The position numbers and the translations under genes were made by a program. This document shows positions 1 through 64,000 of a stretch of 64,000 bases of DNA, one piece after another (positions within the stretch are counted from its first letter, which is position 1; every line of letters starts with the position of its first letter). The notes under the pieces are model-generated. The model was not told where the DNA came from, ran no database searches, and was given only the letters and a program-made list of their open reading frames with translations. The stretch covers positions 3,431,206-3,495,205 of the forward strand of contig NZ_CP018477.1 of assembly GCF_002277955.1 (NCBI RefSeq), read 5' to 3'. The stretch is from Thermogutta terrifontis. GTDB lineage: Bacteria > Planctomycetota > Planctomycetia > Pirellulales > Thermoguttaceae.

Positions 1-1778
1 TGGAAGCTGAGGTTTTCTCTCGCCCCGAGGTCCTCTCTGCCATTGCGACCTCCTATGTGGCGGTGAAAGTGAATTTCGATCAAAACCCGGTCCTTGCGCG
101 ACAGCTCAACGTGGAGTCGATCCCCACCGATGTGATCATCACCCCACAGGGCGAGATCATCGCGAAGTCCGTGGGCGGGGTGTCCGCTCCTCGGTATGTC
201 GAACGACTCAATGAAGTCGCCAGCCAATGGCAACAGCGACAGGCTCTGGTCGCGCGAATGGCTGGTCCACCCCCTGGAAGTTTTGGACCGAGCAATCAGC
301 TCAACGGCCCCGACGCAACCCTTCCTGTGCGACCTCCCATAGCCGGTCCAGCGCCTGCCTGGTCTCCTGCCGCTAGGGTGACCGCCCCGGGAATGCCCGA
401 ATCGGTGGGCCCGCAGCCGGGAGCGGAGAACCGCATGCCCCTTGCCCCCGGATACAATCCGACACTGGCCGCCCAAGCTCCCTCGAACTTCACCCAGCAG
501 CCTCCAATGGTCGCAAATCCATCGCCGCAAGTTGCCCCGCCGGCTCCGTCGCCCACGATAGATACCAGCCAGGCTTGGATGACTCAAAATTCGTCAGGTC
601 CTGGCTCACCCTGGCCTGCCTCGACGCCGGTTGGCGAGATGAATGCTCCTGCGTTAAACGGGGGTTCCGTGAATCCGTATTTGCCATCCAACACACCTTA
701 CTCACCGACAACAGGGGCTCCGTCCTACGCTGCCCAATCGCCGGTTCCAACCGCACCAGGTGCTCTCGCACCGTCTGAGGCTCTCAGACCTAATTCCCCC
801 GCTTTGAACAGTTTCGCGGGATCGAATGGTGGTCCCGGCTCCACGGCTCCACCCTCAGCGAATCCCCCAGCCGCCACGCCAGAAACTTTTCTCGCTGCCC
901 GCCCATCCTCAGGAAATGAAGGCCGTCAAACGGACATTGGATCTACCGGTTCACCGTCTTCACCGGTTGCCATTCCGCCGGGCAATCCACCGCTCGCGCT
1001 GGATGGATATTGTCCGGTCAGCCTTACGGACAAACACCGCTGGGTCCTCGGTAACCGTCGCTGGGGCGCACGACATGAAGGTCGAACCTACCTCTTTGCC
1101 GGCCCCGAGGAGCAGCAGAAGTTCCTTGCCAATCCCGATCGCTACGCGCCGGTCCTTTCCGGCTACGACGTGGTGAAACTTGTCGAGGGCACACAACTGG
1201 TGGAAGGTCGTCGTGAACACGGCGCGTGGTTCGGCGGCCGAGTTTACCTGTTCAGCGACGAAGAGTCTTTCCAGAAATTCAGTGCCGACCCCTACCGCTA
1301 TATCAATGCACTCCCCCAGGCGGTGGCACGACTTTCCCAGAAGGCGGGAACTGCACCCGCGGGCAACAGTTTTCTCCCGTCGGCTGCGCCGAAATCGTTT
1401 GGCCAGTCGCCGCTCAGTTTCGGCAACCAACTGGCTCCCGCCACGGAGTCACCGCAAACTGAGAACCGACAAGGTATCGCCCCCGCCGTGGGCTCCACGA
1501 GCAACACGGGACCAGCGCCCGGCGCATCGCTGCCCCCATCGCAAGTCTCGCCCAATAGCTATTCCCAAATACCGGGTGCAGGATTGCCGGCCGCGACCTC
1601 GGCCCAGCCCGGCCCCCAAATCCAGGTCGGCCTTCCAGACAGGGTGATGAATAACCTCCCTAGTCGCGTGGTGGGACCGACAACTCAGCCCTATCCCCCT
1701 ATCGCGACCCGACCTACTACGGAGTCTCAAACACCCGGCTTTGGTGCACCGCATTACGGCATGCCAGGGCGGTACTGA
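1..1778 (+). CDS. Thioredoxin-fold protein with two C-terminal YHS-like domains (5' end outside window)
   Basis: The frame is open from the first base, so the start lies upstream; a GTG at 57 is an internal codon. The first ~60 visible residues are the second half of a thioredoxin fold: a V-x-F-D strand, then SIPTDVII holding the cis-proline, then a TPQGEII turn. The CxxC half, if present, is outside the window. A Pro/Ala/Gly/Ser-rich linker of about 230 residues follows. Two tandem YHS-like repeats then occupy roughly residues 315-410 counted from base 57; each has DGYxPV/SGYDVV, G-x-R-x-Y-LF and F-x-x-(N/D)P-x-R-Y. Another low-complexity tail ends the protein. YHS-type domains are associated with metal binding, so a periplasmic redox or metal-handling role is plausible but inferred. 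No operon partner is visible. Confidence 0.75.
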   Translation, partial: EAEVFSRPEVLSAIATSYVAVKVNFDQNPVLARQLNVESIPTDVIITPQGEIIAKSVGGVSAPRYVERLNEVASQWQQRQALVARMAGPPPGSFGPSNQLNGPDATLPVRPPIAGPAPAWSPAARVTAPGMPESVGPQPGAENRMPLAPGYNPTLAAQAPSNFTQQPPMVANPSPQVAPPAPSPTIDTSQAWMTQNSSGPGSPWPASTPVGEMNAPALNGGSVNPYLPSNTPYSPTTGAPSYAAQSPVPTAPGALAPSEALRPNSPALNSFAGSNGGPGSTAPPSANPPAATPETFLAARPSSGNEGRQTDIGSTGSPSSPVAIPPGNPPLALDGYCPVSLTDKHRWVLGNRRWGARHEGRTYLFAGPEEQQKFLANPDRYAPVLSGYDVVKLVEGTQLVEGRREHGAWFGGRVYLFSDEESFQKFSADPYRYINALPQAVARLSQKAGTAPAGNSFLPSAAPKSFGQSPLSFGNQLAPATESPQTENRQGIAPAVGSTSNTGPAPGASLPPSQVSPNSYSQIPGAGLPAATSAQPGPQIQVGLPDRVMNNLPSRVVGPTTQPYPPIATRPTTESQTPGFGAPHYGMPGRY

Positions 1779-2133
1779 GCTCGCGAGCCCTCTCCTCCCG
1801 GCCGATGCAAACCTTCTGAAGTTGTAGAGACAATTCACGAACTGCCCCGAGCAAACTGATCCTGACCGGTAAAAGGGATTATCCCACAGTGAAATGCGGA
1901 GATGACGCGCAGGTCCCACGCGTTGAACCTCACTTGCGTCCAAGGCCTTGTCGAACGGTGCGCCCCTTTCGGCGGCCGGACAAACACGGGATAAGTCGGA
2001 CGGAGCCTCGGCTTGCCTCCTGCCCAAGTGAACGCTAAAAATGAATTAGACTCGCTCAATAGGGGAGAGAATGTCCATAGACGCACGGACGACGCGAGAG
2101 ACCCATCGATTTTGATTCGTCGAAACTAGGCAC
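1779..2133. other. Intergenic, 355 bp
   Basis: No convincing gene. Bases 1824-1848 are a degenerate half of the GTAGGGGCAATTCATGAATT palindrome family found elsewhere in the window. The remainder shows no promoter or terminator that I can defend. Confidence 0.5.
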
Positions 2134-2204
2134 TACCCGGTGGTGTAACGGTAACACAAGGGACTTTGGCTCCCTAATTCCAGGTTCGAATCCTGGCCGG
2201 GTAG
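2134..2204 (+). tRNA. tRNA-Gln (TTG)
   Basis: Cloverleaf is visible by eye. Acceptor TACCCGG (2134-2140) pairs with CCGGGTA (2197-2203). The anticodon stem AGGGA/TCCCT encloses loop CTTTGGC with anticodon TTG at 2166-2168. The T stem CCAGG/CCTGG encloses TTCGAAT. No CCA is encoded. It reads CAA codons. The GatCAB genes in this window would be needed if this tRNA is charged indirectly. Confidence 0.95.
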
Positions 2205-2702
2205 CTGACTATTGGGGGCAGAGTCGCACGGGGAGCGCTTGCAGTCAGCACAGCCGAGTCGAATTGGCGGGCAAATCCTTCTGCGTCTTGCAGCTTGTTT
2301 TTAATCTTTCCTCTGCGTCCGAGCGTGGTCGTTTCCCCTCGCCGCTCGTTTAACTCGGCGATTTGAAAAAGCCCAGCCAGTCAAGGCGAGCCGGCTACAG
2401 CGCCAACGGCGAATCTAATCATTTTTCTGGAATCGCCTAACGACAAGCCGCGCATGCCATCTTGACGAGGCTTTTTTGGCAATCGTCACCAAGTCGCTGG
2501 GGAACTGGCCTGTCAGTAGCACTCGAGCACTGCATGGCCCCACCGACCCGATCAACGACCCGGCACGCCGTTGAAATCCCAGCCGCCCCCAAGAGGACAA
2601 TGGCGCAGGCCCAGAAACCGCCGGTCGGTCAGCACAAAAAGCGCGTCAGAAAATCGCCACCACAGATTGCAATATAGAGAAGATCGAATCACAAGGCCTG
2701 TC
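2205..2702. other. Intergenic, about 500 bp
   Basis: No reading frame here has recognisable content and no terminator hairpin with a T-run was found after tRNA-Gln. It is the left shoulder of the accessory pocket. Confidence 0.4.
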
Positions 2703-2761
2703 CCATTGCACCGTTGTGCAACTCGGTACATGTCGTAACTTATGATGACAACATCACCTAA
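2703..2761. repeat. 59-bp imperfect direct repeat, copy 1
   Basis: Aligns without gaps to 3879-3937 at 42 of 59 positions. The strongest shared blocks are TGCAAC, GTCGTAACTTAT and ACAACAT. The two copies enclose the Rhs remnant. Its nature is unknown. Confidence 0.55.
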
Positions 2762-2812
2762 TACCACAACGCAGGATTGTGAGAGCGGCCCAGCAACTTG
2801 TGTCCATAGCAC

Positions 2813-3712
2813 TCACGTCAGCACAACAAGCGGTGAGTGCATTGTGGCGTCTGGGTAATTCTGCGCTGTAGTATTAAAATGCGCGAAACTGTTCAACTGG
2901 GAAGGGGTGCTAGCACAAATGGTCACTTCCTTGCCAACGTTGCGATTGGGACAGCTAATGTCACAGATTTGGGCGACGAGATCTGCCTCGGCCTTTAGCC
3001 GCATAGAGTCGTACAAGCCAATGGCTCCAAGTAATAGCAGCACACCACGCCAATTCTTCAACTGAATGTTGTACTTTCGCTGGATACGCTGACACGCTAA
3101 GCCAGCGGGATCCACGAGGGTCGTCACGGTTTGGAACACATACCGATACAAATCCCCGTCACCTCCGGCGAAGCCGATCGGGTCTTCGCTCAGCCAGCGG
3201 CCGACGCGGGCATCGTACCAGCGGTTGAGGTTGTTTTGCAGTTGGGTGTCACTATCGATCGGTCTACCCGTGACTAATAATCGACTGTTACTGACAAATA
3301 ATGATCAGTTCTTAAAGAAGAAAACATTCCCTGTCGCCGCGTTGGTCTCCGACGTTACCTGGCCGAAGGCATCGTAGATGAGGTGGTTGACCACGGTGGT
3401 CGCCCCCTTGCCTCCGCCGAATCGGGGTTGTCCAGCCTTGGGTCCACGCTGCCAAGCGTTTGTGGGCCGAAGCTGACAATATCCCGGATTGTGCCTAGCG
3501 GAAATGTCCCGAACGGTATTCAGTTGGTCCGTCCAGTGTGCCGTTAACGCGTTTACGTGATCCGTCAGCGTCCACTGTACCGTTTCGTTACTGACGTTGT
3601 CAACATTTTCCTCGGTGCCGGAGAGAGCGTGGCCGAGCCGCTGGGTGAGAGGCGGAATCCACCGCTGGGCCCCGTAAACACAGCCGTCCGGACGTGCCAC
3701 TTCCTTTCGCAT
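2813..3712 (-). pseudogene. Decayed Rhs/YD-repeat protein, C-terminal part
   Basis: Reading the minus strand, the hallmark Rhs core is clear: WTLTDH, LNTVRD, VVNHLIYDAFGQVTSE, GRPIDSD, NNLNRWYDARVGRWLSEDP, IGFAGGDGDLYRYV and DPAGLA. The frame carries a TGA inside an extra 42-nt stretch between FFF and TGRP. Further in-frame extra segments interrupt WTLTDH...LNTVRD (about 11 codons) and the stretch before VVNHLIYDAFG (about 25 codons), judged against the usual core. After DPAGLA comes a variable tip of about 100 residues with one hydrophobic stretch near WRGVLLLLGAIG. No large N-terminal YD-repeat body exists upstream, so this is an orphan tail, not a working Rhs toxin. The reference to the usual core is from memory of Rhs proteins. 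Confidence 0.75.
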
Positions 3713-3731
3713 CGGCGAACTTCCACCTTAA

Positions 3732-3858
3732 AGGTGGCGAAATGTGCAACCAAAGAGTAGGCGGCTATTTAAAGGGTGGCAGAAAATGCGGCACAGCAGG
3801 TTGCCGTACCGTGTGACAAGATAGTGAAACCCGCACACAGGGTGGCAAGATAGTGAAA
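3732..3858 (+). repeat. Four iteron-like repeats (GGTGGCAAGATAGTGAAA type)
   Basis: Copies begin near 3732, 3774, 3811 and 3840. The last two share ACAAGATAGTGAAA/GCAAGATAGTGAAA; the first two are diverged (GGTGGCGAAATG, GGTGGCAGAAAATG). Spacing is 30-42 bp. Multiple short repeats like these occur at some transposon ends, notably IS21-type elements, but no transposase is present, so an IS remnant is only a suggestion. Confidence 0.45.
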
Positions 3859-3878
3859 AGTGAATCGCAAGCCCTATT

Positions 3879-3937
3879 CAATTGCGATGTTATGCAACCC
3901 CGTGCGAGTCGTAACTTATTGCTACAACATAACTTAG
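3879..3937. repeat. 59-bp imperfect direct repeat, copy 2
   Basis: Partner of 2703-2761 (42/59 identical). Its right end runs directly into the duplicated tRNA-Ser fragment that starts at 3936. It contains GTTATG and CATAAC in inverted orientation. Confidence 0.55.
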
Positions 3938-3995
3938 CGGAGGGCACGGGACTCGAACCCGCAACCCCTTTCGGGGCACCACATCTCCAGTGTGG
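3936..3995 (-). repeat. Duplicated 3' part of tRNA-Ser(GGA), distal attachment-site-like repeat
   Basis: Sixty bases identical to 5283-5342. In tRNA sense the copy runs from the 5' anticodon stem (CCACA) through variable arm and T arm to two bases past the discriminator. The 5' half (acceptor 5' strand, D arm) is absent, so it is not a functional tRNA. This is the form a displaced attB fragment takes after integration into a tRNA 3' end. Confidence 0.85.
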
Positions 3996-4120
3996 TGAAT
4001 CTTGGGCCTAAATTGGCGAATCGACCTGATGCCCACGGCTGGGGCACGATGAATGATTGGTTGCGGCCGCCCATGATGTGACCTCAAAGTGGTCCTGGCC
4101 AGGGAAAAAGCAAAGGTGCT

Positions 4121-4150
4121 GTTGACACGTGTCAACTCCGGACATAGGAT
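4121..4150 (+). promoter_or_regulatory. Sigma-70-like promoter overlapped by perfect 16-bp palindrome
   Basis: GTTGACACGTGTCAAC at 4121-4136 is a perfect palindrome and contains a consensus -35 box (TTGACA, 4122-4127). A 17-nt spacer leads to TAGGAT (4145-4150). Transcription would begin about 4157, only a few bases before the ATG at 4161, so the first transcript is nearly leaderless. An operator embedded in the -35 box suggests autoregulation by the HTH protein encoded downstream (inference). Confidence 0.75.
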
Positions 4151-4160
4151 TGCTTGGGTG

Positions 4161-4391
4161 ATGAGGCCCCACCACCCCAATAAACATATCGAAAAGGCCA
4201 TCCAGTACGCGGAATCCTGTGGCTGGCGCTGTGAGAAGCGATCAGGCCACGCTTGGGGTGTCCTGTTATGTCCCCATGAGGGACGATCCGGTTGTCGGAT
4301 CTGGATTTGGAGTACTCCACGGGTTCCGGAGAATCACGCGCGCCAGATTTGTCGGGAGGTAGATTTATGTCCGCACCAAAAAAGGGATTGA
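4161..4391 (+). CDS. Small HicA-like protein, candidate toxin
   Basis: 76 aa from ATG 4161. This start is preferred over an in-frame GTG at 4089 because it lies just downstream of the promoter and at the beginning of the recognisable domain. The pattern resembles a HicA/double-stranded-RNA-binding-like fold: a helix around KAIQYAESCGWR, then KRSGHAWG with a Gly-His pair where HicA proteins carry a catalytic His in a GSH context, then a strand RIWIWSTP and a final helix ENHARQICREV. HicA toxins are ribosome-independent mRNA interferases; whether this protein cleaves RNA is inference. Its end overlaps the HTH gene by 25 nt, a layout typical of toxin-antitoxin pairs with the toxin first. It could also be an uncharacterised RNA-binding protein. 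Confidence 0.6.
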   Translation: MRPHHPNKHIEKAIQYAESCGWRCEKRSGHAWGVLLCPHEGRSGCRIWIWSTPRVPENHARQICREVDLCPHQKRD

Positions 4392-4951
4392 GGCGGCGAA
4401 AAGACCCGCAGTTTGAATTTTCCGTTCTATTGGAGCCGTTAGCTGACGAAGATTTAGATACACTGGCCGAGCGCCTTTACACGGCCGGTTGCGATGACGC
4501 CACTCTGGCAGTTCGGAATGGCTGGCCTGTGCTGACGTTTTGCCGGAAGAGCGATTCTCTGGAAAGTGCCGTTTTGAGTGCGCTCGGGCAGTTGCGATCG
4601 ATGGGCCTGAAACCCCTGCGTGTCGATCACTGTGATCTGGTGACTCAAGCAGAAATTGCCCGTCGGATAGGACGCAGCCGGCAAATTGTGAGTCAGTACA
4701 TCAAGGGCCAGCGGGGGCCGGGAGGCTTTCCACCTCCAGCATGTGATTTCGGCAATTGCGGTGGTTTGCTTTGGTATTGGTGTGAAGTGGCAAATTGGCT
4801 GCATGAGCACAATCTTTTGCCGGAGGAGAAACGAGAAGAGGCACTGTTCCTAGATGCCGTCAACATGAAGCTCCACGCGAAGTGGCTGGAGAAAGCCCAG
4901 CCGGAACTGGTCAATCGCATCGAGTTGCAGTTACAGCGTGCCAAGCCGTGA
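4367..4951 (+). CDS. HTH protein, candidate antitoxin and autorepressor
   Basis: 194 aa from ATG 4367, chosen because GGGAGGT sits 7 bases upstream; a longer in-frame form from 4292 would lie almost wholly inside the upstream gene. Residues ~8-90 form a small alpha/beta domain (FEFSVLLEPL..., CDDATLAVRNGWPVLTF, ESAVLSALGQLRSMGL) that could neutralise the partner. Residues ~90-115 are a helix-turn-helix (VTQAEIARRIGRSRQIVSQYIKG) followed by a GPGGFPPP turn and a WYWCEVANWL helix. I recall similar two-gene pairs in other bacteria annotated as hypothetical plus HTH protein, but cannot verify this here. It probably binds the palindrome at 4121-4136 (inference). It is translationally coupled to the upstream small gene. 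Confidence 0.65.
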   Translation: MSAPKKGLRRRKDPQFEFSVLLEPLADEDLDTLAERLYTAGCDDATLAVRNGWPVLTFCRKSDSLESAVLSALGQLRSMGLKPLRVDHCDLVTQAEIARRIGRSRQIVSQYIKGQRGPGGFPPPACDFGNCGGLLWYWCEVANWLHEHNLLPEEKREEALFLDAVNMKLHAKWLEKAQPELVNRIELQLQRAKP

Positions 4952-4976
4952 CAAGCCAAGCCATACGACCCCCGTC

Positions 4977-5156
4977 TTATCTCTTCTTTTCTTCCGGCGG
5001 GTCGCCTTTATCCTCCAGCCCGTGTGCTTTTTGGTATCGCTGGATCTCAGCCACATGGCGGACTAACTCGAGCATGCGCTCTCGGGGGATACCCTCGAAG
5101 CCCTGTTCTTGCCCCTTGCGGTCGTTCTCTTGGGGCTGTTTCTTTTCTTCTGACAT
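4977..5156 (-). CDS. 59-aa highly charged small protein
   Basis: ATG at 5156 (minus) to TAA at 4977. The protein begins MSEEKKQPQE, has a central amphipathic helix (ERMLELVRHVAEIQRY) and ends in PPEEKKR. It is about 45% Glu/Lys/Arg/Asp, with no Cys or Trp. It converges on the HTH gene with a 25-bp gap and is the only gene on the tRNA-proximal side of the unit. No strong Shine-Dalgarno is seen upstream. I do not recognise a family. The even helix pattern and polar ends argue against chance, but a 60-codon frame alone is weak evidence. Confidence 0.5.
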   Translation of the reverse strand: MSEEKKQPQENDRKGQEQGFEGIPRERMLELVRHVAEIQRYQKAHGLEDKGDPPEEKKR

Positions 5157-5284
5157 GATTCACCACACGGCATGGCAACAGAAGCATCGCGGTAAGTGTT
5201 ACATGCCCCGCACTAAACACGACACCGCTTAAATAGGCCGCTGTCCAGACGGAGCAGTTGCCTTCAGACCGGGCACCTGCCAAG

Positions 5285-5367
5285 CGGAGGGCACGGGACT
5301 CGAACCCGCAACCCCTTTCGGGGCACCACATCTCCAGTGTGGCTGCTCACCAATTCGCATACCCTCC
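5285..5367 (-). tRNA. tRNA-Ser (GGA)
   Basis: In tRNA sense, acceptor GGAGGGT pairs with GCCCTCC. Anticodon stem CCACA/TGTGG encloses CTGGAGA with anticodon GGA (complement at 5333-5335). A class II variable arm CCCC-GAAA-GGGG and T arm CGGG-TTCGAGT-CCCG follow. The 3' 60 bases are duplicated at 3936-3995. The gene itself is complete, as expected when an integrating element restores its target. Confidence 0.95.
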
Positions 5368-5529
5368 GAACGTCGGGGCGAGCGCTTCCCGACTCGCCAT
5401 TTAATATTATACGTTTGCCGCATTTCTCCGCGAAGACCACCCGTGAATTACCTGGGTAGAGGGCTGTAACGGGGACCAGGCGGCGGAATCGGTGGAGGGC
5501 TGTGCCGAAGGCTTGCGTCCGCAAGGCAC

Positions 5530-7359
5530 TCATGGCCAGCGGAGCTCCACAATCGTCCACAGATCCACCGCCGGTACGTTCAATTCCACATGCTCGGCAT
5601 TCGCACGAACCTCAACGCTACCGGACTGCTCGGAGAAGCTGCGGACCGTTCCCAACTGAGAGTTCGCCGGCGGGCCCGGCAGAATAGCTCTGTCGAGGGT
5701 GATGACGACGTTCTGGACTGGTGTCACCGCATCGCGGGCAGGGTCGTACTGGCGGTTGACCAGATGAACCGCAAGCCGCTTCTCCCGCAAATGGCGGCGA
5801 CCAGTGACAAAGAGCTGTTTCTCGGGGCTTAGGCGGATCCAGCGATCGGCCAGCGCCACCGCGTCCTGGGGCGATTTCCACCGCACGAGCTTTTTCTGAA
5901 CAGAAGGGCTTGACAGAACCTGCTCCAGGTCTGCCGACGGGGCCAGATTCTGAGGAATGACAATCGCTGCATACTGGGCCAAGTCGAATTCACGGAGGTT
6001 GTAGCCCGGCAACCAGTCGTCGCCCTGAACGACGATCGTAAAAGGCACATTGAGTTCGGCGAGAGCCGTACAGATCGGCTCAATCTGCCCCTTCCCTTGT
6101 CGCTGGGAGTGGCTGTCGTAAACAACGGCGACTTTGGCGATGGACTCAAAGTCGTCAAGAATTTCGGCATTGGAACGGGCAAACCGATAGAGGGGGGCAT
6201 ATTCTTCCACCGGTCCAGAATACCAGTGGGTCCCTTTTTCCCGGGTGTAACACCACTGGCGGTGGGGCGCCATAAAGTTGTGGCCGAAGGCATACGAAAG
6301 GGCGATCCACGTGCGGACCAACCCGGGAAGGTTGTTGGCGGCCACATCGGCCCAGTCACCGCCGCTGGCCGTGGACGTAACGGGTCGGTCGAGGCCATCG
6401 GCAAGTTTGTACACGTAGATCGGATGAAGCGGCACCTGACGCTTCCCCGCCTGGTGGTCCACTTCACAGCAGAAGTAGTCCACGTAGGGGGTAATTGCAA
6501 GGTTTATGGGACCCACCAGGCTGGAATTGACGGCAAGGGGCATATGGGAGCCTTTCCATTCGTTAGCCTTCTCGCGGAATTCCGCCACAAACTGCGTGGC
6601 GGATTTGACCTGAAAATCCAGAACTTCGGTAGCCAGCGGGAGTTGGGCCCGTTGTGTGTGGTACTTCTCCGGGGTAATGCCCTGCTCGATCAAATACTGG
6701 TGGTAGTCGAATTTGCTGAGGTCGCCCAGCTTGAGTTCCTCTAACCGCTCTTGCGAGAGCTTGCGCTTGAGATACTCACGAAAGCCCGACATGCAACTGG
6801 GGCAAAAACACGCGTCCAACCAGGTGACGGCACCGGCTGTGCCTGTGTAATCATCGATATGAAGCGCATCTGCCCCGGAAGCAATCACTTGCCGCAGTCG
6901 GGAATAGAGGTATTCCCGATAAAGGGGACTGTTAGTGCAGAACCACCACGCGGGCTGTTCTTTATGTTTGTGATCCCACAGCCAGGGGACGATGAATGGC
7001 TCTCCTGCGAAATTTCGGCAGGTGGCTTCCATGAACTGGGGAGTGAAGTCAATCATCCGGGCAAATTCCGTTCGGAACCCGATGCTTACCGCGAAGAGAC
7101 GCACCCCACGCTGGTGAGCCAGCCGGATGCGATCGGGAGATTGACTGCCTGCCCAGCCCAGGGCGGTACATCCGTAGGGCTCGTACATGTCTGGATTGTC
7201 GTACATAAAAACGACGTCAGAATGCTTGATCGCTCGGACCGGTGAGTGCCTTCCCTCGGCCAGCGTGGAAGCAGTCAGACTGGTTTCGCCGAAAGCCTGC
7301 GAAGACCGAAGTACACTGATCGCCACAACTGACAAGACAAGCCAAATTCGCCGATTCAT
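5530..7359 (-). CDS. Secreted putative glycoside-hydrolase-like (TIM-barrel) protein
   Basis: 609 aa from ATG 7359, chosen because AGGGGGCC lies just upstream and the signal peptide (MNRRIWLVLSVVAISVL...) then begins immediately. After the signal the protein reads like a GH42/GH-like barrel: VVFMYDNPDMYEPYG, GVRLFAVSIGF, GADALHIDDYTGT (acidic pair after a strand), CFCPSCMSGFREYLK, then VDYFCCEVD and TASGGDWAD. A later region (KVAVVYDSHS, LAQYAAIVIPQNL) resembles the amidotransferase-like trimerisation domain of such enzymes, and the C-terminus is a beta domain (ENV-like strands). Likely periplasmic or extracellular carbohydrate hydrolase. Substrate and catalytic acids are not assignable by eye. 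It stands alone, divergent from the next gene. Confidence 0.6.
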   Translation of the reverse strand: MNRRIWLVLSVVAISVLRSSQAFGETSLTASTLAEGRHSPVRAIKHSDVVFMYDNPDMYEPYGCTALGWAGSQSPDRIRLAHQRGVRLFAVSIGFRTEFARMIDFTPQFMEATCRNFAGEPFIVPWLWDHKHKEQPAWWFCTNSPLYREYLYSRLRQVIASGADALHIDDYTGTAGAVTWLDACFCPSCMSGFREYLKRKLSQERLEELKLGDLSKFDYHQYLIEQGITPEKYHTQRAQLPLATEVLDFQVKSATQFVAEFREKANEWKGSHMPLAVNSSLVGPINLAITPYVDYFCCEVDHQAGKRQVPLHPIYVYKLADGLDRPVTSTASGGDWADVAANNLPGLVRTWIALSYAFGHNFMAPHRQWCYTREKGTHWYSGPVEEYAPLYRFARSNAEILDDFESIAKVAVVYDSHSQRQGKGQIEPICTALAELNVPFTIVVQGDDWLPGYNLREFDLAQYAAIVIPQNLAPSADLEQVLSSPSVQKKLVRWKSPQDAVALADRWIRLSPEKQLFVTGRRHLREKRLAVHLVNRQYDPARDAVTPVQNVVITLDRAILPGPPANSQLGTVRSFSEQSGSVEVRANAEHVELNVPAVDLWTIVELRWP

Positions 7360-7652
7360 CGTGAGGCCCCCTAAAGTGGCTTGAAACAACGGCTCCTTTT
7401 TCGACGGAAGTTTCGCGAATCTCTCGACGGGAGCCGATCCGCCTTGGACAGCGGACCTTTTGAGTTGTGAGTGCCAATATAGCCCCCATTCTTGGCATGC
7501 ACAACGTGTGCGTGTTGTCTGGAAAAAGTTTAACGATTTTTCGGAGTTTGCCGGATAAGTTGGCCGATTAATACAAAACGGACGGTTACGGCCCAGGGTG
7601 CTTGCTTGGCTCGCCCGCTACCAGGGAAAAGGCTCAATTTGGGAAAGAAAAA

Positions 7653-8081
7653 ATGACTCCGAAAAATATCAAAATTGCAACTGTGAGTGGCTTTGTGGTC
7701 TGCGCAATCGGCTTGGTTTTTTCTGCCGGATGTTGTGCCACATGCTACCACCGCAGTGGTCCTTTGGTTGGGATGGCCCGACCAGGAGCGGTTTATCCGG
7801 AGGAAGAGCCGGGCGTCTATCATTCCGGGCCACTCGCGGGATTGTTCCACCTGTTGGGCATTGGACGGGGATATCCCTGTGACGGGTGTGGCCCACGTTA
7901 CTGGGGCGATTGGGGCGGGGAACGGGCGGGGTGTGAGGCGTGCGATGAATACGGGCAGTGGATCGGGCCACCCGTCCATCATCCAGTCGCTCGTCCCAGG
8001 GCCCTTGAACAACCCCCGTGTGAAGAATGTCAGAAAACCAATCAACCGGAGGTTGTTCCCCCGGCACCAGCGCAAGACTGA
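7653..8081 (+). CDS. Small Cys-rich lipoprotein
   Basis: 142 aa from ATG 7653; the upstream in-frame part adds only a non-hydrophobic leader, so this start exposes the signal peptide directly. A hydrophobic segment (IATVSGFVVCAIGLVFSAG) ends in a lipobox-like FSAG-C followed by CATCY. The body has several Cys pairs (PCDGCG, GCEACDEYG, PCEECQ), His, Trp and Gly, and a Pro-rich tail. Short Cys/Gly/His-rich lipoproteins of this style are common in planctomycetes. Metal or disulphide function is possible but not shown. Transcribed divergently from the hydrolase at 5.5-7.4 kb. Confidence 0.6.
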   Translation: MTPKNIKIATVSGFVVCAIGLVFSAGCCATCYHRSGPLVGMARPGAVYPEEEPGVYHSGPLAGLFHLLGIGRGYPCDGCGPRYWGDWGGERAGCEACDEYGQWIGPPVHHPVARPRALEQPPCEECQKTNQPEVVPPAPAQD

Positions 8082-8291
8082 CAGGAGCGCCGGATGAATT
8101 TGTGGAAATAGCGTCGGGCCAAAATCATCAGCCGCGTGGAGCCGCGCTTGGTTGGACATCGAGCTCGTCGCTCATTTTCCATACACGGCGTTTGCGCCTG
8201 CGAATCAGTCCACTGACCAGGTCAGGCAGAGGTGCCGGCTGAAGACCGCGGCCATTGCCAATCGATAGATTCACGATCGTTAAGCCGCCAG

Positions 8292-9536
8292 TCAGAACGG
8301 AACAGCTTGCTGGGCCATAGGAGCTGTGTCCGTTGTGATCGACGGGGCATTAACACCTCTAAACTCGGCGAAAGATTGCTGCAGCTTTTCCGCGGGAATT
8401 TGTTGCCAGTAAGGTTCGCCCACCGCGGAGATGTCTTTCCAGCGACGTTCGAAGGCCGCCACGACGTCAGGATCGAATTGGGTTCCCGCTTCCCGCAAGA
8501 TGATGCTCTTTGCCACGTCGGGGTCAATGGCTTTTTTGTAAATCCGGGGAGACGTCAACGCGTCAAAGACATCGGCGACCGTGACCACGCGGGCGGCGAG
8601 GGGAATCGACTTTCCCGCCAATCCGTCGGGATAACCGGTTCCGTCGAACCGTTCGTGGTGGGACCGAGCGATTTCTGCCGCCCTGGCAAGGAACGATCCT
8701 GCCGGGTTCTTCTGGAGCGCTTCCCGCAGGGCCTGGTACCCGATGACCGTGTGCTGCTTCATCACCTCGAATTCCTGAGGTGTGAGGCGTCCCGGCTTGA
8801 GAAGGATCGAATCGGGGATGCCCACCTTTCCAATGTCGTGCAGTGGAGCGCAACGGAAGATTTCCTCGGCGAATCGGGAGGGGATGTCTTCTTTAACTGT
8901 AAAACCGATGGACAATTCTTCGGCGATGATGCGAGAATACCAGCGCATCCGTTCCAAATGTTCGCCGGTCTCGGGATCGCGGGACTCGGCAAGTTTGGCC
9001 AGAGCGAAAATGGTAAGGTCGCGGACTTCAATGATCTCCTGAAAACGCGTTTCTGCGAGTATTTCCAGTTCCCGGTTGATACGCTGAATTTCCGCGTTCA
9101 GGGTCCAGACTCGTTCCACGGCGGCACGCAGTCGCTCTTGTGATCGCAACTGGGCCCTAAGTTTCAGGCGTAGGCACTCACAGGTTACCGGCAGCTTTAT
9201 GAAGTCGTCCGCCTCGGATTCCCACAATTGCTCGGGTGATGGAAGCGTATCGAGTTCACCAACGATAATGACCAGAGTGAACGGGCCGATTGGACCAGTT
9301 TTGATTTGCCGAGACAACGCAAGAGATTTCTCGGAGGCGGGCAAAAGAACAACATCCGAATTGGATTGGACGATCGTGTTAAGTTTTACTTCCTGGATTG
9401 ATTGAACCACGACCTCAAATTCGTCTTCCAACCCCTTGGCGAGGGACGAAAGTTCCCCGCTTGGCCCGCTTGCAACAAAAATCTTGAACCTGGCGGAAGG
9501 CTGCCTGCCATCGGTTTCCCAGGGAATCTCGGCCAT
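8292..9536 (-). CDS. HD-GYP phosphodiesterase with degenerate receiver domain
   Basis: 414 aa. ATG 9536 is preferred over a GTG three codons earlier because GAGGTG lies 6 bases upstream. Residues ~15-130 have a receiver-like alternation ending in ADDFIKLPV, whose Lys-Pro matches the receiver K-P. However, the expected phospho-acceptor strand reads DVVLLPAS, with Pro where Asp should be, and the N-terminal acidic pair is missing. A coiled-coil linker (~135-175) leads to an HD-GYP domain with HDIGKVGIPD (His-Asp metal ligands) and HHERFDGTGYPDGL. HD-GYP proteins hydrolyse cyclic di-GMP. Here control is probably by protein contact, not phosphorylation (inference). Confidence 0.85.
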   Translation of the reverse strand: MAEIPWETDGRQPSARFKIFVASGPSGELSSLAKGLEDEFEVVVQSIQEVKLNTIVQSNSDVVLLPASEKSLALSRQIKTGPIGPFTLVIIVGELDTLPSPEQLWESEADDFIKLPVTCECLRLKLRAQLRSQERLRAAVERVWTLNAEIQRINRELEILAETRFQEIIEVRDLTIFALAKLAESRDPETGEHLERMRWYSRIIAEELSIGFTVKEDIPSRFAEEIFRCAPLHDIGKVGIPDSILLKPGRLTPQEFEVMKQHTVIGYQALREALQKNPAGSFLARAAEIARSHHERFDGTGYPDGLAGKSIPLAARVVTVADVFDALTSPRIYKKAIDPDVAKSIILREAGTQFDPDVVAAFERRWKDISAVGEPYWQQIPAEKLQQSFAEFRGVNAPSITTDTAPMAQQAVPF

Positions 9537-10236
9537 GCTCTTCACCTCAAAAAGCAGGACTTTGACCTTGCGGAATGCACCCTGACGGCGGACAGATTGG
9601 AGCTCTGCTGGGCCCCATTCTTGGCGAATACCGGAGTCGCCTTGGCTCCATTTAACCTGATTCCCGTACTCCTGCAGTTATTTACACCGGGAATGTGTTC
9701 ACACCTGCTGCTGGGTTGTTTGACCCATCATTGGGTTGCTGCGCCGATTTTCATCCGGGAATAACTGACAAAGCGCCTTGGTAAGCAAATTGACGGACAC
9801 TCGACGGGCACGCTGCCCGGCACGTTCTCTCGTCTAAACGCCGACCTGCACTACAAAAACCTAACATCTTGAGAGCTTCTGAGGGCATTCCGGCGGATAA
9901 AAAAACTCCGCGAGGGCGCTGCTGTATCGCTACAACTTGAGCAAACAGCAGTCAACGTATCCTCGCTTATCAAATAAATGAACTTGCCGTGAATTAACAA
10001 AGAAAAGGATCTTGCCGATTTGTCAGAATATTCCGTAAAAAGGAGCAAACGTCAGTGGTCCGCGAAACTTTCGACCGGAGAGGTGAATAACGACAGCGTC
10101 TTTCTTTAAAAGTGCCAAAGCTTGTTCTATTATTCTGCAGGGTAGCAAAGAATCTCGCCTTTTTTAACCGTCACACGGACTTGGACGTGTTGCAGACCGG
10201 TCTTCGAACGTCCGACCCTGCGAGGATTGCCCAACC
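9537..10236. other. Intergenic, 700 bp
   Basis: Divergent promoter region between the HD-GYP gene and the sugar-transferase operon. The stretch 9850-10150 is noticeably A/T-richer than its surroundings. No ORF has recognisable content and I could not place a convincing -35/-10 pair. Confidence 0.4.
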
Positions 10237-11640
10237 ATGACTACAGCACGGCGCATCCATCAATATTGGTCCGTTCGCGAATTGTTCTATCGGCTTCTGG
10301 ATGGAATTGCAATTGTTGCTGGATTGTGGGGTGCGGTTGCCTTACAGCGTGATTTTGGACAGTCGGATTTTCTCGCTGCCGTGCTGACCGTCCTGGTCTT
10401 CCACTTTGTGGCGGAGATCACGGGGCTTTATCGCAATTGGCGCGGCATCTCGCTGGAGCGCGAATTGTGGTGTGCGGTATCAACCTGGTTGTTCACGCTG
10501 CCTGGCTTTCTAACGCTGGGGTTCGTTCTAGGTGACTGGTGGAATCTTTCCCGGGACACTGTCGCCCTGTGGGCTTTACTGACGGCAGCCGTTGTCGTGG
10601 TCAACCGTGGGTTGGTTCGCGGGGTGCTCAGCGTTCTTCGGGCAAAGGGATACAACACGCGGTATTATGCTGTGGTGGGAATCAACGAACTTGCGTTCCG
10701 GCTCGTTGAAGCACTGGAAAATGCGCCCGATTTGGGACTCAAGCTCCTGGGGTTCTATGACGATCGGCCTGAAGAACGCACGGGTGCAATTCCTCCCGAG
10801 ATGGGACATAAATTAGGCAATATTCAAGAGTTGGTTGAACATGCCCGGCAACACCGGGTGGATATGATTTACATCACTTTCCCCATGCGGGCCGAGGAGC
10901 GTATTCGCGGCATATTGTCGCAACTGGCGGACACCACGGCCTCCGTGTATATCGTCCCGGATTTCTTTGTTTTTCAATTGCTTCATTCGCGGTGGACGAA
11001 TATCGGCGGCCTGCCCGTTGTCAGCGTCTATGAAAATCCGTTTTATGGGATTGATGGTTTTGTAAAACGGGCCATGGACGTCGTGCTGGCATCGGCTCTC
11101 CTGATCCTTTTTGCGCCCCTGATGATAGTGATTGCGATACTCATCAAAGCGACATCTCCGGGCCCGGTGTTCTTTCGGCAACGCCGATATGGCCTGGATG
11201 GACGGGAGATCCGTGTGTGGAAGTTTCGCACGATGACAGTGACCGAGGATGGGGATCAGGTGCAGCAGGCGAAGAAAAACGACCCGCGAGTGACGAAAAT
11301 CGGCGCGATTCTGCGGCGAACATCGCTGGATGAGTTGCCGCAACTGTTTAATGTGTTGCGGGGGGAGATGTCTCTGGTCGGCCCACGTCCCCACGCGACT
11401 GCCCATAACGAGGAATATCGGCGCATTATCCAGGGCTATATGCTCCGACACAAGGTGAAGCCCGGCCTGACTGGGCTCGCCCAGGTCCATGGATGTCGGG
11501 GCGAAACTGAAACTGTTGAGAAAATGCAAAAAAGAGTGGAATGGGATTTGCAATATATTCGCGAGTGGTCGCTGTGGATGGACATTAAAATTCTATTCCA
11601 AACGATATTTGTCGTTCTAAAAGGAGAAAATGCCTACTAA
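10237..11640 (+). CDS. Undecaprenyl-phosphate glucose phosphotransferase, WcaJ-like
   Basis: 467 aa, the usual length for the family. Four hydrophobic segments occupy residues ~15-130. A soluble Rossmann-like domain follows (YAVVGINELAFRLVEAL, LLGFYDDR), then a fifth membrane segment (MDVVLASALLILFAPLMIVIAIL) that begins the bacterial sugar transferase domain. Signature motifs are PVFFRQRRYGLDG, VWKFRTM, LRRTSLDELPQLFNVLRGEMS and VGPRPH, with KPGLTGLAQV further on. Such enzymes load the first sugar-1-phosphate onto undecaprenyl phosphate to start exopolysaccharide synthesis at the inner membrane. The glycosyltransferase gene starts 34 nt downstream, so the two are probably one operon. The sugar (glucose versus galactose) cannot be told by eye. 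Confidence 0.9.
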   Translation: MTTARRIHQYWSVRELFYRLLDGIAIVAGLWGAVALQRDFGQSDFLAAVLTVLVFHFVAEITGLYRNWRGISLERELWCAVSTWLFTLPGFLTLGFVLGDWWNLSRDTVALWALLTAAVVVVNRGLVRGVLSVLRAKGYNTRYYAVVGINELAFRLVEALENAPDLGLKLLGFYDDRPEERTGAIPPEMGHKLGNIQELVEHARQHRVDMIYITFPMRAEERIRGILSQLADTTASVYIVPDFFVFQLLHSRWTNIGGLPVVSVYENPFYGIDGFVKRAMDVVLASALLILFAPLMIVIAILIKATSPGPVFFRQRRYGLDGREIRVWKFRTMTVTEDGDQVQQAKKNDPRVTKIGAILRRTSLDELPQLFNVLRGEMSLVGPRPHATAHNEEYRRIIQGYMLRHKVKPGLTGLAQVHGCRGETETVEKMQKRVEWDLQYIREWSLWMDIKILFQTIFVVLKGENAY

Positions 11641-11673
11641 GCGCTGATGTGCGTTTAACGCAGGATCGTGTGA

Positions 11674-12924
11674 GTGCATAGGGATCAGCTCGTGGAAACT
11701 GTATCTGAAATATCAGCCATAGATGGGCTCAACCGGCCATGCCTTGACGGAGGTTACGGGGCAGCGATAGTGCCGTCACCTGGTGGTGATGGAGAGAAGA
11801 AACAAAAAGTATTGAAAGTCCTTCACGTCGTTAATGGCGAATACTATTCCGGCGCGGAACGCGTTCAGGATAATCTGGCGCTGGGGTTGGCCCAATTTGG
11901 GTACGGGGTGGTCTTTGCCTGTGTCAAGGATGGGAGGTTTGCGGAGACTCGCCGCTCGAAAAACGTGCCCTTATACCGCATTCCGATGCCGGAACTGGGG
12001 TGGCGAAAGTCGATCGATCGGCTGATCAGGGTGTGTGCGCAAGAGAACATCGCGCTCTTGCATGCCCACACGCCGCGGACGGCCGTGCTTTGCGCGGGAG
12101 TGCATCGGCGGACAAGACTTCCCTGGGTGTACCATGCGCACAGCCCGACGCTGTGGGATAGTAAGCGGTATCTCAAAAACATCGTCGTTGGGCTGGTTGA
12201 TTGGTGGGCCGCGCGACAGGCCGACCGGATTATTGCTGTGTCGGAAAGTCTCCGCAGGTACTGGGTTCGCCTCGGGATCCCGGCGCGGCGTGTGGTTACA
12301 GTCCCCAACGGCGTTGCAGCGTGGGAATCTCTCACGGTGAGAAAGCCTCCTGAAGGGTCTTGGGTGTTGGGGACCATGGCACTTTTCCGCCCCAGAAAAG
12401 GTGTCGAGATTCTCCTCAAAGCGATACAGGGCCTCAGTTCGAGCGGTTATCGGCTTCGGGTGCTTGCAGTAGGGCCATTTGAAAGCGAACAGTACGAACG
12501 GCACCTCAAAGAGATGACACACCGCCTGGGACTTGACGAAATTGTGACGTGGACCGGTTTCGTCGAGAATACTCAGGAGATGCTGCTGGCCATGGACTTG
12601 TTCGTTCTGCCCAGCCTTTTCGGTGAGGGGATGCCCATGGTCCTGCTTGAGGCCATGGCTGCAGGCCTTCCCGTCGTGGCGTCCGCAGTGGAGGGAGTAC
12701 CCGAGATTATTCGCGATGGTTGTGAAGGTTTGCTCGTTCGCCCGGGTTCTTCTTCGGCCCTTGCGAGTGCAATTGCACGGTTTCTGGACGGTGCTGTGGA
12801 TTGGGAGAGCATGCGCCGTGCGGCCTACGAGCGCCAGCGAGACCGATTCTCGTTGGAAAGTATGGCGGCGGGCGTGGCGGCGGTTTATGGGGAGCTTTCC
12901 CAACCTGCTAGGATGCCAGAGTGA
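11674..12924 (+). CDS. Glycosyltransferase family 4 protein
   Basis: 416 aa from GTG 11674. The first ~45 residues are not part of the domain, so a later start is possible, though none has a better ribosome site. The N-terminal Rossmann half opens with VLKVLHVVNGEYYSGAERVQ (GT4 donor loop) and contains LLHAHTPRTAVL and YHAHSPTLWD. The C-terminal half has VVTVPNGVA, LGTMALFRPRKGVEILLKAI, FVLPSLFGEGMPMVLLEAMA and LPVVASAVEGVPEII, including the E-x7-E type nucleotide-sugar motif. It probably adds a sugar to the lipid-linked intermediate made by the upstream transferase. It converges on the next gene with only 7 bp between stops. Confidence 0.88.
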   Translation: MHRDQLVETVSEISAIDGLNRPCLDGGYGAAIVPSPGGDGEKKQKVLKVLHVVNGEYYSGAERVQDNLALGLAQFGYGVVFACVKDGRFAETRRSKNVPLYRIPMPELGWRKSIDRLIRVCAQENIALLHAHTPRTAVLCAGVHRRTRLPWVYHAHSPTLWDSKRYLKNIVVGLVDWWAARQADRIIAVSESLRRYWVRLGIPARRVVTVPNGVAAWESLTVRKPPEGSWVLGTMALFRPRKGVEILLKAIQGLSSSGYRLRVLAVGPFESEQYERHLKEMTHRLGLDEIVTWTGFVENTQEMLLAMDLFVLPSLFGEGMPMVLLEAMAAGLPVVASAVEGVPEIIRDGCEGLLVRPGSSSALASAIARFLDGAVDWESMRRAAYERQRDRFSLESMAAGVAAVYGELSQPARMPE

Positions 12925-12931
12925 GAACGTT

Positions 12932-13852
12932 TCAGTCGCCCTTCATCAGAACCAAGTGGGGTTCCGTAAGCGTTTCGACTGTGGCTGAGCGCACGGCCAC
13001 CTGAAAGCCCTTCCGCAGACAGCCAGCACTCCACGCACCGTCGCAACGAAGCGCGATGAACGCTGCTTGCTGCCGAGGATCGGGCCGACACTGGCGGTTG
13101 ATTCGTTCCAGGGCTGCTTTGATTGCCTCGGCGGGACTTGCACCTCTTCGCATTTCCTCCACGATCAGGAATGTGCCACAGACACGCATGATGAGTTCGC
13201 CGTGCCCTGTGCCCACGGCGCCACCCACCTCGGGATCCACGTACAGGCCATGACCGACAAGCGGTGAGTCGCCCACTCGTCCCGGCAATTTGAAAGGCAG
13301 GCCGCTGGTCGAACAACCACCCGCAATATGACCTGCGGCATCGAGAGCAAGAACCCCGATGGTGTCGTGTGGCTCTTCGCCGGGCGAGTTGTCGCGCAAG
13401 AGTTTTTCATTAGAGCTTGATCCGTGTTCCTGCTTCCAGCGTTCCCAGGCTTCGCGTGCCTCTTGAGTAAGGAGCGTACGTTGGGAAAATCCCTCCGCAG
13501 CAGCGAAGGCCTCGGCACCTGGTCCCACAAGAAGGACGTGGGGCGTTTTTTCCATCACCCGTCTGGCGATAGAAATGGCAGGCAAATAATGTCGGAGACA
13601 CGCCACGGCACCACACCGGTGAGGACCGGCCATGATTAAGGCGTCAAGGGTCACCTCTCCTGAGGCGTCTGGATAACCGCCAAAACCGACGCTCGTCACG
13701 GAGGGGTCTTCTTCCACGGCCCGACAACCGGCCTCCGCGGCGTCCAGGGCGTTCCCACCCTCACTGAGAACCGCCCAACCTGCGCGGTTGGCTATTCGGC
13801 CAAAATGCCACGTGCTGAGGATCAGCGGTGGTTGGATAACGGGGATTTCCAT
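12932..13852 (-). CDS. Isoaspartyl peptidase / N4-glycosylasparaginase-family Ntn hydrolase
   Basis: 306 aa from ATG 13852. The family cleaves itself to expose an N-terminal Thr nucleophile, and here HDTIGVLALD at about T164 matches the glycosylasparaginase HD-T motif. Other family motifs are STWHFG (usual in the aspartylglucosaminidase branch), GNALDAAEAGCRAVEEDP, SVGFGGYPD, GRVGDSPLVGHGLYVD, GAVGTGHGE and ALERINRQC. The expected product is an alpha/beta heterodimer that hydrolyses beta-aspartyl peptides or Asn-linked GlcNAc. No signal peptide is seen, so it is likely cytoplasmic. It stands alone. Confidence 0.88.
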   Translation of the reverse strand: MEIPVIQPPLILSTWHFGRIANRAGWAVLSEGGNALDAAEAGCRAVEEDPSVTSVGFGGYPDASGEVTLDALIMAGPHRCGAVACLRHYLPAISIARRVMEKTPHVLLVGPGAEAFAAAEGFSQRTLLTQEAREAWERWKQEHGSSSNEKLLRDNSPGEEPHDTIGVLALDAAGHIAGGCSTSGLPFKLPGRVGDSPLVGHGLYVDPEVGGAVGTGHGELIMRVCGTFLIVEEMRRGASPAEAIKAALERINRQCRPDPRQQAAFIALRCDGAWSAGCLRKGFQVAVRSATVETLTEPHLVLMKGD

Positions 13853-14246
13853 AGGTTAAAAGTACAGCACGTGTTACGGGATCTCTGCCTTCAAGTCGGG
13901 GTAATTGGCACTCTGTCAAGATTTTCCATCTTGGAAAGTGGCGAAAGAGAGTTCAAGAGGAGCCGTTGCTGACCCCGTCCCCATTTTTGCGCAAACGCGA
14001 GAGATGGCACGGGCGAAACGTGTTGTAAGGGCAATTCAGAAATTGTCCTTACCGTCCGTTTATTCGGAGGGGCACGCTTGTCGTGCCCAACCTAAGGCAA
14101 TACATGACTCAACGCTGGAAAGCGCACGCGACAAGCTGGTGCCTCCGAGCTGACTCTCACTCCCACGCGAACCCTTCTGGTTGTTTGCGACCCCGTCGGC
14201 AGAGAAAAAGCGGGGATGAGTCAGGAGCCGTTGGAGGCGACATCAT
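13853..14246. repeat. Intergenic with fragments of the dispersed repeat family
   Basis: Contains an inverted GTTTGCGCAAAAATGGGG-type module at about 13974-14010, a TTCGGAGGGGCACGCTTGTCGTGCCC hairpin at 14064-14088 and a GAAAAAGCGGGGATGAGTC module at 14204-14222. No gene is evident. Confidence 0.55.
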
Positions 14247-16484
<2,238 letters not shown>

Positions 16485-16973
16485 TCGAGAAATCCCTCGG
16501 TTTCACCGACTAAGAGAATGCCTTTAACGGGGATGGCCCGTAAGATATTCCGTTGCTTTTCCGGTGGTATGCCTCTAGGAAAGTATAGAATATGACAATG
16601 CGGAACCGGATCATCGGGATTGACTATCCGGAGCTGTATCGTGCGGGGAGTCGCGTCACTCTGAATGGCCTGGCGGAGGTAGGGACTGATCGGATCAGGC
16701 TGATAAAGGCCGATGATGAGGGGGGCATTCGGATCATTGGCGAGATCGGGCCATTCGATATATCGAGCAAAATTTATTAGAAATGCGGCCTTTATCAGAT
16801 ATTCACGGTTGATCACTTCTTGCGAAAAAACCGATCCTGATGCGGTTAGAAGCAAAAACACCGCAACCCACGCGCGATCGTGCAGGAATATCGCGCCCCG
16901 TTGGAAGATTGTTTGCGGTTGACAATGCCGCACGCGGATCGGATACATCAGGTCTTCACCAGCCAATTCCCGC

Positions 16974-19211
16974 TCAATAGCGCAACGTGAAGCCGCCGTA
17001 TATCTCGCTTTGAACTTCCGTACCGACGATGGCAAGGGAATCCTGGCGGGACCATTCCCGATGGGCGCCGTCGAACAGGTTCCGTCCCACCACGTATACT
17101 TCCGCACATTTGGACAGCTGTCGTGCCAGGCGAATATCTCCTACCAGGTAGCGAGGTACGTTGGGACTATCGACATTGTCAACATAACGCAGGATCACGT
17201 CTGTTTGCCATTTCTGCCAGGGCTGCCCCATCAGCCAAATAAAATAAATGTTCCGTGGCGTTCCTCCTTCCTCCGCTGCCGGGATGACATTTGGCGCTGG
17301 CTCAATATTCAGCCTGATAAAACTATAACCCCCGCGCACCGACCAGGTCTCGCTGAGTTCCCAGGAACCCGACCATTCGAACCCATACGTTTGCGCCCTG
17401 ACCCCGTTGGTCCAGGTGACGGGAACAATTACGGCAGGCCAGCCGCCGGGGGTGGTCCCAGCCATCGGTGTTAAAGGCAGATAACCGCGCAAGTCGTCGT
17501 AATCGTTATAAAAGACGGACAGGTCCCAGTAGAACGTTTTAACCGGCTGCCGGCGCAGGCCAATTTCGTAACTGAGAAGGCTTTCGCTTTTAAAGTGGGG
17601 ATTTCCCTGAACAACGGCGAATTGCGGCAGCGGGCCGGGCAAAATGTCGTAGAGAAGGACCAACTCGAGATCAGAGTCAGCGCGCGAGGGACTTCGCACC
17701 GCGCGAGAGATGGCCCCCCAAAAGGCCGTTCTAGGGTTTGGTTGCCAGACAACCCGCCCGGTGGGCTGGTATTCAAAACCAGAATAATCGTTATGTTCAA
17801 ACTTTGACCCGACAAGGAAAAATAATCTCTCTTCGATGACTTCCATTTCATCCTGGATGAAGTAGCTGAAAAGATCATCGGCCCGCTTGGTTGGATTGAA
17901 TCCCAGATACCAGGGCTGGGGATTCACGAAATCTTCGGTGTACCTGTATCCAAATCCCCATGTGAGAGCGTGGCGGTCTCCCAGTGGAAACGAGTGCTGG
18001 AAGTCGATGTCAAATATATCGCGGTCATCTGCATACAGGAATCCGGTGTTATGACGCTCGGTCCGGTCGTAATACATTTGGATTATCCAATTGGAGTCCT
18101 CATCCACGTGACGGGACCACCGCCACAGAATATTTCCGCCCTCGACGTGGACATCGTCGCGGAGCGTGACACGAAAGTCTGGCGGAAATGAGCCGGGGAG
18201 ATGGACCCCCTCTCCAGAGTAGCCGTTGTAATAGTCACCTTGTAACGTGAGCAGATCATCCTGCGTGGGCGTGTGATCAATTCGGAATCCTGTCCGGGCC
18301 TGACGCCAGTCGTCCGGCTCGTTCTGGGAGAATGGGGAAGTTGGCGGGAGATAACCACCGTCTCTTTCGAACCATTTGCCATAAACGCGGAATGTAGTTT
18401 GATCGTTGAGCTTGCTGCCGTAACGAGCTTCGGCAAATCCCTTTTCTTCCGTACCCGCTCCCGTCTGGAAGAACGTGCCCTGCGTGTGGCTGGAGTTTTT
18501 CGTGATGATATTAACGACACCGTTGACAGCGTTGGCACCCCACACACTGGCGCCGGGACCACGAATCACTTCGATCCGCTCAATATCTTCCAGAAGAAGA
18601 TCCTGGACATCCCAATACACCCCGGAGAAAAGAGGGGTGTAAACGGTGCGACCATCAATTTGAACGAGGAGCTTGTCGGCAAAGCGGTCGGTAAAGCCAC
18701 GGCATGAAATGGCCCATTTGTTGGCGTCCATGCGGGCCACGTGGAAGCCAGGAACAAGTCGGAGAATATCAGGAAGGGTGCGCGCACCCGACCGGCGAAT
18801 CATTTCGGATGTGATGACGTAGACCGCCGCGGGCGAACGCCCCACGTTGCTTTCCTGCCGCGTGACGGTCGTCACCTCCGTTTGAAAAGACGGTGCAATC
18901 ACGTCGAGTTGCGTGAGTTGCTCCACATCCAGCTTCAAGATGTCATGAATGTCGTCCTGATTCTGGATCGTGGAAGGGGGGTTACTGAGACCTGGTAAAC
19001 TCTCCGGGGCTGGAGAAGATGGGGCAGCAGCGCTTTCGAAAGAATCCCAATCGGCAACCGCCGTCTCTTGTGGCCAGCATGGACCCGATGCCAGGCTGCC
19101 CCATAAACTCGCCAGAGCGGCGACGGTGCACACGGCCCACGGCGAAAAGCTGCGACGAATCCACGGCGTGCTACTTGAACGACGTCCTGGGATTGAGGAC
19201 AGAGTTACCAT
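16974..19211 (-). CDS. TonB-dependent outer-membrane receptor
   Basis: 745 aa from ATG 19211. A basic leader with a hydrophobic stretch (WAVCTVAALASLWGSLASG) suggests export. The plug domain is complete: SPAAVYVITSEMIRRSGART, LPDILRLVPGFHVARMD, SCRGFTDRF, VQIDGRTVYTPLFSGVYWD, IERIEVIRGPGASVWGANAV and GVVNIITK. The rest alternates beta strands typical of a 22-strand barrel and ends in FTLRY with an aromatic C-terminus. An N-terminal segment DILKLDVEQLTQLDVIAPSF resembles the DL-x-x-L-L-N(L)-x-V linker of vitamin B12/siderophore-like receptors in YfiR operons. Ligand is unknown. First gene of the operon; no Fur-type operator was recognised. Confidence 0.9.
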   Translation of the reverse strand: MVTLSSIPGRRSSSTPWIRRSFSPWAVCTVAALASLWGSLASGPCWPQETAVADWDSFESAAAPSSPAPESLPGLSNPPSTIQNQDDIHDILKLDVEQLTQLDVIAPSFQTEVTTVTRQESNVGRSPAAVYVITSEMIRRSGARTLPDILRLVPGFHVARMDANKWAISCRGFTDRFADKLLVQIDGRTVYTPLFSGVYWDVQDLLLEDIERIEVIRGPGASVWGANAVNGVVNIITKNSSHTQGTFFQTGAGTEEKGFAEARYGSKLNDQTTFRVYGKWFERDGGYLPPTSPFSQNEPDDWRQARTGFRIDHTPTQDDLLTLQGDYYNGYSGEGVHLPGSFPPDFRVTLRDDVHVEGGNILWRWSRHVDEDSNWIIQMYYDRTERHNTGFLYADDRDIFDIDFQHSFPLGDRHALTWGFGYRYTEDFVNPQPWYLGFNPTKRADDLFSYFIQDEMEVIEERLFFLVGSKFEHNDYSGFEYQPTGRVVWQPNPRTAFWGAISRAVRSPSRADSDLELVLLYDILPGPLPQFAVVQGNPHFKSESLLSYEIGLRRQPVKTFYWDLSVFYNDYDDLRGYLPLTPMAGTTPGGWPAVIVPVTWTNGVRAQTYGFEWSGSWELSETWSVRGGYSFIRLNIEPAPNVIPAAEEGGTPRNIYFIWLMGQPWQKWQTDVILRYVDNVDSPNVPRYLVGDIRLARQLSKCAEVYVVGRNLFDGAHREWSRQDSLAIVGTEVQSEIYGGFTLRY

Positions 19212-19613
19212 GGTCGCAGTTCCGCCCGCATTATTGGCTGATCCGTGCGCAAAACTCCGGCAATAGGTCCAGGAGAGCAGCGCTCTTGTGTCGCGGAGTC
19301 CTCTTCACAGATGCTGCTTCACAGATGCTGCGAGCGTCGCCCAGAGTGTGGCATCGTCAAGAACAGCTGGAAAGGTGAATAACTTTGGCTCAATCGCCAG
19401 AACTTGCCCAGATTCAAGTGACGAAGTGACATCGGGTGCTGAGATGTTGCCTCAGGGCCGTACCGGGGAGGTCACCCGTTGGCTGCGGTTCGCGGTATAC
19501 TGGAGTGTTCTGATACCATCATGCGAGGTAGTCTGACCAAAGTAGAATTGGCGGGGATCTTACCCCCATGATGTGGACTCTTTTAGTGTGACGATCGATC
19601 CAGCGAGGGCACT
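19212..19613. other. Divergent intergenic, 400 bp
   Basis: Lies between the TonB-receptor operon (minus) and gatC (plus). Bases 19304-19331 are a perfect 14-bp tandem duplication (TTCACAGATGCTGC twice). No convincing promoter box pair was located. Confidence 0.45.
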
Positions 19614-19907
19614 ATGAGCCTGACTCGCCAGGAAATTGAGAAAGTGGCACTTTTGGCGAGATTGATTCTCACCCCCGAGGAAGTGGACGAGATGACCGGA
19701 CAGCTCGGGCGGGTGCTGGAATACATGGCTTTGTTGAACGAGGTCGATACGGAAGGTGTAGAACCGCTGGCCCATGCCGTGGAATTCGCCAACGTGTTTC
19801 GTGAAGATCGTGTGGAGAAAAGTCTGGATCGCGAAATAGCCCTGGCGAATGCCCCCCATCGAGATGACGAATGTTACCTCGTTCCGGCGGTTTTGGGCGA
19901 CGTATGA
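19614..19907 (+). CDS. gatC: Asp-tRNA(Asn)/Glu-tRNA(Gln) amidotransferase subunit C
   Basis: 97 aa, normal length. Family signature is clear: MSLTRQEIEKVALLARLILT at the start, EVDEMTGQLGRVLEYMALLNEVDTEGVEPL in the middle and FREDRVEKSLDREIALANAP with a C-terminal YLVPAVL. GatC wraps around GatA and stabilises the GatCAB trimer that converts Glu-tRNA(Gln) and/or Asp-tRNA(Asn) to the amide form in the cytoplasm. It begins the gatC-gatA-gatB gene run; gatA follows after 42 bp. Confidence 0.95.
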   Translation: MSLTRQEIEKVALLARLILTPEEVDEMTGQLGRVLEYMALLNEVDTEGVEPLAHAVEFANVFREDRVEKSLDREIALANAPHRDDECYLVPAVLGDV

Positions 19908-19949
19908 GTTTTCAGGGATCCGTGTCTCGAGCAATTGTTCCGATCGGCG

Positions 19950-21527
19950 ATGACGAGTCTCGACAGATTCCCGTTTGACAGGTGTGCCAGTGAACTCCTG
20001 GTGGCTCTCCGTGACGGGCACGTTACCTCAGAAGATTTGGTTCAGGCGGCGCTGGCCCAGATTGAAAAGTACGATCCACACGTGGGGGCATTCCTTGCGG
20101 TGCGGGGCGAGAAGGCGCTGGACCAGGCCAGGGAGATCGATCGTCGGCGAGCCCGAGGGGAGAAACTCGGCCTGCTGGCGGGAATTCCCGTGGCAGTCAA
20201 AGATAATCTCTGCATGGAGGGAGAGCCCACTACGTGCGCCTCGCGGATGCTGGCAAATTTTGTACCTCCCTATGATGCCACGGTGGTGGCAAGACTCAAA
20301 GCGGCAGATGCAGTCATCATTGGCAAGACCAACCTTGACGAATTTGCGATGGGCGGATCGACGGAAACGTCCGCCTTTCAGAAAACCCGCAATCCCTGGG
20401 ATCTGGAGCGGATACCCGGTGGCTCGAGTGGGGGAGCGGCAGCCTGCGTGGCTGCCCGAATGGTGCCGCTGTCGGTGGGGAGTGACACGGGCGGTTCGAT
20501 CCGACAACCAGCGGCCCTCTGCGGAGTAACGGGATTGAAACCCACCTACGGCCGGGTGAGTCGGTACGGTTTGGTAGCGTTCGCCAGCAGTCTCGATCAG
20601 ATCGGGCCCTTGGCTCAATCGGTGGAAGACTGTGCTTTGCTGCTGGAGGTCCTGGCCGGTCACGACCCGCGGGATGCCACGTCAATTAACAGGCCGGTGC
20701 CGCCCTATCGTGAACTGGTCTCTCAACGGCCAGATGCCATCAAGATCGGCTATGTTCCGGAAATGCTCAGCGACGGTGTATCGCCTGACGTGGTGCGGAC
20801 GATGGAAGAAACGCTCAACGTGTTTCGATCACTGGGAGCGGAAATCCGAGAGGTCGCGCTGCCCCACGCCCGATATGCCGTGGCCACCTACTACATCATC
20901 GCGTGCAGTGAGGCCTCCAGTAATCTTGCTCGGTATGACGGCGTGCATTACGGATATCGGACCGACGAAAAGGCCATGCTGGCGGAACTGGCCGAGGAAC
21001 GCCGTCGGTTGCAGCAAGAGGGCAATCTGGCTGCGCTGGATGATCTCGACACGGCCCTGGTTCGGCTGTATCGGAAAACCCGGGCGGAAGGCTTTGGAGC
21101 GGAGGTCAAACGGCGGATCATGCTCGGGACTTACGCGCTGAGCGCCGGATATTATGACGCCTATTATCTCAAGGCACTCAAGGTCCGAAGGCTTATCCGT
21201 CAGGATTACGACCAGGCGTTTGAAAGGGTGGATATGATCCTCGGACCGGTGACACCGGCCCCGGCTTTCCGAATTGGCGAGAAAATCAACGATCCATTAG
21301 CGATGTACCTGTTCGACCTGTTCACGGTAAGTGCAAACCTCGCCGGGATTCCAGCCCTGGCCTTCCCAGCGGGGTTGAGCACAGAAGGACTGCCCATCGG
21401 AGTGCAGCTGCAGGGACCACCGCTTTCTGAAGAGCGATTACTGCAAATGGGGTATTTGTTTCAGCAGGTGACGGACTGGCATCGGCGTCGTCCACCATTG
21501 ATCGAAAACGATCGACTCCTGTCCTGA
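19950..21527 (+). CDS. gatA: Asp-tRNA(Asn)/Glu-tRNA(Gln) amidotransferase subunit A
   Basis: 525 aa from ATG 19950 (a TTG five codons earlier is also open). The amidase-signature triad is present: Lys in AVKDN, the cis-Ser in GSDTGGSIRQPAALCG and the nucleophile Ser in IPGGSSGGAAACVA. Downstream are LKPTYGRVSRYGLVAFASSLDQIGP, the tRNA-amidotransferase stretch GVHYGYR, and the end motif NLAGIPALAFPAG...LPIGVQLQGP. GatA releases ammonia from glutamine for GatB. A stretch AMLAELAEERRRLQQEGNLAALDDLDT is longer than I expect for the family and may be a local insertion. Confidence 0.95.
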   Translation: MTSLDRFPFDRCASELLVALRDGHVTSEDLVQAALAQIEKYDPHVGAFLAVRGEKALDQAREIDRRRARGEKLGLLAGIPVAVKDNLCMEGEPTTCASRMLANFVPPYDATVVARLKAADAVIIGKTNLDEFAMGGSTETSAFQKTRNPWDLERIPGGSSGGAAACVAARMVPLSVGSDTGGSIRQPAALCGVTGLKPTYGRVSRYGLVAFASSLDQIGPLAQSVEDCALLLEVLAGHDPRDATSINRPVPPYRELVSQRPDAIKIGYVPEMLSDGVSPDVVRTMEETLNVFRSLGAEIREVALPHARYAVATYYIIACSEASSNLARYDGVHYGYRTDEKAMLAELAEERRRLQQEGNLAALDDLDTALVRLYRKTRAEGFGAEVKRRIMLGTYALSAGYYDAYYLKALKVRRLIRQDYDQAFERVDMILGPVTPAPAFRIGEKINDPLAMYLFDLFTVSANLAGIPALAFPAGLSTEGLPIGVQLQGPPLSEERLLQMGYLFQQVTDWHRRRPPLIENDRLLS

Positions 21528-21611
21528 AATCGTTGTCCGGCGACTTTGAATGAGCCGGTGCGCAACGTTGAGGCCAGATGGGATTGAGCAGGACTGAATG
21601 GCAAAGATCAG

Positions 21612-23093
21612 ATGAGCATGGGCGAAAGACCCTACAAAATTGTGATCGGCTTGGAAGTCCACGTGCAGTTGCTCACGGAGAGCAAGCTTTTTTGTGGATG
21701 TTCCACGAAGTTCGGGGCCCCGCCGAACACACAGACCTGCCCTGTCTGTATCGGGATGCCGGGGGTTCTGCCGGTGATGAATCGTAAGGCGTTTGAACTC
21801 GCCGTGAAAACGGGGCTTGCGCTCAATGGCGAGATTGCTCGATTTAGTAAGTGGGACAGAAAAAATTACTACTATCCCGATTTGCCCAAGGGCTATCAGA
21901 TCAGTCAGTACGATCTGCCGATCTGTCGAGGTGGTTACTTGGATATTCCCGCTGAGGACGGCGAGGGAACACGGCGGATCGGGATCATCCGCGTCCATCT
22001 CGAAGAAGACGCCGGCAAAAGCATGCATGACGAGAAAGCCGGTCGGGCGGACAGCCGAATCGATTTGAATCGGGCGGGTACGCCTCTTTTGGAAATCGTC
22101 ACCAAACCTGATTTGCGTTCACCGACGGAGGCGAAAACGTTTCTCACGGAGCTGAAGTTGCTCCTTAACTATCTGGAAGTTTCGGACTGCAATATGCAGG
22201 AGGGAAGTTTGCGGGTGGATGCGAACATCAATCTCCACATTCCCACTGACGACGGCCAGTACGTTGCCACGCCGATCGTGGAAGTAAAAAACATGAACAG
22301 CTTTCGGGCGGTGGAGCGGGCCCTCACCTACGAAGCGCAGCGGCAGTACGAAGCCTTTCTGGAAACTGGGCACAAATTGGGAGATGTGCCCAAGCAGACC
22401 CGTGGCTGGGATGAAGACGCCCAAATTACACGACCTCAGCGATCCAAGGAAGAGTCCAGCGATTATCGATATTTTCCAGAGCCGGATCTGGTGCCGGTCA
22501 CGATCACGGAGGAAGAATTGGAACGCATTCGTGCGACCCTCGGTGAATTGCCGGCGGAGATCCGACGCCGATTGCAAACAACCTACCAGATCACAGCCTA
22601 CGACAGTGATGTGATCGTCAATCAGGGGCGGGCATTCGTGGACTACTACTGCCGTTTGGCGCAAGGATGCGGGGATGGGAAAATGGCTGCCAACTGGGTG
22701 CAGCAGGATGTGCTCCGCACGCTCAACGAGCGTCAATGGACAATTGCCCAGTTTCCTGTGAGTGCGGACAACCTCGCGGAGCTTCTTCGAAAGGTCCGCG
22801 GCGGTGAGTTGGACACCGCCAAGGCTCGAATGGTCTTTGCGGAGATGGTGGAACAATGTTGCTCCGCGGGGGAAGCCATCCAGCGACTGGGAATTGTGCA
22901 GGTGGACGAAGGCGAACTGCGACGGCTGTGTGAGGAACTTGTCGCCGCCAATCCCCGGGTGGTCGCGGAAGTAAAAGCGGGAAAAGATAAGGCGATCGGC
23001 AGCCTCGTCGGTCAGGCGAAAAAACGCAATCCGAATATCAACCCCGCTCGGGTGAAGGAAATCTGCCTCGAATTGATCCAGCGCCAGTCCTGA
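21612..23093 (+). CDS. gatB: Asp-tRNA(Asn)/Glu-tRNA(Gln) amidotransferase subunit B
   Basis: 493 aa, slightly longer than the usual ~475. Diagnostic motifs: YKIVIGLEVHVQLLTESKLFCGCS, PNTQTCPVCIGMPGVLPV (metal-binding Cys), FSKWDRKNYYYPDLPKGYQISQYDLPI, HLEEDAGKSMHD, DLNRAGTPLLEIVTKPDL, CNMQEGSLRVDANI, and the C-terminal tRNA-binding YqeY-like tail ending in LVGQAKKRNPNINPARVKEICLELI. GatB holds the kinase-transamidase site. It is followed directly by an SAM hydroxide adenosyltransferase gene whose first possible ATG touches its stop codon. Confidence 0.96.
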   Translation: MSMGERPYKIVIGLEVHVQLLTESKLFCGCSTKFGAPPNTQTCPVCIGMPGVLPVMNRKAFELAVKTGLALNGEIARFSKWDRKNYYYPDLPKGYQISQYDLPICRGGYLDIPAEDGEGTRRIGIIRVHLEEDAGKSMHDEKAGRADSRIDLNRAGTPLLEIVTKPDLRSPTEAKTFLTELKLLLNYLEVSDCNMQEGSLRVDANINLHIPTDDGQYVATPIVEVKNMNSFRAVERALTYEAQRQYEAFLETGHKLGDVPKQTRGWDEDAQITRPQRSKEESSDYRYFPEPDLVPVTITEEELERIRATLGELPAEIRRRLQTTYQITAYDSDVIVNQGRAFVDYYCRLAQGCGDGKMAANWVQQDVLRTLNERQWTIAQFPVSADNLAELLRKVRGGELDTAKARMVFAEMVEQCCSAGEAIQRLGIVQVDEGELRRLCEELVAANPRVVAEVKAGKDKAIGSLVGQAKKRNPNINPARVKEICLELIQRQS

Positions 23094-23975
23094 ATGGCGC
23101 TGGTTCTTTCGGTAAATGTGCCGTCGGTCAAGAAACCTCTTCCAGCCGAAACGTTGACATCGGGTTGTTCGATCGGTGCCGTGCAGGACGGTGGTATGGG
23201 AGCCCTTGTGACACTCACGACGGATTTTGGTCGGGACAGTATCTACGTCGCCCAGTTGAAGGCAGTCCTGCTTTCGATCAATCGGCGACTCACCATCGTG
23301 GACGTTACCCATGAAATCCCGCCTCAAGATGTGGTCAGCGGCGCATGGGTTCTGCGTCACACAGTTCCTTACTTTCCGGAAGGCAGTTTTCATCTGGCGG
23401 TGATTGATCCGGGCGTGGGAACCGAGCGACGCTGTTTGGCGGTGGATTGGGAAGGCCGATATATCGTGGCGCCCGACAACGGTTTGCTGACGTTCCTCTA
23501 CCAGTTATCCGCTCCTCGAAGGGCCGTTTGGATAGAAAATCGCGCGTATTTTCGTGCTGAAGTCAGCAGCACGTTCCATGGTCGCGACCTGATGGGACCC
23601 GCGCTGGCATGGTTGACCCACGGCATTCCGCTTGAGGAACTTGGACCGTCCGCGCAAAAGTGGGTGGAACTCTCCGATGATTGGCGGCCTCGTGTTGGCG
23701 ATCGTGAAATACAAGGCCGGATCGTGTTTGTCGATCGCTTTGGCAATTTAATCACTAATATTGGGAAAGATTGCTGGCCCCAGCAAGTAAGGCCGGTGAT
23801 TAAAGCGGGAGATTATCAATTGGCAGAGCTCAGCCGGACATACGGTGAGCATCCGCCGGGTAGTCTGATTGCGCTGTTTGGCTCACAGGGCTATTTGGAA
23901 ATTGCTGTCGTCAACGGAAGTGCAGCCGAGCAGACGAAGCTTACTGTGGGTACGCCTGTTTTGGTGACGTGGTGA
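23094..23975 (+). CDS. SAM hydroxide adenosyltransferase (DUF62 family)
   Basis: 293 aa from the ATG abutting the gatB stop; a second start at ATG 23196 gives 259 aa and places the family's opening (MGALVTLTTDFG) at the N-terminus, with a GGACGGTGG-like site upstream, so it may be the true start. Motifs: TTDFGRDSIYVAQLKAVL, IVDVTHEIPPQDV, LAVIDPGVGTERR, VAPDNGLLT, GRDLMGPALA, VFVDRFGNLITNI and FGSQGYLEIAVVNGSA. The family uses water-derived hydroxide to split S-adenosylmethionine into adenosine and methionine; related enzymes halogenate it. Asp-Arg-His side chains typical of the hydroxide branch (FGRD, R-H in the C-terminal half) favour hydrolysis. Sits between gatB and bioA in one transcription unit. 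Confidence 0.88.
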   Translation: MALVLSVNVPSVKKPLPAETLTSGCSIGAVQDGGMGALVTLTTDFGRDSIYVAQLKAVLLSINRRLTIVDVTHEIPPQDVVSGAWVLRHTVPYFPEGSFHLAVIDPGVGTERRCLAVDWEGRYIVAPDNGLLTFLYQLSAPRRAVWIENRAYFRAEVSSTFHGRDLMGPALAWLTHGIPLEELGPSAQKWVELSDDWRPRVGDREIQGRIVFVDRFGNLITNIGKDCWPQQVRPVIKAGDYQLAELSRTYGEHPPGSLIALFGSQGYLEIAVVNGSAAEQTKLTVGTPVLVTW

Positions 23976-23983
23976 AAAAAGCC

Positions 23984-25336
23984 ATGGACGAGAAAGAAAA
24001 AGAATTACTCCGCCAGTGGGACCGCACGATTTATTGGCATGCGTTTACTCAAATGGCGGAGTACGAACCATTTATTATCGAGAGTGCGCAGGGATGTCGG
24101 CTCATCGATATTGATGGGCGAGAGTATATCGACGGAGTGGCCAGCCTCTGGTGCAATGTGCACGGGCATCGTCATCCGCGGCTGGACCAGGCGATTCGAG
24201 AGCAATTAGACAAAGTGGCGCACGTGACGTCCCTGGGCTGTTCCAATCCGACCACCATTCGTCTGGCGAAGCGTCTAACCGAGATTGCTCCGCCGGGACT
24301 CAATCATGTGTTCTTTGCGGATAGTGGTGCGGGGGCGGTGGAGGTGGCTCTCAAGGTGGCGTTTCAGTACTGGCGTCAGATTCCTGATCCTCAACCGCAG
24401 AAGACGCTCTTCCTGGCACTTGGCGAGGCGTACCACGGAGACACGCTGGGCGCGGTGAGTGTGGGGGGAGTGGACCGGTTCAATGCCGTGTTTCAGCCGC
24501 TTATGTTTCCCACAATTCGGCTGCCCTGCCCCGACACGTATCGAACCCCCGAGGGAGTCTCGCCCGAGAAACTGGCTGACTACTATCTTGCGCAGCTCGA
24601 AGAGGTGTTGCGCCGCGAACACGCACGGATCGTCGGAATGATCGTGGAGCCCCTGGTGCAATGCGCCGCGGGTATGGTCGTTCATCCACCGGGGTATTTA
24701 CGGGGGGTTCGGGAGTTGACCAGGAAATATGGGGTGTTGCTCATTGCCGACGAGGTGGCGGTGGGATTCGGCCGAACCGGCCGAATGTTCGCCTGCCAAC
24801 ACGAAGGAGTCACGCCGGATTTGCTCTGTTTGGGAAAAGGGCTCACGGGCGGATATTTGCCCGTCGCTGCTACTCTGGTCACGGATGAGATCTACAACGC
24901 CTTTTTGGGTGACTACACTTCACTGCGGACATTCTTTCACGGTCATACATACGGTGGAAATCCGCTGGGAGCGGCCGTGGCACTGGCAAATCTCGATGTG
25001 TTCCAGGAAGAACGCACTCTGGAACAACTCCCCCCCAAAATCGAGCGGCTGGCCAGCCATCTGCAAAGGATCGCCGAACGACCGCATGTGGGCCACGTGC
25101 GTCAGTGTGGGCTGATTGCCGGCATCGAGTTGGTTCACGATAAGGCCACCAAACGGCCTTATCCCTGGACGGAACGCCGCGGGTGGCAGGTCTGCCAGTA
25201 TGCCCGGCAGGAGGGAGTTTTTCTTCGACCCCTGGGAGACGTGATCGTCATTTTCCCACCGCTGGCAATCAGCCTCGAGGAAATCGACCACATCTGCCAG
25301 GCTGTGGAGCGAGGCATCATTGCCGTGACGGAGTAA
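23984..25336 (+). CDS. bioA: Adenosylmethionine-8-amino-7-oxononanoate aminotransferase
   Basis: 450 aa from ATG 23984, with GGTGA 8 bases upstream; a GTG at 23969 overlaps the previous stop. Class III aminotransferase with the BioA-specific opening WDRTIYWHAFTQMAEYEPFII, GVASLWCNVHGHRHPRLDQAI, VFFADSGAGAVEVALK, YHGDTLGAVSVGG, LLIADEVAVGFGRTG, the PLP lysine in LCLGKGLTGGYLPVAAT and FFHGHTYGGNPLGAAVALANL. It makes 7,8-diaminononanoate in biotin synthesis using SAM as amino donor. Its place after an SAM-degrading enzyme is notable. No other bio gene is in the window. Confidence 0.93.
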   Translation: MDEKEKELLRQWDRTIYWHAFTQMAEYEPFIIESAQGCRLIDIDGREYIDGVASLWCNVHGHRHPRLDQAIREQLDKVAHVTSLGCSNPTTIRLAKRLTEIAPPGLNHVFFADSGAGAVEVALKVAFQYWRQIPDPQPQKTLFLALGEAYHGDTLGAVSVGGVDRFNAVFQPLMFPTIRLPCPDTYRTPEGVSPEKLADYYLAQLEEVLRREHARIVGMIVEPLVQCAAGMVVHPPGYLRGVRELTRKYGVLLIADEVAVGFGRTGRMFACQHEGVTPDLLCLGKGLTGGYLPVAATLVTDEIYNAFLGDYTSLRTFFHGHTYGGNPLGAAVALANLDVFQEERTLEQLPPKIERLASHLQRIAERPHVGHVRQCGLIAGIELVHDKATKRPYPWTERRGWQVCQYARQEGVFLRPLGDVIVIFPPLAISLEEIDHICQAVERGIIAVTE

Positions 25337-25396
25337 ACAATGCCCGCGTATGGGGCTCGCCCGCATCCGACAGCTACCGAACCACCGCGCGGGGCT

Positions 25397-26782
25397 TCAC
25401 AACGTAACGGTTACCAACTCGATTCCCTCGTCGGCACCGAGATTGCGAGAGTATTTCTTTTCTCGGGGGTTATTCCAGTGCTCGTGAACGCCCAAACTGG
25501 TCAGGCGTTCCGTAGGTTCAGGGTGATTGGGGTCGTAGAACGTTCCGGAGGGCGGTTTATCGGCGAGGGCGGCCTCGTGGAGATAGTCGTCCACACCTCC
25601 TTTGCGTGGGAACGGCGTGCCTTCTGCATAGAGGAAGTCGAAGGCCACAGAATCGATGGCCACCGGATCCTGAGATGCAAACAAGCTGCACGACCATTGG
25701 TCTTCCATTGGGGGAATATGCATTTTCTGCGGGACGGGGTCACGTGGATGAACTCCGGAAAAGAGACCGTCAATCAGGTACAACACCGTCTTACCGCCTA
25801 GATGAGCGTGCCCCATCAAATCCACCAGCGGACGATAGATCCGCGGCGTATTCGAGAAGCAATGGGGATGCATGTCGTAGTAATTCTCCTGCACGGGCCA
25901 GCGGATCAGCGACCCGTAGTGGTTTTTGGCACACAGTGTGACGCCCGCCCCGCTGTGGGCTTTGAAGTTCGCAAAATTGATGAGATAATCAGCTTCAGCA
26001 AAGCACTTAGGGATGACATCCTGGGCCACTCCCCGGGGGCGGGCACTCCAGTAAAGGGGCACATCCGACGCTTCAACTTTAATTCGTCCAAACTTCCCAG
26101 CATAGTCCACATATTGAACGTCTTTATAATGGGCATGAAGGATGTCGTAGTACTCGTGGACGAGATAAGCGAGCGTGTCGCAGATAGTGATGTCAGCAGG
26201 CTTGACACCCACCTCATCCACCAACTGTCGGAGGAGCGCGAGAATCATCTGCGGTGACGTGTTCATGTAATTTTCGCGTCTGATAAAACGATAAGTTTCC
26301 GGATCAACGACGTTTTCTCGAAAGATCATCCCCACCCAGTTCGGCTTGATCGCGATTTTCTGACCTGGCTGGTAACCCTGAGCGACACCGTTGCGGGTGG
26401 TGTTGAGGTGGCGGAAAAGTTTGTCCCAGGCTTCTTTGACGGCATTTGCTCCAGTGAGACGGCACACCGCGTGATCCATCATCTGATTGACGCGGTCCTG
26501 CTTGACGTGATTTCCTTCCCACCACCGGCCGTCGTCAGGGCCTTTCCACTCCACCACCCCGGGATCGTGCGCCCAGACCACACGGCCAGGGAAAATCCCC
26601 TTGCCCCGACCAATGGGTTTGAGAGGAACGGGCTGATCCGAAACAACCTCTTCAGAGCGGCCAAACTTGGTCGCGGTGAAAAGGCCCGCAAGCGCTGCGG
26701 AGCTGCCGATGAAGTGACGGCGACTGACGCATGAGAAGTCGGGTGCTTCCGCGGCGTAGGGACGATGGCAACGATCCGACAT
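25397..26782 (-). CDS. Tat-exported DUF362 domain protein
   Basis: 461 aa from ATG 26782. The N-terminus carries a twin-arginine motif (VSRRHFIGSSAALAGLFTA), so the protein is probably folded before export. The body matches DUF362: KIAIKPNWVGMI, MILALLRQLVDEVGVKPADITICDTLAYL, AEADYLINFANFKAHSGAGVTLCAKNHYGSLI and DPVAIDSVAFDFLYAEG near the end. DUF362 occurs in uncharacterised Fe-S-linked proteins; no classical ferredoxin CxxCxxC is present here. Function unknown. Convergent with bioA, 60 bp apart. Confidence 0.8.
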   Translation of the reverse strand: MSDRCHRPYAAEAPDFSCVSRRHFIGSSAALAGLFTATKFGRSEEVVSDQPVPLKPIGRGKGIFPGRVVWAHDPGVVEWKGPDDGRWWEGNHVKQDRVNQMMDHAVCRLTGANAVKEAWDKLFRHLNTTRNGVAQGYQPGQKIAIKPNWVGMIFRENVVDPETYRFIRRENYMNTSPQMILALLRQLVDEVGVKPADITICDTLAYLVHEYYDILHAHYKDVQYVDYAGKFGRIKVEASDVPLYWSARPRGVAQDVIPKCFAEADYLINFANFKAHSGAGVTLCAKNHYGSLIRWPVQENYYDMHPHCFSNTPRIYRPLVDLMGHAHLGGKTVLYLIDGLFSGVHPRDPVPQKMHIPPMEDQWSCSLFASQDPVAIDSVAFDFLYAEGTPFPRKGGVDDYLHEAALADKPPSGTFYDPNHPEPTERLTSLGVHEHWNNPREKKYSRNLGADEGIELVTVTL

Positions 26783-27070
26783 GACTGGCCCTCCCTTTTC
26801 AAAAATAACGGATAACGTGTCTGCTTCTCCCGGTAGCGTTAATATACCGCGATCGATCAGTCGGGAGAATCACTTGTTTCTGATTCGTTTCGCATATGAC
26901 GGCCCAGATGTGTCGCTGGCAATAAGTATTGCCGAGCCACCTCGCGGCTTGAAACTCCATCAAGCGCCGACGTTGCCACAGCTGCGAGTCATCGAAAGGA
27001 ACGGTGAAACACGGCCCCTCTCCCGACGGGCGCACTTTTAACGTAATGGCTCGATGATCGGCATGAGTGG

Positions 27071-27382
27071 TCAACCACCGTCTTTGATGTCGAATACATC
27101 GTCAGGAGAGATCGCTGGGGCGTGATGGCTCTCTGTGCCGCTTACGTGTTCGGTGTGCCCCTCGCCACCTGATCCCGTCGGTTTGGGGCCCGCGCAGGGA
27201 CGCTTGAGAAAGGCAATCCAGCCCATGATTCCTTTCGCGTCCTTGTAGTATTCCACCGCCACGAGTTCCCAACCCTGCTGACCAACGGCATTGAGCTCGT
27301 CCTGAAGGGCGAGCTCCGAGCGACGCGTGAGAAACATGTACTCCCACCGCTGCTGGGCCTGGATGATCGCCGTCTTCGTCAT
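27071..27382 (-). CDS. DUF4177-like small protein
   Basis: 103 aa from ATG 27382, fixed by a strong AGGAGGTGG site upstream. The first ~60 residues read as the short DUF4177 beta-alpha fold: QRWEYMFLTRRSELALQDEL followed by GQQGWELVAVEYYK and IMGWIAFLKRP. A ~40-residue polar tail rich in Gly/His/Ser/Asp follows. No signal peptide. The role of this family is unknown. It stands alone upstream of the DUF362 gene on the same strand, with 288 bp between them. Confidence 0.65.
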   Translation of the reverse strand: MTKTAIIQAQQRWEYMFLTRRSELALQDELNAVGQQGWELVAVEYYKDAKGIMGWIAFLKRPCAGPKPTGSGGEGHTEHVSGTESHHAPAISPDDVFDIKDGG

Positions 27383-27861
27383 GCGCCACCTCCTTCTGCC
27401 AGAAGACAAACCAAATGGCTCAATTGAAACGAGCCGAATGACCCGAGTGTGAGGTTTGTGCTGTCAACGAACGTCACGCAGCGATGACTTTCTGGCCCCC
27501 CTTAATCTAATCCGGCCGAGGACAGTTGAAAAGTTGCGGCAGAGCCGCGATGTGTCGGCCCGAATAAGAAAAATGTTTCCTTGGAAGAGGAAATCGCACT
27601 GCACTGCGGGCCTGAAAATCCTCTCGTGACGGCGCCGACCCAGGGCTGCCGGTCGCGGCGATCACGGATTCTCCGCTGGCGGGGAATGGCAATGATGGGA
27701 TTTTATACCTCAGGATGGTGCAGGGAACCGACCGAACGACCTCCTGCGCCATGCCCATTTCTGCAAAAACCCGAGAGATGTTACGCGCCCGACGTGTCAC
27801 AACGGCGATTCATGGGTCGCCCCAACCGGAATCCAACGGCGTCACTTGTGTTTGACGCCCT

Positions 27862-27943
27862 GTAGGGACAATTCATGAATTGCCCCTACAACACATTGAG
27901 CTTTTGGCCTCTCGCAGCTCCAAACGAAAAGTGGGGATGAGGC
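27862..27943 (+). repeat. Dispersed composite palindromic repeat (copy 27.9 kb)
   Basis: Starts with GTAGGGACAATTCATGAATTGCCCCTAC (one mismatch from a perfect 28-bp palindrome), then CACATTGAGC, a GGCCTCTC block and AAAAGTGGGGATGAGGC. The same order of blocks is seen at 41687-41764, 48685-48764 and 52489-52570. A reverse-oriented second module (ATGCCCATTTCTGCAAAAACC) lies nearby at about 27752-27775. The rest of 27383-27969 shows no gene. Confidence 0.7.
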
Positions 27944-27969
27944 AAAAGGCCCTCCGGCAGTATGCCGGT

Positions 27970-29418
27970 TCAACCGTTGGAAGAAGGGGTGGGCACGAGA
28001 GGATTGCCCGTGTACGGATTGAGATCGATCCCATTTGTGGGCAGCACGTCCAGCGGGATCGTCACACGCACCGTGGTGCCCTGCTGTCGCTGGGAGGTAA
28101 TTTCCGCCCAGCCGCCGAGAAGTTTGGCGCGATCGCGGATGGAGTGAATTCCGTAGTGTCCCGCGGGGATCCGTTCGACGTCAAATCCGCTCCCCCAGTC
28201 ACGGACCTCAATCTCCAGTGTCGAATCCTCCTGCCGAAGTGAGACAGCCACGCGGGGACTTCCACTGTGCCGGACAGCATTCAGCACTGCTTCCTGCACG
28301 ATGCGGAAAATGTGGGTTTCCACTGGTGCCGCCAGCCGTACGAACTGCGTTTGGTTGTGGAAGTCGATTTCCACATGATGACGGGTGCGAATTTCCTGAA
28401 AGAAACTTTCCAAAGCCGGGATCAGACCGCCTTCCTCGAGAAGGTCCGGGCGGAGTCCACGAATCAGCCGCCGGGCTTCGGCAATCGCATTGCGGATGAG
28501 ATGCATGGCGCGATCGAGAAAACTTTCCGCTTCCTGGGGAGCCGTGTTTCGGAGGTGGCGGTAGGTCTCTAGGCTCATGAGCGCCCCAGTAGCCTGCTGA
28601 ATGAATCCGTCGTGGATTTCGTAGGCGATCGCTTCGTTCTGTCGCTCCTGGAGTTCCCAGACTTCATTGAGCAGCCGTTTTTCTGTTCGCCTCCACGCTT
28701 CCTTTTCCGAATGCCAGTCCTGCCGGGCGTGCTCGAACTCCTCTTCGATCTGTCGCCATGCTGTCACGTCGCTGATGTATCCGATGAGGAAAGCCACCTC
28801 GCTCTCCTCGTCATACACCGCGGATCCTTGTTCCCAAACCCATTTGACGTCATTGGAAGCCGTGCGTATGCGGTACACCAGCCGATAAGGCCGGCGCTCC
28901 CGGACCGCCTTCTGGACTTCCTGCCACACTTTTTCGCGGTCCTCTGGAACAATGAGTTCCGCATAGGCAATGCGTCGGTTTCCAATGAGGTCCTCCGGAG
29001 CATAACCTGTTAACTCTCGGCAGCCATTGCTGATGTACTCCATGGTCCACTGCGGATCATTGCGACATTGATACACCACCCCGGGAAGAGCTTGCAGAAG
29101 TCCGCTGAGTCGGTGGGTTTCCAGCTCCATGAACGTTTGATAGCGATAGGCGCCTCGAAGAACCGGCTCGATAAGCAAGACGCCGGCAAGAGATGCCAAA
29201 GAAATCAGCAACCCCACCGATTCAGAAATGAGATCCTGGGGAAGTCCTAGCGAGATTTCTGCCAAAACGCTGAGACTGCGAACCACCATCAGCACCATGG
29301 CCACAGCAAGGAGCAGCCAGCCCCAGCCCGGTCGAAACCGGCTGGCAATCCGCAGGGCAACCCAGGCGGCCGCGGCCTGGCACAGGAATGCAACGATGAC
29401 GACAATAATAACCAACAT
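27970..29418 (-). CDS. PAS-domain sensor histidine kinase of the NarL/DegS type
   Basis: 482 aa from ATG 29418. Three hydrophobic segments (MLVIIVVIVAFLCQAAAAWVAL; LLLAVAMVLMVVRSLSVL; VGLLISLASLAGVLLI) form a membrane anchor in the first ~95 residues. A PAS/PAC sensor (LLQALPGVVYQCR, MEYISNGCRELTGYAPEDLIGNR, RIRTASNDVKWVWEQGSAVYDE, GYISDVTAWRQ) is followed by a coiled coil and a HisKA_3 dimerisation helix with AYEIHDGFIQQATGALM (phospho-His in EIHD). The ATPase domain has IVQEAVLNAVRHSGSP, RDWGSGFD and GHYGIHSIRDRAKLLGG. Partners of this kinase class are LuxR-type regulators; none is nearby, so it is an orphan kinase. Confidence 0.9.
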   Translation of the reverse strand: MLVIIVVIVAFLCQAAAAWVALRIASRFRPGWGWLLLAVAMVLMVVRSLSVLAEISLGLPQDLISESVGLLISLASLAGVLLIEPVLRGAYRYQTFMELETHRLSGLLQALPGVVYQCRNDPQWTMEYISNGCRELTGYAPEDLIGNRRIAYAELIVPEDREKVWQEVQKAVRERRPYRLVYRIRTASNDVKWVWEQGSAVYDEESEVAFLIGYISDVTAWRQIEEEFEHARQDWHSEKEAWRRTEKRLLNEVWELQERQNEAIAYEIHDGFIQQATGALMSLETYRHLRNTAPQEAESFLDRAMHLIRNAIAEARRLIRGLRPDLLEEGGLIPALESFFQEIRTRHHVEIDFHNQTQFVRLAAPVETHIFRIVQEAVLNAVRHSGSPRVAVSLRQEDSTLEIEVRDWGSGFDVERIPAGHYGIHSIRDRAKLLGGWAEITSQRQQGTTVRVTIPLDVLPTNGIDLNPYTGNPLVPTPSSNG

Positions 29419-29885
29419 CTAGAACTCGCGCTGAGTGACGGAATAGGATACCGGTTTAAAACAACTCGCTATTTGCAGTACGGCCCGGCAAACGTCAGAG
29501 TGCACGGATGGTTTCGCGGTCATTGCGAACGGTTGAGCCAATGGCCGATTTTTACGCCGCTGTTACCACGGTGCGGAAACGGCTCTTTTTCCCCGGTGGC
29601 TCTTATGAGCACCTCTTCGGCGGGCTATGTGAACTATAGCCCCCCATTGTTGTGTGTCAATAACCCAATTAAGGGGGCGCGAAAAACTCTCAAAGCGGCA
29701 CTTCTGAGGTGGTTTGTCAGGCCAGAGCATTTATGTGCTAGATTTTTGCAGGCACCCAGCAAAGAGACGAAGGCGTCCCTCGTTAGTGGGGTTCTGAGTG
29801 CGATGGCACCGTTCCGTTGGGAGCGTTGCAGTTTGAGCCGACCATCAGGCTTAAATGAGGAAGGCAAAGCAAAAGGAGGCTAGCG
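29419..29885. other. Intergenic, 467 bp, upstream of ugd
   Basis: Divergent promoter region. GGGCTAT (29622-29628) and ATAGCCC (29636-29642) form a 7-bp inverted repeat, a possible operator. No gene recognised. Confidence 0.4.
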
Positions 29886-31199
29886 GTGAGAATCGCGATG
29901 ATAGGCACCGGTTACGTCGGGCTTGTGACCGGCACGTGCTTCGCCGAAACCGGTAATGATGTTATCTGCGTGGATTGTGATGCTGAAAAGATTCGACTTT
30001 TGCAAGCGGGCGGATGTCCTATTTACGAGCCTGGCCTGGAGGAACTCCTCCAGCGAAATATCGCGGCTGGCCGTCTGCGCTTCACCACAGATTTGCCCAG
30101 CGCCGTACGATGGGCAAAACTGATCTTCATTGCCGTGGGGACACCGTCGCGGGATGACGGGTCTGTCGATTTGTCGGCCCTTTGGGCGGTCGTCGAGGAG
30201 ATGGCCCCCCATCTGGCCGAAGACGCCATCGTGGTGATCAAGAGCACGGCCCCGGTCGGAACGAATGCGGCGGTCACGGCCAGGCTCCGCGAGCTCACCG
30301 GCCGCTCCGTGGATGTCGCCACTAATCCCGAGTTTCTCAAGGAGGGCGCCGCGGTGGAAGATTTCATGAAGCCCGACCGTGTGGTAGTGGGAGCACGGCG
30401 GGAAGAAGTCCTGGAAATCCTTTGGGATCTGTATCAACCTTATCTGCGCACGGATAAGCCACTGCTTTTCATGTCACCAGAAAGCGCGGAGATGACCAAG
30501 TACGCGGCCAACGCGATGCTCGCCACGAAGATCAGTTTTATCAACGAAATTGCTGCCATCTGCGAGCGGACAGGGGCCGATATCAACGATGTTCGCCGAG
30601 GAATTGGGCACGACAGCCGGATCGGTTTCGCATTTCTGTTCCCGGGTGTTGGTTACGGAGGCAGTTGCTTCCCCAAGGACGTTCGCGCCCTGGCGGCCGT
30701 TGCGCGTGCCCACGATGTGACTCCGCGCATTCTGGAAGCTACGCACCAGGTCAACGAGCATCAAAAGGGGATTCTCCTGCGCAAGATCCGCGAGCACTTT
30801 GGCGGCGCTCTCTCAGATAAGACGATTGCCATATGGGGCCTTTCCTTCAAGCCGGGAACGGACGACATTCGGGAGGCGCCATCTTTGGTCTTGATCGATG
30901 GCCTGCTCCAGCATGGAGCGGCACTGCGGGTGTACGACCCGGAAGCGATGGATAACGTCCGCAAACGATATGGAAATCGACTCACATACTGCCAGCATCG
31001 GGACGAGGCACTGGATGATGCCGATGCCCTGGTCATCGTGACGGAATGGAAGCAGTTCGTCCACCCCGACTTCGACGAGATGAAGCGCCGATTAAAACGA
31101 CCCGTCATTTTCGACGGCCGAAATATTTATAACCCTCATCGCATGAAAGATCTTGGCTTCACCTATTACAGCATCGGACGACCACCGGTCAGACCGTAA
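29886..31199 (+). CDS. ugd: UDP-glucose 6-dehydrogenase
   Basis: 437 aa from GTG 29886, set by AAAGGAGG a few bases upstream. NAD-binding opening [21 protein letters not shown], then [59 protein letters not shown], the lysine-containing [20 protein letters not shown] and the catalytic cysteine in [16 protein letters not shown] at about residue 260. The C-terminal domain has [18 protein letters not shown] and VTEWKQF. Oxidises UDP-glucose to UDP-glucuronate with two NAD+, supplying acidic sugar for surface polysaccharide; the WcaJ-like transferase at 10.2 kb is a possible consumer. Monocistronic as far as seen. Confidence 0.95.
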
Positions 31200-31544
31200 T
31201 CTGTTGCAGGGGCCCCAAGTCGTCCAATAGCTGCCAAGGGACTGCCCAGCCAAACCGAGAATGCGTTTGACTGGCCCACGCTTAGACGGTTAAAATGACA
31301 GTAACGCTGCCATGGTGTTGGCAGTGAGTGTGCTCGGCGAGATCGCGCGCATCTGGTGAGACTTTTCCCCGCCAAGTGAGCGGGCTTGTCTAGTCCAAAT
31401 AGGGGACGAACCGAGGTAACTTCTCCAGGTCGCTGACGATAACTTGGCAGACGACGGGCCTTTGGCTGGTCGAAAAAACGCTCGAGACGTAACTCCAACG
31501 AACTGCCTGCCCGTCCGCTGTCCGGGGTGTGAGAAACTACTGGG
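31200..31544. other. Intergenic, 345 bp
   Basis: Between ugd and the Ser/Thr kinase gene, same direction. No ORF, hairpin with T-run or promoter could be defended. Confidence 0.4.
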
Positions 31545-34454
31545 ATGATCGAGGGTAACGAGAGAACCGGCACGCCTTCGCAACAGCCGCCAGCGGCAAA
31601 GCCCGTTCGGCTGGAAGAACAGCCGACGGTGATCACCCCGCCCGAGGCGCTGGTGCCTGTCTCGTCGCCGGAAATCGGCGTGGAAATCCTCACGCCCAAA
31701 GTCAGCCCGGGAGCGACGCTTGGCCCCTACGAGATCCTGGAATATATCGGTGGCGGGGGGATGGGCCGGGTATTTCGGGCGTTCGACGTCCGTCTTTCCC
31801 GGGTCGTGGCGCTGAAGGTGCTCACACCGGAGCAGGCTGCGGACGCTCAAACCCTGGCGAGATTCCAAAACGAAGCCCGATCTGCCGCCCGATTAAACCA
31901 TCCGGGCATCGTGCAGGTCTATGCGGCGGGCGAGCAGGATGGGGTTCACTACATTGCCTTCGAGTTCATCGAGGGCACCAACCTGCGGAAGCTGGTGGAA
32001 GAAAAGGGGCCGCTCCCCTGGGTGGATGCCGTGCGTTACATCCTCCAGGTGGCCGAGGCTCTCGATCATGCGAGCAAACGCGGGGTCATTCATCGGGATA
32101 TCAAACCGTCCAATGTCATCGTGACGCATGAGGGCCAGGCCAAATTAATTGACCTGGGCCTGGCACGGGTTTATCAGCCCGGCGGGCGAGCGCAGGATTT
32201 AACCAGCAGTGGCACAACTTTGGGAACATTTGATTACATCGCGCCGGAACAAGCGCGAGACCCTCGACTGGCAGATGTCCGTAGCGATATCTATTCTCTG
32301 GGGTGTACCCTTTACTTTCTGCTCACGGGGCAGCCTCCGTTTCCGGGCGGCACGGTGCTCCAGAAGCTCCTCCAGCATCAGACAGAAGACCCCGTGGATG
32401 TTCGCAAGATCCGCAAGGACGTTCCCGAAAGTCTCACTCGGATTCTGCGGCGGATGATGGCCAAATCGCCGCGGCAGCGATTTCAGTCGGCAGCGGAACT
32501 GGCTGCGGCTCTTCGCGAATTGATCGGCGAGAGCGAACGGCCGTTTCGAGCTGGAAACGGCAAGGCTGGCAGGAACGGAAAGGAACTTCGCTGGCGACGA
32601 CATCTGCCATGGGTGGTGCCCCTGGTAACTCTGCTCCTCACCACGCTTTTCATTGACTGGTGGTTTTCCCACGGTGCCGAGGAATTAGATCTGACGGGCG
32701 ATGAGGTGAGTACACCGCTCGAATTATTCTCACCTCCCACGCCGGCCTTCAGGGTTGATGCGGGATCGTCGACGGGAGAGACGTCCAAACGAACACCGGG
32801 TAGCGATTCCGCGACGTCGAGTCCGCAAGGCCAGGGATCGCAAAACCCCACGATCCACACAGCTCCTCGTGAGGTATCAGAACCGTCATCCCGTACGGAT
32901 TCGGCGACCCCCAGGTCTGGTGTGTCAAGCGAGGGGGCATCGGTACCCAGCCTCACGGATCCGCTAAGCCCAGGTTCGGCATCGGGATTATCGAAGCCGT
33001 CCCCCGATTTTAACCCAGGTAGCATCAGCCCCGTACCTGGCGTGTTGGGGGGCGACCCTCGTCATTTTCTCGGAGCGTCTTCCCTATCGGAGAGCGGCCT
33101 GGCGATTCCCCGGGCCGTTCCGCCTGATATGCCGCTGCTGGTTCCGCAAACAAATCGGTCCGCAGAACTGTCCGACGAAAGCCCGACGCGAGGAGGTCTG
33201 CTGCCGTTTTCAGCCGCGGTCAATGCCCAGCGTGAAATTCCAGCGGACCAGAAGTTCACCACGCCGAGCGCGTGGATCAGGTGGGTTGATCCCATGGGCC
33301 GCCGGGAAGGCAGTTTCCCGACTTTAGAAGCGGCCTGTCGCGCGGCTTTGCCCGGGGATGAGATCCGTTTGGATTTCGACGGAACACTGCTCGAACGGTC
33401 GCTGGACCTGCGAGGCCGGCGGCTGAAAATTGTCGGTGAACGGGGACGCTGGCCGGAGCTTGTCTTCCGCATGGACGATCGCAATGGGGCGACTTCAGAG
33501 AGTTTTGTATTGCTCGCCGCGTCGGATATCGGCTTCGAGAACGTCGGGCTGCGATTCGAAGTCAAGGGACAAAATGCGGCACGGGGATTTGCGTGTTTTC
33601 AGATGGTTCGGAATTCTCGTGTCACGTTCACGAACTGTGTTTTGACGCTTATCCTGGACGAGAACCGATCGTCGATGGTGGCCACTTCAGCAGCCCCCGT
33701 TGTGTTCGAGGCCACGGATGATCCGCAAAGCGAAATTCTGGTGAAGGCTCTGACCTCTGACCTGGAGCAGTCAACGGCCGGCAACATGATCGAAGTGAAG
33801 CAATCCGTCTTGCGCGGCCAGGGCGGAGTCCTCCGCACTCTGGGGGTTCGAGGAGGAGAATTGCGCATCGCCGAGTCACTTATCGCCGTTGACGGCAGGT
33901 TGTTGGATGTTGCGGGAACAGACCGCACACCTGAGACTGGCGCGCAGTGGAAAGTTGCGTTGCAACGGGTAACAGCCTTCTGCCGTCAGGGACTCTGTCG
34001 CCAGAGGGTCACCGCCTATCAGTGGCATCTGCTTCCGGTTCGGGTAGAAAGCCAGGCCAGCATCTTTGTGGCTGCCCGGGATGCCAGTTTCATCGAGCAG
34101 GTCGGGATGTCGCTGGAAAAGGCACTGCGATCATTTTCGTGGTTCGGGCAGGATAACTTTTATGAAACGTTCACCCGATTCTGGTCCATTACACCCGGCG
34201 AGCCGGGTTCTAATGTGTTCTATGTGTCATTTGAATCGTGGATGAGCTACTGGCGGTTGGATCATGAACAGAATCCTGCGTACGGGGCGATTCCGTGGCG
34301 CAGTCCACTCCCGTTGACCAAGCCCGCCTACCTCCATCAGCCTTCTGACTATCGTCTGGCGGACCCCTCCGTCGATGACGTGGCCGCCGAGATTGCGGGA
34401 AAAATAGGCTGTCCGGTGGACAACCTGCCTAGCCTTCCGAAGTCTCTTCCTTGA
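31545..34454 (+). CDS. Membrane Ser/Thr protein kinase with large extracytoplasmic domain
   Basis: 969 aa from ATG 31545. The kinase domain spans ~65-330: glycine loop YIGGGGMGRVFRA, VVALKVL lysine, HRDIKPSNVIV (catalytic Asp near 183), a DLG in place of DFG (LIDLGLARV), GTFDYIAPEQA and SDIYSLGCTLYFLLTGQPPF. A single TM (WVVPLVTLLLTTLFIDWWF) lies at ~355-375. A Ser/Thr/Pro-rich spacer leads to a ~350-residue outer region of short repeated strands (LDLRGRRLKIVGERG, NVGLRFEVKG, SRVTFTNCVLTLI, LRIAESLIAVDGRLLDVAG), which reads like a right-handed beta-helix of the pectate-lyase/NosD kind. This is the receptor-like kinase layout common in planctomycetes; ligand unknown. Confidence 0.88.
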   Translation: MIEGNERTGTPSQQPPAAKPVRLEEQPTVITPPEALVPVSSPEIGVEILTPKVSPGATLGPYEILEYIGGGGMGRVFRAFDVRLSRVVALKVLTPEQAADAQTLARFQNEARSAARLNHPGIVQVYAAGEQDGVHYIAFEFIEGTNLRKLVEEKGPLPWVDAVRYILQVAEALDHASKRGVIHRDIKPSNVIVTHEGQAKLIDLGLARVYQPGGRAQDLTSSGTTLGTFDYIAPEQARDPRLADVRSDIYSLGCTLYFLLTGQPPFPGGTVLQKLLQHQTEDPVDVRKIRKDVPESLTRILRRMMAKSPRQRFQSAAELAAALRELIGESERPFRAGNGKAGRNGKELRWRRHLPWVVPLVTLLLTTLFIDWWFSHGAEELDLTGDEVSTPLELFSPPTPAFRVDAGSSTGETSKRTPGSDSATSSPQGQGSQNPTIHTAPREVSEPSSRTDSATPRSGVSSEGASVPSLTDPLSPGSASGLSKPSPDFNPGSISPVPGVLGGDPRHFLGASSLSESGLAIPRAVPPDMPLLVPQTNRSAELSDESPTRGGLLPFSAAVNAQREIPADQKFTTPSAWIRWVDPMGRREGSFPTLEAACRAALPGDEIRLDFDGTLLERSLDLRGRRLKIVGERGRWPELVFRMDDRNGATSESFVLLAASDIGFENVGLRFEVKGQNAARGFACFQMVRNSRVTFTNCVLTLILDENRSSMVATSAAPVVFEATDDPQSEILVKALTSDLEQSTAGNMIEVKQSVLRGQGGVLRTLGVRGGELRIAESLIAVDGRLLDVAGTDRTPETGAQWKVALQRVTAFCRQGLCRQRVTAYQWHLLPVRVESQASIFVAARDASFIEQVGMSLEKALRSFSWFGQDNFYETFTRFWSITPGEPGSNVFYVSFESWMSYWRLDHEQNPAYGAIPWRSPLPLTKPAYLHQPSDYRLADPSVDDVAAEIAGKIGCPVDNLPSLPKSLP

Positions 34455-34552
34455 TTGCGCGTAGCCTGTTCGGTCACTTGGCCGATAGAAACGGACCCGA
34501 CGCGCACGTCCCACCGAATCCGGACCTGACAAGCACGTGCCTTCGGAAAAAC

Positions 34553-35301
34553 GGACCTGACAAGCAGGTCCCTCCGAGAAATCGTTCGGAGGGGCACGCC
34601 TGTCGTGGCCGGTGTGAGTTAGTCATATCACGGCGTCAGCTTTGGTAGGGGCAATTCATGAATTGCCCCTACCGTTGAACCCTTGTCGTGCCCACAGAAT
34701 GAAAGGGCTCATTAAGAGTCAAAAAAACGGACCTGACAAGCAGGTCCCTCCGAGAAATCGTTCGGAGGGGCACGCCTGTCGTGCCCGCGGAACGAGATGG
34801 ATATGGATTATCAACGCTCAAAAAAACAGACCGGACGAGCAGGTCCCTCCAATTATGCGGACCTCCATTGTGTGGATTGGAGGGTCGGGTTCCACCCCGA
34901 CCGGTCATCGTCGTTCCATCCGGGCCGATGGCAAGGTGGTGAAGGCTAAAGCCTTCACCGAAAAGCGGTGATGAATCGCCGCACTCCATGGAGTGCGGGG
35001 CTTTAGCCCCGCTTTCGGCGCGGGACTTCAGTCCCCGCCGAAAGGCAATGAATGATCGAACCCCGAATCACGGACCCGACAAGCGAGTCCCTCCGAGAAA
35101 TCGTTCGGAGGGGCACGCTCGTCGTGCCCGCGGAACGGCTATGGATTATCCGTAATAGGAAAGCGGACCTGACAGGCAGGTCCCTCCGACCCGGAGGGGC
35201 ACGCTTGTCGTGCCCACGAAGAGGCAAATGAGCATCCGTCGTGGAAAAGCGGACCTGACGAGCAGGTCCCTCCGACCCGGAGGGGCACGCTTGTCGTGCT
35301 C
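34553..35301 (+). repeat. Array of triple-hairpin repeats plus other palindromes
   Basis: Copies start at 34553, 34729, 34831 (variant), 35072, 35165 and 35251. A full unit has three hairpins: GGACCTG-acaag-CAGGTCC, CTCCGA-gaaatcgt-TCGGAG (shortened to CTCCGACCCGGAG in the last two) and GGGCACG-cytgt-CGTGCCC. The unit as a whole is also an imperfect inverted repeat with arms of about 25 bp. Between copies lie GGTGAAGGCTAAAGCCTTCACC (34938-34959), GCACTCCATGGAGTGC (34981-34996), GCGGGGCTTTAGCCCCGC (34995-35012) and a further stem at 35016-35040. No gene is present in 34455-35545. Confidence 0.85.
34645..34672. repeat. Perfect 28-bp palindrome (solo first module of the dispersed repeat)
   Basis: GTAGGGGCAATTCATGAATT followed by GCCCCTAC reads identically on both strands. 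It is the best-preserved copy of the palindromic module also seen at 27862, 41687, 48685 and 52489. Confidence 0.85.
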
Positions 35302-35545
35302 GTGGAAACTGTTGTTCAGATTCGCGTTCGACTGCGGTCGCAACTGGCCGATGTAAACCCAGCGGTGCTATAATAAGCTAAGAAAAGGCGGTTGGAAATT
35401 GACGCTTCGAGCTTTCACAAACTCTGTGTGGAATCTGCCCATCAAACGCAGCTTGTCCAGGGTGAAGGGGCGAGAAAACGCTGTCGCGGGACGGGTGGGA
35501 GGAACGCGACCAGGGGTGGCTCGAACATGAGGAAACATTGCAGTG

Positions 35546-38500
35546 ATGAGCCGAGCGGTTGCTGACGTCCGACCTTTGCCACCGCCTCCCCCGGAGGCGA
35601 ATTTGCCGCCTGAGGATGAGGAGGTCCTGATCCTCAGACAGGTTGAAACGACGCGTCGCAAGATCGCAACGGTCGAGATTGTCTGGCGATCGCTGGCGCT
35701 TGTAGCGGGGATGATTGCTTACGGCCTTCTGGCCGCCGTGGTGGATCAGTGGATTTATCCCCACGGAATGCCCACCGCGGTGCGTTGGCTTCTGTGGATC
35801 GTTTTTGTCCTGGCGACTGTTGGTTGGATCATCCTCTCCCTGGGGCCTTATCTTGTCCGCCGAATTCATCCCGTCTTTGCCGCCTACCAGGTGGAACAGG
35901 CGGTTCCCACTCTCAAACACTCGCTGATCAGCTTTCTTCTGTTGCGAGGGGAAAAAGACGCCCTGCGGAGCGATCCGCTCAAGCTGAATGTGTTTCGCGG
36001 TCTGGAGCGGAACACCGCGCAGCAGGTGTCGCAGGTATCGCCAGAGGTCGTCGTGGATCGATCGGCGATCCTCCGCACAGGTTATGTCCTGATCGCGTTG
36101 ATAGCGATTTTTGCCCTGCTTGTGCTCTTGTCGCCCAAGAATCCCCTGGTGTCGGCCGCGCGCGCCGTTCTTCCCTGGAGCCATATCTCTCCCCCGAGCC
36201 GGGTGAAAATTGAAGTGGTCCAGCCGGGCACCGCGGAGGTCCTTCAGGGGGACCGCGTTGTCGTTTCGGCGTTGATTCAGGGATTACGGGAAGGGGAGGG
36301 AGCTCGCGTTGTGTATTCCACGGCCGACGGCCAGGCGGTCGATCAGGTTATTCCCCTTCAGCCGGTTGCGGATAAGCCGGGACGCTACGAATGCGAATTG
36401 TCGCCATCCATCCAGCAGAATACGACCTATCGCGTGACGGCGGGGGATGCCGTCACTCCCGACTACCATCTCACGGTCGTAACACCCCTTCGCGTGAGAA
36501 TCCACAAGATTGAATACCAATTTCCCGCTTACACCAAGCTCGAGCCGCGCGTGGTGGAAAACCTGGGCGACATCCAGGCGATCGAAGGAACGGAGGTGAC
36601 CATCCACGCGGAGGCTCCTGAACCCTTGCGGAGTGCCGAGATCACCATGGAGGGGGATCAACGGGGAACACTTCGCATGGTCGTGGAGGAAAAGCAGGCC
36701 CGGGCGGCCATGCGCTTGAGGCTCAACAAAGTGGGAAGCTCTCTGCGGGAATATTCCGTGTACTCGATCCGCGCGGAGAGTCGGGATGGTCGGCCGAGCG
36801 TGGACCCCGTCAAGTACACGATCGAAGTCATTCCAGACATGCCTCCTGCCGCCCGATGGGAGTCGCCTCGCGAGACCCGCGTGACCGTGCCGGTCAACGG
36901 AAGTCTTCCGCTGAGGTTAAGGGCAGAGGATCCCGACTTCGGGCTCCAGCAAATCGTGCTCACCATTGAATCGCTGGGGAAGAAAGTCACTCAGGAGATC
37001 CTGCTGGACAGAGCCAAAGGAGATGCCTACAGAGGGGAGTTTTCTGGGGAGTATCTCTTTGTCCCGAGCAAACTTGGTTTGGCCACAGGGGATCTCGCGC
37101 TGTGTCGGGTCGAGGTCGCGGACAATCGGGAACCGACATCCAATCTTGTCAAGCTGCCGGAACTGGAAATCCACATCGGACCGGCCGAACAGGGAGCCGA
37201 GTCGCGATCGGCGGAATCCCAGCAGAAGTCTACGGCAGAGCGAAATGAAAAACCGGGGCAATCGCCCCCGGATAAAGGTTCGGGACAGGCGCAACCTCCG
37301 AGCCCTCTGGGAGAACAGCCGCCCGCCAAACCCAATCCACCGGGTCAGCCACCAGAACAATCTCGATCGCCGGACTCAGCTCGCCAGCCGGAGAGTTTTG
37401 ATCAACCGAATCAGCAAAACCAGCCGAACCAGCCGGGTCAGATGCAGTCTTCCCAACAGGCAACAGAGGGATCGACCCCGCAGTCCTCAGCAGACCAGCC
37501 ATCTTCGTCGGGTGAATCCTCGAGTGCGCAGCCTTCCGCTCAATCCGGCCAGCAGGCAAATCAGAAAAATGCCGAGCAGCCAGCCCAGGGGCAGCAGTCA
37601 GGTGCGTCGGACCCGCAAATCGGCACCAATCCTCCCGCTCAGGGACAGAACGGAAAGGCGGACAATCCTGGATCCGGTGAGTCTCAAGCTGGTTCGCAAG
37701 GCGGCAATGGCAAAGACTCGCAAGGAACGAAAGACGGGCAGGGACAGTCGGGCGACATGACTGGCACGTCGGGGAAACGGGCGGCAGGTGCCTCCGCTCA
37801 AGAGTCGGGAAGTTCGCCGCAGCCGACTGATCAGCGATCGGATTCCCGCGAACGGACAAGCAACGGCATGCAAAAAGGAGATGCTGGTGAACAGACCATC
37901 GGGGCCGGCCAAAATCAGACGCAGGGGAAAAGCGGCGAGCGCCAATCGGCGGTGAATGAAGGAACCAATCCGGATAAAGCCAATTCTCCCGAGGCGGGGA
38001 TGAAGGAAGGACACCCGCAAGGGGAATCCGGGACCGCTGGGGCAGCGCAGTCGCGGGGAAACGGCACCGAGCAGACCGGCTCTGGCAAGCCTGGTGCGTC
38101 AGAAGCATCACAACAGTCCGGGGGTTCTGGAACGGGTCAGAACAACCCGGGAGCGGAACCGGGGTTGCCCAACCGAGGTGCCGGGGAGGGAACTCAACCG
38201 GGGGCAATGGCATCTCAGGGCGGAAGCGCGAGAGCCGGGGAGGGAAATAGCGAGCAGTTTTCCGGAGGAAAGGGCTCGGACGGCAGCCAGCGGCAGGACA
38301 AGATCGACGGGATATCAAATCCGGGAGATGCCATTGAAAGAATTCTGAAGTACCTGGAGCGCAGCGGCGCGGCAAAGCCCGATGGAGCGGCTTCGGGAGC
38401 TCAGACTCAGGGCTCGCAAACGGCAACCGCAAATGAGCAGCCGCCGGGTTCGGGAGACCAGAGCACGCCGCCCACTTCCGAAGCGGGACAGCGATCTGGG

Positions 38501-39556
38501 AATCAGCAACAATCGGCGGAACGCTCGGCCGGGGCACAGTCAAACGGTCAGGCGGCTCAGCCCAATCGCGATTCGACGTCTGTCCCGGCCGGGCAATCAC
38601 CTGCTGCTGAAAGCAACCCGCAACCGACCAAGACGAACAACCAGCAGGGGGGTACCGCGTCGGCTCCGGCGAATTCCGGGATGGCACCTCCGCAAGGCGA
38701 TGCGGCACCGCGACAGACAGAGGGTGCTTCCAATACAGTCGCTAACCCTCCACAATCGAACCAGCAACATGCTGCACAAAATCGGGAAGGCGAAAGCGGC
38801 GAGCAAGCTGGTTTAGGCGGTCAGGGTGGTGGTCAACAGACGCCCGGGAAGGGGAGCGGCGCGGAGGGAAGTCAGTCTCCCGCTGACGGTCAAGGCGGAA
38901 ATCCCTCCCCGGGAACTGGACCGGAGGCATCGGCCTCGGCGGGAAGCAAGGCAGCGGGATCGGGCGGAAGTTCCCAGGGGGGACCAGGTACGAGTGGTGA
39001 TTCGAGCCGCGGTGCTCAAGGCGGTTCGCAAAGTTCCGCTCAAAGTTCTGAGACAGGTGGCGGTCAGCGGGCACCCAACAGTGCCCAATCGGGGAATGCT
39101 TCCCGCGGCGGTGGGCTTCCCGGCGGTGGGGCGGGCGGTGGAGGGGCCTGGCCTGGTACCGAAACCCCCGTTGACGATCCGAATCTCGAATTTGCCCGAC
39201 GGCAGACGGACCTCGTTCTGCGGTATCTGGAGGATCAGATCGCCCGGCAAAACCCCGATGAAAATCTTCTGAAAGAATTGGGCTGGACGAAAGAAGAAAT
39301 GGCCCAATTTGTAAGACGCTGGCAGGAATTGAAGAAGGCTGCGGAAGACGATACTCCCCGCGGTAAAGATGCCAAAAAGCGTTTGAACGAGATCCTCCGT
39401 AGTCTCGGATTGAGACCGAGTGGCACCGAAATCCGCCGCAATGAGAATCTTAGGGACACGGTGCACGGGCTGGAAGCCGGTCGGGACATTCCGCCGCCAC
39501 CCCAATGGAGTGATTACTTCCGAGAATACCTGAAATCTCTCGGGGCCGCTCAGTAA
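35546..39556 (+). CDS. Large membrane protein with ~650-residue Gln/Gly/Ser/Pro-rich segment
   Basis: 1,336 aa from ATG 35546 (GTG 35543 is equally open). Three membrane segments lie at ~45-70, ~80-105 and ~178-200 (IVWRSLALVAGMIAYGLL; AVRWLLWIVFVLATVGWIIL; TGYVLIALIAIFALLVLL), followed by an Ig-like beta region to ~545 with repeats such as VLQGDRVVVSALIQG and GTEVTIHAEAPEP. From ~546 to ~1200 the chain is almost only Gln, Gly, Ser, Pro, Asn and Ala, without tandem periodicity. A compact helical C-terminus (LRYLEDQIARQNPDENLLKELGWTKEEMAQFVRRWQEL) ends near DYFREYLKSLG. The layout resembles the DUF4175-like membrane proteins often encoded near MoxR/DUF58 genes in planctomycetes; those neighbours are absent here. 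Function unknown. Confidence 0.8.
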   Translation: MSRAVADVRPLPPPPPEANLPPEDEEVLILRQVETTRRKIATVEIVWRSLALVAGMIAYGLLAAVVDQWIYPHGMPTAVRWLLWIVFVLATVGWIILSLGPYLVRRIHPVFAAYQVEQAVPTLKHSLISFLLLRGEKDALRSDPLKLNVFRGLERNTAQQVSQVSPEVVVDRSAILRTGYVLIALIAIFALLVLLSPKNPLVSAARAVLPWSHISPPSRVKIEVVQPGTAEVLQGDRVVVSALIQGLREGEGARVVYSTADGQAVDQVIPLQPVADKPGRYECELSPSIQQNTTYRVTAGDAVTPDYHLTVVTPLRVRIHKIEYQFPAYTKLEPRVVENLGDIQAIEGTEVTIHAEAPEPLRSAEITMEGDQRGTLRMVVEEKQARAAMRLRLNKVGSSLREYSVYSIRAESRDGRPSVDPVKYTIEVIPDMPPAARWESPRETRVTVPVNGSLPLRLRAEDPDFGLQQIVLTIESLGKKVTQEILLDRAKGDAYRGEFSGEYLFVPSKLGLATGDLALCRVEVADNREPTSNLVKLPELEIHIGPAEQGAESRSAESQQKSTAERNEKPGQSPPDKGSGQAQPPSPLGEQPPAKPNPPGQPPEQSRSPDSARQPESFDQPNQQNQPNQPGQMQSSQQATEGSTPQSSADQPSSSGESSSAQPSAQSGQQANQKNAEQPAQGQQSGASDPQIGTNPPAQGQNGKADNPGSGESQAGSQGGNGKDSQGTKDGQGQSGDMTGTSGKRAAGASAQESGSSPQPTDQRSDSRERTSNGMQKGDAGEQTIGAGQNQTQGKSGERQSAVNEGTNPDKANSPEAGMKEGHPQGESGTAGAAQSRGNGTEQTGSGKPGASEASQQSGGSGTGQNNPGAEPGLPNRGAGEGTQPGAMASQGGSARAGEGNSEQFSGGKGSDGSQRQDKIDGISNPGDAIERILKYLERSGAAKPDGAASGAQTQGSQTATANEQPPGSGDQSTPPTSEAGQRSGNQQQSAERSAGAQSNGQAAQPNRDSTSVPAGQSPAAESNPQPTKTNNQQGGTASAPANSGMAPPQGDAAPRQTEGASNTVANPPQSNQQHAAQNREGESGEQAGLGGQGGGQQTPGKGSGAEGSQSPADGQGGNPSPGTGPEASASAGSKAAGSGGSSQGGPGTSGDSSRGAQGGSQSSAQSSETGGGQRAPNSAQSGNASRGGGLPGGGAGGGGAWPGTETPVDDPNLEFARRQTDLVLRYLEDQIARQNPDENLLKELGWTKEEMAQFVRRWQELKKAAEDDTPRGKDAKKRLNEILRSLGLRPSGTEIRRNENLRDTVHGLEAGRDIPPPPQWSDYFREYLKSLGAAQ

Positions 39557-39805
39557 CCCTTCCCTCGGTTCACAACGAATCATCTCTCGGTTAGTGTGTT
39601 TTGGATTGGGGCGCCGACCACTCCCTGATATGCTAGATACTTTCGGATCTTGGGAAATTGGCTGCGTTCAACCCTCAGGATGGCCGCTAGAATTCTGCTG
39701 CGGCCGGATGCGTTTGGTGTTTCCCACAGCTTAGCCGCGCCGCTTTCCCGGGTGGAGCATGGTTTAGGCTCCCCGGCCGGATGATGAAAAACGGTGGATT
39801 GAGAA

Positions 39806-41440
39806 GTGGAGTCAGTGAAGGTGTTCGGAATAGAAACTCCAGAACCCCGGTACTTAACCCCGTTTAATCCGCGCCAGATTCCCCACTTTTTTACAGACGT
39901 ATTAATTGTGGGGGCTGGATTGGGCGGACTCCGGGCAGCGCTGGCCGTCGATCCACGGCTTAACGTGCTCATTGCCTGCAAGGACGGTCGGGAAGGATCT
40001 AATAGCTGGCATGCGCAAGGCGGAATTGCTGCGGTTCTCGATCCCGAGGATGATCCGGAAAATCATGTACGGGACACGCTTGAGGCGGGGGGCGGTCTAT
40101 GCGATGAAGCGGTTGTTCGCAGTGTCATTTATGAGGGCCCGGAACGGATTCGCGAGTTGATGGCATGGGGAGCGGAGTTCGACCGTGTTGGGGATCGATT
40201 GGCCTTGGGCCGGGAAGGGGGGCACAGCCATAATCGGATCGTCCATGCCAATGGTGACGCGACCGGGCGCGAAGTCATCCGCGTCCTTTACGATCGTGTC
40301 CGTCAGCAGCCGAACGTGGACATTTGGGAGGACACCTTCACCCTCGATCTATTAACGTGGGATGGACGCTGTCGAGGAGCCATGGTCTGGAATCACCGCC
40401 ATGGCCGAACGCTCATCTGGGCCAAGCAAACAATTCTCGCCACCGGGGGTTGCGGTCAGCTCTATCGAGAGACGACCAATCCAGAGACGGCCACGGGAGA
40501 TGGAATGGCGATGGCTTTTCGTGCCGGTGCCGAACTGCGCGATCTGGAGTTCATGCAGTTTCATCCCACGGTTCTATACATCGCCGGAAGCGCCCGTCAC
40601 CTCATTACCGAGGCCATGCGCGGGGAAGGTGCGCGACTGGTGGATCGACATGGTTATCGCTTCATGTTCGACTATGATCCCCGTGGCGAGCTGGCTCCGC
40701 GGGATGTGGTGAGCAGTGCCATCGTGGCCCAGATGGAAAAAACGGGCCATCCTTGTGTCTATCTTGACCTGACTCATCTCGATGCCGCGCAGATTCGAGC
40801 TCGGTTCCCGGGAATCACAAAGATCTGCGAGGAATTTCGTCTCGATTTGTCACGGGACCGGATCCCGGTTCGTCCCGGTGCTCACTACATGATGGGCGGC
40901 GTTACCGTGGATCTCGAAGGCCGGACCACGGTACCGGGTTTATGGGCAGCGGGCGAGGTGACATCGTCGGGCCTGCACGGGGCGAATCGGCTGGCGTCCA
41001 ACAGTCTGCTTGAGGCGCTCGTATATGGCCGCCGGGCGGGGCAGGGTGCTTCAAGAGAAGCCCTAGAAATGCCCGACCAGTACACCGTGCTGCCGTTGGC
41101 CAATCCGCCGGCCCCCGCTCCTCATGAGCCTCTCGACCTTGTGGACATTCGCAATTCCTTGAAGAGTCTCATGTGGCGGAGCATGGGCGTTCGTCGCGTG
41201 GGGGACAAGATGCGGGAAGCTCTCGAGGACATGGAGCGATGGTGCAGCTACGCACTGCTCCGTCAGTTCACGCACCCGCAAGGCTGGGAATTGCAGAACA
41301 TGCTCACCATCGCCAGACTGATGGTCCGAGCGGCGATCCAGCGGGAAGAGTCCCGCGGATGCCACTACCGCCTGGATTTCCCTGAGCCGAAGCCAGATTG
41401 GCAAAATCGACGAATTACCTTTCGGCGTTCGGAAAGCTGA
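39806..41440 (+). CDS. nadB: L-aspartate oxidase
   Basis: 544 aa from GTG 39806. FAD-binding GxGxxG in DVLIVGAGLGGLRAALAV, the family SNSWHAQGGIAAVLDPEDDPENHVRDTLEAGGGLCDE (covering the substrate loop), EFDRVGDRLALGREGGHSHNRIVHANGDATG, ATGGCGQLYRETTNPETATGDG, FMQFHPTVLY, LITEAMRGEGARLVD, GAHYMMGGVTVDLEGRT and GLWAAGEVTSSGLHGANRLASNSLLEALVYGRRAG. It converts L-aspartate to iminoaspartate for quinolinate/NAD synthesis. The N-terminal ~25 residues precede the flavin fold. nadA and nadC are not in the window. Confidence 0.95.
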   Translation: MESVKVFGIETPEPRYLTPFNPRQIPHFFTDVLIVGAGLGGLRAALAVDPRLNVLIACKDGREGSNSWHAQGGIAAVLDPEDDPENHVRDTLEAGGGLCDEAVVRSVIYEGPERIRELMAWGAEFDRVGDRLALGREGGHSHNRIVHANGDATGREVIRVLYDRVRQQPNVDIWEDTFTLDLLTWDGRCRGAMVWNHRHGRTLIWAKQTILATGGCGQLYRETTNPETATGDGMAMAFRAGAELRDLEFMQFHPTVLYIAGSARHLITEAMRGEGARLVDRHGYRFMFDYDPRGELAPRDVVSSAIVAQMEKTGHPCVYLDLTHLDAAQIRARFPGITKICEEFRLDLSRDRIPVRPGAHYMMGGVTVDLEGRTTVPGLWAAGEVTSSGLHGANRLASNSLLEALVYGRRAGQGASREALEMPDQYTVLPLANPPAPAPHEPLDLVDIRNSLKSLMWRSMGVRRVGDKMREALEDMERWCSYALLRQFTHPQGWELQNMLTIARLMVRAAIQREESRGCHYRLDFPEPKPDWQNRRITFRRSES

Positions 41441-41560
41441 TCAGAATCGAGAGAGTTCCGGACACCGGAAGCAAATGCTCTTGATCGCCAGTCGCTCTGA
41501 CACATCCCCACTTTCCCTCTGCAAATGGGAACGCGAACGTCCACAGGGGCTCGTTTACTC

Positions 41561-41764
41561 GGGCACCGACAAGCGTGCCCCCACGATCTCTCAGCGGGGC
41601 CTGCTTGCCGGTTCCACATTCCAAGGGTTGGATGATCTATTTCGTCGGCCAAGCACCGACCGGTGGGTTCAGTTCCTGTTTAAACGGTAGGAGCCATTCA
41701 TGAATTGTCCCGACAGCACATCGGGCCCCCGCCATCTCAGCGGTTTCTGCAAAAGTGGGCATGG
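41561..41764 (+). repeat. Reverse-oriented triple-hairpin copy next to a composite palindromic repeat
   Basis: 41561-41615 is a diverged reverse-orientation copy of the 34.5-kb hairpin unit (GGGCACCGACAAGCGTGCCC ... GGCCTGCTTGCCGGTTCC). 41687-41764 is a composite copy: GTAGGAGCCATTCATGAATT-GTCCCGAC, CACATCGGGC, GCCATCTC, TGCAAAAGTGGGCATGG. Both lie in the 428-bp gap between nadB and the mutarotase-like gene, which has no other content. Confidence 0.65.
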
Positions 41765-41868
41765 TTTAAGACATCACTGACTTGACACCTCCTCCAATTC
41801 GTGAATAATCGCAGTTCAGACAATGGTTCTGGGAGTCAGACAACCTGTGACGGTTGGGAGGTTTCGGT

Positions 41869-42342
41869 ATGTTCAGACAGCGCATGATCCGGATTGGTGC
41901 GGGTTTAGTTCTTGTGACAATAGGGTTTGTTCTTGGCCTGGCGGCGCATTCGCAATGGGAAAATCTTCAGGCATCGGAAAGTAGCAAGGAATCGTCCGCG
42001 AAGAAGGTCATGCGGGTGGGCCAGGTTATCGGACTCCGTCCGGAGAAAAAGGATTACTACATACAGCTCCATGCCAACACCTGGCCGGGGGTGCTCAAAC
42101 GCATTCGCGATTCGAACATCCGAAACTACTCCATTTATCTGGCCGAATTGGATGGAAAACTCTACCTTTTCAGTTACTACGAATACATCGGGGACGACTA
42201 CGAAGCAGACATGGCCAAAATCGCTGCTGACCCGGAAACGCAACGCTGGTGGAAAGAGACCGATCCCTGTCAAATCCGATTGCCGGGAACACCTGAGGGT
42301 AAATGGTGGAAGCCGATTCCGGAGGTATTCCACACCGATTGA
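41869..42342 (+). CDS. L-rhamnose mutarotase-like protein with N-terminal membrane anchor
   Basis: 157 aa from ATG 41869, set by GGGAGG 8 bases upstream. A hydrophobic N-terminal segment (IGAGLVLVTIGFVLGLAA) is followed by the RhaM/DUF718 fold: RVGQVIGLRPEKKDYYIQLHANTWPGVLKRIRDSNIRNYSIYL, LYLFSYYEYIGDDYEADMAKIAADPETQRWWKETDPCQIRLP. In RhaM the His of the YxxxHxxxWP-type motif is catalytic, and here YIQLHANTWP is intact. RhaM interconverts rhamnose anomers in the cytoplasm. A version facing the periplasm is unusual; alternatively it is a sensor-like relative. No rhamnose genes are nearby. Confidence 0.8.
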   Translation: MFRQRMIRIGAGLVLVTIGFVLGLAAHSQWENLQASESSKESSAKKVMRVGQVIGLRPEKKDYYIQLHANTWPGVLKRIRDSNIRNYSIYLAELDGKLYLFSYYEYIGDDYEADMAKIAADPETQRWWKETDPCQIRLPGTPEGKWWKPIPEVFHTD

Positions 42343-42445
42343 GTCCATTCGATAAAATCCAGCACCAGAGGATTGTCGCCCGGCGGGGGGTTGATCAACC
42401 GAAACGTCGTGAAATCCGCCACACACCAAGAACGAAGTACAGATC

Positions 42446-43351
42446 ATGAAAATTCTCCTTTCCGGGAGTTCGGGGCTCATTGGGCGGGCGGTTGCGCGCG
42501 AACTGCGCAACCACGGACACAATCTTCTCTTCCTTGTGCGCCGACCTCCCGCCAGCGAGGACGAAGTCTACTGGGATGCCCAAACGCGAATTGACAATGT
42601 TGCGCGGTTGGAGGGCATCAACGCGGCCATTCATCTGGCGGGAAGATCGGTGGCCTGTCGGTGGAATGCAGTGGTCAAGGAAGAGATTCGCTCCAGCCGC
42701 ATCGCCAGCACGCAATTGCTGGTCAGGATGCTCGGGAGTCTGGAAAAAAAGCCCCACACGTTGCTCTGTGCTTCGGCCATCGGTTTTTACGGAGATCGTG
42801 GCGAAGAGCTGCTCACTGAGCAGTCTGCTCCGGGGAACGGTTTTTTGGCCCAGACCTGCGTCGAGTGGGAAACAGCAGCTCAAGAAGGCCAGCGGCATGG
42901 CATTCGGACGGTCAGCCTTCGATTCGGTCAGGTTCTTTCGCCCGAGGGTGGGGCCCTGCAGCGGCTGCTACCGATTTTTCGGTGGGGGTTAGGTGGGCCG
43001 ATTGGCAACGGCCGGATGTGGTGGAGCTGGATTCTGCTTGAAGATGTCGTTCACGCCATTTTGTTTCTTCTGCAGCGCGAAGATTGCACAGGTGCGTTCA
43101 ACATCGTGGCTCCGAATCCGGTACGGAACAGAGAATTTGCACAGACGTTGGCACGCGTGCTTCACCGGCCAGCCATTTTCCCGGTCCCAACTTTATTCTT
43201 GCGGGTGCTTTTCGGAGAGATGGCGCGGGAGGTGCTGCTCGCCAGTGCCCGTGTGTATCCGGAACGGCTGAAAGAAGCCGGATTTAGCTGGAAATTTCCG
43301 GGGTTGCAGGATGCTCTGGTGCATGCCGTCAGCAACGGCTCGGGATCATGA
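42446..43351 (+). CDS. TIGR01777-family NAD(P)-binding epimerase-like protein
   Basis: 301 aa, normal length for the YfcH/SDR39U1 group. The extended-SDR Rossmann motif is ILLSGSSGLIGRAVARELR (GxxGxxG). Later come INAAIHLAGRSVACRWNAVVKEEIRSSRI, CASAIGFYGDRGEELLTEQS, FLAQTCVEWETAA, RFGQVLSPEGGALQRLLPIFRWGLGGPIGNGRMWWSWILLEDVV and GAFNIVAPNPVRNREFAQTL, all characteristic. The physiological reaction of the group is not established. It follows the mutarotase-like gene by about 100 bp on the same strand and may be co-transcribed. Confidence 0.93.
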   Translation: MKILLSGSSGLIGRAVARELRNHGHNLLFLVRRPPASEDEVYWDAQTRIDNVARLEGINAAIHLAGRSVACRWNAVVKEEIRSSRIASTQLLVRMLGSLEKKPHTLLCASAIGFYGDRGEELLTEQSAPGNGFLAQTCVEWETAAQEGQRHGIRTVSLRFGQVLSPEGGALQRLLPIFRWGLGGPIGNGRMWWSWILLEDVVHAILFLLQREDCTGAFNIVAPNPVRNREFAQTLARVLHRPAIFPVPTLFLRVLFGEMAREVLLASARVYPERLKEAGFSWKFPGLQDALVHAVSNGSGS

Positions 43352-43452
43352 TGAAACCCGGCAATCCCGGTACAGCGTTTGCTACAACGACGGCCTTCCA
43401 CGCTTATGCCCGGAGACCTCTTCCCAAGCAGAACAGATCAGGGGCTTTGCAC

Positions 43453-44676
43453 TCAGCAGTGGCCGCTATCGCAACTCAGGTGCGAGAATGCGACACCCTC
43501 GATTTCCACGAGAAGTTCGGGCCGGCAGACATCGGCGATCGCGTAAATGGTGGGCACCTCTCCCAGGCGGCGGTCGCAGATCGCTTTGACCTTGGCATAA
43601 TCTTCTGGATTCTTAATGTACACCCGCACAAGCGCCAGCTGATCGAGAGTCGTTCCCAATCGCGGTAGATTATGGCGGGCGAGGTTTTCCTCGCTCACGA
43701 GGGCTGCAATGTTATCGAGGGTTTCTTCCGTTTGCTTTTCCACATCCCCAATGTGACGCGTCTCGGAATTGGTAATACTCGCCGTGCCCGAGATGAAAAT
43801 CGTGGCGTAGGAACCACACGACAGCGCCATGGCCCGGGAAAACTTGGGGCTTTTCGGCCCGTACTGGCACCCATAGCCAAACGCCGGGGTTTGTCGGGGG
43901 TTTTCCAGCGGCATGGCCACAATGTCCCGGCGGTCCGTCTTCATGGCGATGCAGCTCATGATGAGGTGGTGCCCGTCCACACCGATGCCTGTGCTGGCCG
44001 GGTAGACAGCCCCTTTTTCCACAGGCAGATAGTTGGTGAGGAAGCGAATGTTTTGGTAAAAGTCGGCCCGAGCGCGATTCAATTCCTTGTATCGCTGTTT
44101 GTCGCCTTCGCCCTCAACAATCCCTCCCAAATAAAGCCAGGTGCGAATGACCTGAGCAAAATCGACTCCCACGGACCCCAGAATTCCCCGCATTTTGCTG
44201 AATGCGTTGAGTGCCTGGTGATAAACCCCGTCCACCTCCGGATCGGGAGTGACATGAGCGCAATGGATCCACGAGACTCCGTTGTGCGATGCAATCACGA
44301 GTTGCTCACTCTTGCGCTCGATGGTGACATCACCTTTCTTCCGACCGACTCCCAGTGCCTCGATCGATACGAGAGCTCCGTGACAGGGCTTTTGGGGGAC
44401 ATAGGTGGTGGCGGGGAATTCCGGCCCGTAAAACTCGCGCATCACCTCGCGACATTCGGCAAGTTTGGAGTCATCGGCAAGGAAGACGACCTGATGAACG
44501 ATCGAACCGAGCGTGCTTTCCTCCTTCATCACCGATTCGATCGTGCGTAAAGCGTCCCAGGTTTGTGTGACCAGATCGCCGGAAACCCGAGGCACCGCCG
44601 CTGCAAAAACGTGTCGCACGTCGGTAAGATCCACCACAGAGTAGCCAACGCCGTCGCTACAGACTTTGCGAATCAT
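43453..44676 (-). CDS. Protein with two RidA (YjgF/YER057c)-like domains
   Basis: 407 aa from ATG 44676; an in-frame ATG at 44733 adds 19 residues and is also possible. An N-terminal RidA-like module runs ~10-120 (VFAAAVPRVSGDLVTQTWDALRTIESVMKEE, HQVVFLADDSKLAECREVMREFYG, ATTYVPQKPC). A middle segment (~130-250) has WIHCAHVTPDPEVDGVYHQALNAFSKMRGIL, itself reminiscent of another RidA helix. A C-terminal module (~265-405) has IFISGTASITNSETRHIGDVEKQTEETLDNIAAL, LVRVYIKNPEDYAKVKAIC and TIYAIADVCRPELLVEIEGVA, the last matching the RidA C-terminal strand with its Arg. RidA proteins deaminate reactive enamines; larger relatives include chorismatase-like enzymes. Exact activity unknown. Confidence 0.75.
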   Translation of the reverse strand: MIRKVCSDGVGYSVVDLTDVRHVFAAAVPRVSGDLVTQTWDALRTIESVMKEESTLGSIVHQVVFLADDSKLAECREVMREFYGPEFPATTYVPQKPCHGALVSIEALGVGRKKGDVTIERKSEQLVIASHNGVSWIHCAHVTPDPEVDGVYHQALNAFSKMRGILGSVGVDFAQVIRTWLYLGGIVEGEGDKQRYKELNRARADFYQNIRFLTNYLPVEKGAVYPASTGIGVDGHHLIMSCIAMKTDRRDIVAMPLENPRQTPAFGYGCQYGPKSPKFSRAMALSCGSYATIFISGTASITNSETRHIGDVEKQTEETLDNIAALVSEENLARHNLPRLGTTLDQLALVRVYIKNPEDYAKVKAICDRRLGEVPTIYAIADVCRPELLVEIEGVAFSHLSCDSGHC

Positions 44677-45239
44677 GGGCGGGAAACCTTTTCCGGAGGT
44701 GAGCTTACCTTTTAGGATGTACCGAGACACCATGGATTGTCAATTCTTTAGCGTGCGAGCGATGCCAATCGAGATTGAGACTCAATCGCCAGAGTTTCAC
44801 GCCGCATTCGGTATCGAGCGGGCACGGTCCGCTACAGTTTGCATTTACTCCTAAAACCGTGGGGAGCCGCTTGTTTCCGACAATATTCGACACAACCTTC
44901 CCGACGCGACCACGTTATATCAGTTCTAGCAGGGACTGAATACGGTCAAGACCCCTCCACTCCGACACCTCCACCTCTGGTTATACACGTCGTGCCGCGC
45001 TCTCTTTACGCTTCCGGTCGCGGACCGACTTTATATCGCCAAGGCAAACCAAGTGCATGCCCGGTCCATCGCGAGTTCTTAAGGCAAGGACATCAGTTCC
45101 AGGGTGGGCGAAATTCAGGGGGGAAGTTTTTCCCTCGCACGGTTGCTTTGATCAGCTGAAAGCAACGTTCTCCTCCGTAATTACCATCGCGCTTTCAGGG
45201 TTGAGCGCACGGCGATTCGGGAATTACATGACGGAAGGA
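44677..45239. other. Intergenic, about 560 bp
   Basis: Upstream of the double-RidA gene and downstream of the HzsA-related gene. No ORF with family features, no hairpin cluster and no clear terminator for the HzsA-related gene were seen. Confidence 0.4.
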
Positions 45240-48200
45240 TCATTCGAGATCTGGTCCAGCGATGGCCTCGCCTCGTTGTTGCCTTTGTTGATCGGCTAAG
45301 TTAAACGTCCCGTAAAAAAGGACATTACAGTCCATCCAGGTGTACAGCCGTTCCCAGTCTTCCTGGCTTAACTCGACCCCATGGTGGCCTTGAAGCAAAA
45401 GTTGCGTCAGGCGTGACGCCCTGGCTCCAAAGAAGTCCGGTTTTGTGGTGGGTTCGCAATTGACGACGCGAAAATCGCCCGGTTTTCCGGCCCAATCCGA
45501 ATACGGGACGTACCGAGCGAGCGCATTATACGAAGCGCTGTAGCGTCCAGCCGGTTCACCTGTCAAAACAATTCCGCCTTCGGCTTTGGTGGAATTGTGG
45601 CACGCGACGCAGTGCCGATCAAGGACCGGTTGAACGAGCAATGGGTAGCTGAACGGTCGGGAACCGGATGGACCAGGAGTGATTTGCGATGGCGGACGCC
45701 GAAGGGCCAGTGGGAAAGCTTTCGCTGGGGGAGCCAGATGACGCGGTTCATGACATCCAACACAGGAAGTGATTTCCCCCGGCTGAACGTAGGTGATGCT
45801 CCGCATGATTTGCACGGCCCGGCCGTGTTCGTCCAGCGCTTGAAACGAAAGGGGCTTGCGGGCTGGTACACGGAACAGCGCCGAGCCATCCGCCTCCACG
45901 GGAACCGTGCCCAATACCTGTTTGCCGGGCGAAATATTGGGAACCCCCAGCGTTGGTTGATTCTTATGCCAGGTTGATTTGGGTAGTACCTGAACGATTC
46001 GTAATCGCGTGATTCGCTCCCGGGGGAGCTGCGGCCACGCGGCATAGACGTTGGCCAAAAAGATGATTCCCTCGTCTCCAGACTCTTCGGCTAGAGAACC
46101 CCCCTCCGGCGTGTGTGAATTTGCAGAGACCAAGTTCTTTCCCAGTGGAACATCGAATGAGGCGGGTCTCGTGGGTGTGCTAATCGGCTGGGCGGTTATC
46201 GCTTTTGAAGCGACCTGGCCCTGTTTTTCCCCGGCGTTTGGGCACGGGCGGAACGCCACCGGCCAGAGACTCGAGATGTTTAAGTCGCGATAGAGCAACT
46301 CCTTGTTCCCAAAAACATCCATCCAGTAAAGTCCAAACATATTGACCTGGTTGGCATCGGGCTCACCGATCAAACCGTCGTAACTGTATGCTGCGAGAAA
46401 CGTGGTCTCGGAAAGTGGGTAGGGTGTGCGGTAGCAGTGGCCCGGAAATCGCTTCTGCTCGGATGGAAGAGCCGATACGGAATCCACGCCGGCCGGGTTG
46501 AACCATCGCCCGCCGGACCGGTTGGGGACAGGTGCCTCGCTTTCCGGGAAGAGGGCGTCCGGAGTCAGCCGGGTGATGGCCCGTGACCCATCCTGCCCAT
46601 GCCTAATGTCGATCCGAATGATCGACCCGGCCGTCATGGCGTGGTGGGCCGCAGCGGTGGCAATGATCGCATTGGTCCCAGGAATGGGTCGGGCTTCCCA
46701 GATTCCGACAGGATTGAGGGTATTGTTTCCATAGTAAGCCTGGACGAACTCACCATTGCTGCGGACGGTCCACAACTGCTGATAGAAAACCGCATTCCGG
46801 TCCACGTAATCCCACCGGGTATACAAAATTCGGCCATCAAACAAGGGAACAGGGTCCCATTCGTGAGTCTCGTGGAAAGATATGACGCGGACGTTGCGGC
46901 CGTCAGAATCGCACAACGCAAGTGTGTGGACAGGACAGGGCCCCTGACCACACCGGTGAAAACCACCCCGGCGTGTGGAAACGAAGACGATCTGGCCATC
47001 GGGCAGGTATTTCGCACCAAAATCGTCGTACGGATCGCTCGTGAGTTGACGAATTGTCCCGTGCGGCAGTGCGATTTCATAGAGATGAAAGAATCGGTCC
47101 AGGGCCTGTTCGCGGTTGACCGGGGCGCGCTCGGCTGCGCAGAAGGAAAACAGTACACGCGTGCCGTCTGGCGAAACGTCGCAAAACTCGAAGCTCCCCT
47201 GCGGAAGTCGCCCAGCGGTGAGATCTGTGCATGCCATGGATTGGCCGGGAAAGTCGAGCAGGTTCACTCCGCCACCCGGTCGGGCGCAGTTGCCTGTGTA
47301 CTGGGTCAACTGGTGACTGAACAGACTGGGAACGTGCTTGACGAAGGCGATTTTCCTGTCACGCAGGGCCGGATCGCGAAGAGAAAGCTGGCGTTTAACC
47401 CGTCGAGCTTCCAACCAGAGAGCATGTACCGTTTCCTGAGCCGCATCGCCAGACTTGTCCGCCTTCCCAAGCTCCGTTTGCAAAGAGTGCCATCTTTCCC
47501 GCAGTTCGTTCCATCTGGCGACCAGTTGGAACCACTCGGCATCCCTCAATCCCTGTTGCGAATAGTTTTCGATAACGTACTGTCCTCGATCAAAAATCTT
47601 GTTCAGAGCGGCAGTGTATTTGGAGGAGGATACTTGCGGATGGTCGAGCTCATCCTGCAAACGCCAATCCCATTCAATCATCGCGGCTGCGATTGCCGGG
47701 GCCAAAGGAGGAAGGACCGGGGGTGGCGTGACCTGAGGATCGCCGGGTGTCAAGGAAAGAAGCTCCGTGGGAGAGGAACCTGCTTCATAACGAATGCGCC
47801 CTTTCCAGACCGCCGATGCCGTAGCGCTGAGATTCTTGACGCTGAGCGTTTTTTCGCGGATAGGGACGCTGTCGTCCGTGACGGTGAGCTTCCATTCCCT
47901 CTGATTACCGCTGGCGAGAGAAGTTCGCTCCTGTACACTTTCTGCCTGGGCAGAAATCTCCAGGCTGGCCTGCCCGAGGTTTTCGATGGCAACCGATGCA
48001 GCGACTGGCGCGGTCCATCCCAAGTGAATGATCAATCCCTCGTGAGGACCGAGAACGCCCACGAACTCCCCGCAGGACGGCATCACGGCCAGTTGAGTTT
48101 GACCATCCTTGGCGAAAACAAAAAAACCGAAAGCGGTGGCGCTAGAGCACGGAATGGAGTGCCCCATTTGATCGCAGACTTTGAGTACTTGCAGACCTGT

Positions 48201-48344
48201 GGGGGGAGATTCCACGGTGGCGGCCTGGACTGGTGAAAGTGACGCGGTTGTGGCACCGAAAAGGAGAAGCAGATGCGGCAGGACAACCCATCCCGAGTTG
48301 CTGGTGCTCCAACTTGATACTCGGAAGTGCGCTCGAGCCAACAT
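45240..48344 (-). CDS. HzsA-related secreted di-haem protein
   Basis: 1,034 aa from ATG 48344, GGAGAG just upstream. A signal peptide (WVVLPHLLLLFGATTASLSPVQA) is followed by a ~220-residue beta region and a helical spacer. A beta-propeller-like middle part resembles the hydrazine-synthase alpha-subunit domain (FEFCDVSPDGTRVLFSFCA, QLTSDPYDDFGAKYLPDGQIVFVSTRRGG, ETHEWDPVPLFDGRILYTRWDYVDR). Two c-type haem sites occur near the C-terminus: CVGCHE at ~861 and CVACHN at ~912, with DWERLYTWMD closing. Proteins with this layout are widespread in planctomycetes that do not make hydrazine. A periplasmic redox role is likely, hydrazine synthesis is not implied. A long plus-strand frame over it is a shadow. 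Confidence 0.82.
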   Translation of the reverse strand: MLARAHFRVSSWSTSNSGWVVLPHLLLLFGATTASLSPVQAATVESPPTGLQVLKVCDQMGHSIPCSSATAFGFFVFAKDGQTQLAVMPSCGEFVGVLGPHEGLIIHLGWTAPVAASVAIENLGQASLEISAQAESVQERTSLASGNQREWKLTVTDDSVPIREKTLSVKNLSATASAVWKGRIRYEAGSSPTELLSLTPGDPQVTPPPVLPPLAPAIAAAMIEWDWRLQDELDHPQVSSSKYTAALNKIFDRGQYVIENYSQQGLRDAEWFQLVARWNELRERWHSLQTELGKADKSGDAAQETVHALWLEARRVKRQLSLRDPALRDRKIAFVKHVPSLFSHQLTQYTGNCARPGGGVNLLDFPGQSMACTDLTAGRLPQGSFEFCDVSPDGTRVLFSFCAAERAPVNREQALDRFFHLYEIALPHGTIRQLTSDPYDDFGAKYLPDGQIVFVSTRRGGFHRCGQGPCPVHTLALCDSDGRNVRVISFHETHEWDPVPLFDGRILYTRWDYVDRNAVFYQQLWTVRSNGEFVQAYYGNNTLNPVGIWEARPIPGTNAIIATAAAHHAMTAGSIIRIDIRHGQDGSRAITRLTPDALFPESEAPVPNRSGGRWFNPAGVDSVSALPSEQKRFPGHCYRTPYPLSETTFLAAYSYDGLIGEPDANQVNMFGLYWMDVFGNKELLYRDLNISSLWPVAFRPCPNAGEKQGQVASKAITAQPISTPTRPASFDVPLGKNLVSANSHTPEGGSLAEESGDEGIIFLANVYAAWPQLPRERITRLRIVQVLPKSTWHKNQPTLGVPNISPGKQVLGTVPVEADGSALFRVPARKPLSFQALDEHGRAVQIMRSITYVQPGEITSCVGCHEPRHLAPPAKAFPLALRRPPSQITPGPSGSRPFSYPLLVQPVLDRHCVACHNSTKAEGGIVLTGEPAGRYSASYNALARYVPYSDWAGKPGDFRVVNCEPTTKPDFFGARASRLTQLLLQGHHGVELSQEDWERLYTWMDCNVLFYGTFNLADQQRQQRGEAIAGPDLE

Positions 48345-48440
48345 AAGACGCTCTCCGCAACTGGTCCCGTCCCTGAATGAAAGGACGGAGGAATGCTGAC
48401 TATTAGAATAACAATTCGCGCTGGGATTGCAACGTGATTA

Positions 48441-48764
48441 ATGCCTGAGCATCCCCACTTTTCTGCTACTGATAAGCGGCAGCGACCTGAACAATGCCTT
48501 GGGCAAGTGCAAGCTTCAGCCCGGAAGGAAGTGGTTGTCACGTCCGCTTGCCCAACTTGGATGATCCACCCCAATTCACCGGGCACGACAAGCGTGCCCC
48601 TCCGAAACGATTTCTCGGAGGGACCTGCTTGTCAGGTCCGCTTACCGACCTTGGATGCTCCACCCCCAATTTACTCCCGTTCCGGCAGGGGCCAGTCATG
48701 AATCTCTCCTATAAACTTTGCGCTTGTGGCATCTCATGAGTTTTTGCAAGAATCGGGATGGCTC
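48441..48764 (-). repeat. Cluster of dispersed repeat modules (48.5 kb)
   Basis: Reverse-oriented GGGGATG module at about 48441-48462; full reverse-oriented triple-hairpin unit at 48581-48639; plus-oriented composite palindromic copy at 48685-48764. The unit is flanked by two further related 28-bp stretches (GTCCGCTTGCCCAACTTGGATG at 48542 and GTCCGCTTACCGACCTTGGATG at 48637). No gene is present between 48345 and 49049. Confidence 0.7.
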
Positions 48765-49049
48765 AGGTCAATCTTCGAAAACCTTGATCTTGCTCGGAGA
48801 GTAGAAAGATAAGGGGATAAATGGCACGTTTTGATGAAGTGCCGGCGGTTGCCGAGACAACAGACAAGCAGTTACACTTGATAAAACACGAAAAAGATAA
48901 ATGAAAGAATTGCCCGGCGAAGGCGTGGGGCTTTGCCAGGTGGTAGTCTTCGTCGGGTAGTCGATGGTTTGGCTACCGGAAAGTCTGTAATTCAAGAAGG
49001 ATCACCGTCCCGGAAATTTGTGGTACCTCCCGGCTGGAGGACGAACCGA

Positions 49050-50054
49050 ATGGCCGATGTCAGTGAGAAGGTTCCTGCCTCAGTCAAATCGCTGCAGGAA
49101 GTGTACGAGGTTATCGCGGTCGAAATGGCGGAGGTGAACCGACTCCTCAGGCAGGAACTGCAAGATTCCTCCCCTTTCATCGATGGGATGCTCAAACATG
49201 GGCTGCAACTGGGAGGAAAGCGACTTCGGCCGGCACTGGTGCTCCTTTCCGGTAAATTATGCGGAAAAGTCACGCAGGCGCATCTACTTCTCGCCACAGC
49301 ACTGGAACTCGTGCACACGGCGAGTCTGGTGCATGATGACGTCCTCGACGAGGCGCAGCTTCGCCGGCACATGGAAACGATGAATGCCCGCTGGGACAAT
49401 TCTGCCAGCGTGCTCATTGGTGATTATCTCCTGGCCCGAGCGCTCTGCCTTGCCAGCTCCCTGGACTCGGTCGTTGCCTGCCGGGAGATCGCCCAGGCCA
49501 GCCACCGGATGTGCCAGGGCGAGCTGCGGCAGATTGCTGCCTGCGGCCGATTCGACATGCCGGAGGAAGAATATCTGGAGATCATCACCGAAAAGACCGC
49601 GGCGCTCTGCCAGGCGTGCTGTCGGCTGGGAGCCTATTATGCGGAGGCCCCGCCGGCATTCATCGAAGACCTGGGTGCATTCGGACTTCTCGTGGGAGTC
49701 GCTTTTCAGATTATTGATGATATCCTCGACATTCTCGGCGATGAGGAAAAGACGGGGAAGTCTCTGGGGAGTGATTTGGCCAAGCAGAAGCCGACGCTTC
49801 CCATCATTCATATGTTGAGGCACCTTCCCGAGCCTTCTCGCGAACGAATGATCAATCTCCTGCGGGAGCAGCCACCGGGCTTTCGCCAGGAGGTGAGACG
49901 CGTGATGTTGGAAACGGGCTCAATTGAGTATGCCCGGGAGAAGGCGGCGATGTTCATCGGTGACGCCGTCGAGCGGCTGGCCGATTTGCCCGTCAGTCCC
50001 GCGTCGGAGTCCCTCCGCCAACTTGCCGCCTTCGTCATCGCACGTGACCGGTAA
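49050..50054 (+). CDS. Polyprenyl synthetase (trans-isoprenyl diphosphate synthase)
   Basis: 334 aa from ATG 49050, fixed by GGAGGA upstream; a longer frame from 48933 lacks a ribosome site. First aspartate-rich motif LVHDDVLDEAQLRR (~95-108) and second motif IIDDILDILGDEEKTGKSLGSDLAKQKPTLPII (~220) are intact, with GGKRLRPALVLL for substrate binding. Such enzymes extend FPP/GGPP with isopentenyl diphosphate, usually for the menaquinone or ubiquinone side chain. Chain length cannot be read reliably by eye; the residues before the first Asp motif (ALELVHTASL, small side chains) favour a long-chain product. No quinone genes are adjacent. Confidence 0.92.
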   Translation: MADVSEKVPASVKSLQEVYEVIAVEMAEVNRLLRQELQDSSPFIDGMLKHGLQLGGKRLRPALVLLSGKLCGKVTQAHLLLATALELVHTASLVHDDVLDEAQLRRHMETMNARWDNSASVLIGDYLLARALCLASSLDSVVACREIAQASHRMCQGELRQIAACGRFDMPEEEYLEIITEKTAALCQACCRLGAYYAEAPPAFIEDLGAFGLLVGVAFQIIDDILDILGDEEKTGKSLGSDLAKQKPTLPIIHMLRHLPEPSRERMINLLREQPPGFRQEVRRVMLETGSIEYAREKAAMFIGDAVERLADLPVSPASESLRQLAAFVIARDR

Positions 50055-50310
50055 ACGCCGTGTCCGCTTTCGGGGGCCTCATTATCGGAAGGAGTTACCT
50101 GCCAGGCCCGCTTCTTACCGATGGACGATGGATTTTCGTTTGCTCGGGCGAAAAAAGCGTGTGGCGCCGGGAGCGTTTTGTCGGACGCGGGGCGAAACCC
50201 AAACGGAAGCGCCTGTTTTCTCGCTCCCCGTGCTTGGTGGCCCACCCATTTGGCCGTACAATCAACAAGGAACACGACGGCAAACGAATGCCGGTCGATT
50301 CATAGCACCC

Positions 50311-50392
50311 GCGGACGTGGTGGAACTGGCAGACACGCAGGACTTAGGATCCTGTCCCGCAAGGGGTGAGGGTTCGACTCCCTCCGTCCGCA
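50311..50392 (+). tRNA. tRNA-Leu (TAG)
   Basis: Acceptor GCGGACG (50311-50317) pairs with CGTCCGC (50385-50391), discriminator A at 50392. Anticodon stem CAGGA/TCCTG encloses CTTAGGA with TAG at 50345-50347. A long class II variable arm (CCCGCAAGGGG) and T arm GAGGG-TTCGACT-CCCTC complete it. CCA is not encoded. Reads CTA and related Leu codons. Confidence 0.95.
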
Positions 50393-50419
50393 TTGATGGG
50401 GATAACACATTCTCAATAA

Positions 50420-50449
50420 AAAACCGCCCACAATCGGGGCGGTTTTCTG
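50420..50449. terminator. Bidirectional Rho-independent terminator
   Basis: AAAACCGCCC (50420-50429), loop ACAATCG, GGGCGGTTTT (50437-50446). The stem carries an A-run on one side and a T-run on the other, so it can end both tRNA-Leu from the left and the trigger-factor gene from the right. Confidence 0.85.
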
Positions 50450-50476
50450 ATCTGAAGTTCCGGGGAAACGTCCCTC

Positions 50477-51997
50477 TCAACCTGTGGATTCTTCTTCTCG
50501 TTCCGGAACCTGGCGGACCACTTCCATGTCCAGGGCGGTTTCCTCGGAAGGTTCTTCCACCGGAAGCGGCATTTGGACGTCGGTCACTTCGGCTTCGCTG
50601 ACGATTCTGTCGATCACCTTGCGCTCGACAATCGCATTGCGGAGCACGTCCCAGGCATTTTCCTGCTCGTATTCGGCGCGGACCTGCCGCGGCGACCGCA
50701 TAGTCATTCGGGCGATTCGCTGGATTTCCTCTTCAATATCCTGTTCGGAGGCTTCGATTTTCTCTTCTTCAGCCAGCCGCTCGAGGAGGAAGTGTTCCCG
50801 AAGTAGCCGAACGACGACCTCTCGAGCTTCTCGAGCGATGAGGTTCAACTCCCGGCGGATCTCCTCGGCTGTATAACCTGAGCGGGTTAACTCCACAGCC
50901 CGACGCCGAATCTCCCGCTCGGTCTGTTTGCGAACCAGGTCTTCCGGAAGGTCGAACGGAACCACGTCAAGGAGTTGATCCAGGATTTGCTTCCGCAAAT
51001 CTTCGTAGACTCTCAATTCCATGCGGGCACGGAGCTGGTCTTCGAAGGACTTGCGGAACAAATCGGGAGAATCGTACCCCGCAACGCGTGCGATTTCTTC
51101 AATGCTCTGTGCGGTCTGTGGTCGCAGGACCTTGTGAACCTTAAAGTGCGCCTGGACGGTCTTTCCGGCCAGATTGGGATCGGCGCAACTCTCCGCCACT
51201 TCCACATCGCAAAACCGGGATTCCCCCTGGCGGACGCCGACCATTTTTTCGCCGAAATCGCGGATGATCCCGTCGAGAAATGTGAGCGTGGGACGAATCT
51301 GTATGCGTTCATCATCCGCTGAGTTAAGCACCCGCCCCTCATGCCGCAGTGTGATTTCGCATTCGATGTAGTCGCCCATCTCGGCTGGCCCGTTCACCTC
51401 GGCAAGATCGGTGAACTTTTGCACGAGCTGCTGCATTGCGCGATCAACATATTCAGGTGTAAGCTCGAACACCTTGCGCTGGAGCTTGAGACCACGCCAC
51501 TGCGGGAGCTGAAATTCGGGCCGGACCTCCACGGTGAATTCGAATGCAAAATCGCCTTCCTCCGGCAGTTCGACATCGTCGGGATCGAGGTCGGGATCAC
51601 CGATCGGGGCGAGTTTCGCCTCTTCGATGAGCGACCAGAAGGAATCCAGCATCAGCCGGGATTTGACCGGCTCCTCGAGTTCACTGCGGAAACGTTTTTC
51701 CAAAAGTCGGCGAGGCGCACGACCAGGACGAAAACCGGGGACAGTCGCCTCGTTTCGAATTTTGTCCAACTCTTCCGCGAAGTAACGATCGACTTCTTCC
51801 CGCGGAATGGTCACGATGATCCGGCGTTTGCATGCCCCGACCGATTCCACGTCGTACTCGAACTTAAGCTTCGGCTTCGCCTCTTCCTGAACTGCCGTCC
51901 CAAGAGATTCCTGTGGATTCTCGCCACCGGAGCCGGCATCCGTTTGAGGCGGATTCGCACTTAACGCATCATGTTCGGGAATGTCGGAAGCAACCAT
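50477..51997 (-). CDS. tig: Trigger factor, ribosome-associated chaperone
   Basis: 506 aa from ATG 51997. A TTG at 52144 would add 49 polar, low-complexity residues reaching almost to the tRNA-Gly 3' end, so the shorter form is preferred but not certain. Ribosome-binding signature: VPGFRPGRAPRRLLEKRF (the GFRxGxxP loop). The middle PPIase-like domain holds GDYIECEI, LTFLDGIIRDFGEKMVGVRQGESR and VQAHFKVHKVLR. The C-terminal arm is a long helical part (LVRKQTEREIRRRAVEL..., EQDIEEEIQRIA) with a Glu-rich tail. It is longer than the ~430-aa E. coli protein through an acidic N-terminal extension and tail. Probably co-transcribed behind tRNA-Gly. Confidence 0.93.
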   Translation of the reverse strand: MVASDIPEHDALSANPPQTDAGSGGENPQESLGTAVQEEAKPKLKFEYDVESVGACKRRIIVTIPREEVDRYFAEELDKIRNEATVPGFRPGRAPRRLLEKRFRSELEEPVKSRLMLDSFWSLIEEAKLAPIGDPDLDPDDVELPEEGDFAFEFTVEVRPEFQLPQWRGLKLQRKVFELTPEYVDRAMQQLVQKFTDLAEVNGPAEMGDYIECEITLRHEGRVLNSADDERIQIRPTLTFLDGIIRDFGEKMVGVRQGESRFCDVEVAESCADPNLAGKTVQAHFKVHKVLRPQTAQSIEEIARVAGYDSPDLFRKSFEDQLRARMELRVYEDLRKQILDQLLDVVPFDLPEDLVRKQTEREIRRRAVELTRSGYTAEEIRRELNLIAREAREVVVRLLREHFLLERLAEEEKIEASEQDIEEEIQRIARMTMRSPRQVRAEYEQENAWDVLRNAIVERKVIDRIVSEAEVTDVQMPLPVEEPSEETALDMEVVRQVPEREEESTG

Positions 51998-52163
51998 GCC
52001 TGAATCCGTTTCGGACGAAGATGTTACGGGTGGAGACAGATGCGGATCAGAGTGCCCAATCCGGTCGTCAGACTCTTTCCGAGGCGTTCGAATTGCTACC
52101 AGACGGTGGAAATGCTTGCCTGCGCCGCTTTCTGGGGCACTCAACCTTCACCTAATAAAAAAG

Positions 52164-52236
52164 AGCGGGTGATGGGACTCGAACCCACGACAACGACGTT
52201 GGCAACGTCGTGCTCTACCACCTGAGCTACACCCGC
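52164..52236 (-). tRNA. tRNA-Gly (GCC)
   Basis: In tRNA sense, acceptor GCGGGTG pairs with CACCCGC. The D arm is GCTC-AGGTGGTA-GAGC. Anticodon stem CGACG/CGTCG encloses TTGCCAA with anticodon GCC (complement at 52201-52203). T arm GTGGG-TTCGAGT-CCCAT. A T-rich stretch follows its 3' end before the trigger-factor reading frame. Confidence 0.95.
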
Positions 52237-52488
52237 GTTCTTTATTCCGGCGTTTGATTCACCTCTCCAAATGGCATTATAGGGGCCACTCCGGTCGTTG
52301 CAAGAGGGTCCCTGCCGGAGTCAGCCCCACATTGCCCCCGGCCGCCGGAAGGGCCCCGGACCTCGCCGAGACCCTCCGCGGGAGTTGAAATCCGCTCACC
52401 GCGGCCGGCCTGTCAGGTCCACATTGCGACCTGGGCAATCGAACTCCCGCACCGGGCTCTATCTGCTAAGTTCAATTCCCATATCAAC

Positions 52489-52570
52489 GTAGGGGCAATT
52501 CGTGAATCGTCCCTACCACGGGTTATGCCTGTAAGCTCCGCCGGGTCCTTCCAAAAAGTGGGGATGAGTC
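52489..52570 (+). repeat. Dispersed composite palindromic repeat (copy 52.5 kb)
   Basis: GTAGGGGCAATTCGTGAATCGTCCCTAC, then CACGGGTTATGC, GTAAGCTCC and CAAAAAGTGGGGATGAGTC, the same block order as the 27.9-, 41.7- and 48.7-kb copies. A related GCCTGTCAGGTCC fragment sits upstream near 52408-52420. The 570-bp gap 52237-52809 contains no gene. Confidence 0.7.
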
Positions 52571-52809
52571 GGGGGCCTTGTGTCCGGCTGCCGGCGGGTG
52601 GAGACTTCGCACGCGGCCCTGGCATCCAATGAACCCCACTCTTCGCCCAATTTGTTGCCACCTGGAAGGTTCAAGGCTAACATAGATGCTTGGAGGCATC
52701 GAATTATGTCGCCAAAAGTGGGGCCACTTAAAGGGGGAATTCGAGGCCATCACGGGGTGGTATCGTTCGCGTGGGGCCCGTCGCCCTTGTTGGGAACAGA
52801 GGAAGAGGT

Positions 52810-54279
52810 ATGCCGGAAATGAATGCTGAAACGCTAGCTGAGCGGGCACACGACGTGGGGCTGATCACGGACTGGGATTTGCGTCAGATCTGGTCCGAGC
52901 TCGGGCGAAAAAGCGTCAGTCTCGACGAGTTGATTCAGTTCCTGGTCCGGCGCGAGTATCTCACCAACTATCAGGTTGACAAGCTCCTCAATGGAGAGCG
53001 AGACGGCTTCTTTTACGGGCCGTACAAGGTCCTTTATCTGGTTGGGGCTGGGACCTTCGCCCGAGTGTTTCGCGCGGTCCATAAAGATGACAAGACCAAC
53101 GTCGTGGCACTCAAGGTGCTTCGTCGACGCTACAGTGACAATCCCCAGTGTTATCAGCAGTTCATCCGCGAGGGACGCTTGGGAATGGCTCTCAAGCATC
53201 CCAACATCGTACCCGTCTATGAGGTGTGCTCATACGATCACACGCATTTTCTGGTCATGGAATTTGTCGAAGGACAGAATCTCCGGGAGTTCGTGAAGGT
53301 CCGCAAGAAGCTCGATCCCATTGTCGCCACCCGAATTATGGTGGACATCATGTCGGGGCTGGATTATGCCTTCCGGCAGGGGACCACGCATCGGGACCTC
53401 AAATTGAGCAACGTGCTCATCAGCAGCGACGGGACGGCCAAGCTGGTGGATTTCGGTCTTGCGGCTGTTGACGAGTATCTCGAAGCCGCTTTGCCAGAAG
53501 TGCCCGCCAATGCCAGGGCCATCGATTACGCAGCTCTTGAGAAGGCCACCGGTGTGCCGCGGAACGACCCCCGCAGCGACATTTACTTTGCCGGCTGCAT
53601 GTACTACCACATGTTGACCGGGGATCCACCCCTTTCAGAAACAAAGGACCGAATGAAGCGGCTGAGCCGATCCCGATTCTTCGAGGTGGTACCCATTCAG
53701 GAGCGTGATCCCACGGTTCCCAAAATTGTGGCCGGGATCATTAACAAGGCCATGGCTCTGGATGCCTCAGCACGCTATCAGACGCCGGCCGACATGTTGT
53801 TCGATCTCAAACTGGCGGCGAAGCGACTGGCCCAGGGCGATACCGATGTGGACCTTGTGACGGCCAAGAAGCCGAATGACGACAAGGCGCATGCCACAGT
53901 CCTCGTGGTGGAGCCAAACGTCGAGATGCAGAACGTACTGCGGGAAGGTCTGAAGAAGCTAGGATATCGGGTGCTCATCATCTCCAATCCGCAGCGAGCC
54001 CTGGACCGGATTAAAGAGGAAAATGACCAGATTGATTGCGTTATCATTAACGCGACAGAGTTAGGAGAAGCGGCGGTGACCGCTTTTAATCAAATAGGGG
54101 ACGATCCCCGGACTCATCTCATCCCTGCCGTGCTGCTCCTCGACGAACCCCAGCGCGACATGCTGGCCATGACGAATCGCGCCGACCACCGCCGCGTGGT
54201 TTCGCTTCCCATCACGATGAAGCAACTCCGAGCCGTAGTTTCGGAGTTGGTGGACAGACAGCGCGATTTGGCCAAATAG
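52810..54279 (+). CDS. Ser/Thr protein kinase fused to a degenerate response-regulator receiver
   Basis: 489 aa from ATG 52810 behind GAGGAAGAGG; ATG 52819 is an alternative. The first ~70 residues are a helical module (LITDWDLRQIWSELGRKSVSLDELIQFLVRREYLTNYQVDKLLNG) seen ahead of many planctomycete kinases. The kinase domain is intact in core residues: VGAGTFARVFRA, VALKVLRRR, HRDLKLSNVLI (Asp near 195), LVDFGLAAV, RNDPRSDIYFAGCMYYHMLTGDPPL; the usual APE is replaced by DYAALEKATGVP. Residues ~365-485 are receiver-like (TVLVVEPNVEMQNVLREGLKKLGYRVLIIS), but the phospho-acceptor strand reads CVIINATEL, with Asn for Asp. No TM is seen, so it is probably soluble. Confidence 0.88.
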   Translation: MPEMNAETLAERAHDVGLITDWDLRQIWSELGRKSVSLDELIQFLVRREYLTNYQVDKLLNGERDGFFYGPYKVLYLVGAGTFARVFRAVHKDDKTNVVALKVLRRRYSDNPQCYQQFIREGRLGMALKHPNIVPVYEVCSYDHTHFLVMEFVEGQNLREFVKVRKKLDPIVATRIMVDIMSGLDYAFRQGTTHRDLKLSNVLISSDGTAKLVDFGLAAVDEYLEAALPEVPANARAIDYAALEKATGVPRNDPRSDIYFAGCMYYHMLTGDPPLSETKDRMKRLSRSRFFEVVPIQERDPTVPKIVAGIINKAMALDASARYQTPADMLFDLKLAAKRLAQGDTDVDLVTAKKPNDDKAHATVLVVEPNVEMQNVLREGLKKLGYRVLIISNPQRALDRIKEENDQIDCVIINATELGEAAVTAFNQIGDDPRTHLIPAVLLLDEPQRDMLAMTNRADHRRVVSLPITMKQLRAVVSELVDRQRDLAK

Positions 54280-54390
54280 GGATCATTTCTCGGTTCAAGA
54301 CAACGGGGATTGGGGCTTCGGTAAACTGGTACTCCGTTCTGAGGTGTTCGGATAGTAAGAGGCGTTAGTTCGACGGGTTATTTTGGCAAA

Positions 54391-54414
54391 GAAAAACCCG
54401 GCAGTGTGCCGGGT
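54391..54414 (-). terminator. Rho-independent terminator for the basic-protein gene
   Basis: On the minus strand ACCCGGCA-CAC-TGCCGGGT is followed by TTTTCTTT. It lies 30 bp past the stop codon of the gene that ends at 54444. Confidence 0.8.
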
Positions 54415-54443
54415 ACCGCGTTCAACGTTTCGGGAGTGTTCGC

Positions 54444-55238
54444 TCACGTCGGTTGATTCTCAGTCGGTGCAGGCGAAGAAATTCCGTCAGCACAGCCGTG
54501 AATGCCGGTGGATAGCTTTTCTGGAGATTCTGGGGACGTTGCCGTCTGCGGTTCGGTTGTGACGGTGCTTGCGCCATTTTTATCGAGAGAAGTTCCCACG
54601 GGCGACTCCGGAGGATCGTCCTCTGCTGGCGAGGACGGACCGTCTTCTTTCAGGCTGTCCTGAGAAACATCAGGTTGGGCGGGTGGTTGCGGACGCTTTT
54701 CATACCCCAGCTTTTTGAGGACCTCGAGGATTTCGCTGCACGTGGGAAACATCCTCCCGCTTGCCCGCTTGTATTCGTCGAGGGCCCTCATAAATTCGAT
54801 TTCTTCCGGAGTGTAATCTCGCTCACAGGTGGTGGGGTCGATCTGTCGCCTGCGGGGAACCTTGGCACGACGTTCCAGCTGTCGACGCTCCACAGGAACA
54901 GGGATGTTCTGCTGACGGCGGTCCGTGCCGCTCCGGCGATCGGGCAATCGCCGCCGATCGATGGTCACGATCGTTGGATCGTTGAGAGATTGATCGGAGG
55001 TTGTTTCGGGATGTGCCGTCACCGCCTGGCTTTTTGCGGCTGAACTGACCGCGGCGGCTGGTTCTTCGGCAGGAACGTGCGGTTCCTCGGAGCTGTGACT
55101 GGGTTTTCGCGTCTTGGAGTGAGAGATGGATTCGGACGTCGAACGTGTCTTATTAGAGGTACTTCGTTTGACAGCTTGCTTTTTTTTCCCAACTGCTTTT
55201 CGCGGTTTCGAATCCTTCGACTGTTTCGTCTTGACCAC
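54444..55238 (-). CDS. Protein with basic N-terminus and small conserved helical domain
   Basis: 264 aa from GTG 55238, fixed by a strong AAGGAGGT 7 bases upstream; upstream ATG codons at 55271 and 55283 lack such a site. The first ~50 residues are Lys/Ser/Thr-rich ([24 protein letters not shown]), suggesting contact with nucleic acid. A middle Arg-rich strip ([15 protein letters not shown]..., [16 protein letters not shown]) leads to a compact helical block [45 protein letters not shown]. This last block is, from memory, recurrent in planctomycete proteins of unknown function. The tail is acidic and Pro/Ser-rich. No function assigned. A terminator follows the gene. Confidence 0.7.
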
Positions 55239-55775
55239 TGTTGTGACCTCCTTAACTCTGCTTCCTCGCATGGACGGGATCAAGTTGTGGCAGGACGGTT
55301 AACAATAAAAGGTGTGCAAACTCCTGACTTCAACACGGCGTCCTCGGTGGTGTTTGCTGCAGGAGCACGGAACGCGTCGGTCAGGAGGGTTGTTGCTAAC
55401 TGCGGAGTCGGGCCGGGTAAGGGGAACACAGGGCACGCCCGGCCGGGAGGACCGTATTTGGCAAAAAAAACTGGCGGACGTAAAGGCAGTCGCCGCGAGG
55501 TGATGCTCTACTGCGGCTGCTGCCGGCTAGGGGGTTTGGCAAAGTTTTCCGCCAAGGAAATATAACACACGCACGTTGAGTGTGCGGGACAGGGAAAAGC
55601 TATCGGCAGGTTTTCCGGTCCACTGGATGCTGAAAAAGTCTGCCAGGTTTGAAAAGTCCTCACCACTGGCACAACTGGAATGGTCGGGATCGCCGGTTGG
55701 GAAAAATTCACCCCGCAAGCTTATTGTTTCGGGGCCACGTAAAACAGCCTTCACCGACGGCGAATCGATAGCCGC
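55239..55775. other. Intergenic, about 540 bp
   Basis: Promoter side of the basic-protein gene. Open frames here have no family features. No hairpin repeats of the dispersed family were noticed. Confidence 0.4.
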
Positions 55776-55813
55776 GAACAAAGAAGGGCGGCAATCCTAA
55801 CGATTACCGCCCT
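55776..55813 (-). terminator. Rho-independent terminator after the lipoprotein gene
   Basis: On the minus strand AGGGCGGTAAT-cgttagg-ATTGCCGCCCT (one G:T/C:A-type mismatch) is followed by TCTTTGTTC. It lies about 40 bp past the stop at 55854. Confidence 0.75.
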
Positions 55814-55853
55814 GCGCTTAATCGCTGCGATGGTGAGCGTTCGCGTTTTTAAC

Positions 55854-56312
55854 TTACGGGGCAGTGGTCAGATCCAGATTGATTTCGTTAGAGCCGGGTT
55901 TGACTTCCCGCACCAGGGTCGTATTTGTGTTGTATTTGGCAGGGATTTTTTCCTGGAACACGGGCGCACGGCTGCTATCCTCCCCACCGTACTGGTATGA
56001 GGGATCGTCCGATGACACGGCCCCCGCCGCCGACTGCGTCGGTGGTTGCGACCGTACGGAAATCTTGTGTTGCCCTACCACAGCCCCCCGGCCAAGTTGA
56101 CAGGCCAGCTCATACTCCCCGTTAGAGTTGGTGACGCCGGTTGATGCGGGACCGCCCGCAACCGGTGTGAACGTTACAATCGCATTGGCGAGCGGTTGGC
56201 CGTCAAGGGTTACTTTACCCTTAACCGGGGCCAGACGGGGCCCCTTGGAACCACACCCCGCCATAAGTAACAAGACGAAGACGCACGCCGTAGTCCATGC
56301 CAGACGCGACAT
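55854..56312 (-). CDS. Lipoprotein with carboxypeptidase-regulatory-like domain
   Basis: 152 aa from ATG 56312, fixed by GGGAGGTGAC upstream. The signal peptide ends in a clear lipobox (VFVLLLMAGCGSKG). The mature part is one beta-sandwich repeat: LAPVKGKVTLDGQPLANAIVTFTPVAGG, STGVTNSNGEYELAC, GQHKISVRS, then AKYNTNTTLVREVKPGSNEINLDL. Such small lipoproteins are very frequent next to DUF1559 genes in planctomycetes, as here: the DUF1559 gene lies 90 bp upstream on the same strand. The role is unknown but probably structural in the envelope. Confidence 0.85.
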   Translation of the reverse strand: MSRLAWTTACVFVLLLMAGCGSKGPRLAPVKGKVTLDGQPLANAIVTFTPVAGGPASTGVTNSNGEYELACQLGRGAVVGQHKISVRSQPPTQSAAGAVSSDDPSYQYGGEDSSRAPVFQEKIPAKYNTNTTLVREVKPGSNEINLDLTTAP

Positions 56313-56402
56313 CACAGTCACCTCCCAGGTTTTGAGAGAACTCCTATCCCCCATGGCCAATATGGAAGCGAGAAGCACGTTCCAACGCGGTGAGAATGAT
56401 CA

Positions 56403-57464
56403 TTACGGAACGGCGACGCTCTCGCCACCGCCACAACTGCCCAGCGCTCCCCAAACCCCCCAGGGCGAAGGCCGATTGCCTGGGTCAGGCACGTCGTCAA
56501 TGGCCTGATTGCCCACGTCTATGGTCTGGCTGATAAACCGGACCGCACCATCTGCCATCGCCACGTTCACACCACCGGGGTGGTAACTGGAGGCCGTTCC
56601 CATATGTTCATTTCCATCGACGCTTCCCCAGTGGCAGCTTGGCCCATTCGGGGCCACCATGGTCGCGAAACCACAGAAGTAAGGCCGACCGTCCCATGCC
56701 CGACCACCGGTCGGCCGAAAGTCCGCACGAACCGGCGGTGTTATCTTTTTGGGGTTGGTAGGATCAATCCGAGCCAAGCAAGCTGCCGGATTCCAGGATT
56801 GCATGAGCAGCGCCACGCCACCGAGAACATCATCCGGATAACCGCCCGCCACCATCTCTCCCAGCATTACCGTGTTCGAGGTGCCATCCGTGACGTACTC
56901 GGTTCCAATCCACCGTTCACATTGGAAGATGCCCCGGTTCTGCCGGTAGTTCTGATCCGGCCGGAAATGATTCTGGTGGTAATCGTCCCCCACGCACGCC
57001 TTGTAGTTCAACCTTGCAGGGCTCTCCGCACGGTTGGGGATCGGTTGATCAGAAGGGCATGTGTAGGCTGGGATGTCTTTGCGCCACCAATCGCGGACAA
57101 ATGGGCCCCAGGTCGCGTGATTGGGGTCTGTGGTCCAGGGTTCGGGGAGCATCGCTGGAGATTTGGCCTGAGCCATGATCGCGTCGTAGAGAGGTTTCTC
57201 TTCAATGTAGGGAAGAATCATCATCGACCAGGCGTAATAGCGACCACGGCATGTGCGAACGCCGAGCGCCGGAAAAACTTTGTACGTATCGTGGTAATTG
57301 TGGATTCCCAGGGCAACCTGCTTCATGTTATTAGTGCACTGACTTCTGCGGGCTGCTTCTCGCGCTGCCTGCACCGCCGGCAAGAGTAAAGCAATCAGAA
57401 TCCCGATAATGGCAATAACAACGAGCAGTTCGACCAGCGTAAAGGCGGATCTCACCCTTCCCAT
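56403..57464 (-). CDS. DUF1559 (SBP_bac_10) pseudopilin-like protein
   Basis: 353 aa from ATG 57464, fixed by GGAGGAC upstream. The N-terminal type IV pilin methylation signal is RSAFTLVELLVVIAIIGILIALLLPAVQAAREAARR, with Glu at +5 of the mature part. The planctomycete motifs CTNNMKQVALGIHNYHDTYKVFPA, SWMMILPYIEEKPLYDAI and the C-terminal HPGGVNVAMADGAVRFISQTID are all present. The family is hugely expanded in planctomycetes and is thought to act in a type II secretion/pseudopilus-like system. Upstream, TGCTAAA (57518-57524) and TTTAGCA (57532-57538) form an inverted repeat that may be an operator. Confidence 0.95.
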   Translation of the reverse strand: MGRVRSAFTLVELLVVIAIIGILIALLLPAVQAAREAARRSQCTNNMKQVALGIHNYHDTYKVFPALGVRTCRGRYYAWSMMILPYIEEKPLYDAIMAQAKSPAMLPEPWTTDPNHATWGPFVRDWWRKDIPAYTCPSDQPIPNRAESPARLNYKACVGDDYHQNHFRPDQNYRQNRGIFQCERWIGTEYVTDGTSNTVMLGEMVAGGYPDDVLGGVALLMQSWNPAACLARIDPTNPKKITPPVRADFRPTGGRAWDGRPYFCGFATMVAPNGPSCHWGSVDGNEHMGTASSYHPGGVNVAMADGAVRFISQTIDVGNQAIDDVPDPGNRPSPWGVWGALGSCGGGESVAVP

Positions 57465-58172
57465 AAACCGTCCTCCAATTAGGCTAGAAACGACTTGACA
57501 CAACGTGGAACTGACTATGCTAAAATTTTAATTTAGCAAAACGGGCTGGCCTTGCAAGTATTTTGATTTCTGGAGCGATTGTGACATGTGAGGCCGACGC
57601 CCTCATGTCGCGGATTACGCTGTCGCGAATAGGGGGGCGGCTTGTGCCAGTTAGCGCGATCCGAGAAGAGAAGTTGACCGGGTACGAAGGCACATGTTGC
57701 GCCACATAGAGCTCATCTCGATCCAAACTCTCCGGTGTTCCTACGTCCATTGACGTCGGTTCGTCCATCAACCGCCCAGTAAAGAGCAGGGGCAAGTCAC
57801 GAGGTGCCCTTACGGTTCGAGCCGCAACTGAACTGACCGAGCAAAGTTCGGTCGGTGAGCTGGCGGATGATCCAACAGCGCAATAATGTGGACGTGAGTG
57901 CCCATCCCTCGAGCCCAAAATTGGCCCCTGCCCGCTGTGACAACGTCTTTTTTGAAGAGCATGGCCACTATGGAGGGGAAGTAGCACTTTTGTCAGGTTG
58001 ATAAGACGACCAAAAAATTTCTGTGATATCAATATTGACGCTGAGATTTAACGCAGACGTCAAACGAGAGCCGAAGCTGGTGCCACTTGAAATCAAATGT
58101 GCATACCACTAGCGAGTGGGTGCGTATGCTACTAAGAGTGAATACCTTCTCCAGCCGCGGAGTGCGAGTGTG
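57465..58172. other. Divergent intergenic, about 700 bp
   Basis: Lies between the DUF1559 gene and the PEP-CTERM gene. It holds the inverted repeat TGCTAAA-N7-TTTAGCA at 57518-57538. A 170-codon minus-strand frame at 57520-58032 has no recognisable feature or start site and is not called. Confidence 0.45.
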
Positions 58173-58200
58173 TTGACTTCCGCGCGGGGGTAGGTATAAA
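58173..58200 (+). promoter_or_regulatory. Sigma-70-like promoter for the PEP-CTERM gene
   Basis: TTGACT (58173-58178), 16-nt spacer, TATAAA (58195-58200). The predicted leader before ATG 58285 is about 78 nt. Confidence 0.65.
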
Positions 58201-58284
58201 TAAGATGACTTTTCAGGCTGGAGGGATTGCGCCGGATTTGCGCCCTGTGCCTGACCGGTCGTGCATCTCGAGAGGAGTCGCATC

Positions 58285-59022
58285 ATGCGGTGGTCAATCC
58301 TGAGCGCGGTTGCGGCGGCCCTTGTATCGTCAGGGTTCATTTGGGCGAGTCCGTTTGAATGGGCCCCTGCGGATCATCGGCCGTGGGCAAGCAGCTTTCC
58401 CTATCAGCGCAATATTGATCTGACGTTCGATGTTTCGCCCGTCGGTGCACCAGGAGGTGGTATCCCAGGGGCGCATTACGAGGGCACGGCCGATCTGTGG
58501 CTTTCGGCGAGTGATTACGTCACTTTTGACGGCTCGTTCCAGTGGTACAGTTCGGTAAGCGGTCTGCCGCTCACCGGTCTGGTAGGCATCGACAACCGAG
58601 GAGGTAACGCACCTCGCAACGGGCAGATCGTCATTCATCTGGACAACATTCCTACTCTTGCGGGCCAAAAGCGGATCTGGATTGAATGGGACTATGTCTC
58701 GTCCGTAAATAATATGCCTTCGAGCTTTTACATTTCCGATTCGCTCGGTCATTTGCCTTCTCAGCAGTGGGCGAGTGAGCCGCGACAGGTGAATGGTGTG
58801 TGGCGTCAGAATCTGTGGTTCCAGTTGGAGCCCAATCCACTTTGGGAGGAAGTCACTTTGCTTTTGCCCTTTGTGCCGGTCGGGGACTACTTTCTCATTG
58901 ATCGGTTCCATGTCGCCACGGAGTGCATTCCCGAGCCATCCACGCTAAGCCTGGCAGTGTTAGGGGCTTTCGGGCTGATTTGGGCCGGTCGAAAACGCAT
59001 GAAATCGCCGCTGCGAAATTAA
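58285..59022 (+). CDS. PEP-CTERM sorting domain protein
   Basis: 245 aa from ATG 58285, fixed by GAGAGGAGT. It has a signal peptide (WSILSAVAAALVSSGFIWA) and a beta-rich body with no repeats (NIDLTFDVSPVGAPGGG, YVTFDGSFQWYSS, LVGIDNRGGNAPRNGQIVIHLDN). The C-terminus is a typical PEP-CTERM sorting signal: IPEPSTLSLAVLGAFGLIWAGRKRMK (Pro-Glu-Pro, hydrophobic stretch, basic end). Such proteins are processed by an exosortase and sent to the surface or matrix. No exosortase gene is in the window. It has its own promoter and a strong terminator, so it is monocistronic. Confidence 0.88.
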   Translation: MRWSILSAVAAALVSSGFIWASPFEWAPADHRPWASSFPYQRNIDLTFDVSPVGAPGGGIPGAHYEGTADLWLSASDYVTFDGSFQWYSSVSGLPLTGLVGIDNRGGNAPRNGQIVIHLDNIPTLAGQKRIWIEWDYVSSVNNMPSSFYISDSLGHLPSQQWASEPRQVNGVWRQNLWFQLEPNPLWEEVTLLLPFVPVGDYFLIDRFHVATECIPEPSTLSLAVLGAFGLIWAGRKRMKSPLRN

Positions 59023-59060
59023 GGAATAGGCCAGTGCGAAGACGGTAGTGGCGCTGAGAA

Positions 59061-59089
59061 CCCCGCGTCCAACGCGGGGCTTTTCTTTT
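59061..59089 (+). terminator. Rho-independent terminator
   Basis: CCCCGCG (59061-59067), loop TCCAA, CGCGGGG (59073-59079), then CTTTTCTTTT. It lies 38 bp after the PEP-CTERM stop codon. Confidence 0.9.
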
Positions 59090-59283
59090 ATGGACCACAG
59101 ACATGCGGCACGGACCTGGCCCATGCTGGACAATCCCCGCGAGCCGCGTCAGAATAACGGCGGTTTGAATTCTCACGGTACCTTTGCGGCACGGTTCGCC
59201 TGATGTCGGAGAATGTGAAGGTTGCTGGGTCGGCCTGGCTACCGGGCCGTGGTCGCGGTCTCTGGTTGTGGGAGGACTTGATA

Positions 59284-60435
59284 ATGCTTATTGTCAGAAG
59301 AATTTCTGTGGCTGTCATTCTGATGAGTTGGGGAGTTTTTTCGGCCGTCGTTATGGCTGAGCCGTCACCGGACGCTTTCATTGCACGTTTTGACCGGGAT
59401 AAGGACGGCAAGCTCAGTCGGGAAGAAGCACCTCCACCGATCGCGCAAAATTTTGTTCGAATTGATTCCAATAACGACGGTCTGGTGGATGCTGACGAGA
59501 TCGCCGTATTCCGCCAGCGGGTAGTCCAGGCTGCGCGTTCGGAAAATCAACCGGGTCAACCACCCCGGGTTCCCGATTCGATCGAGGCCATCTGGGATAT
59601 TCCCTACGCTCAAACCGACCATCCCAGACAGCGGCTCGATTTGCTTCTGCCTAAAAAGCGTACGAGTGATAAGCCGCTTCCTGTGGTGGTGGCGATCCAC
59701 GGTGGCGCCTGGTTGGGGGGCGACAAACGTCAGGTCGTTGGCCGTCTCATTCCGTTGGTGGCCAGTGGGGAGTATGCGGGAGTCTCGGTTGGATATCGAT
59801 TGAGCCAGGATGCCACCTGGCCGGCCCAAATTCACGATTGCAAGGCAGCAATCCGGTGGATCCGCGGAAATGCCAAAAAGTACAATCTGGACCCGGAGAA
59901 GATTGGTGTCATCGGTTGGTCGGCGGGCGGGCATCTGGTGGCCATGCTGGGAACAAGTGGAGGTGTCAAGGAATTGGAAGGGGACTTGGGAGAGTTCACC
60001 AGCGAGAGCAGTCGCGTCACCTGCGTGGTCGATTTCTTCGGGCCGACAGATTTTCTTACGATTGGCGATCATCCCAGTCAGATCAAACATTACGCACCAG
60101 ATGCACCGGAGGCGCGATTAATCGGCGGGGCCATTCCCGAGAATCCTGACAAAGCCCGGCAGGCGTCGCCCATCACGTTTGTCTCTGAAGATGACCCGCC
60201 ATTCCTTTTGGTGCACGGTACAAAGGATCCTCTGGTGCCGCATCAACAGTCCGTCGTCTTGCGGGACGCCCTGCGAAAGGTAGGGGTGCCCGCATATTTG
60301 ATCACCGTTGAAGAGGGAGGTCATGGCGGCTTTCGGAATCCGGAAATAGAACGCATCGTGGATGCATTCTTCGACGCCTATCTTCGGGGAGTGAAGCATG
60401 ATTTTGAAGACAAGACCTTACCCAACTCGCCCTGA
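59284..60435 (+). CDS. Secreted alpha/beta hydrolase (esterase/lipase-like) with EF-hand pair
   Basis: 383 aa from ATG 59284, set by GGGAGGA upstream. A signal peptide (ISVAVILMSWGVFSAVVMA) is followed by two EF-hand loops near residues 36-75: DRDKDGKLSREE and DSNNDGLVDADE. The hydrolase part has the HSL/BD-FAE pattern: VVVAIHGGAWLGGDKR (oxyanion HGGxW), IHDCKAAIRWIRGNAKKYNLDPEKIGVIGWSAGGHLVAM (nucleophile Ser in GWSAGG near 215), FLLVHGTKDPLVPHQQS (acid Asp) and EEGGHGGF (His). Related enzymes remove acetyl or feruloyl groups from plant polymers. The downstream GH62-like gene supports such a role (inference). Confidence 0.88.
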   Translation: MLIVRRISVAVILMSWGVFSAVVMAEPSPDAFIARFDRDKDGKLSREEAPPPIAQNFVRIDSNNDGLVDADEIAVFRQRVVQAARSENQPGQPPRVPDSIEAIWDIPYAQTDHPRQRLDLLLPKKRTSDKPLPVVVAIHGGAWLGGDKRQVVGRLIPLVASGEYAGVSVGYRLSQDATWPAQIHDCKAAIRWIRGNAKKYNLDPEKIGVIGWSAGGHLVAMLGTSGGVKELEGDLGEFTSESSRVTCVVDFFGPTDFLTIGDHPSQIKHYAPDAPEARLIGGAIPENPDKARQASPITFVSEDDPPFLLVHGTKDPLVPHQQSVVLRDALRKVGVPAYLITVEEGGHGGFRNPEIERIVDAFFDAYLRGVKHDFEDKTLPNSP

Positions 60436-60589
60436 CGATCCCGTCGCTGGGGCACGTGGGCATTGAGCAACTGTGCTGCCCTGTCAGATCACGCCGGAGC
60501 GCTTCGACGCAGGGCAAACAACGCTTTGGGACAGGGTGGAGAATTCTATCGGATGCGCTCGTGGCGATTCGTTCGGGAGTCACCTGATT

Positions 60590-61660
60590 ATGAGAACGGC
60601 ATCCTATTCGTTGCGAATGGTGATGTTTGTGATTGCGGGAGTTGTTTTTGGCGGGCGGGTCACGGCAGAGTCCCCAAGTGCGAAATTGTGGCCATCCGCG
60701 TTCCAAACGGGAAGTTTTCATTGGGTTGTGGGACCGCCCATCGTGGCCGCCAGGGAAAGCACAGCCGAGGTGACCTACTTCTCGATCAAGGACCCCAGCG
60801 TGGTCCGCTTTGAGGACCGATGGCACTTGTTCTGCACAGTGCGGGGCAAGCCGCGGACGCACCAGGTGGAATATCTCATTTTGCGCGACTGGAAAGACAA
60901 GCAACCGCGGCGGGAGTTTCTGAAGATCACCGACGGCTACTACTGTGCGCCGCAGGTGTTCTATTTTCGGCCGCACAAAAAGTGGTACCTTATCTACCAG
61001 ACTTCGGACCTGAGTCGCAAGCCTGCGCTTCAGCCTGCGTTTTCCACAAACGAGCGGTTGGACGACGTGGAGGGATGGAGTCCACCGAGTTTCCTCTTCC
61101 CGACGGGACCAGAGGGGGTCCAACGGTGGATCGACTTCTGGATCATCTGTGACGAAGAAAGGGCCTATTTATTCTTCACGTCACTGGATGGGCAGTTCTG
61201 GAGATCCGAGACTCCGCTGAAGGATTTCCCCCACGGCTGGAGCCAACCAAGGGTGGTGTTGCGAGCAGATATTTTTGAGGCTGCTCATGTGTATCGACTG
61301 AAGGGCTTGCCGCTGTATTTGGCCATCATCGAAGCCCAGAATGGCAGCCGTCGGTATTACAAGGCCTATTTGGCGGATCGATTGGATGGAGAATGGCGGG
61401 CTCTGGCGGCCGAGCGTGACAAGCCGTTCCTCGGTCCACAAAACGTGACATTTCGTGGAGAACCCTGGTGTGAATCCTTCAGTCACGGCGAGTTAATCCG
61501 CGAGGGGATTGACGAGCGGATGGAGGTGAATCCCGATCGGCTGGAGATGCTGTTTCAGGGCGTGAGCGATCAGGAAATGCGAGGAAAGGTGTACGGGGAA
61601 ATACCCTGGCGTTTGGGGTTGGCGGTGCAGCAGTTGCCGGTGATCCGGGAACGAGAGTGA
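60590..61660 (+). CDS. Secreted GH62-like alpha-L-arabinofuranosidase
   Basis: 356 aa from ATG 60590; the upstream in-frame extension is polar and delays the signal peptide (LRMVMFVIAGVVFGGRVTA). GH62 features from memory: an opening IKDPSVVRFEDRWHLFCT with the base Asp, TDGYYCAPQVFYFRPHKKWYLIYQT, PAFSTNERLDDVEGWSPP, IDFWIICDEERAYLFFTSLDGQFWRSE (acidic pair), IFEAAHVYRLKGLPLYLAIIEAQ (the catalytic Glu region), WCESFSHGELIREG and YGEIPWRLGL. GH62 enzymes cut arabinose side chains from arabinoxylan by inversion. Length fits a bare catalytic domain with no carbohydrate-binding module. Confidence 0.82.
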   Translation: MRTASYSLRMVMFVIAGVVFGGRVTAESPSAKLWPSAFQTGSFHWVVGPPIVAARESTAEVTYFSIKDPSVVRFEDRWHLFCTVRGKPRTHQVEYLILRDWKDKQPRREFLKITDGYYCAPQVFYFRPHKKWYLIYQTSDLSRKPALQPAFSTNERLDDVEGWSPPSFLFPTGPEGVQRWIDFWIICDEERAYLFFTSLDGQFWRSETPLKDFPHGWSQPRVVLRADIFEAAHVYRLKGLPLYLAIIEAQNGSRRYYKAYLADRLDGEWRALAAERDKPFLGPQNVTFRGEPWCESFSHGELIREGIDERMEVNPDRLEMLFQGVSDQEMRGKVYGEIPWRLGLAVQQLPVIRERE

Positions 61661-61764
61661 ACAGGCAAGGCAAATCGGCTCCGTCTCGGTACATTGGAGT
61701 TCAGAATGAGTCTCCATCAGTGATTGTTCCTCTACTGTGAATGAGTGTGGGACGAGCGTGACCA

Positions 61765-62694
61765 ATGCAAAACCGTATCATGCTGGCCGGTGTTTTCGTT
61801 TGTTGTGTGGCCACGTTTGGACAGGCCCCGGCCGCCGAGGTGGGGCGGCTTCGTTATCCGCCTGAAATGCCGGGTGCGGAGGTCAAAGTCTACAAGAAGG
61901 TCGATAACGTTGATTTGAAACTTTACATCTACAAGCCTGCGGACTGGAAGCCCGCTGACCGGCGGTCGGCCATCGTGTTCTTTTTCGGAGGCGGGTGGCA
62001 GAGTGGGAGTCCCGCACAGTTTCGACCGCAATGCGAGTATTTTGCCGGGCGGGGTATGGTGGCCATGGCCGCCGACTATCGAGTGGGCAGTCGTCATAAC
62101 GTGAAGGTGGCGGATTGCGTGGCAGATGCCAAGTCGGCGATTCGGTGGGTTCGACAGCACGCCGCCGAGCTGGGCGTGGACCCGCAGAAGATTGTGGCTT
62201 CGGGAGGCTCGGCAGGGGGACATTTGGCGGCATGTACGGTGATGGTGCCTGATCTGGAGGCTCCCGAGGAGGACCACACGATAAGCTCCCAGGCCAATGC
62301 CGCGATCCTGTTTAATCCGGTGCTCATTCTCAGTCGGGAGGGGTTGAAGGACCATGTGCCGCGGCAGGATTGGGAGGAACGGTTGCGAGAAAGGCTTGGA
62401 ACTGAGCCGAAAGCTGTTTCTCCTTACCACCACATCCGGGCGGGGTTACCTCCGATGATCATTTTCCACGGGACGGCCGACAATACCGTACCGTTTGAAA
62501 CCATCCGGCTGTTCGCGGAGGCGATGAAAAAGGCCGGTAATCGGTGCGAGCTGGTGCCGTTCGAAGGGGCTGCCCATGGATTCTTCAACTTTGGACGTGG
62601 TGACAACTTGGCCTATCAGAAAACGCTGGAACTGGCAGATGAATTTCTGGTTGAGATTGGTTTTCTGGCTCCCAAGGGAGAGTCTCAACCGTAG
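61765..62694 (+). CDS. Secreted alpha/beta hydrolase, esterase-like
   Basis: 309 aa from ATG 61765 with a signal peptide (IMLAGVFVCCVATFGQAPAA). Core: AIVFFFGGGWQSGSPAQFRPQ, where the oxyanion motif begins Phe instead of the usual His; MVAMAADYRVGSRHNVKVADCVADAKSAIRWVRQHAAELGVDPQKIVASGGSAGGHLAACT with nucleophile Ser in GGSAGG; MIIFHGTADNTVPFE (Asp) and FEGAAHGFFNFGRG (His). Many planctomycete BD-FAE-like proteins share the FFFGGG variant. It resembles the EF-hand hydrolase two genes upstream but lacks EF-hands. Probably a deacetylase or carboxylesterase acting on the same polymer. Confidence 0.87.
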   Translation: MQNRIMLAGVFVCCVATFGQAPAAEVGRLRYPPEMPGAEVKVYKKVDNVDLKLYIYKPADWKPADRRSAIVFFFGGGWQSGSPAQFRPQCEYFAGRGMVAMAADYRVGSRHNVKVADCVADAKSAIRWVRQHAAELGVDPQKIVASGGSAGGHLAACTVMVPDLEAPEEDHTISSQANAAILFNPVLILSREGLKDHVPRQDWEERLRERLGTEPKAVSPYHHIRAGLPPMIIFHGTADNTVPFETIRLFAEAMKKAGNRCELVPFEGAAHGFFNFGRGDNLAYQKTLELADEFLVEIGFLAPKGESQP

Positions 62695-62766
62695 TTCGCA
62701 GTCTTGGTGAAGGGCTTCAGTCAGATCGGGGGTCTGGCTGGAAAGTGCAGGCAGGGGAGGAAAGAC

Positions 62767-64000
62767 GTGAAATATTCGGCGATCAGCATCCTTGCGGTAG
62801 TTGTTGGGACGAGCGTGCTGGCTGCGGAATCGCCGTGCGGACCGTCGGCCTGTCCAACATGTGAGAATCTGGTGGTTAACTCCGGTTTTGCCGGATGGAG
62901 TGAGAAAGGACCGCCACACTGGGAAATTTGGGAGCCCAGCCTGCCGGGCACGGCGTGCCGATTCCGCCCGGATAGCGATGGCGTACTGGTCGATGCTCCA
63001 GAGCGGCCGTTTGCAGTGGGCGGCTTGAAACAAGTGATCTCCGGAATCGAAGCCGGTCAGTATTACGCGGTGGAGGCCACCGGCCAGATTCGTCGGTCTC
63101 AAGCACCTTGGCAAATGATTCTGGTGAGGGTGACGTTCACAAAGAAAGGGCAGCCCACCCATCCGGCAGGTTGGCTGGTCGCGGGACCTTTTTTAACACC
63201 GTCGGGAACCACACCCGGGAGTTGGCGTTTTCGGTTTGCGGATGTGTTGCAGGCGGACGAAGGGGCGGACGGAGCCATCATTTCCCTGGATGTCAAATGG
63301 CCACAGGGAGCCGAGGTGCTCTGGCAAAGCGTCACCATGCGACCTGCCGCCCCGCCTCCTCCTCGCAAAGTGAAGGTGGGCACAGTCTATCTCCGTCCCC
63401 GCAACAGCACGCCGGAGAAGAACCTGGATCTATTCTGTGCCCAGCTCGATGAAGCGGGAAAGCTGGGACTGGATATCGTGTGTCTGGGGGAAGCAATCAC
63501 GCTGGTGGGCACGAATAAGTCGGCTGCTGATGTGCTCGAGCCGATTCCGGGGCCGTCCACTCAACGCCTGGGGGAGGCTGCTCGGCGGAACCATCTCTGG
63601 GTCGTGGCGGGGTTATGCGAGATTGATGGCCAAACACCGTACAATACGGCCGTCCTCATAAACAGGGATGGACAGGTTGTTGGCAAATACCGCAAGGTCC
63701 ATTTGCCGCGCGAGGAATGGACCAAGGGTTTTACGCCGGGGATGGACTATCCGGTCTTTGACACGGAGTTGGGAAGGATTGCCATTCAAATCTGTTATGA
63801 TTGGTTCTTCCCCGAAGTGGCCACGATCTGGCGCTTGAAGGGGGCGGAAATCGTCTTCGCACCGACTTGGGGTACAACTTTTCCAGACCAGGATGGTCGT
63901 GCGGAAGGAGAAACCGTGTTTCGTGTTCGGGCACGGGACGCGGGTATCTATCTGGTGCCGTCGGTTTACGACGGTAACAGTATGATCATCGACCCCATGG
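62767..64000 (+). CDS. Secreted carbon-nitrogen hydrolase (nitrilase fold), 3' end outside window
   Basis: At least 411 codons from GTG 62767, with GGGGAGG upstream; the frame is open to the window edge. A signal peptide (YSAISILAVVVGTSVLAAE) is followed by a Cys cluster CGPSACPTC and a ~170-residue beta-sandwich domain (NLVVNSGFAGWSEKGPPHWEIW, AVEATGQIRR..., WRFRFADVLQADEGADGAIIS) like a carbohydrate-binding module. After a Pro linker comes a nitrilase domain from ~200: LDIVCLGEAITL (Glu), VGKYRKVHLPREEW (Lys) and IAIQICYDWFFPEVA (Cys). The Glu-Lys-Cys triad is complete, so an amide or N-acyl hydrolase is expected. Extracellular location is unusual for this fold. Confidence 0.85.
   Translation, partial: MKYSAISILAVVVGTSVLAAESPCGPSACPTCENLVVNSGFAGWSEKGPPHWEIWEPSLPGTACRFRPDSDGVLVDAPERPFAVGGLKQVISGIEAGQYYAVEATGQIRRSQAPWQMILVRVTFTKKGQPTHPAGWLVAGPFLTPSGTTPGSWRFRFADVLQADEGADGAIISLDVKWPQGAEVLWQSVTMRPAAPPPPRKVKVGTVYLRPRNSTPEKNLDLFCAQLDEAGKLGLDIVCLGEAITLVGTNKSAADVLEPIPGPSTQRLGEAARRNHLWVVAGLCEIDGQTPYNTAVLINRDGQVVGKYRKVHLPREEWTKGFTPGMDYPVFDTELGRIAIQICYDWFFPEVATIWRLKGAEIVFAPTWGTTFPDQDGRAEGETVFRVRARDAGIYLVPSVYDGNSMIIDPM

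Follow-up and report, generated by a model that had tools for sequence, protein, structure and literature searches.

The window analysed here is a 64,000-nt stretch of the Thermogutta terrifontis genome, corresponding to positions 3431206-3495205 of one 4,810,751-bp contig (C1). A dense array of palindromes lies at 34493-35301 of the window, flanked on one side by a Ser/Thr kinase gene (31545-34454; Pkinase match of 168 bits) and on the other by a co-directional ORF of 1337 aa (35543-39556), for which no Pfam match was found at 0.001. The middle part of this ORF is long and rich in Gln, Ser, Gly and Pro. ORFs of 106-109 aa run over the palindromes at 34642-34989; if annotated, they are likely to be spurious genes. 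The array contains 13 half-units of a repeat named here family 1, interleaved with palindromes of other families. The region 34480-35310 contains ten perfect, non-overlapping hairpins with stems of 7 bp or more, whereas 300 dinucleotide shuffles averaged 0.45 and never exceeded 3. The DNA fold z-score of the array was -11.8, and none of 20 shuffles folded as well.

The initial annotation described six copies of a triple-hairpin unit, the first starting at 34553. Five of them are complete, each being a dimer of two half-units of different type (y and X, defined below) with their feet inside. In the first (34553-34610), the y half-unit lies at 34553-34571 on the minus strand and the X at 34592-34610 on the plus strand. 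The second dimer lies at 34729-34786, the next complete one (the fourth unit of the initial annotation) at 35072-35129, the following one, with a short spacer, at 35165-35215, and the final one at 35251-35301. The remaining copy, at 34828-34846, is a y half-unit on the minus strand with no adjoining X and no third hairpin. The array also extends further upstream than first described, since two decayed y half-units precede it on the minus strand (34493-34511 and 34522-34540, each with five of seven stem pairs). The additional palindromes noted earlier were confirmed. One, at 34644-34673, belongs to family 3 and has a double foot, with GTAG at either end; a palindrome of the same double-GTAG type was seen at about 1386-1414 of locus L335. 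The others form a family-2 cassette at 34938-35037, with hairpins at 34938-34959, 34965-34982, 34995-35012 and 35021-35037, the two middle ones having GGAGT feet directed toward each other. The intervals 35130-35164 and 35216-35250, both read on the plus strand, are copies of a conserved 35-bp core that connects an X to the next y as a feet-outside pair. Another core copy, at 35038-35071, links the family-2 cassette, which here takes the place of X, to the y at 35072. The window contains two further family-1 loci, one with two half-units (14070-14142) and one with three, arranged y-X-y (48527-48639).

Half-unit anatomy and distribution in the genome

Read on its own strand, a half-unit consists of a foot of sequence [T/C][C/T]GGAG, followed by a 7-bp stem with a 5-base loop and then a G. 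The foot has a sharp boundary, conservation falling off past position -6. The triple hairpin is made of two half-units placed face to face, and its middle 'hairpin' corresponds to the feet CTCCG and CGGAG paired over a short variable spacer. When the tetranucleotides immediately 5' of perfect hairpins (stems of 7 bp or more) were ranked by enrichment, without choosing any foot in advance, GGAG came first (359 cases, a 24-fold enrichment), the runner-up being enriched 5-fold. The family-1 foot is YGGAG, which is neither a GTAG-type nor a CGTC tag, the tags present on the REPs described so far.

Four stems predominate, namely GGGCACG, termed X, and GGACCTG, GGACCCG and GGACGTG, collectively termed y. 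Among 681 half-units, the most frequent loops were CTTGT (441), CTCGT (89) and CCTGT (62), and each of the three was found with all four stems; the conserved stems and variable loops first noticed in the array are therefore a property of the family throughout the genome. Compensatory changes were judged from a set of 473 copies in which the three variable stem pairs had been left free; the score of the relaxed scan described below already includes pairing. All three variable positions were paired in 400 of these copies; when the 3' arms were shuffled 1000 times, the number was 112 ± 9 and never above 143. Family 1 thus comprises stem sub-families with complementary changes, as REPs do, and the check for compensation proposed in the initial annotation gave a positive answer. 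The loops of the first and third hairpins of a unit are complementary, as had been pointed out, because the unit is an inverted repeat. Within a unit, the two loops carry the same variant no more often than after shuffling (70 of 126 pairs, compared with 76 ± 3.4), which rules out a selected loop-loop pairing.

A strict half-unit pattern was found at 658 places in the genome (332 on one strand and 326 on the other), while the reversed pattern gave 0+0. Another strict pattern gave 137+142 places, versus 8+8 when read backwards, and a BLAST search with the unit, in which 40 of 316 candidates were scored, yielded at least 97 matches. Family 1 is therefore a short palindrome of high copy number, as was to be checked, and the array is not a local curiosity. 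A relaxed scan, covering 1.664 Mb (0-0.8, 2.3-2.7 and 4.41-4.81 Mb, plus the window), detected 681 half-units, 668 after dropping overlaps. The 681 were distributed very unevenly (500, 20 and 143 in the three regions, respectively, and 18 in the window), so that density varies more than tenfold along the chromosome. According to a simple hexamer-scored ORF caller (ORFs of at least 90 aa), 636 of the 668 half-units are intergenic, 18 lie in predicted coding sequence and 14 could not be assigned, a placement outside genes that is typical of REPs.

The position of the half-units relative to genes bears on whether they might work at the RNA level, as terminators, exonuclease barriers or stable small RNAs at gene ends. 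The strong folding of the array (z -11.8) and the T-runs that follow three of its y stems would suit such a role, but both flanking genes lie on the other strand from the T-runs, and four terminator-like sites were counted where 1.6 ± 1.6 would be expected. Half-unit density was about 1.8 per kb between co-directional genes, 2.0 between divergent genes and 1.9 between convergent genes, and X was oriented along the gene strand in 48 cases and against it in 57. These values do not support the transcript barrier proposed in the initial annotation, and an RNA-level function in general is considered very improbable. An Rfam scan of 34300-35600 found no family at its gathering score, which rules out a known RNA family.

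A possible relation with replication was considered as well. In the 4.41-4.81 Mb region, X was biased toward one strand (30 copies versus 10); counted by clusters, the figures were 16 versus 9 there and 44 versus 44 in the 0-0.8 Mb region, and the idea of an X polarity linked to replication was dropped. Among the regions scanned, family-1 density is highest at 0-0.8 Mb and lowest at 2.3-2.7 Mb, the two ends of the contig being rich in copies. DnaA-domain matches were located at 2045204-2045665 (155 bits) and 4809487-4809921 (64 bits) of the contig. An origin-linked density was discarded too, the best DnaA match being at 2.045 Mb, the weaker one at 4.809 Mb, and the skew not simple.

Pairing of X and y hairpins and the mosaic with families 2 and 3

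Feet-inside pairs with a gap of up to 40 bp numbered 150, and all 140 that could be typed on both arms combined an X with a y; random pairing would give 48 ± 5 homodimers. Feet-outside pairs (gap of up to 60 bp) numbered 153, of which 144 of the 146 typed were X plus y. Of the feet-outside neighbours less than 200 bp apart, 109 of 174 were separated by exactly 35 bp. This spacer is a conserved and oriented core, present in 106 copies of exactly that length. Same-strand pairs (gap of up to 15 bp; 97 cases) were y-y in 88 instances and included an untyped hairpin in the other nine; none included an X. Of the 210 X hairpins, 106 were partnered on both sides and 28 on neither; a single partner was of the feet-inside kind in 37 and of the feet-outside kind in 39. 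Among 421 y hairpins, 161 had no partner of either kind. These partner counts indicate that the commonest module is y-X-core-y'. In half of the X hairpins (106/210), y flanks X on both sides, which is the BIME arrangement of two direct REPs with an inverted one between them.

This organization resembles that of the BIMEs of E. coli and Stenotrophomonas as described by Nunvar et al. (2010, PMC2817692), where REPs form clusters of alternating orientation, mostly intergenic, whose basic module is two direct REPs enclosing an inverted one. Those BIMEs also combine two REP types per cluster (Y and Z2 in E. coli) and show compensatory stem changes. Family 1 differs from the BIMEs of that account in its GGAG foot, in having no RAYT gene beside it, in its single X class with three interchangeable y alleles, and in its same-strand tandems, formed by y and never by X. 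The GTAG/CGTC REPs described by Di Nocera et al. (2013, PMC3733652) offer a similar parallel, being short tag-ended palindromes with stem sub-families that carry complementary changes, feet-inside (TT) and feet-outside (HH) dimers, heterodimers, and several families per genome. The tags that paper describes are GTAG, the degenerate GYAG, GYRG, GTRG, GTMG and GTGG, and CGTC, versus YGGAG in family 1; GTAG families are reported there from the PVC group. BIME architecture and HH/TT heterodimers are therefore known, while no match for the GGAG foot was found in the open-licence literature. No word starting with 'ggag' occurred in PMC3733652, PMC6006769, PMC12306157, PMC2817692 or PMC8266576, a search that longer strings would escape. 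No open-licence text was found uniting RAYT, GGAG and REP as whole words, or pairing Thermogutta with 'repetitive extragenic palindromic'.

REPINs consist of two inverted REPs enclosing a spacer. Family-1 dimers share this design and depart from it in that their arms are obligately different. The rule holds over hundreds of units, in which a single X class is combined with three y alleles that can replace one another, and there is no typed exception in 140 feet-inside pairs. Why REP dimers favour unlike arms is said in PMC3733652 to have no obvious explanation; since heterotypic units are present in two alignable species (see below), the rule is amenable to testing.

Family 1 is also closely associated with the other two palindrome families. 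The zone reaching up to 300 bp from family-1 clusters represents 28.7% of the intergenic sequence and holds 183 of the 187 intergenic elements of families 2 and 3. Considered separately, 124 of 124 elements of family 2 and 60 of 64 of family 3 fall in this zone, and 85 of 150 family-1 clusters have a family-2 or family-3 neighbour. The head side of the 421 y hairpins faces an X in 149 cases, the edge hairpin of a family-2 cassette in 66, as happens at 35072 in the window, and neither in 206. The family-2 pattern was present in nine of 60 relatives, and the family-3 pattern in five of 199 genomes of the phylum, that of T. terrifontis included.

Comparison with a second Thermogutta species

A search of 60 genomes with the strict pattern found, besides the 658 copies of T. 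terrifontis, 338 in the congener Thermogutta sp. MAG-77 and one each in two other genomes (G029 and G046). Family 1 was absent from the remaining 56 of the 60 genomes searched, which include two further congeners (G002 and G003). The reversed pattern, used as a control, gave one match across the 60 genomes (in G013). Likewise, among the best 80 of 118 matching stretches in the sequence collection, those with more than one match all came from Thermogutta sp. MAG-77; other organisms gave one match each, as might occur by chance.

At the locus of the array, the flanking genes of the two species are 80-85% identical, and MAG-77 has five half-units as opposed to 13 in T. terrifontis. In 25 aligned blocks containing 35 loci, 30 were occupied in both species, three only in MAG-77 and two only in T. 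terrifontis, although some of these five are at alignment ends or in poorly aligned sequence. None of the 25 blocks provided an empty site clean enough to show where a mobile element would begin and end, and a mobile unit with defined ends is therefore not proved. Indels of at least 18 bp numbered 58, of which 13 had well-aligned flanks; with two species only, they are unpolarised. Five of the 13 measured 29-32 bp, approximately one y unit, one of 93 bp corresponded to X-core-y, and one of 143 bp was a local duplication. The other six ranged from 18 to 304 bp, three of them without family-1 sequence.

Half-units that could be aligned one to one (86 cases) kept the same perfect named allele in 28 instances (16 X and 12 y). 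In 13, one perfect y allele had been replaced by another, with a flank identity of at least 0.7 in six of them, while the two switches between X and y both had poor flanks (0.55 and 0.36). Most of the others had a mismatch in one or both species. Of 602 stem pairs compared, 32 had changed while keeping pairing and 50 had changed and were non-Watson-Crick in at least one species. Together with the 13 y swaps, this indicates that stems are imperfectly guarded and that whole-allele replacement is frequent.

These results could reflect fossil repeats, seeded long ago by any mechanism and since then modified only by local gain and loss (recombination, slippage, gene conversion), with no transposase at present. 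The 30 of 35 loci shared by both species, the similarity of the well-flanked family-1 indels to tandem units or local duplications, and the lack of a detected RAYT in MAG-77 all fit this explanation. Even so, local processes do not account for hundreds of dispersed loci that obey one pairing rule. Stem pairing is still high (400/473), and allele switches preserve it, unless conversion copies intact units. On balance, we consider it unlikely that the repeats are fossils of this kind. A second alternative is that X-y pairs are sites bound or cut by a nucleoid organizer similar to gyrase or IHF and kept by selection, by analogy with E. coli BIMEs, to which both gyrase and IHF bind (PMC2817692). 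The arms are always different, as if two half-sites were needed, and most loci are conserved between the two species, but copy number within loci varies freely (13 versus 5 at the array), chromosomal density varies by a factor of more than ten, and two of the three congeners lack family 1. Maintenance by the host in this way seems rather improbable.

RAYT genes and their footed hairpins

The initial annotation proposed a REP/BIME-like element mobilized by a RAYT transposase, and suggested looking for such a gene. One was found intact at 896 kb. It encodes a protein of 195 aa with NHYH and W-H motifs that matched NF047646 with 83 bits (cut-off 80), PF01797 with 25.9 bits (cut-off 23) and the TnpA_REP structure 4er8 with an E value of 2e-7. 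A second match, at 3.677 Mb, is weaker (37 bits) and split; it has a WQ motif and contains, inside the gene, a double-foot GTAG palindrome related to family 3. Neither of the two adjoins family 1. The 896-kb gene is flanked by six family-2 hairpins of two stem types, all with GGAGT feet. A REPtron, in which a RAYT is flanked by the same REP, was thus not found for family 1, its place being taken by family 2 at 896 kb and by the GTAG double foot at 3.68 Mb. As for the congeners, no RAYT was detected in MAG-77, which has family 1 (its assembly is 96% complete, in 1120 contigs), while G002 and G003 gave Y1-type matches and have no family 1. The GGAGT-footed hairpins of two stem types that flank the RAYT gene (L031:1324-1911) form another heterotypic arrangement, seen in genome G016 (L337) too.

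The proposal is thus favoured by the many copies, the compensated stems and the presence of a RAYT gene, whereas the association of this gene with family 2 and the congener with no detected RAYT speak against it; mobilization is accordingly something we infer, from the shared foot and from the junctions of family 1 with family 2. We estimate at roughly two in three the probability that the array is a single instance of a BIME-like mosaic found across the genome and made of YGGAG-footed REPs spread by a RAYT-type transposase. Each REP would be a hairpin with a 5' YGGAG foot, and the usual module would be two y REPs around one inverted X REP, the 35-bp core joining X to one y or, alternatively, a y to a family-2 cassette. 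The REPs would have spread as non-autonomous elements through a single-strand transposase that reads the YGGAG foot, which may be the RAYT located beside family 2 or a relative now lost. At present, the arrays would be altered mainly through recombination or replication slippage.

The RAYT proteins themselves give some hints as to how the foot might be read. When the 896-kb RAYT was aligned to E. coli TnpA_REP (4er8), a His was found at the position of Q95, which follows the conserved Trp, and a Thr at that of Arg104; Q95 and R104 are described as being among the residues that contact GTAG in the E. coli protein (PMC6006769, PMC8266576). Frames were readable for 23 RAYTs from 42 loci (that of G016 was read apart from these). 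The residue after the Trp was Gln in 22 of them, the 896-kb RAYT being the only one with His. For 13 of the 22 WQ RAYTs, two or more of the flanking hairpins had a GTAG or GTGG foot. Two others (L144 and L146) had one GGAGT-footed hairpin each, and another (L145) had two GGAG-footed and two GTGG-footed hairpins. Matches to the 896-kb RAYT were found in 37 of 396 genomes of the order, nine loci showing at least 42% identity and the rest at most 34%. Five of these nine close loci contain an in-frame stop. The residue after the Trp, readable in seven of the nine, was H, H, W, H, D, Y or F, but never Q. Hairpins with GGAGT, GGACT or GGAAT feet were present beside seven of the nine (the T. terrifontis gene and six of its eight relatives) and absent from two. 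These seven loci are only partly the same as the seven with a readable residue; a non-Gln residue and a changed foot were observed together at five. One close locus (L347) has an additional GTAG-footed hairpin farther off.

These observations raise the tentative possibility that a branch of Planctomycetota RAYTs, having lost the Gln that touches the guide (Q95) and in the Thermogutta case Arg104 as well, now reads a guide altered from GTAG or GTGG to YGGAG or TYGGA. Such RAYTs would drive REPs of this type, family 1 included, the latter spreading as obligately heterotypic X-core-y units. If true, the coincidence of an altered foot with an altered residue at the guide-reading position would provide a handle on how RAYTs choose their REPs. 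The sequence common to the RAYT-flanking feet and family 1 is mostly TYGGA, so the guide may be either GGAG, adjoining the stem, or TYGG, at a short distance from it. The latter would be nearer to the Pseudomonas REPs with a GTGG-GA-stem arrangement described in PMC2817692, which likewise place GGAG against the stem or close to it, the corresponding four letters being GTGG there and TYGG here; this leaves room for a TYGG guide set back from the stem, and it is why the suggestion of a changed reading is not made more firmly. Also against a simple link between the lost Gln and the changed foot is TnpA_REP subclass 2.8 of Quentin et al. (2018, PMC6006769), which has W[YH] and is reported beside GT[AG]G REPs. 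The 896-kb RAYT resembles this subclass (NHYH, W-H and 195 aa, compared with NHYH, W[YH] and 199 aa), although the hairpins beside it and beside most of its close relatives have GGAGT, GGACT or GGAAT feet. The 3.68-Mb RAYT, which has a WQ motif and an internal GTAG REP of the double-foot kind, resembles subclass 2.4 of the same classification. One RAYT relative (L345, in G521) adjoins tandem palindromes with 13-bp stems built of fused GGAGT feet. A foot other than GTAG was also seen at a RAYT-like gene of G054 (L161, one of the 22 with WQ), whose flanks contain seven GGGG-footed hairpins.
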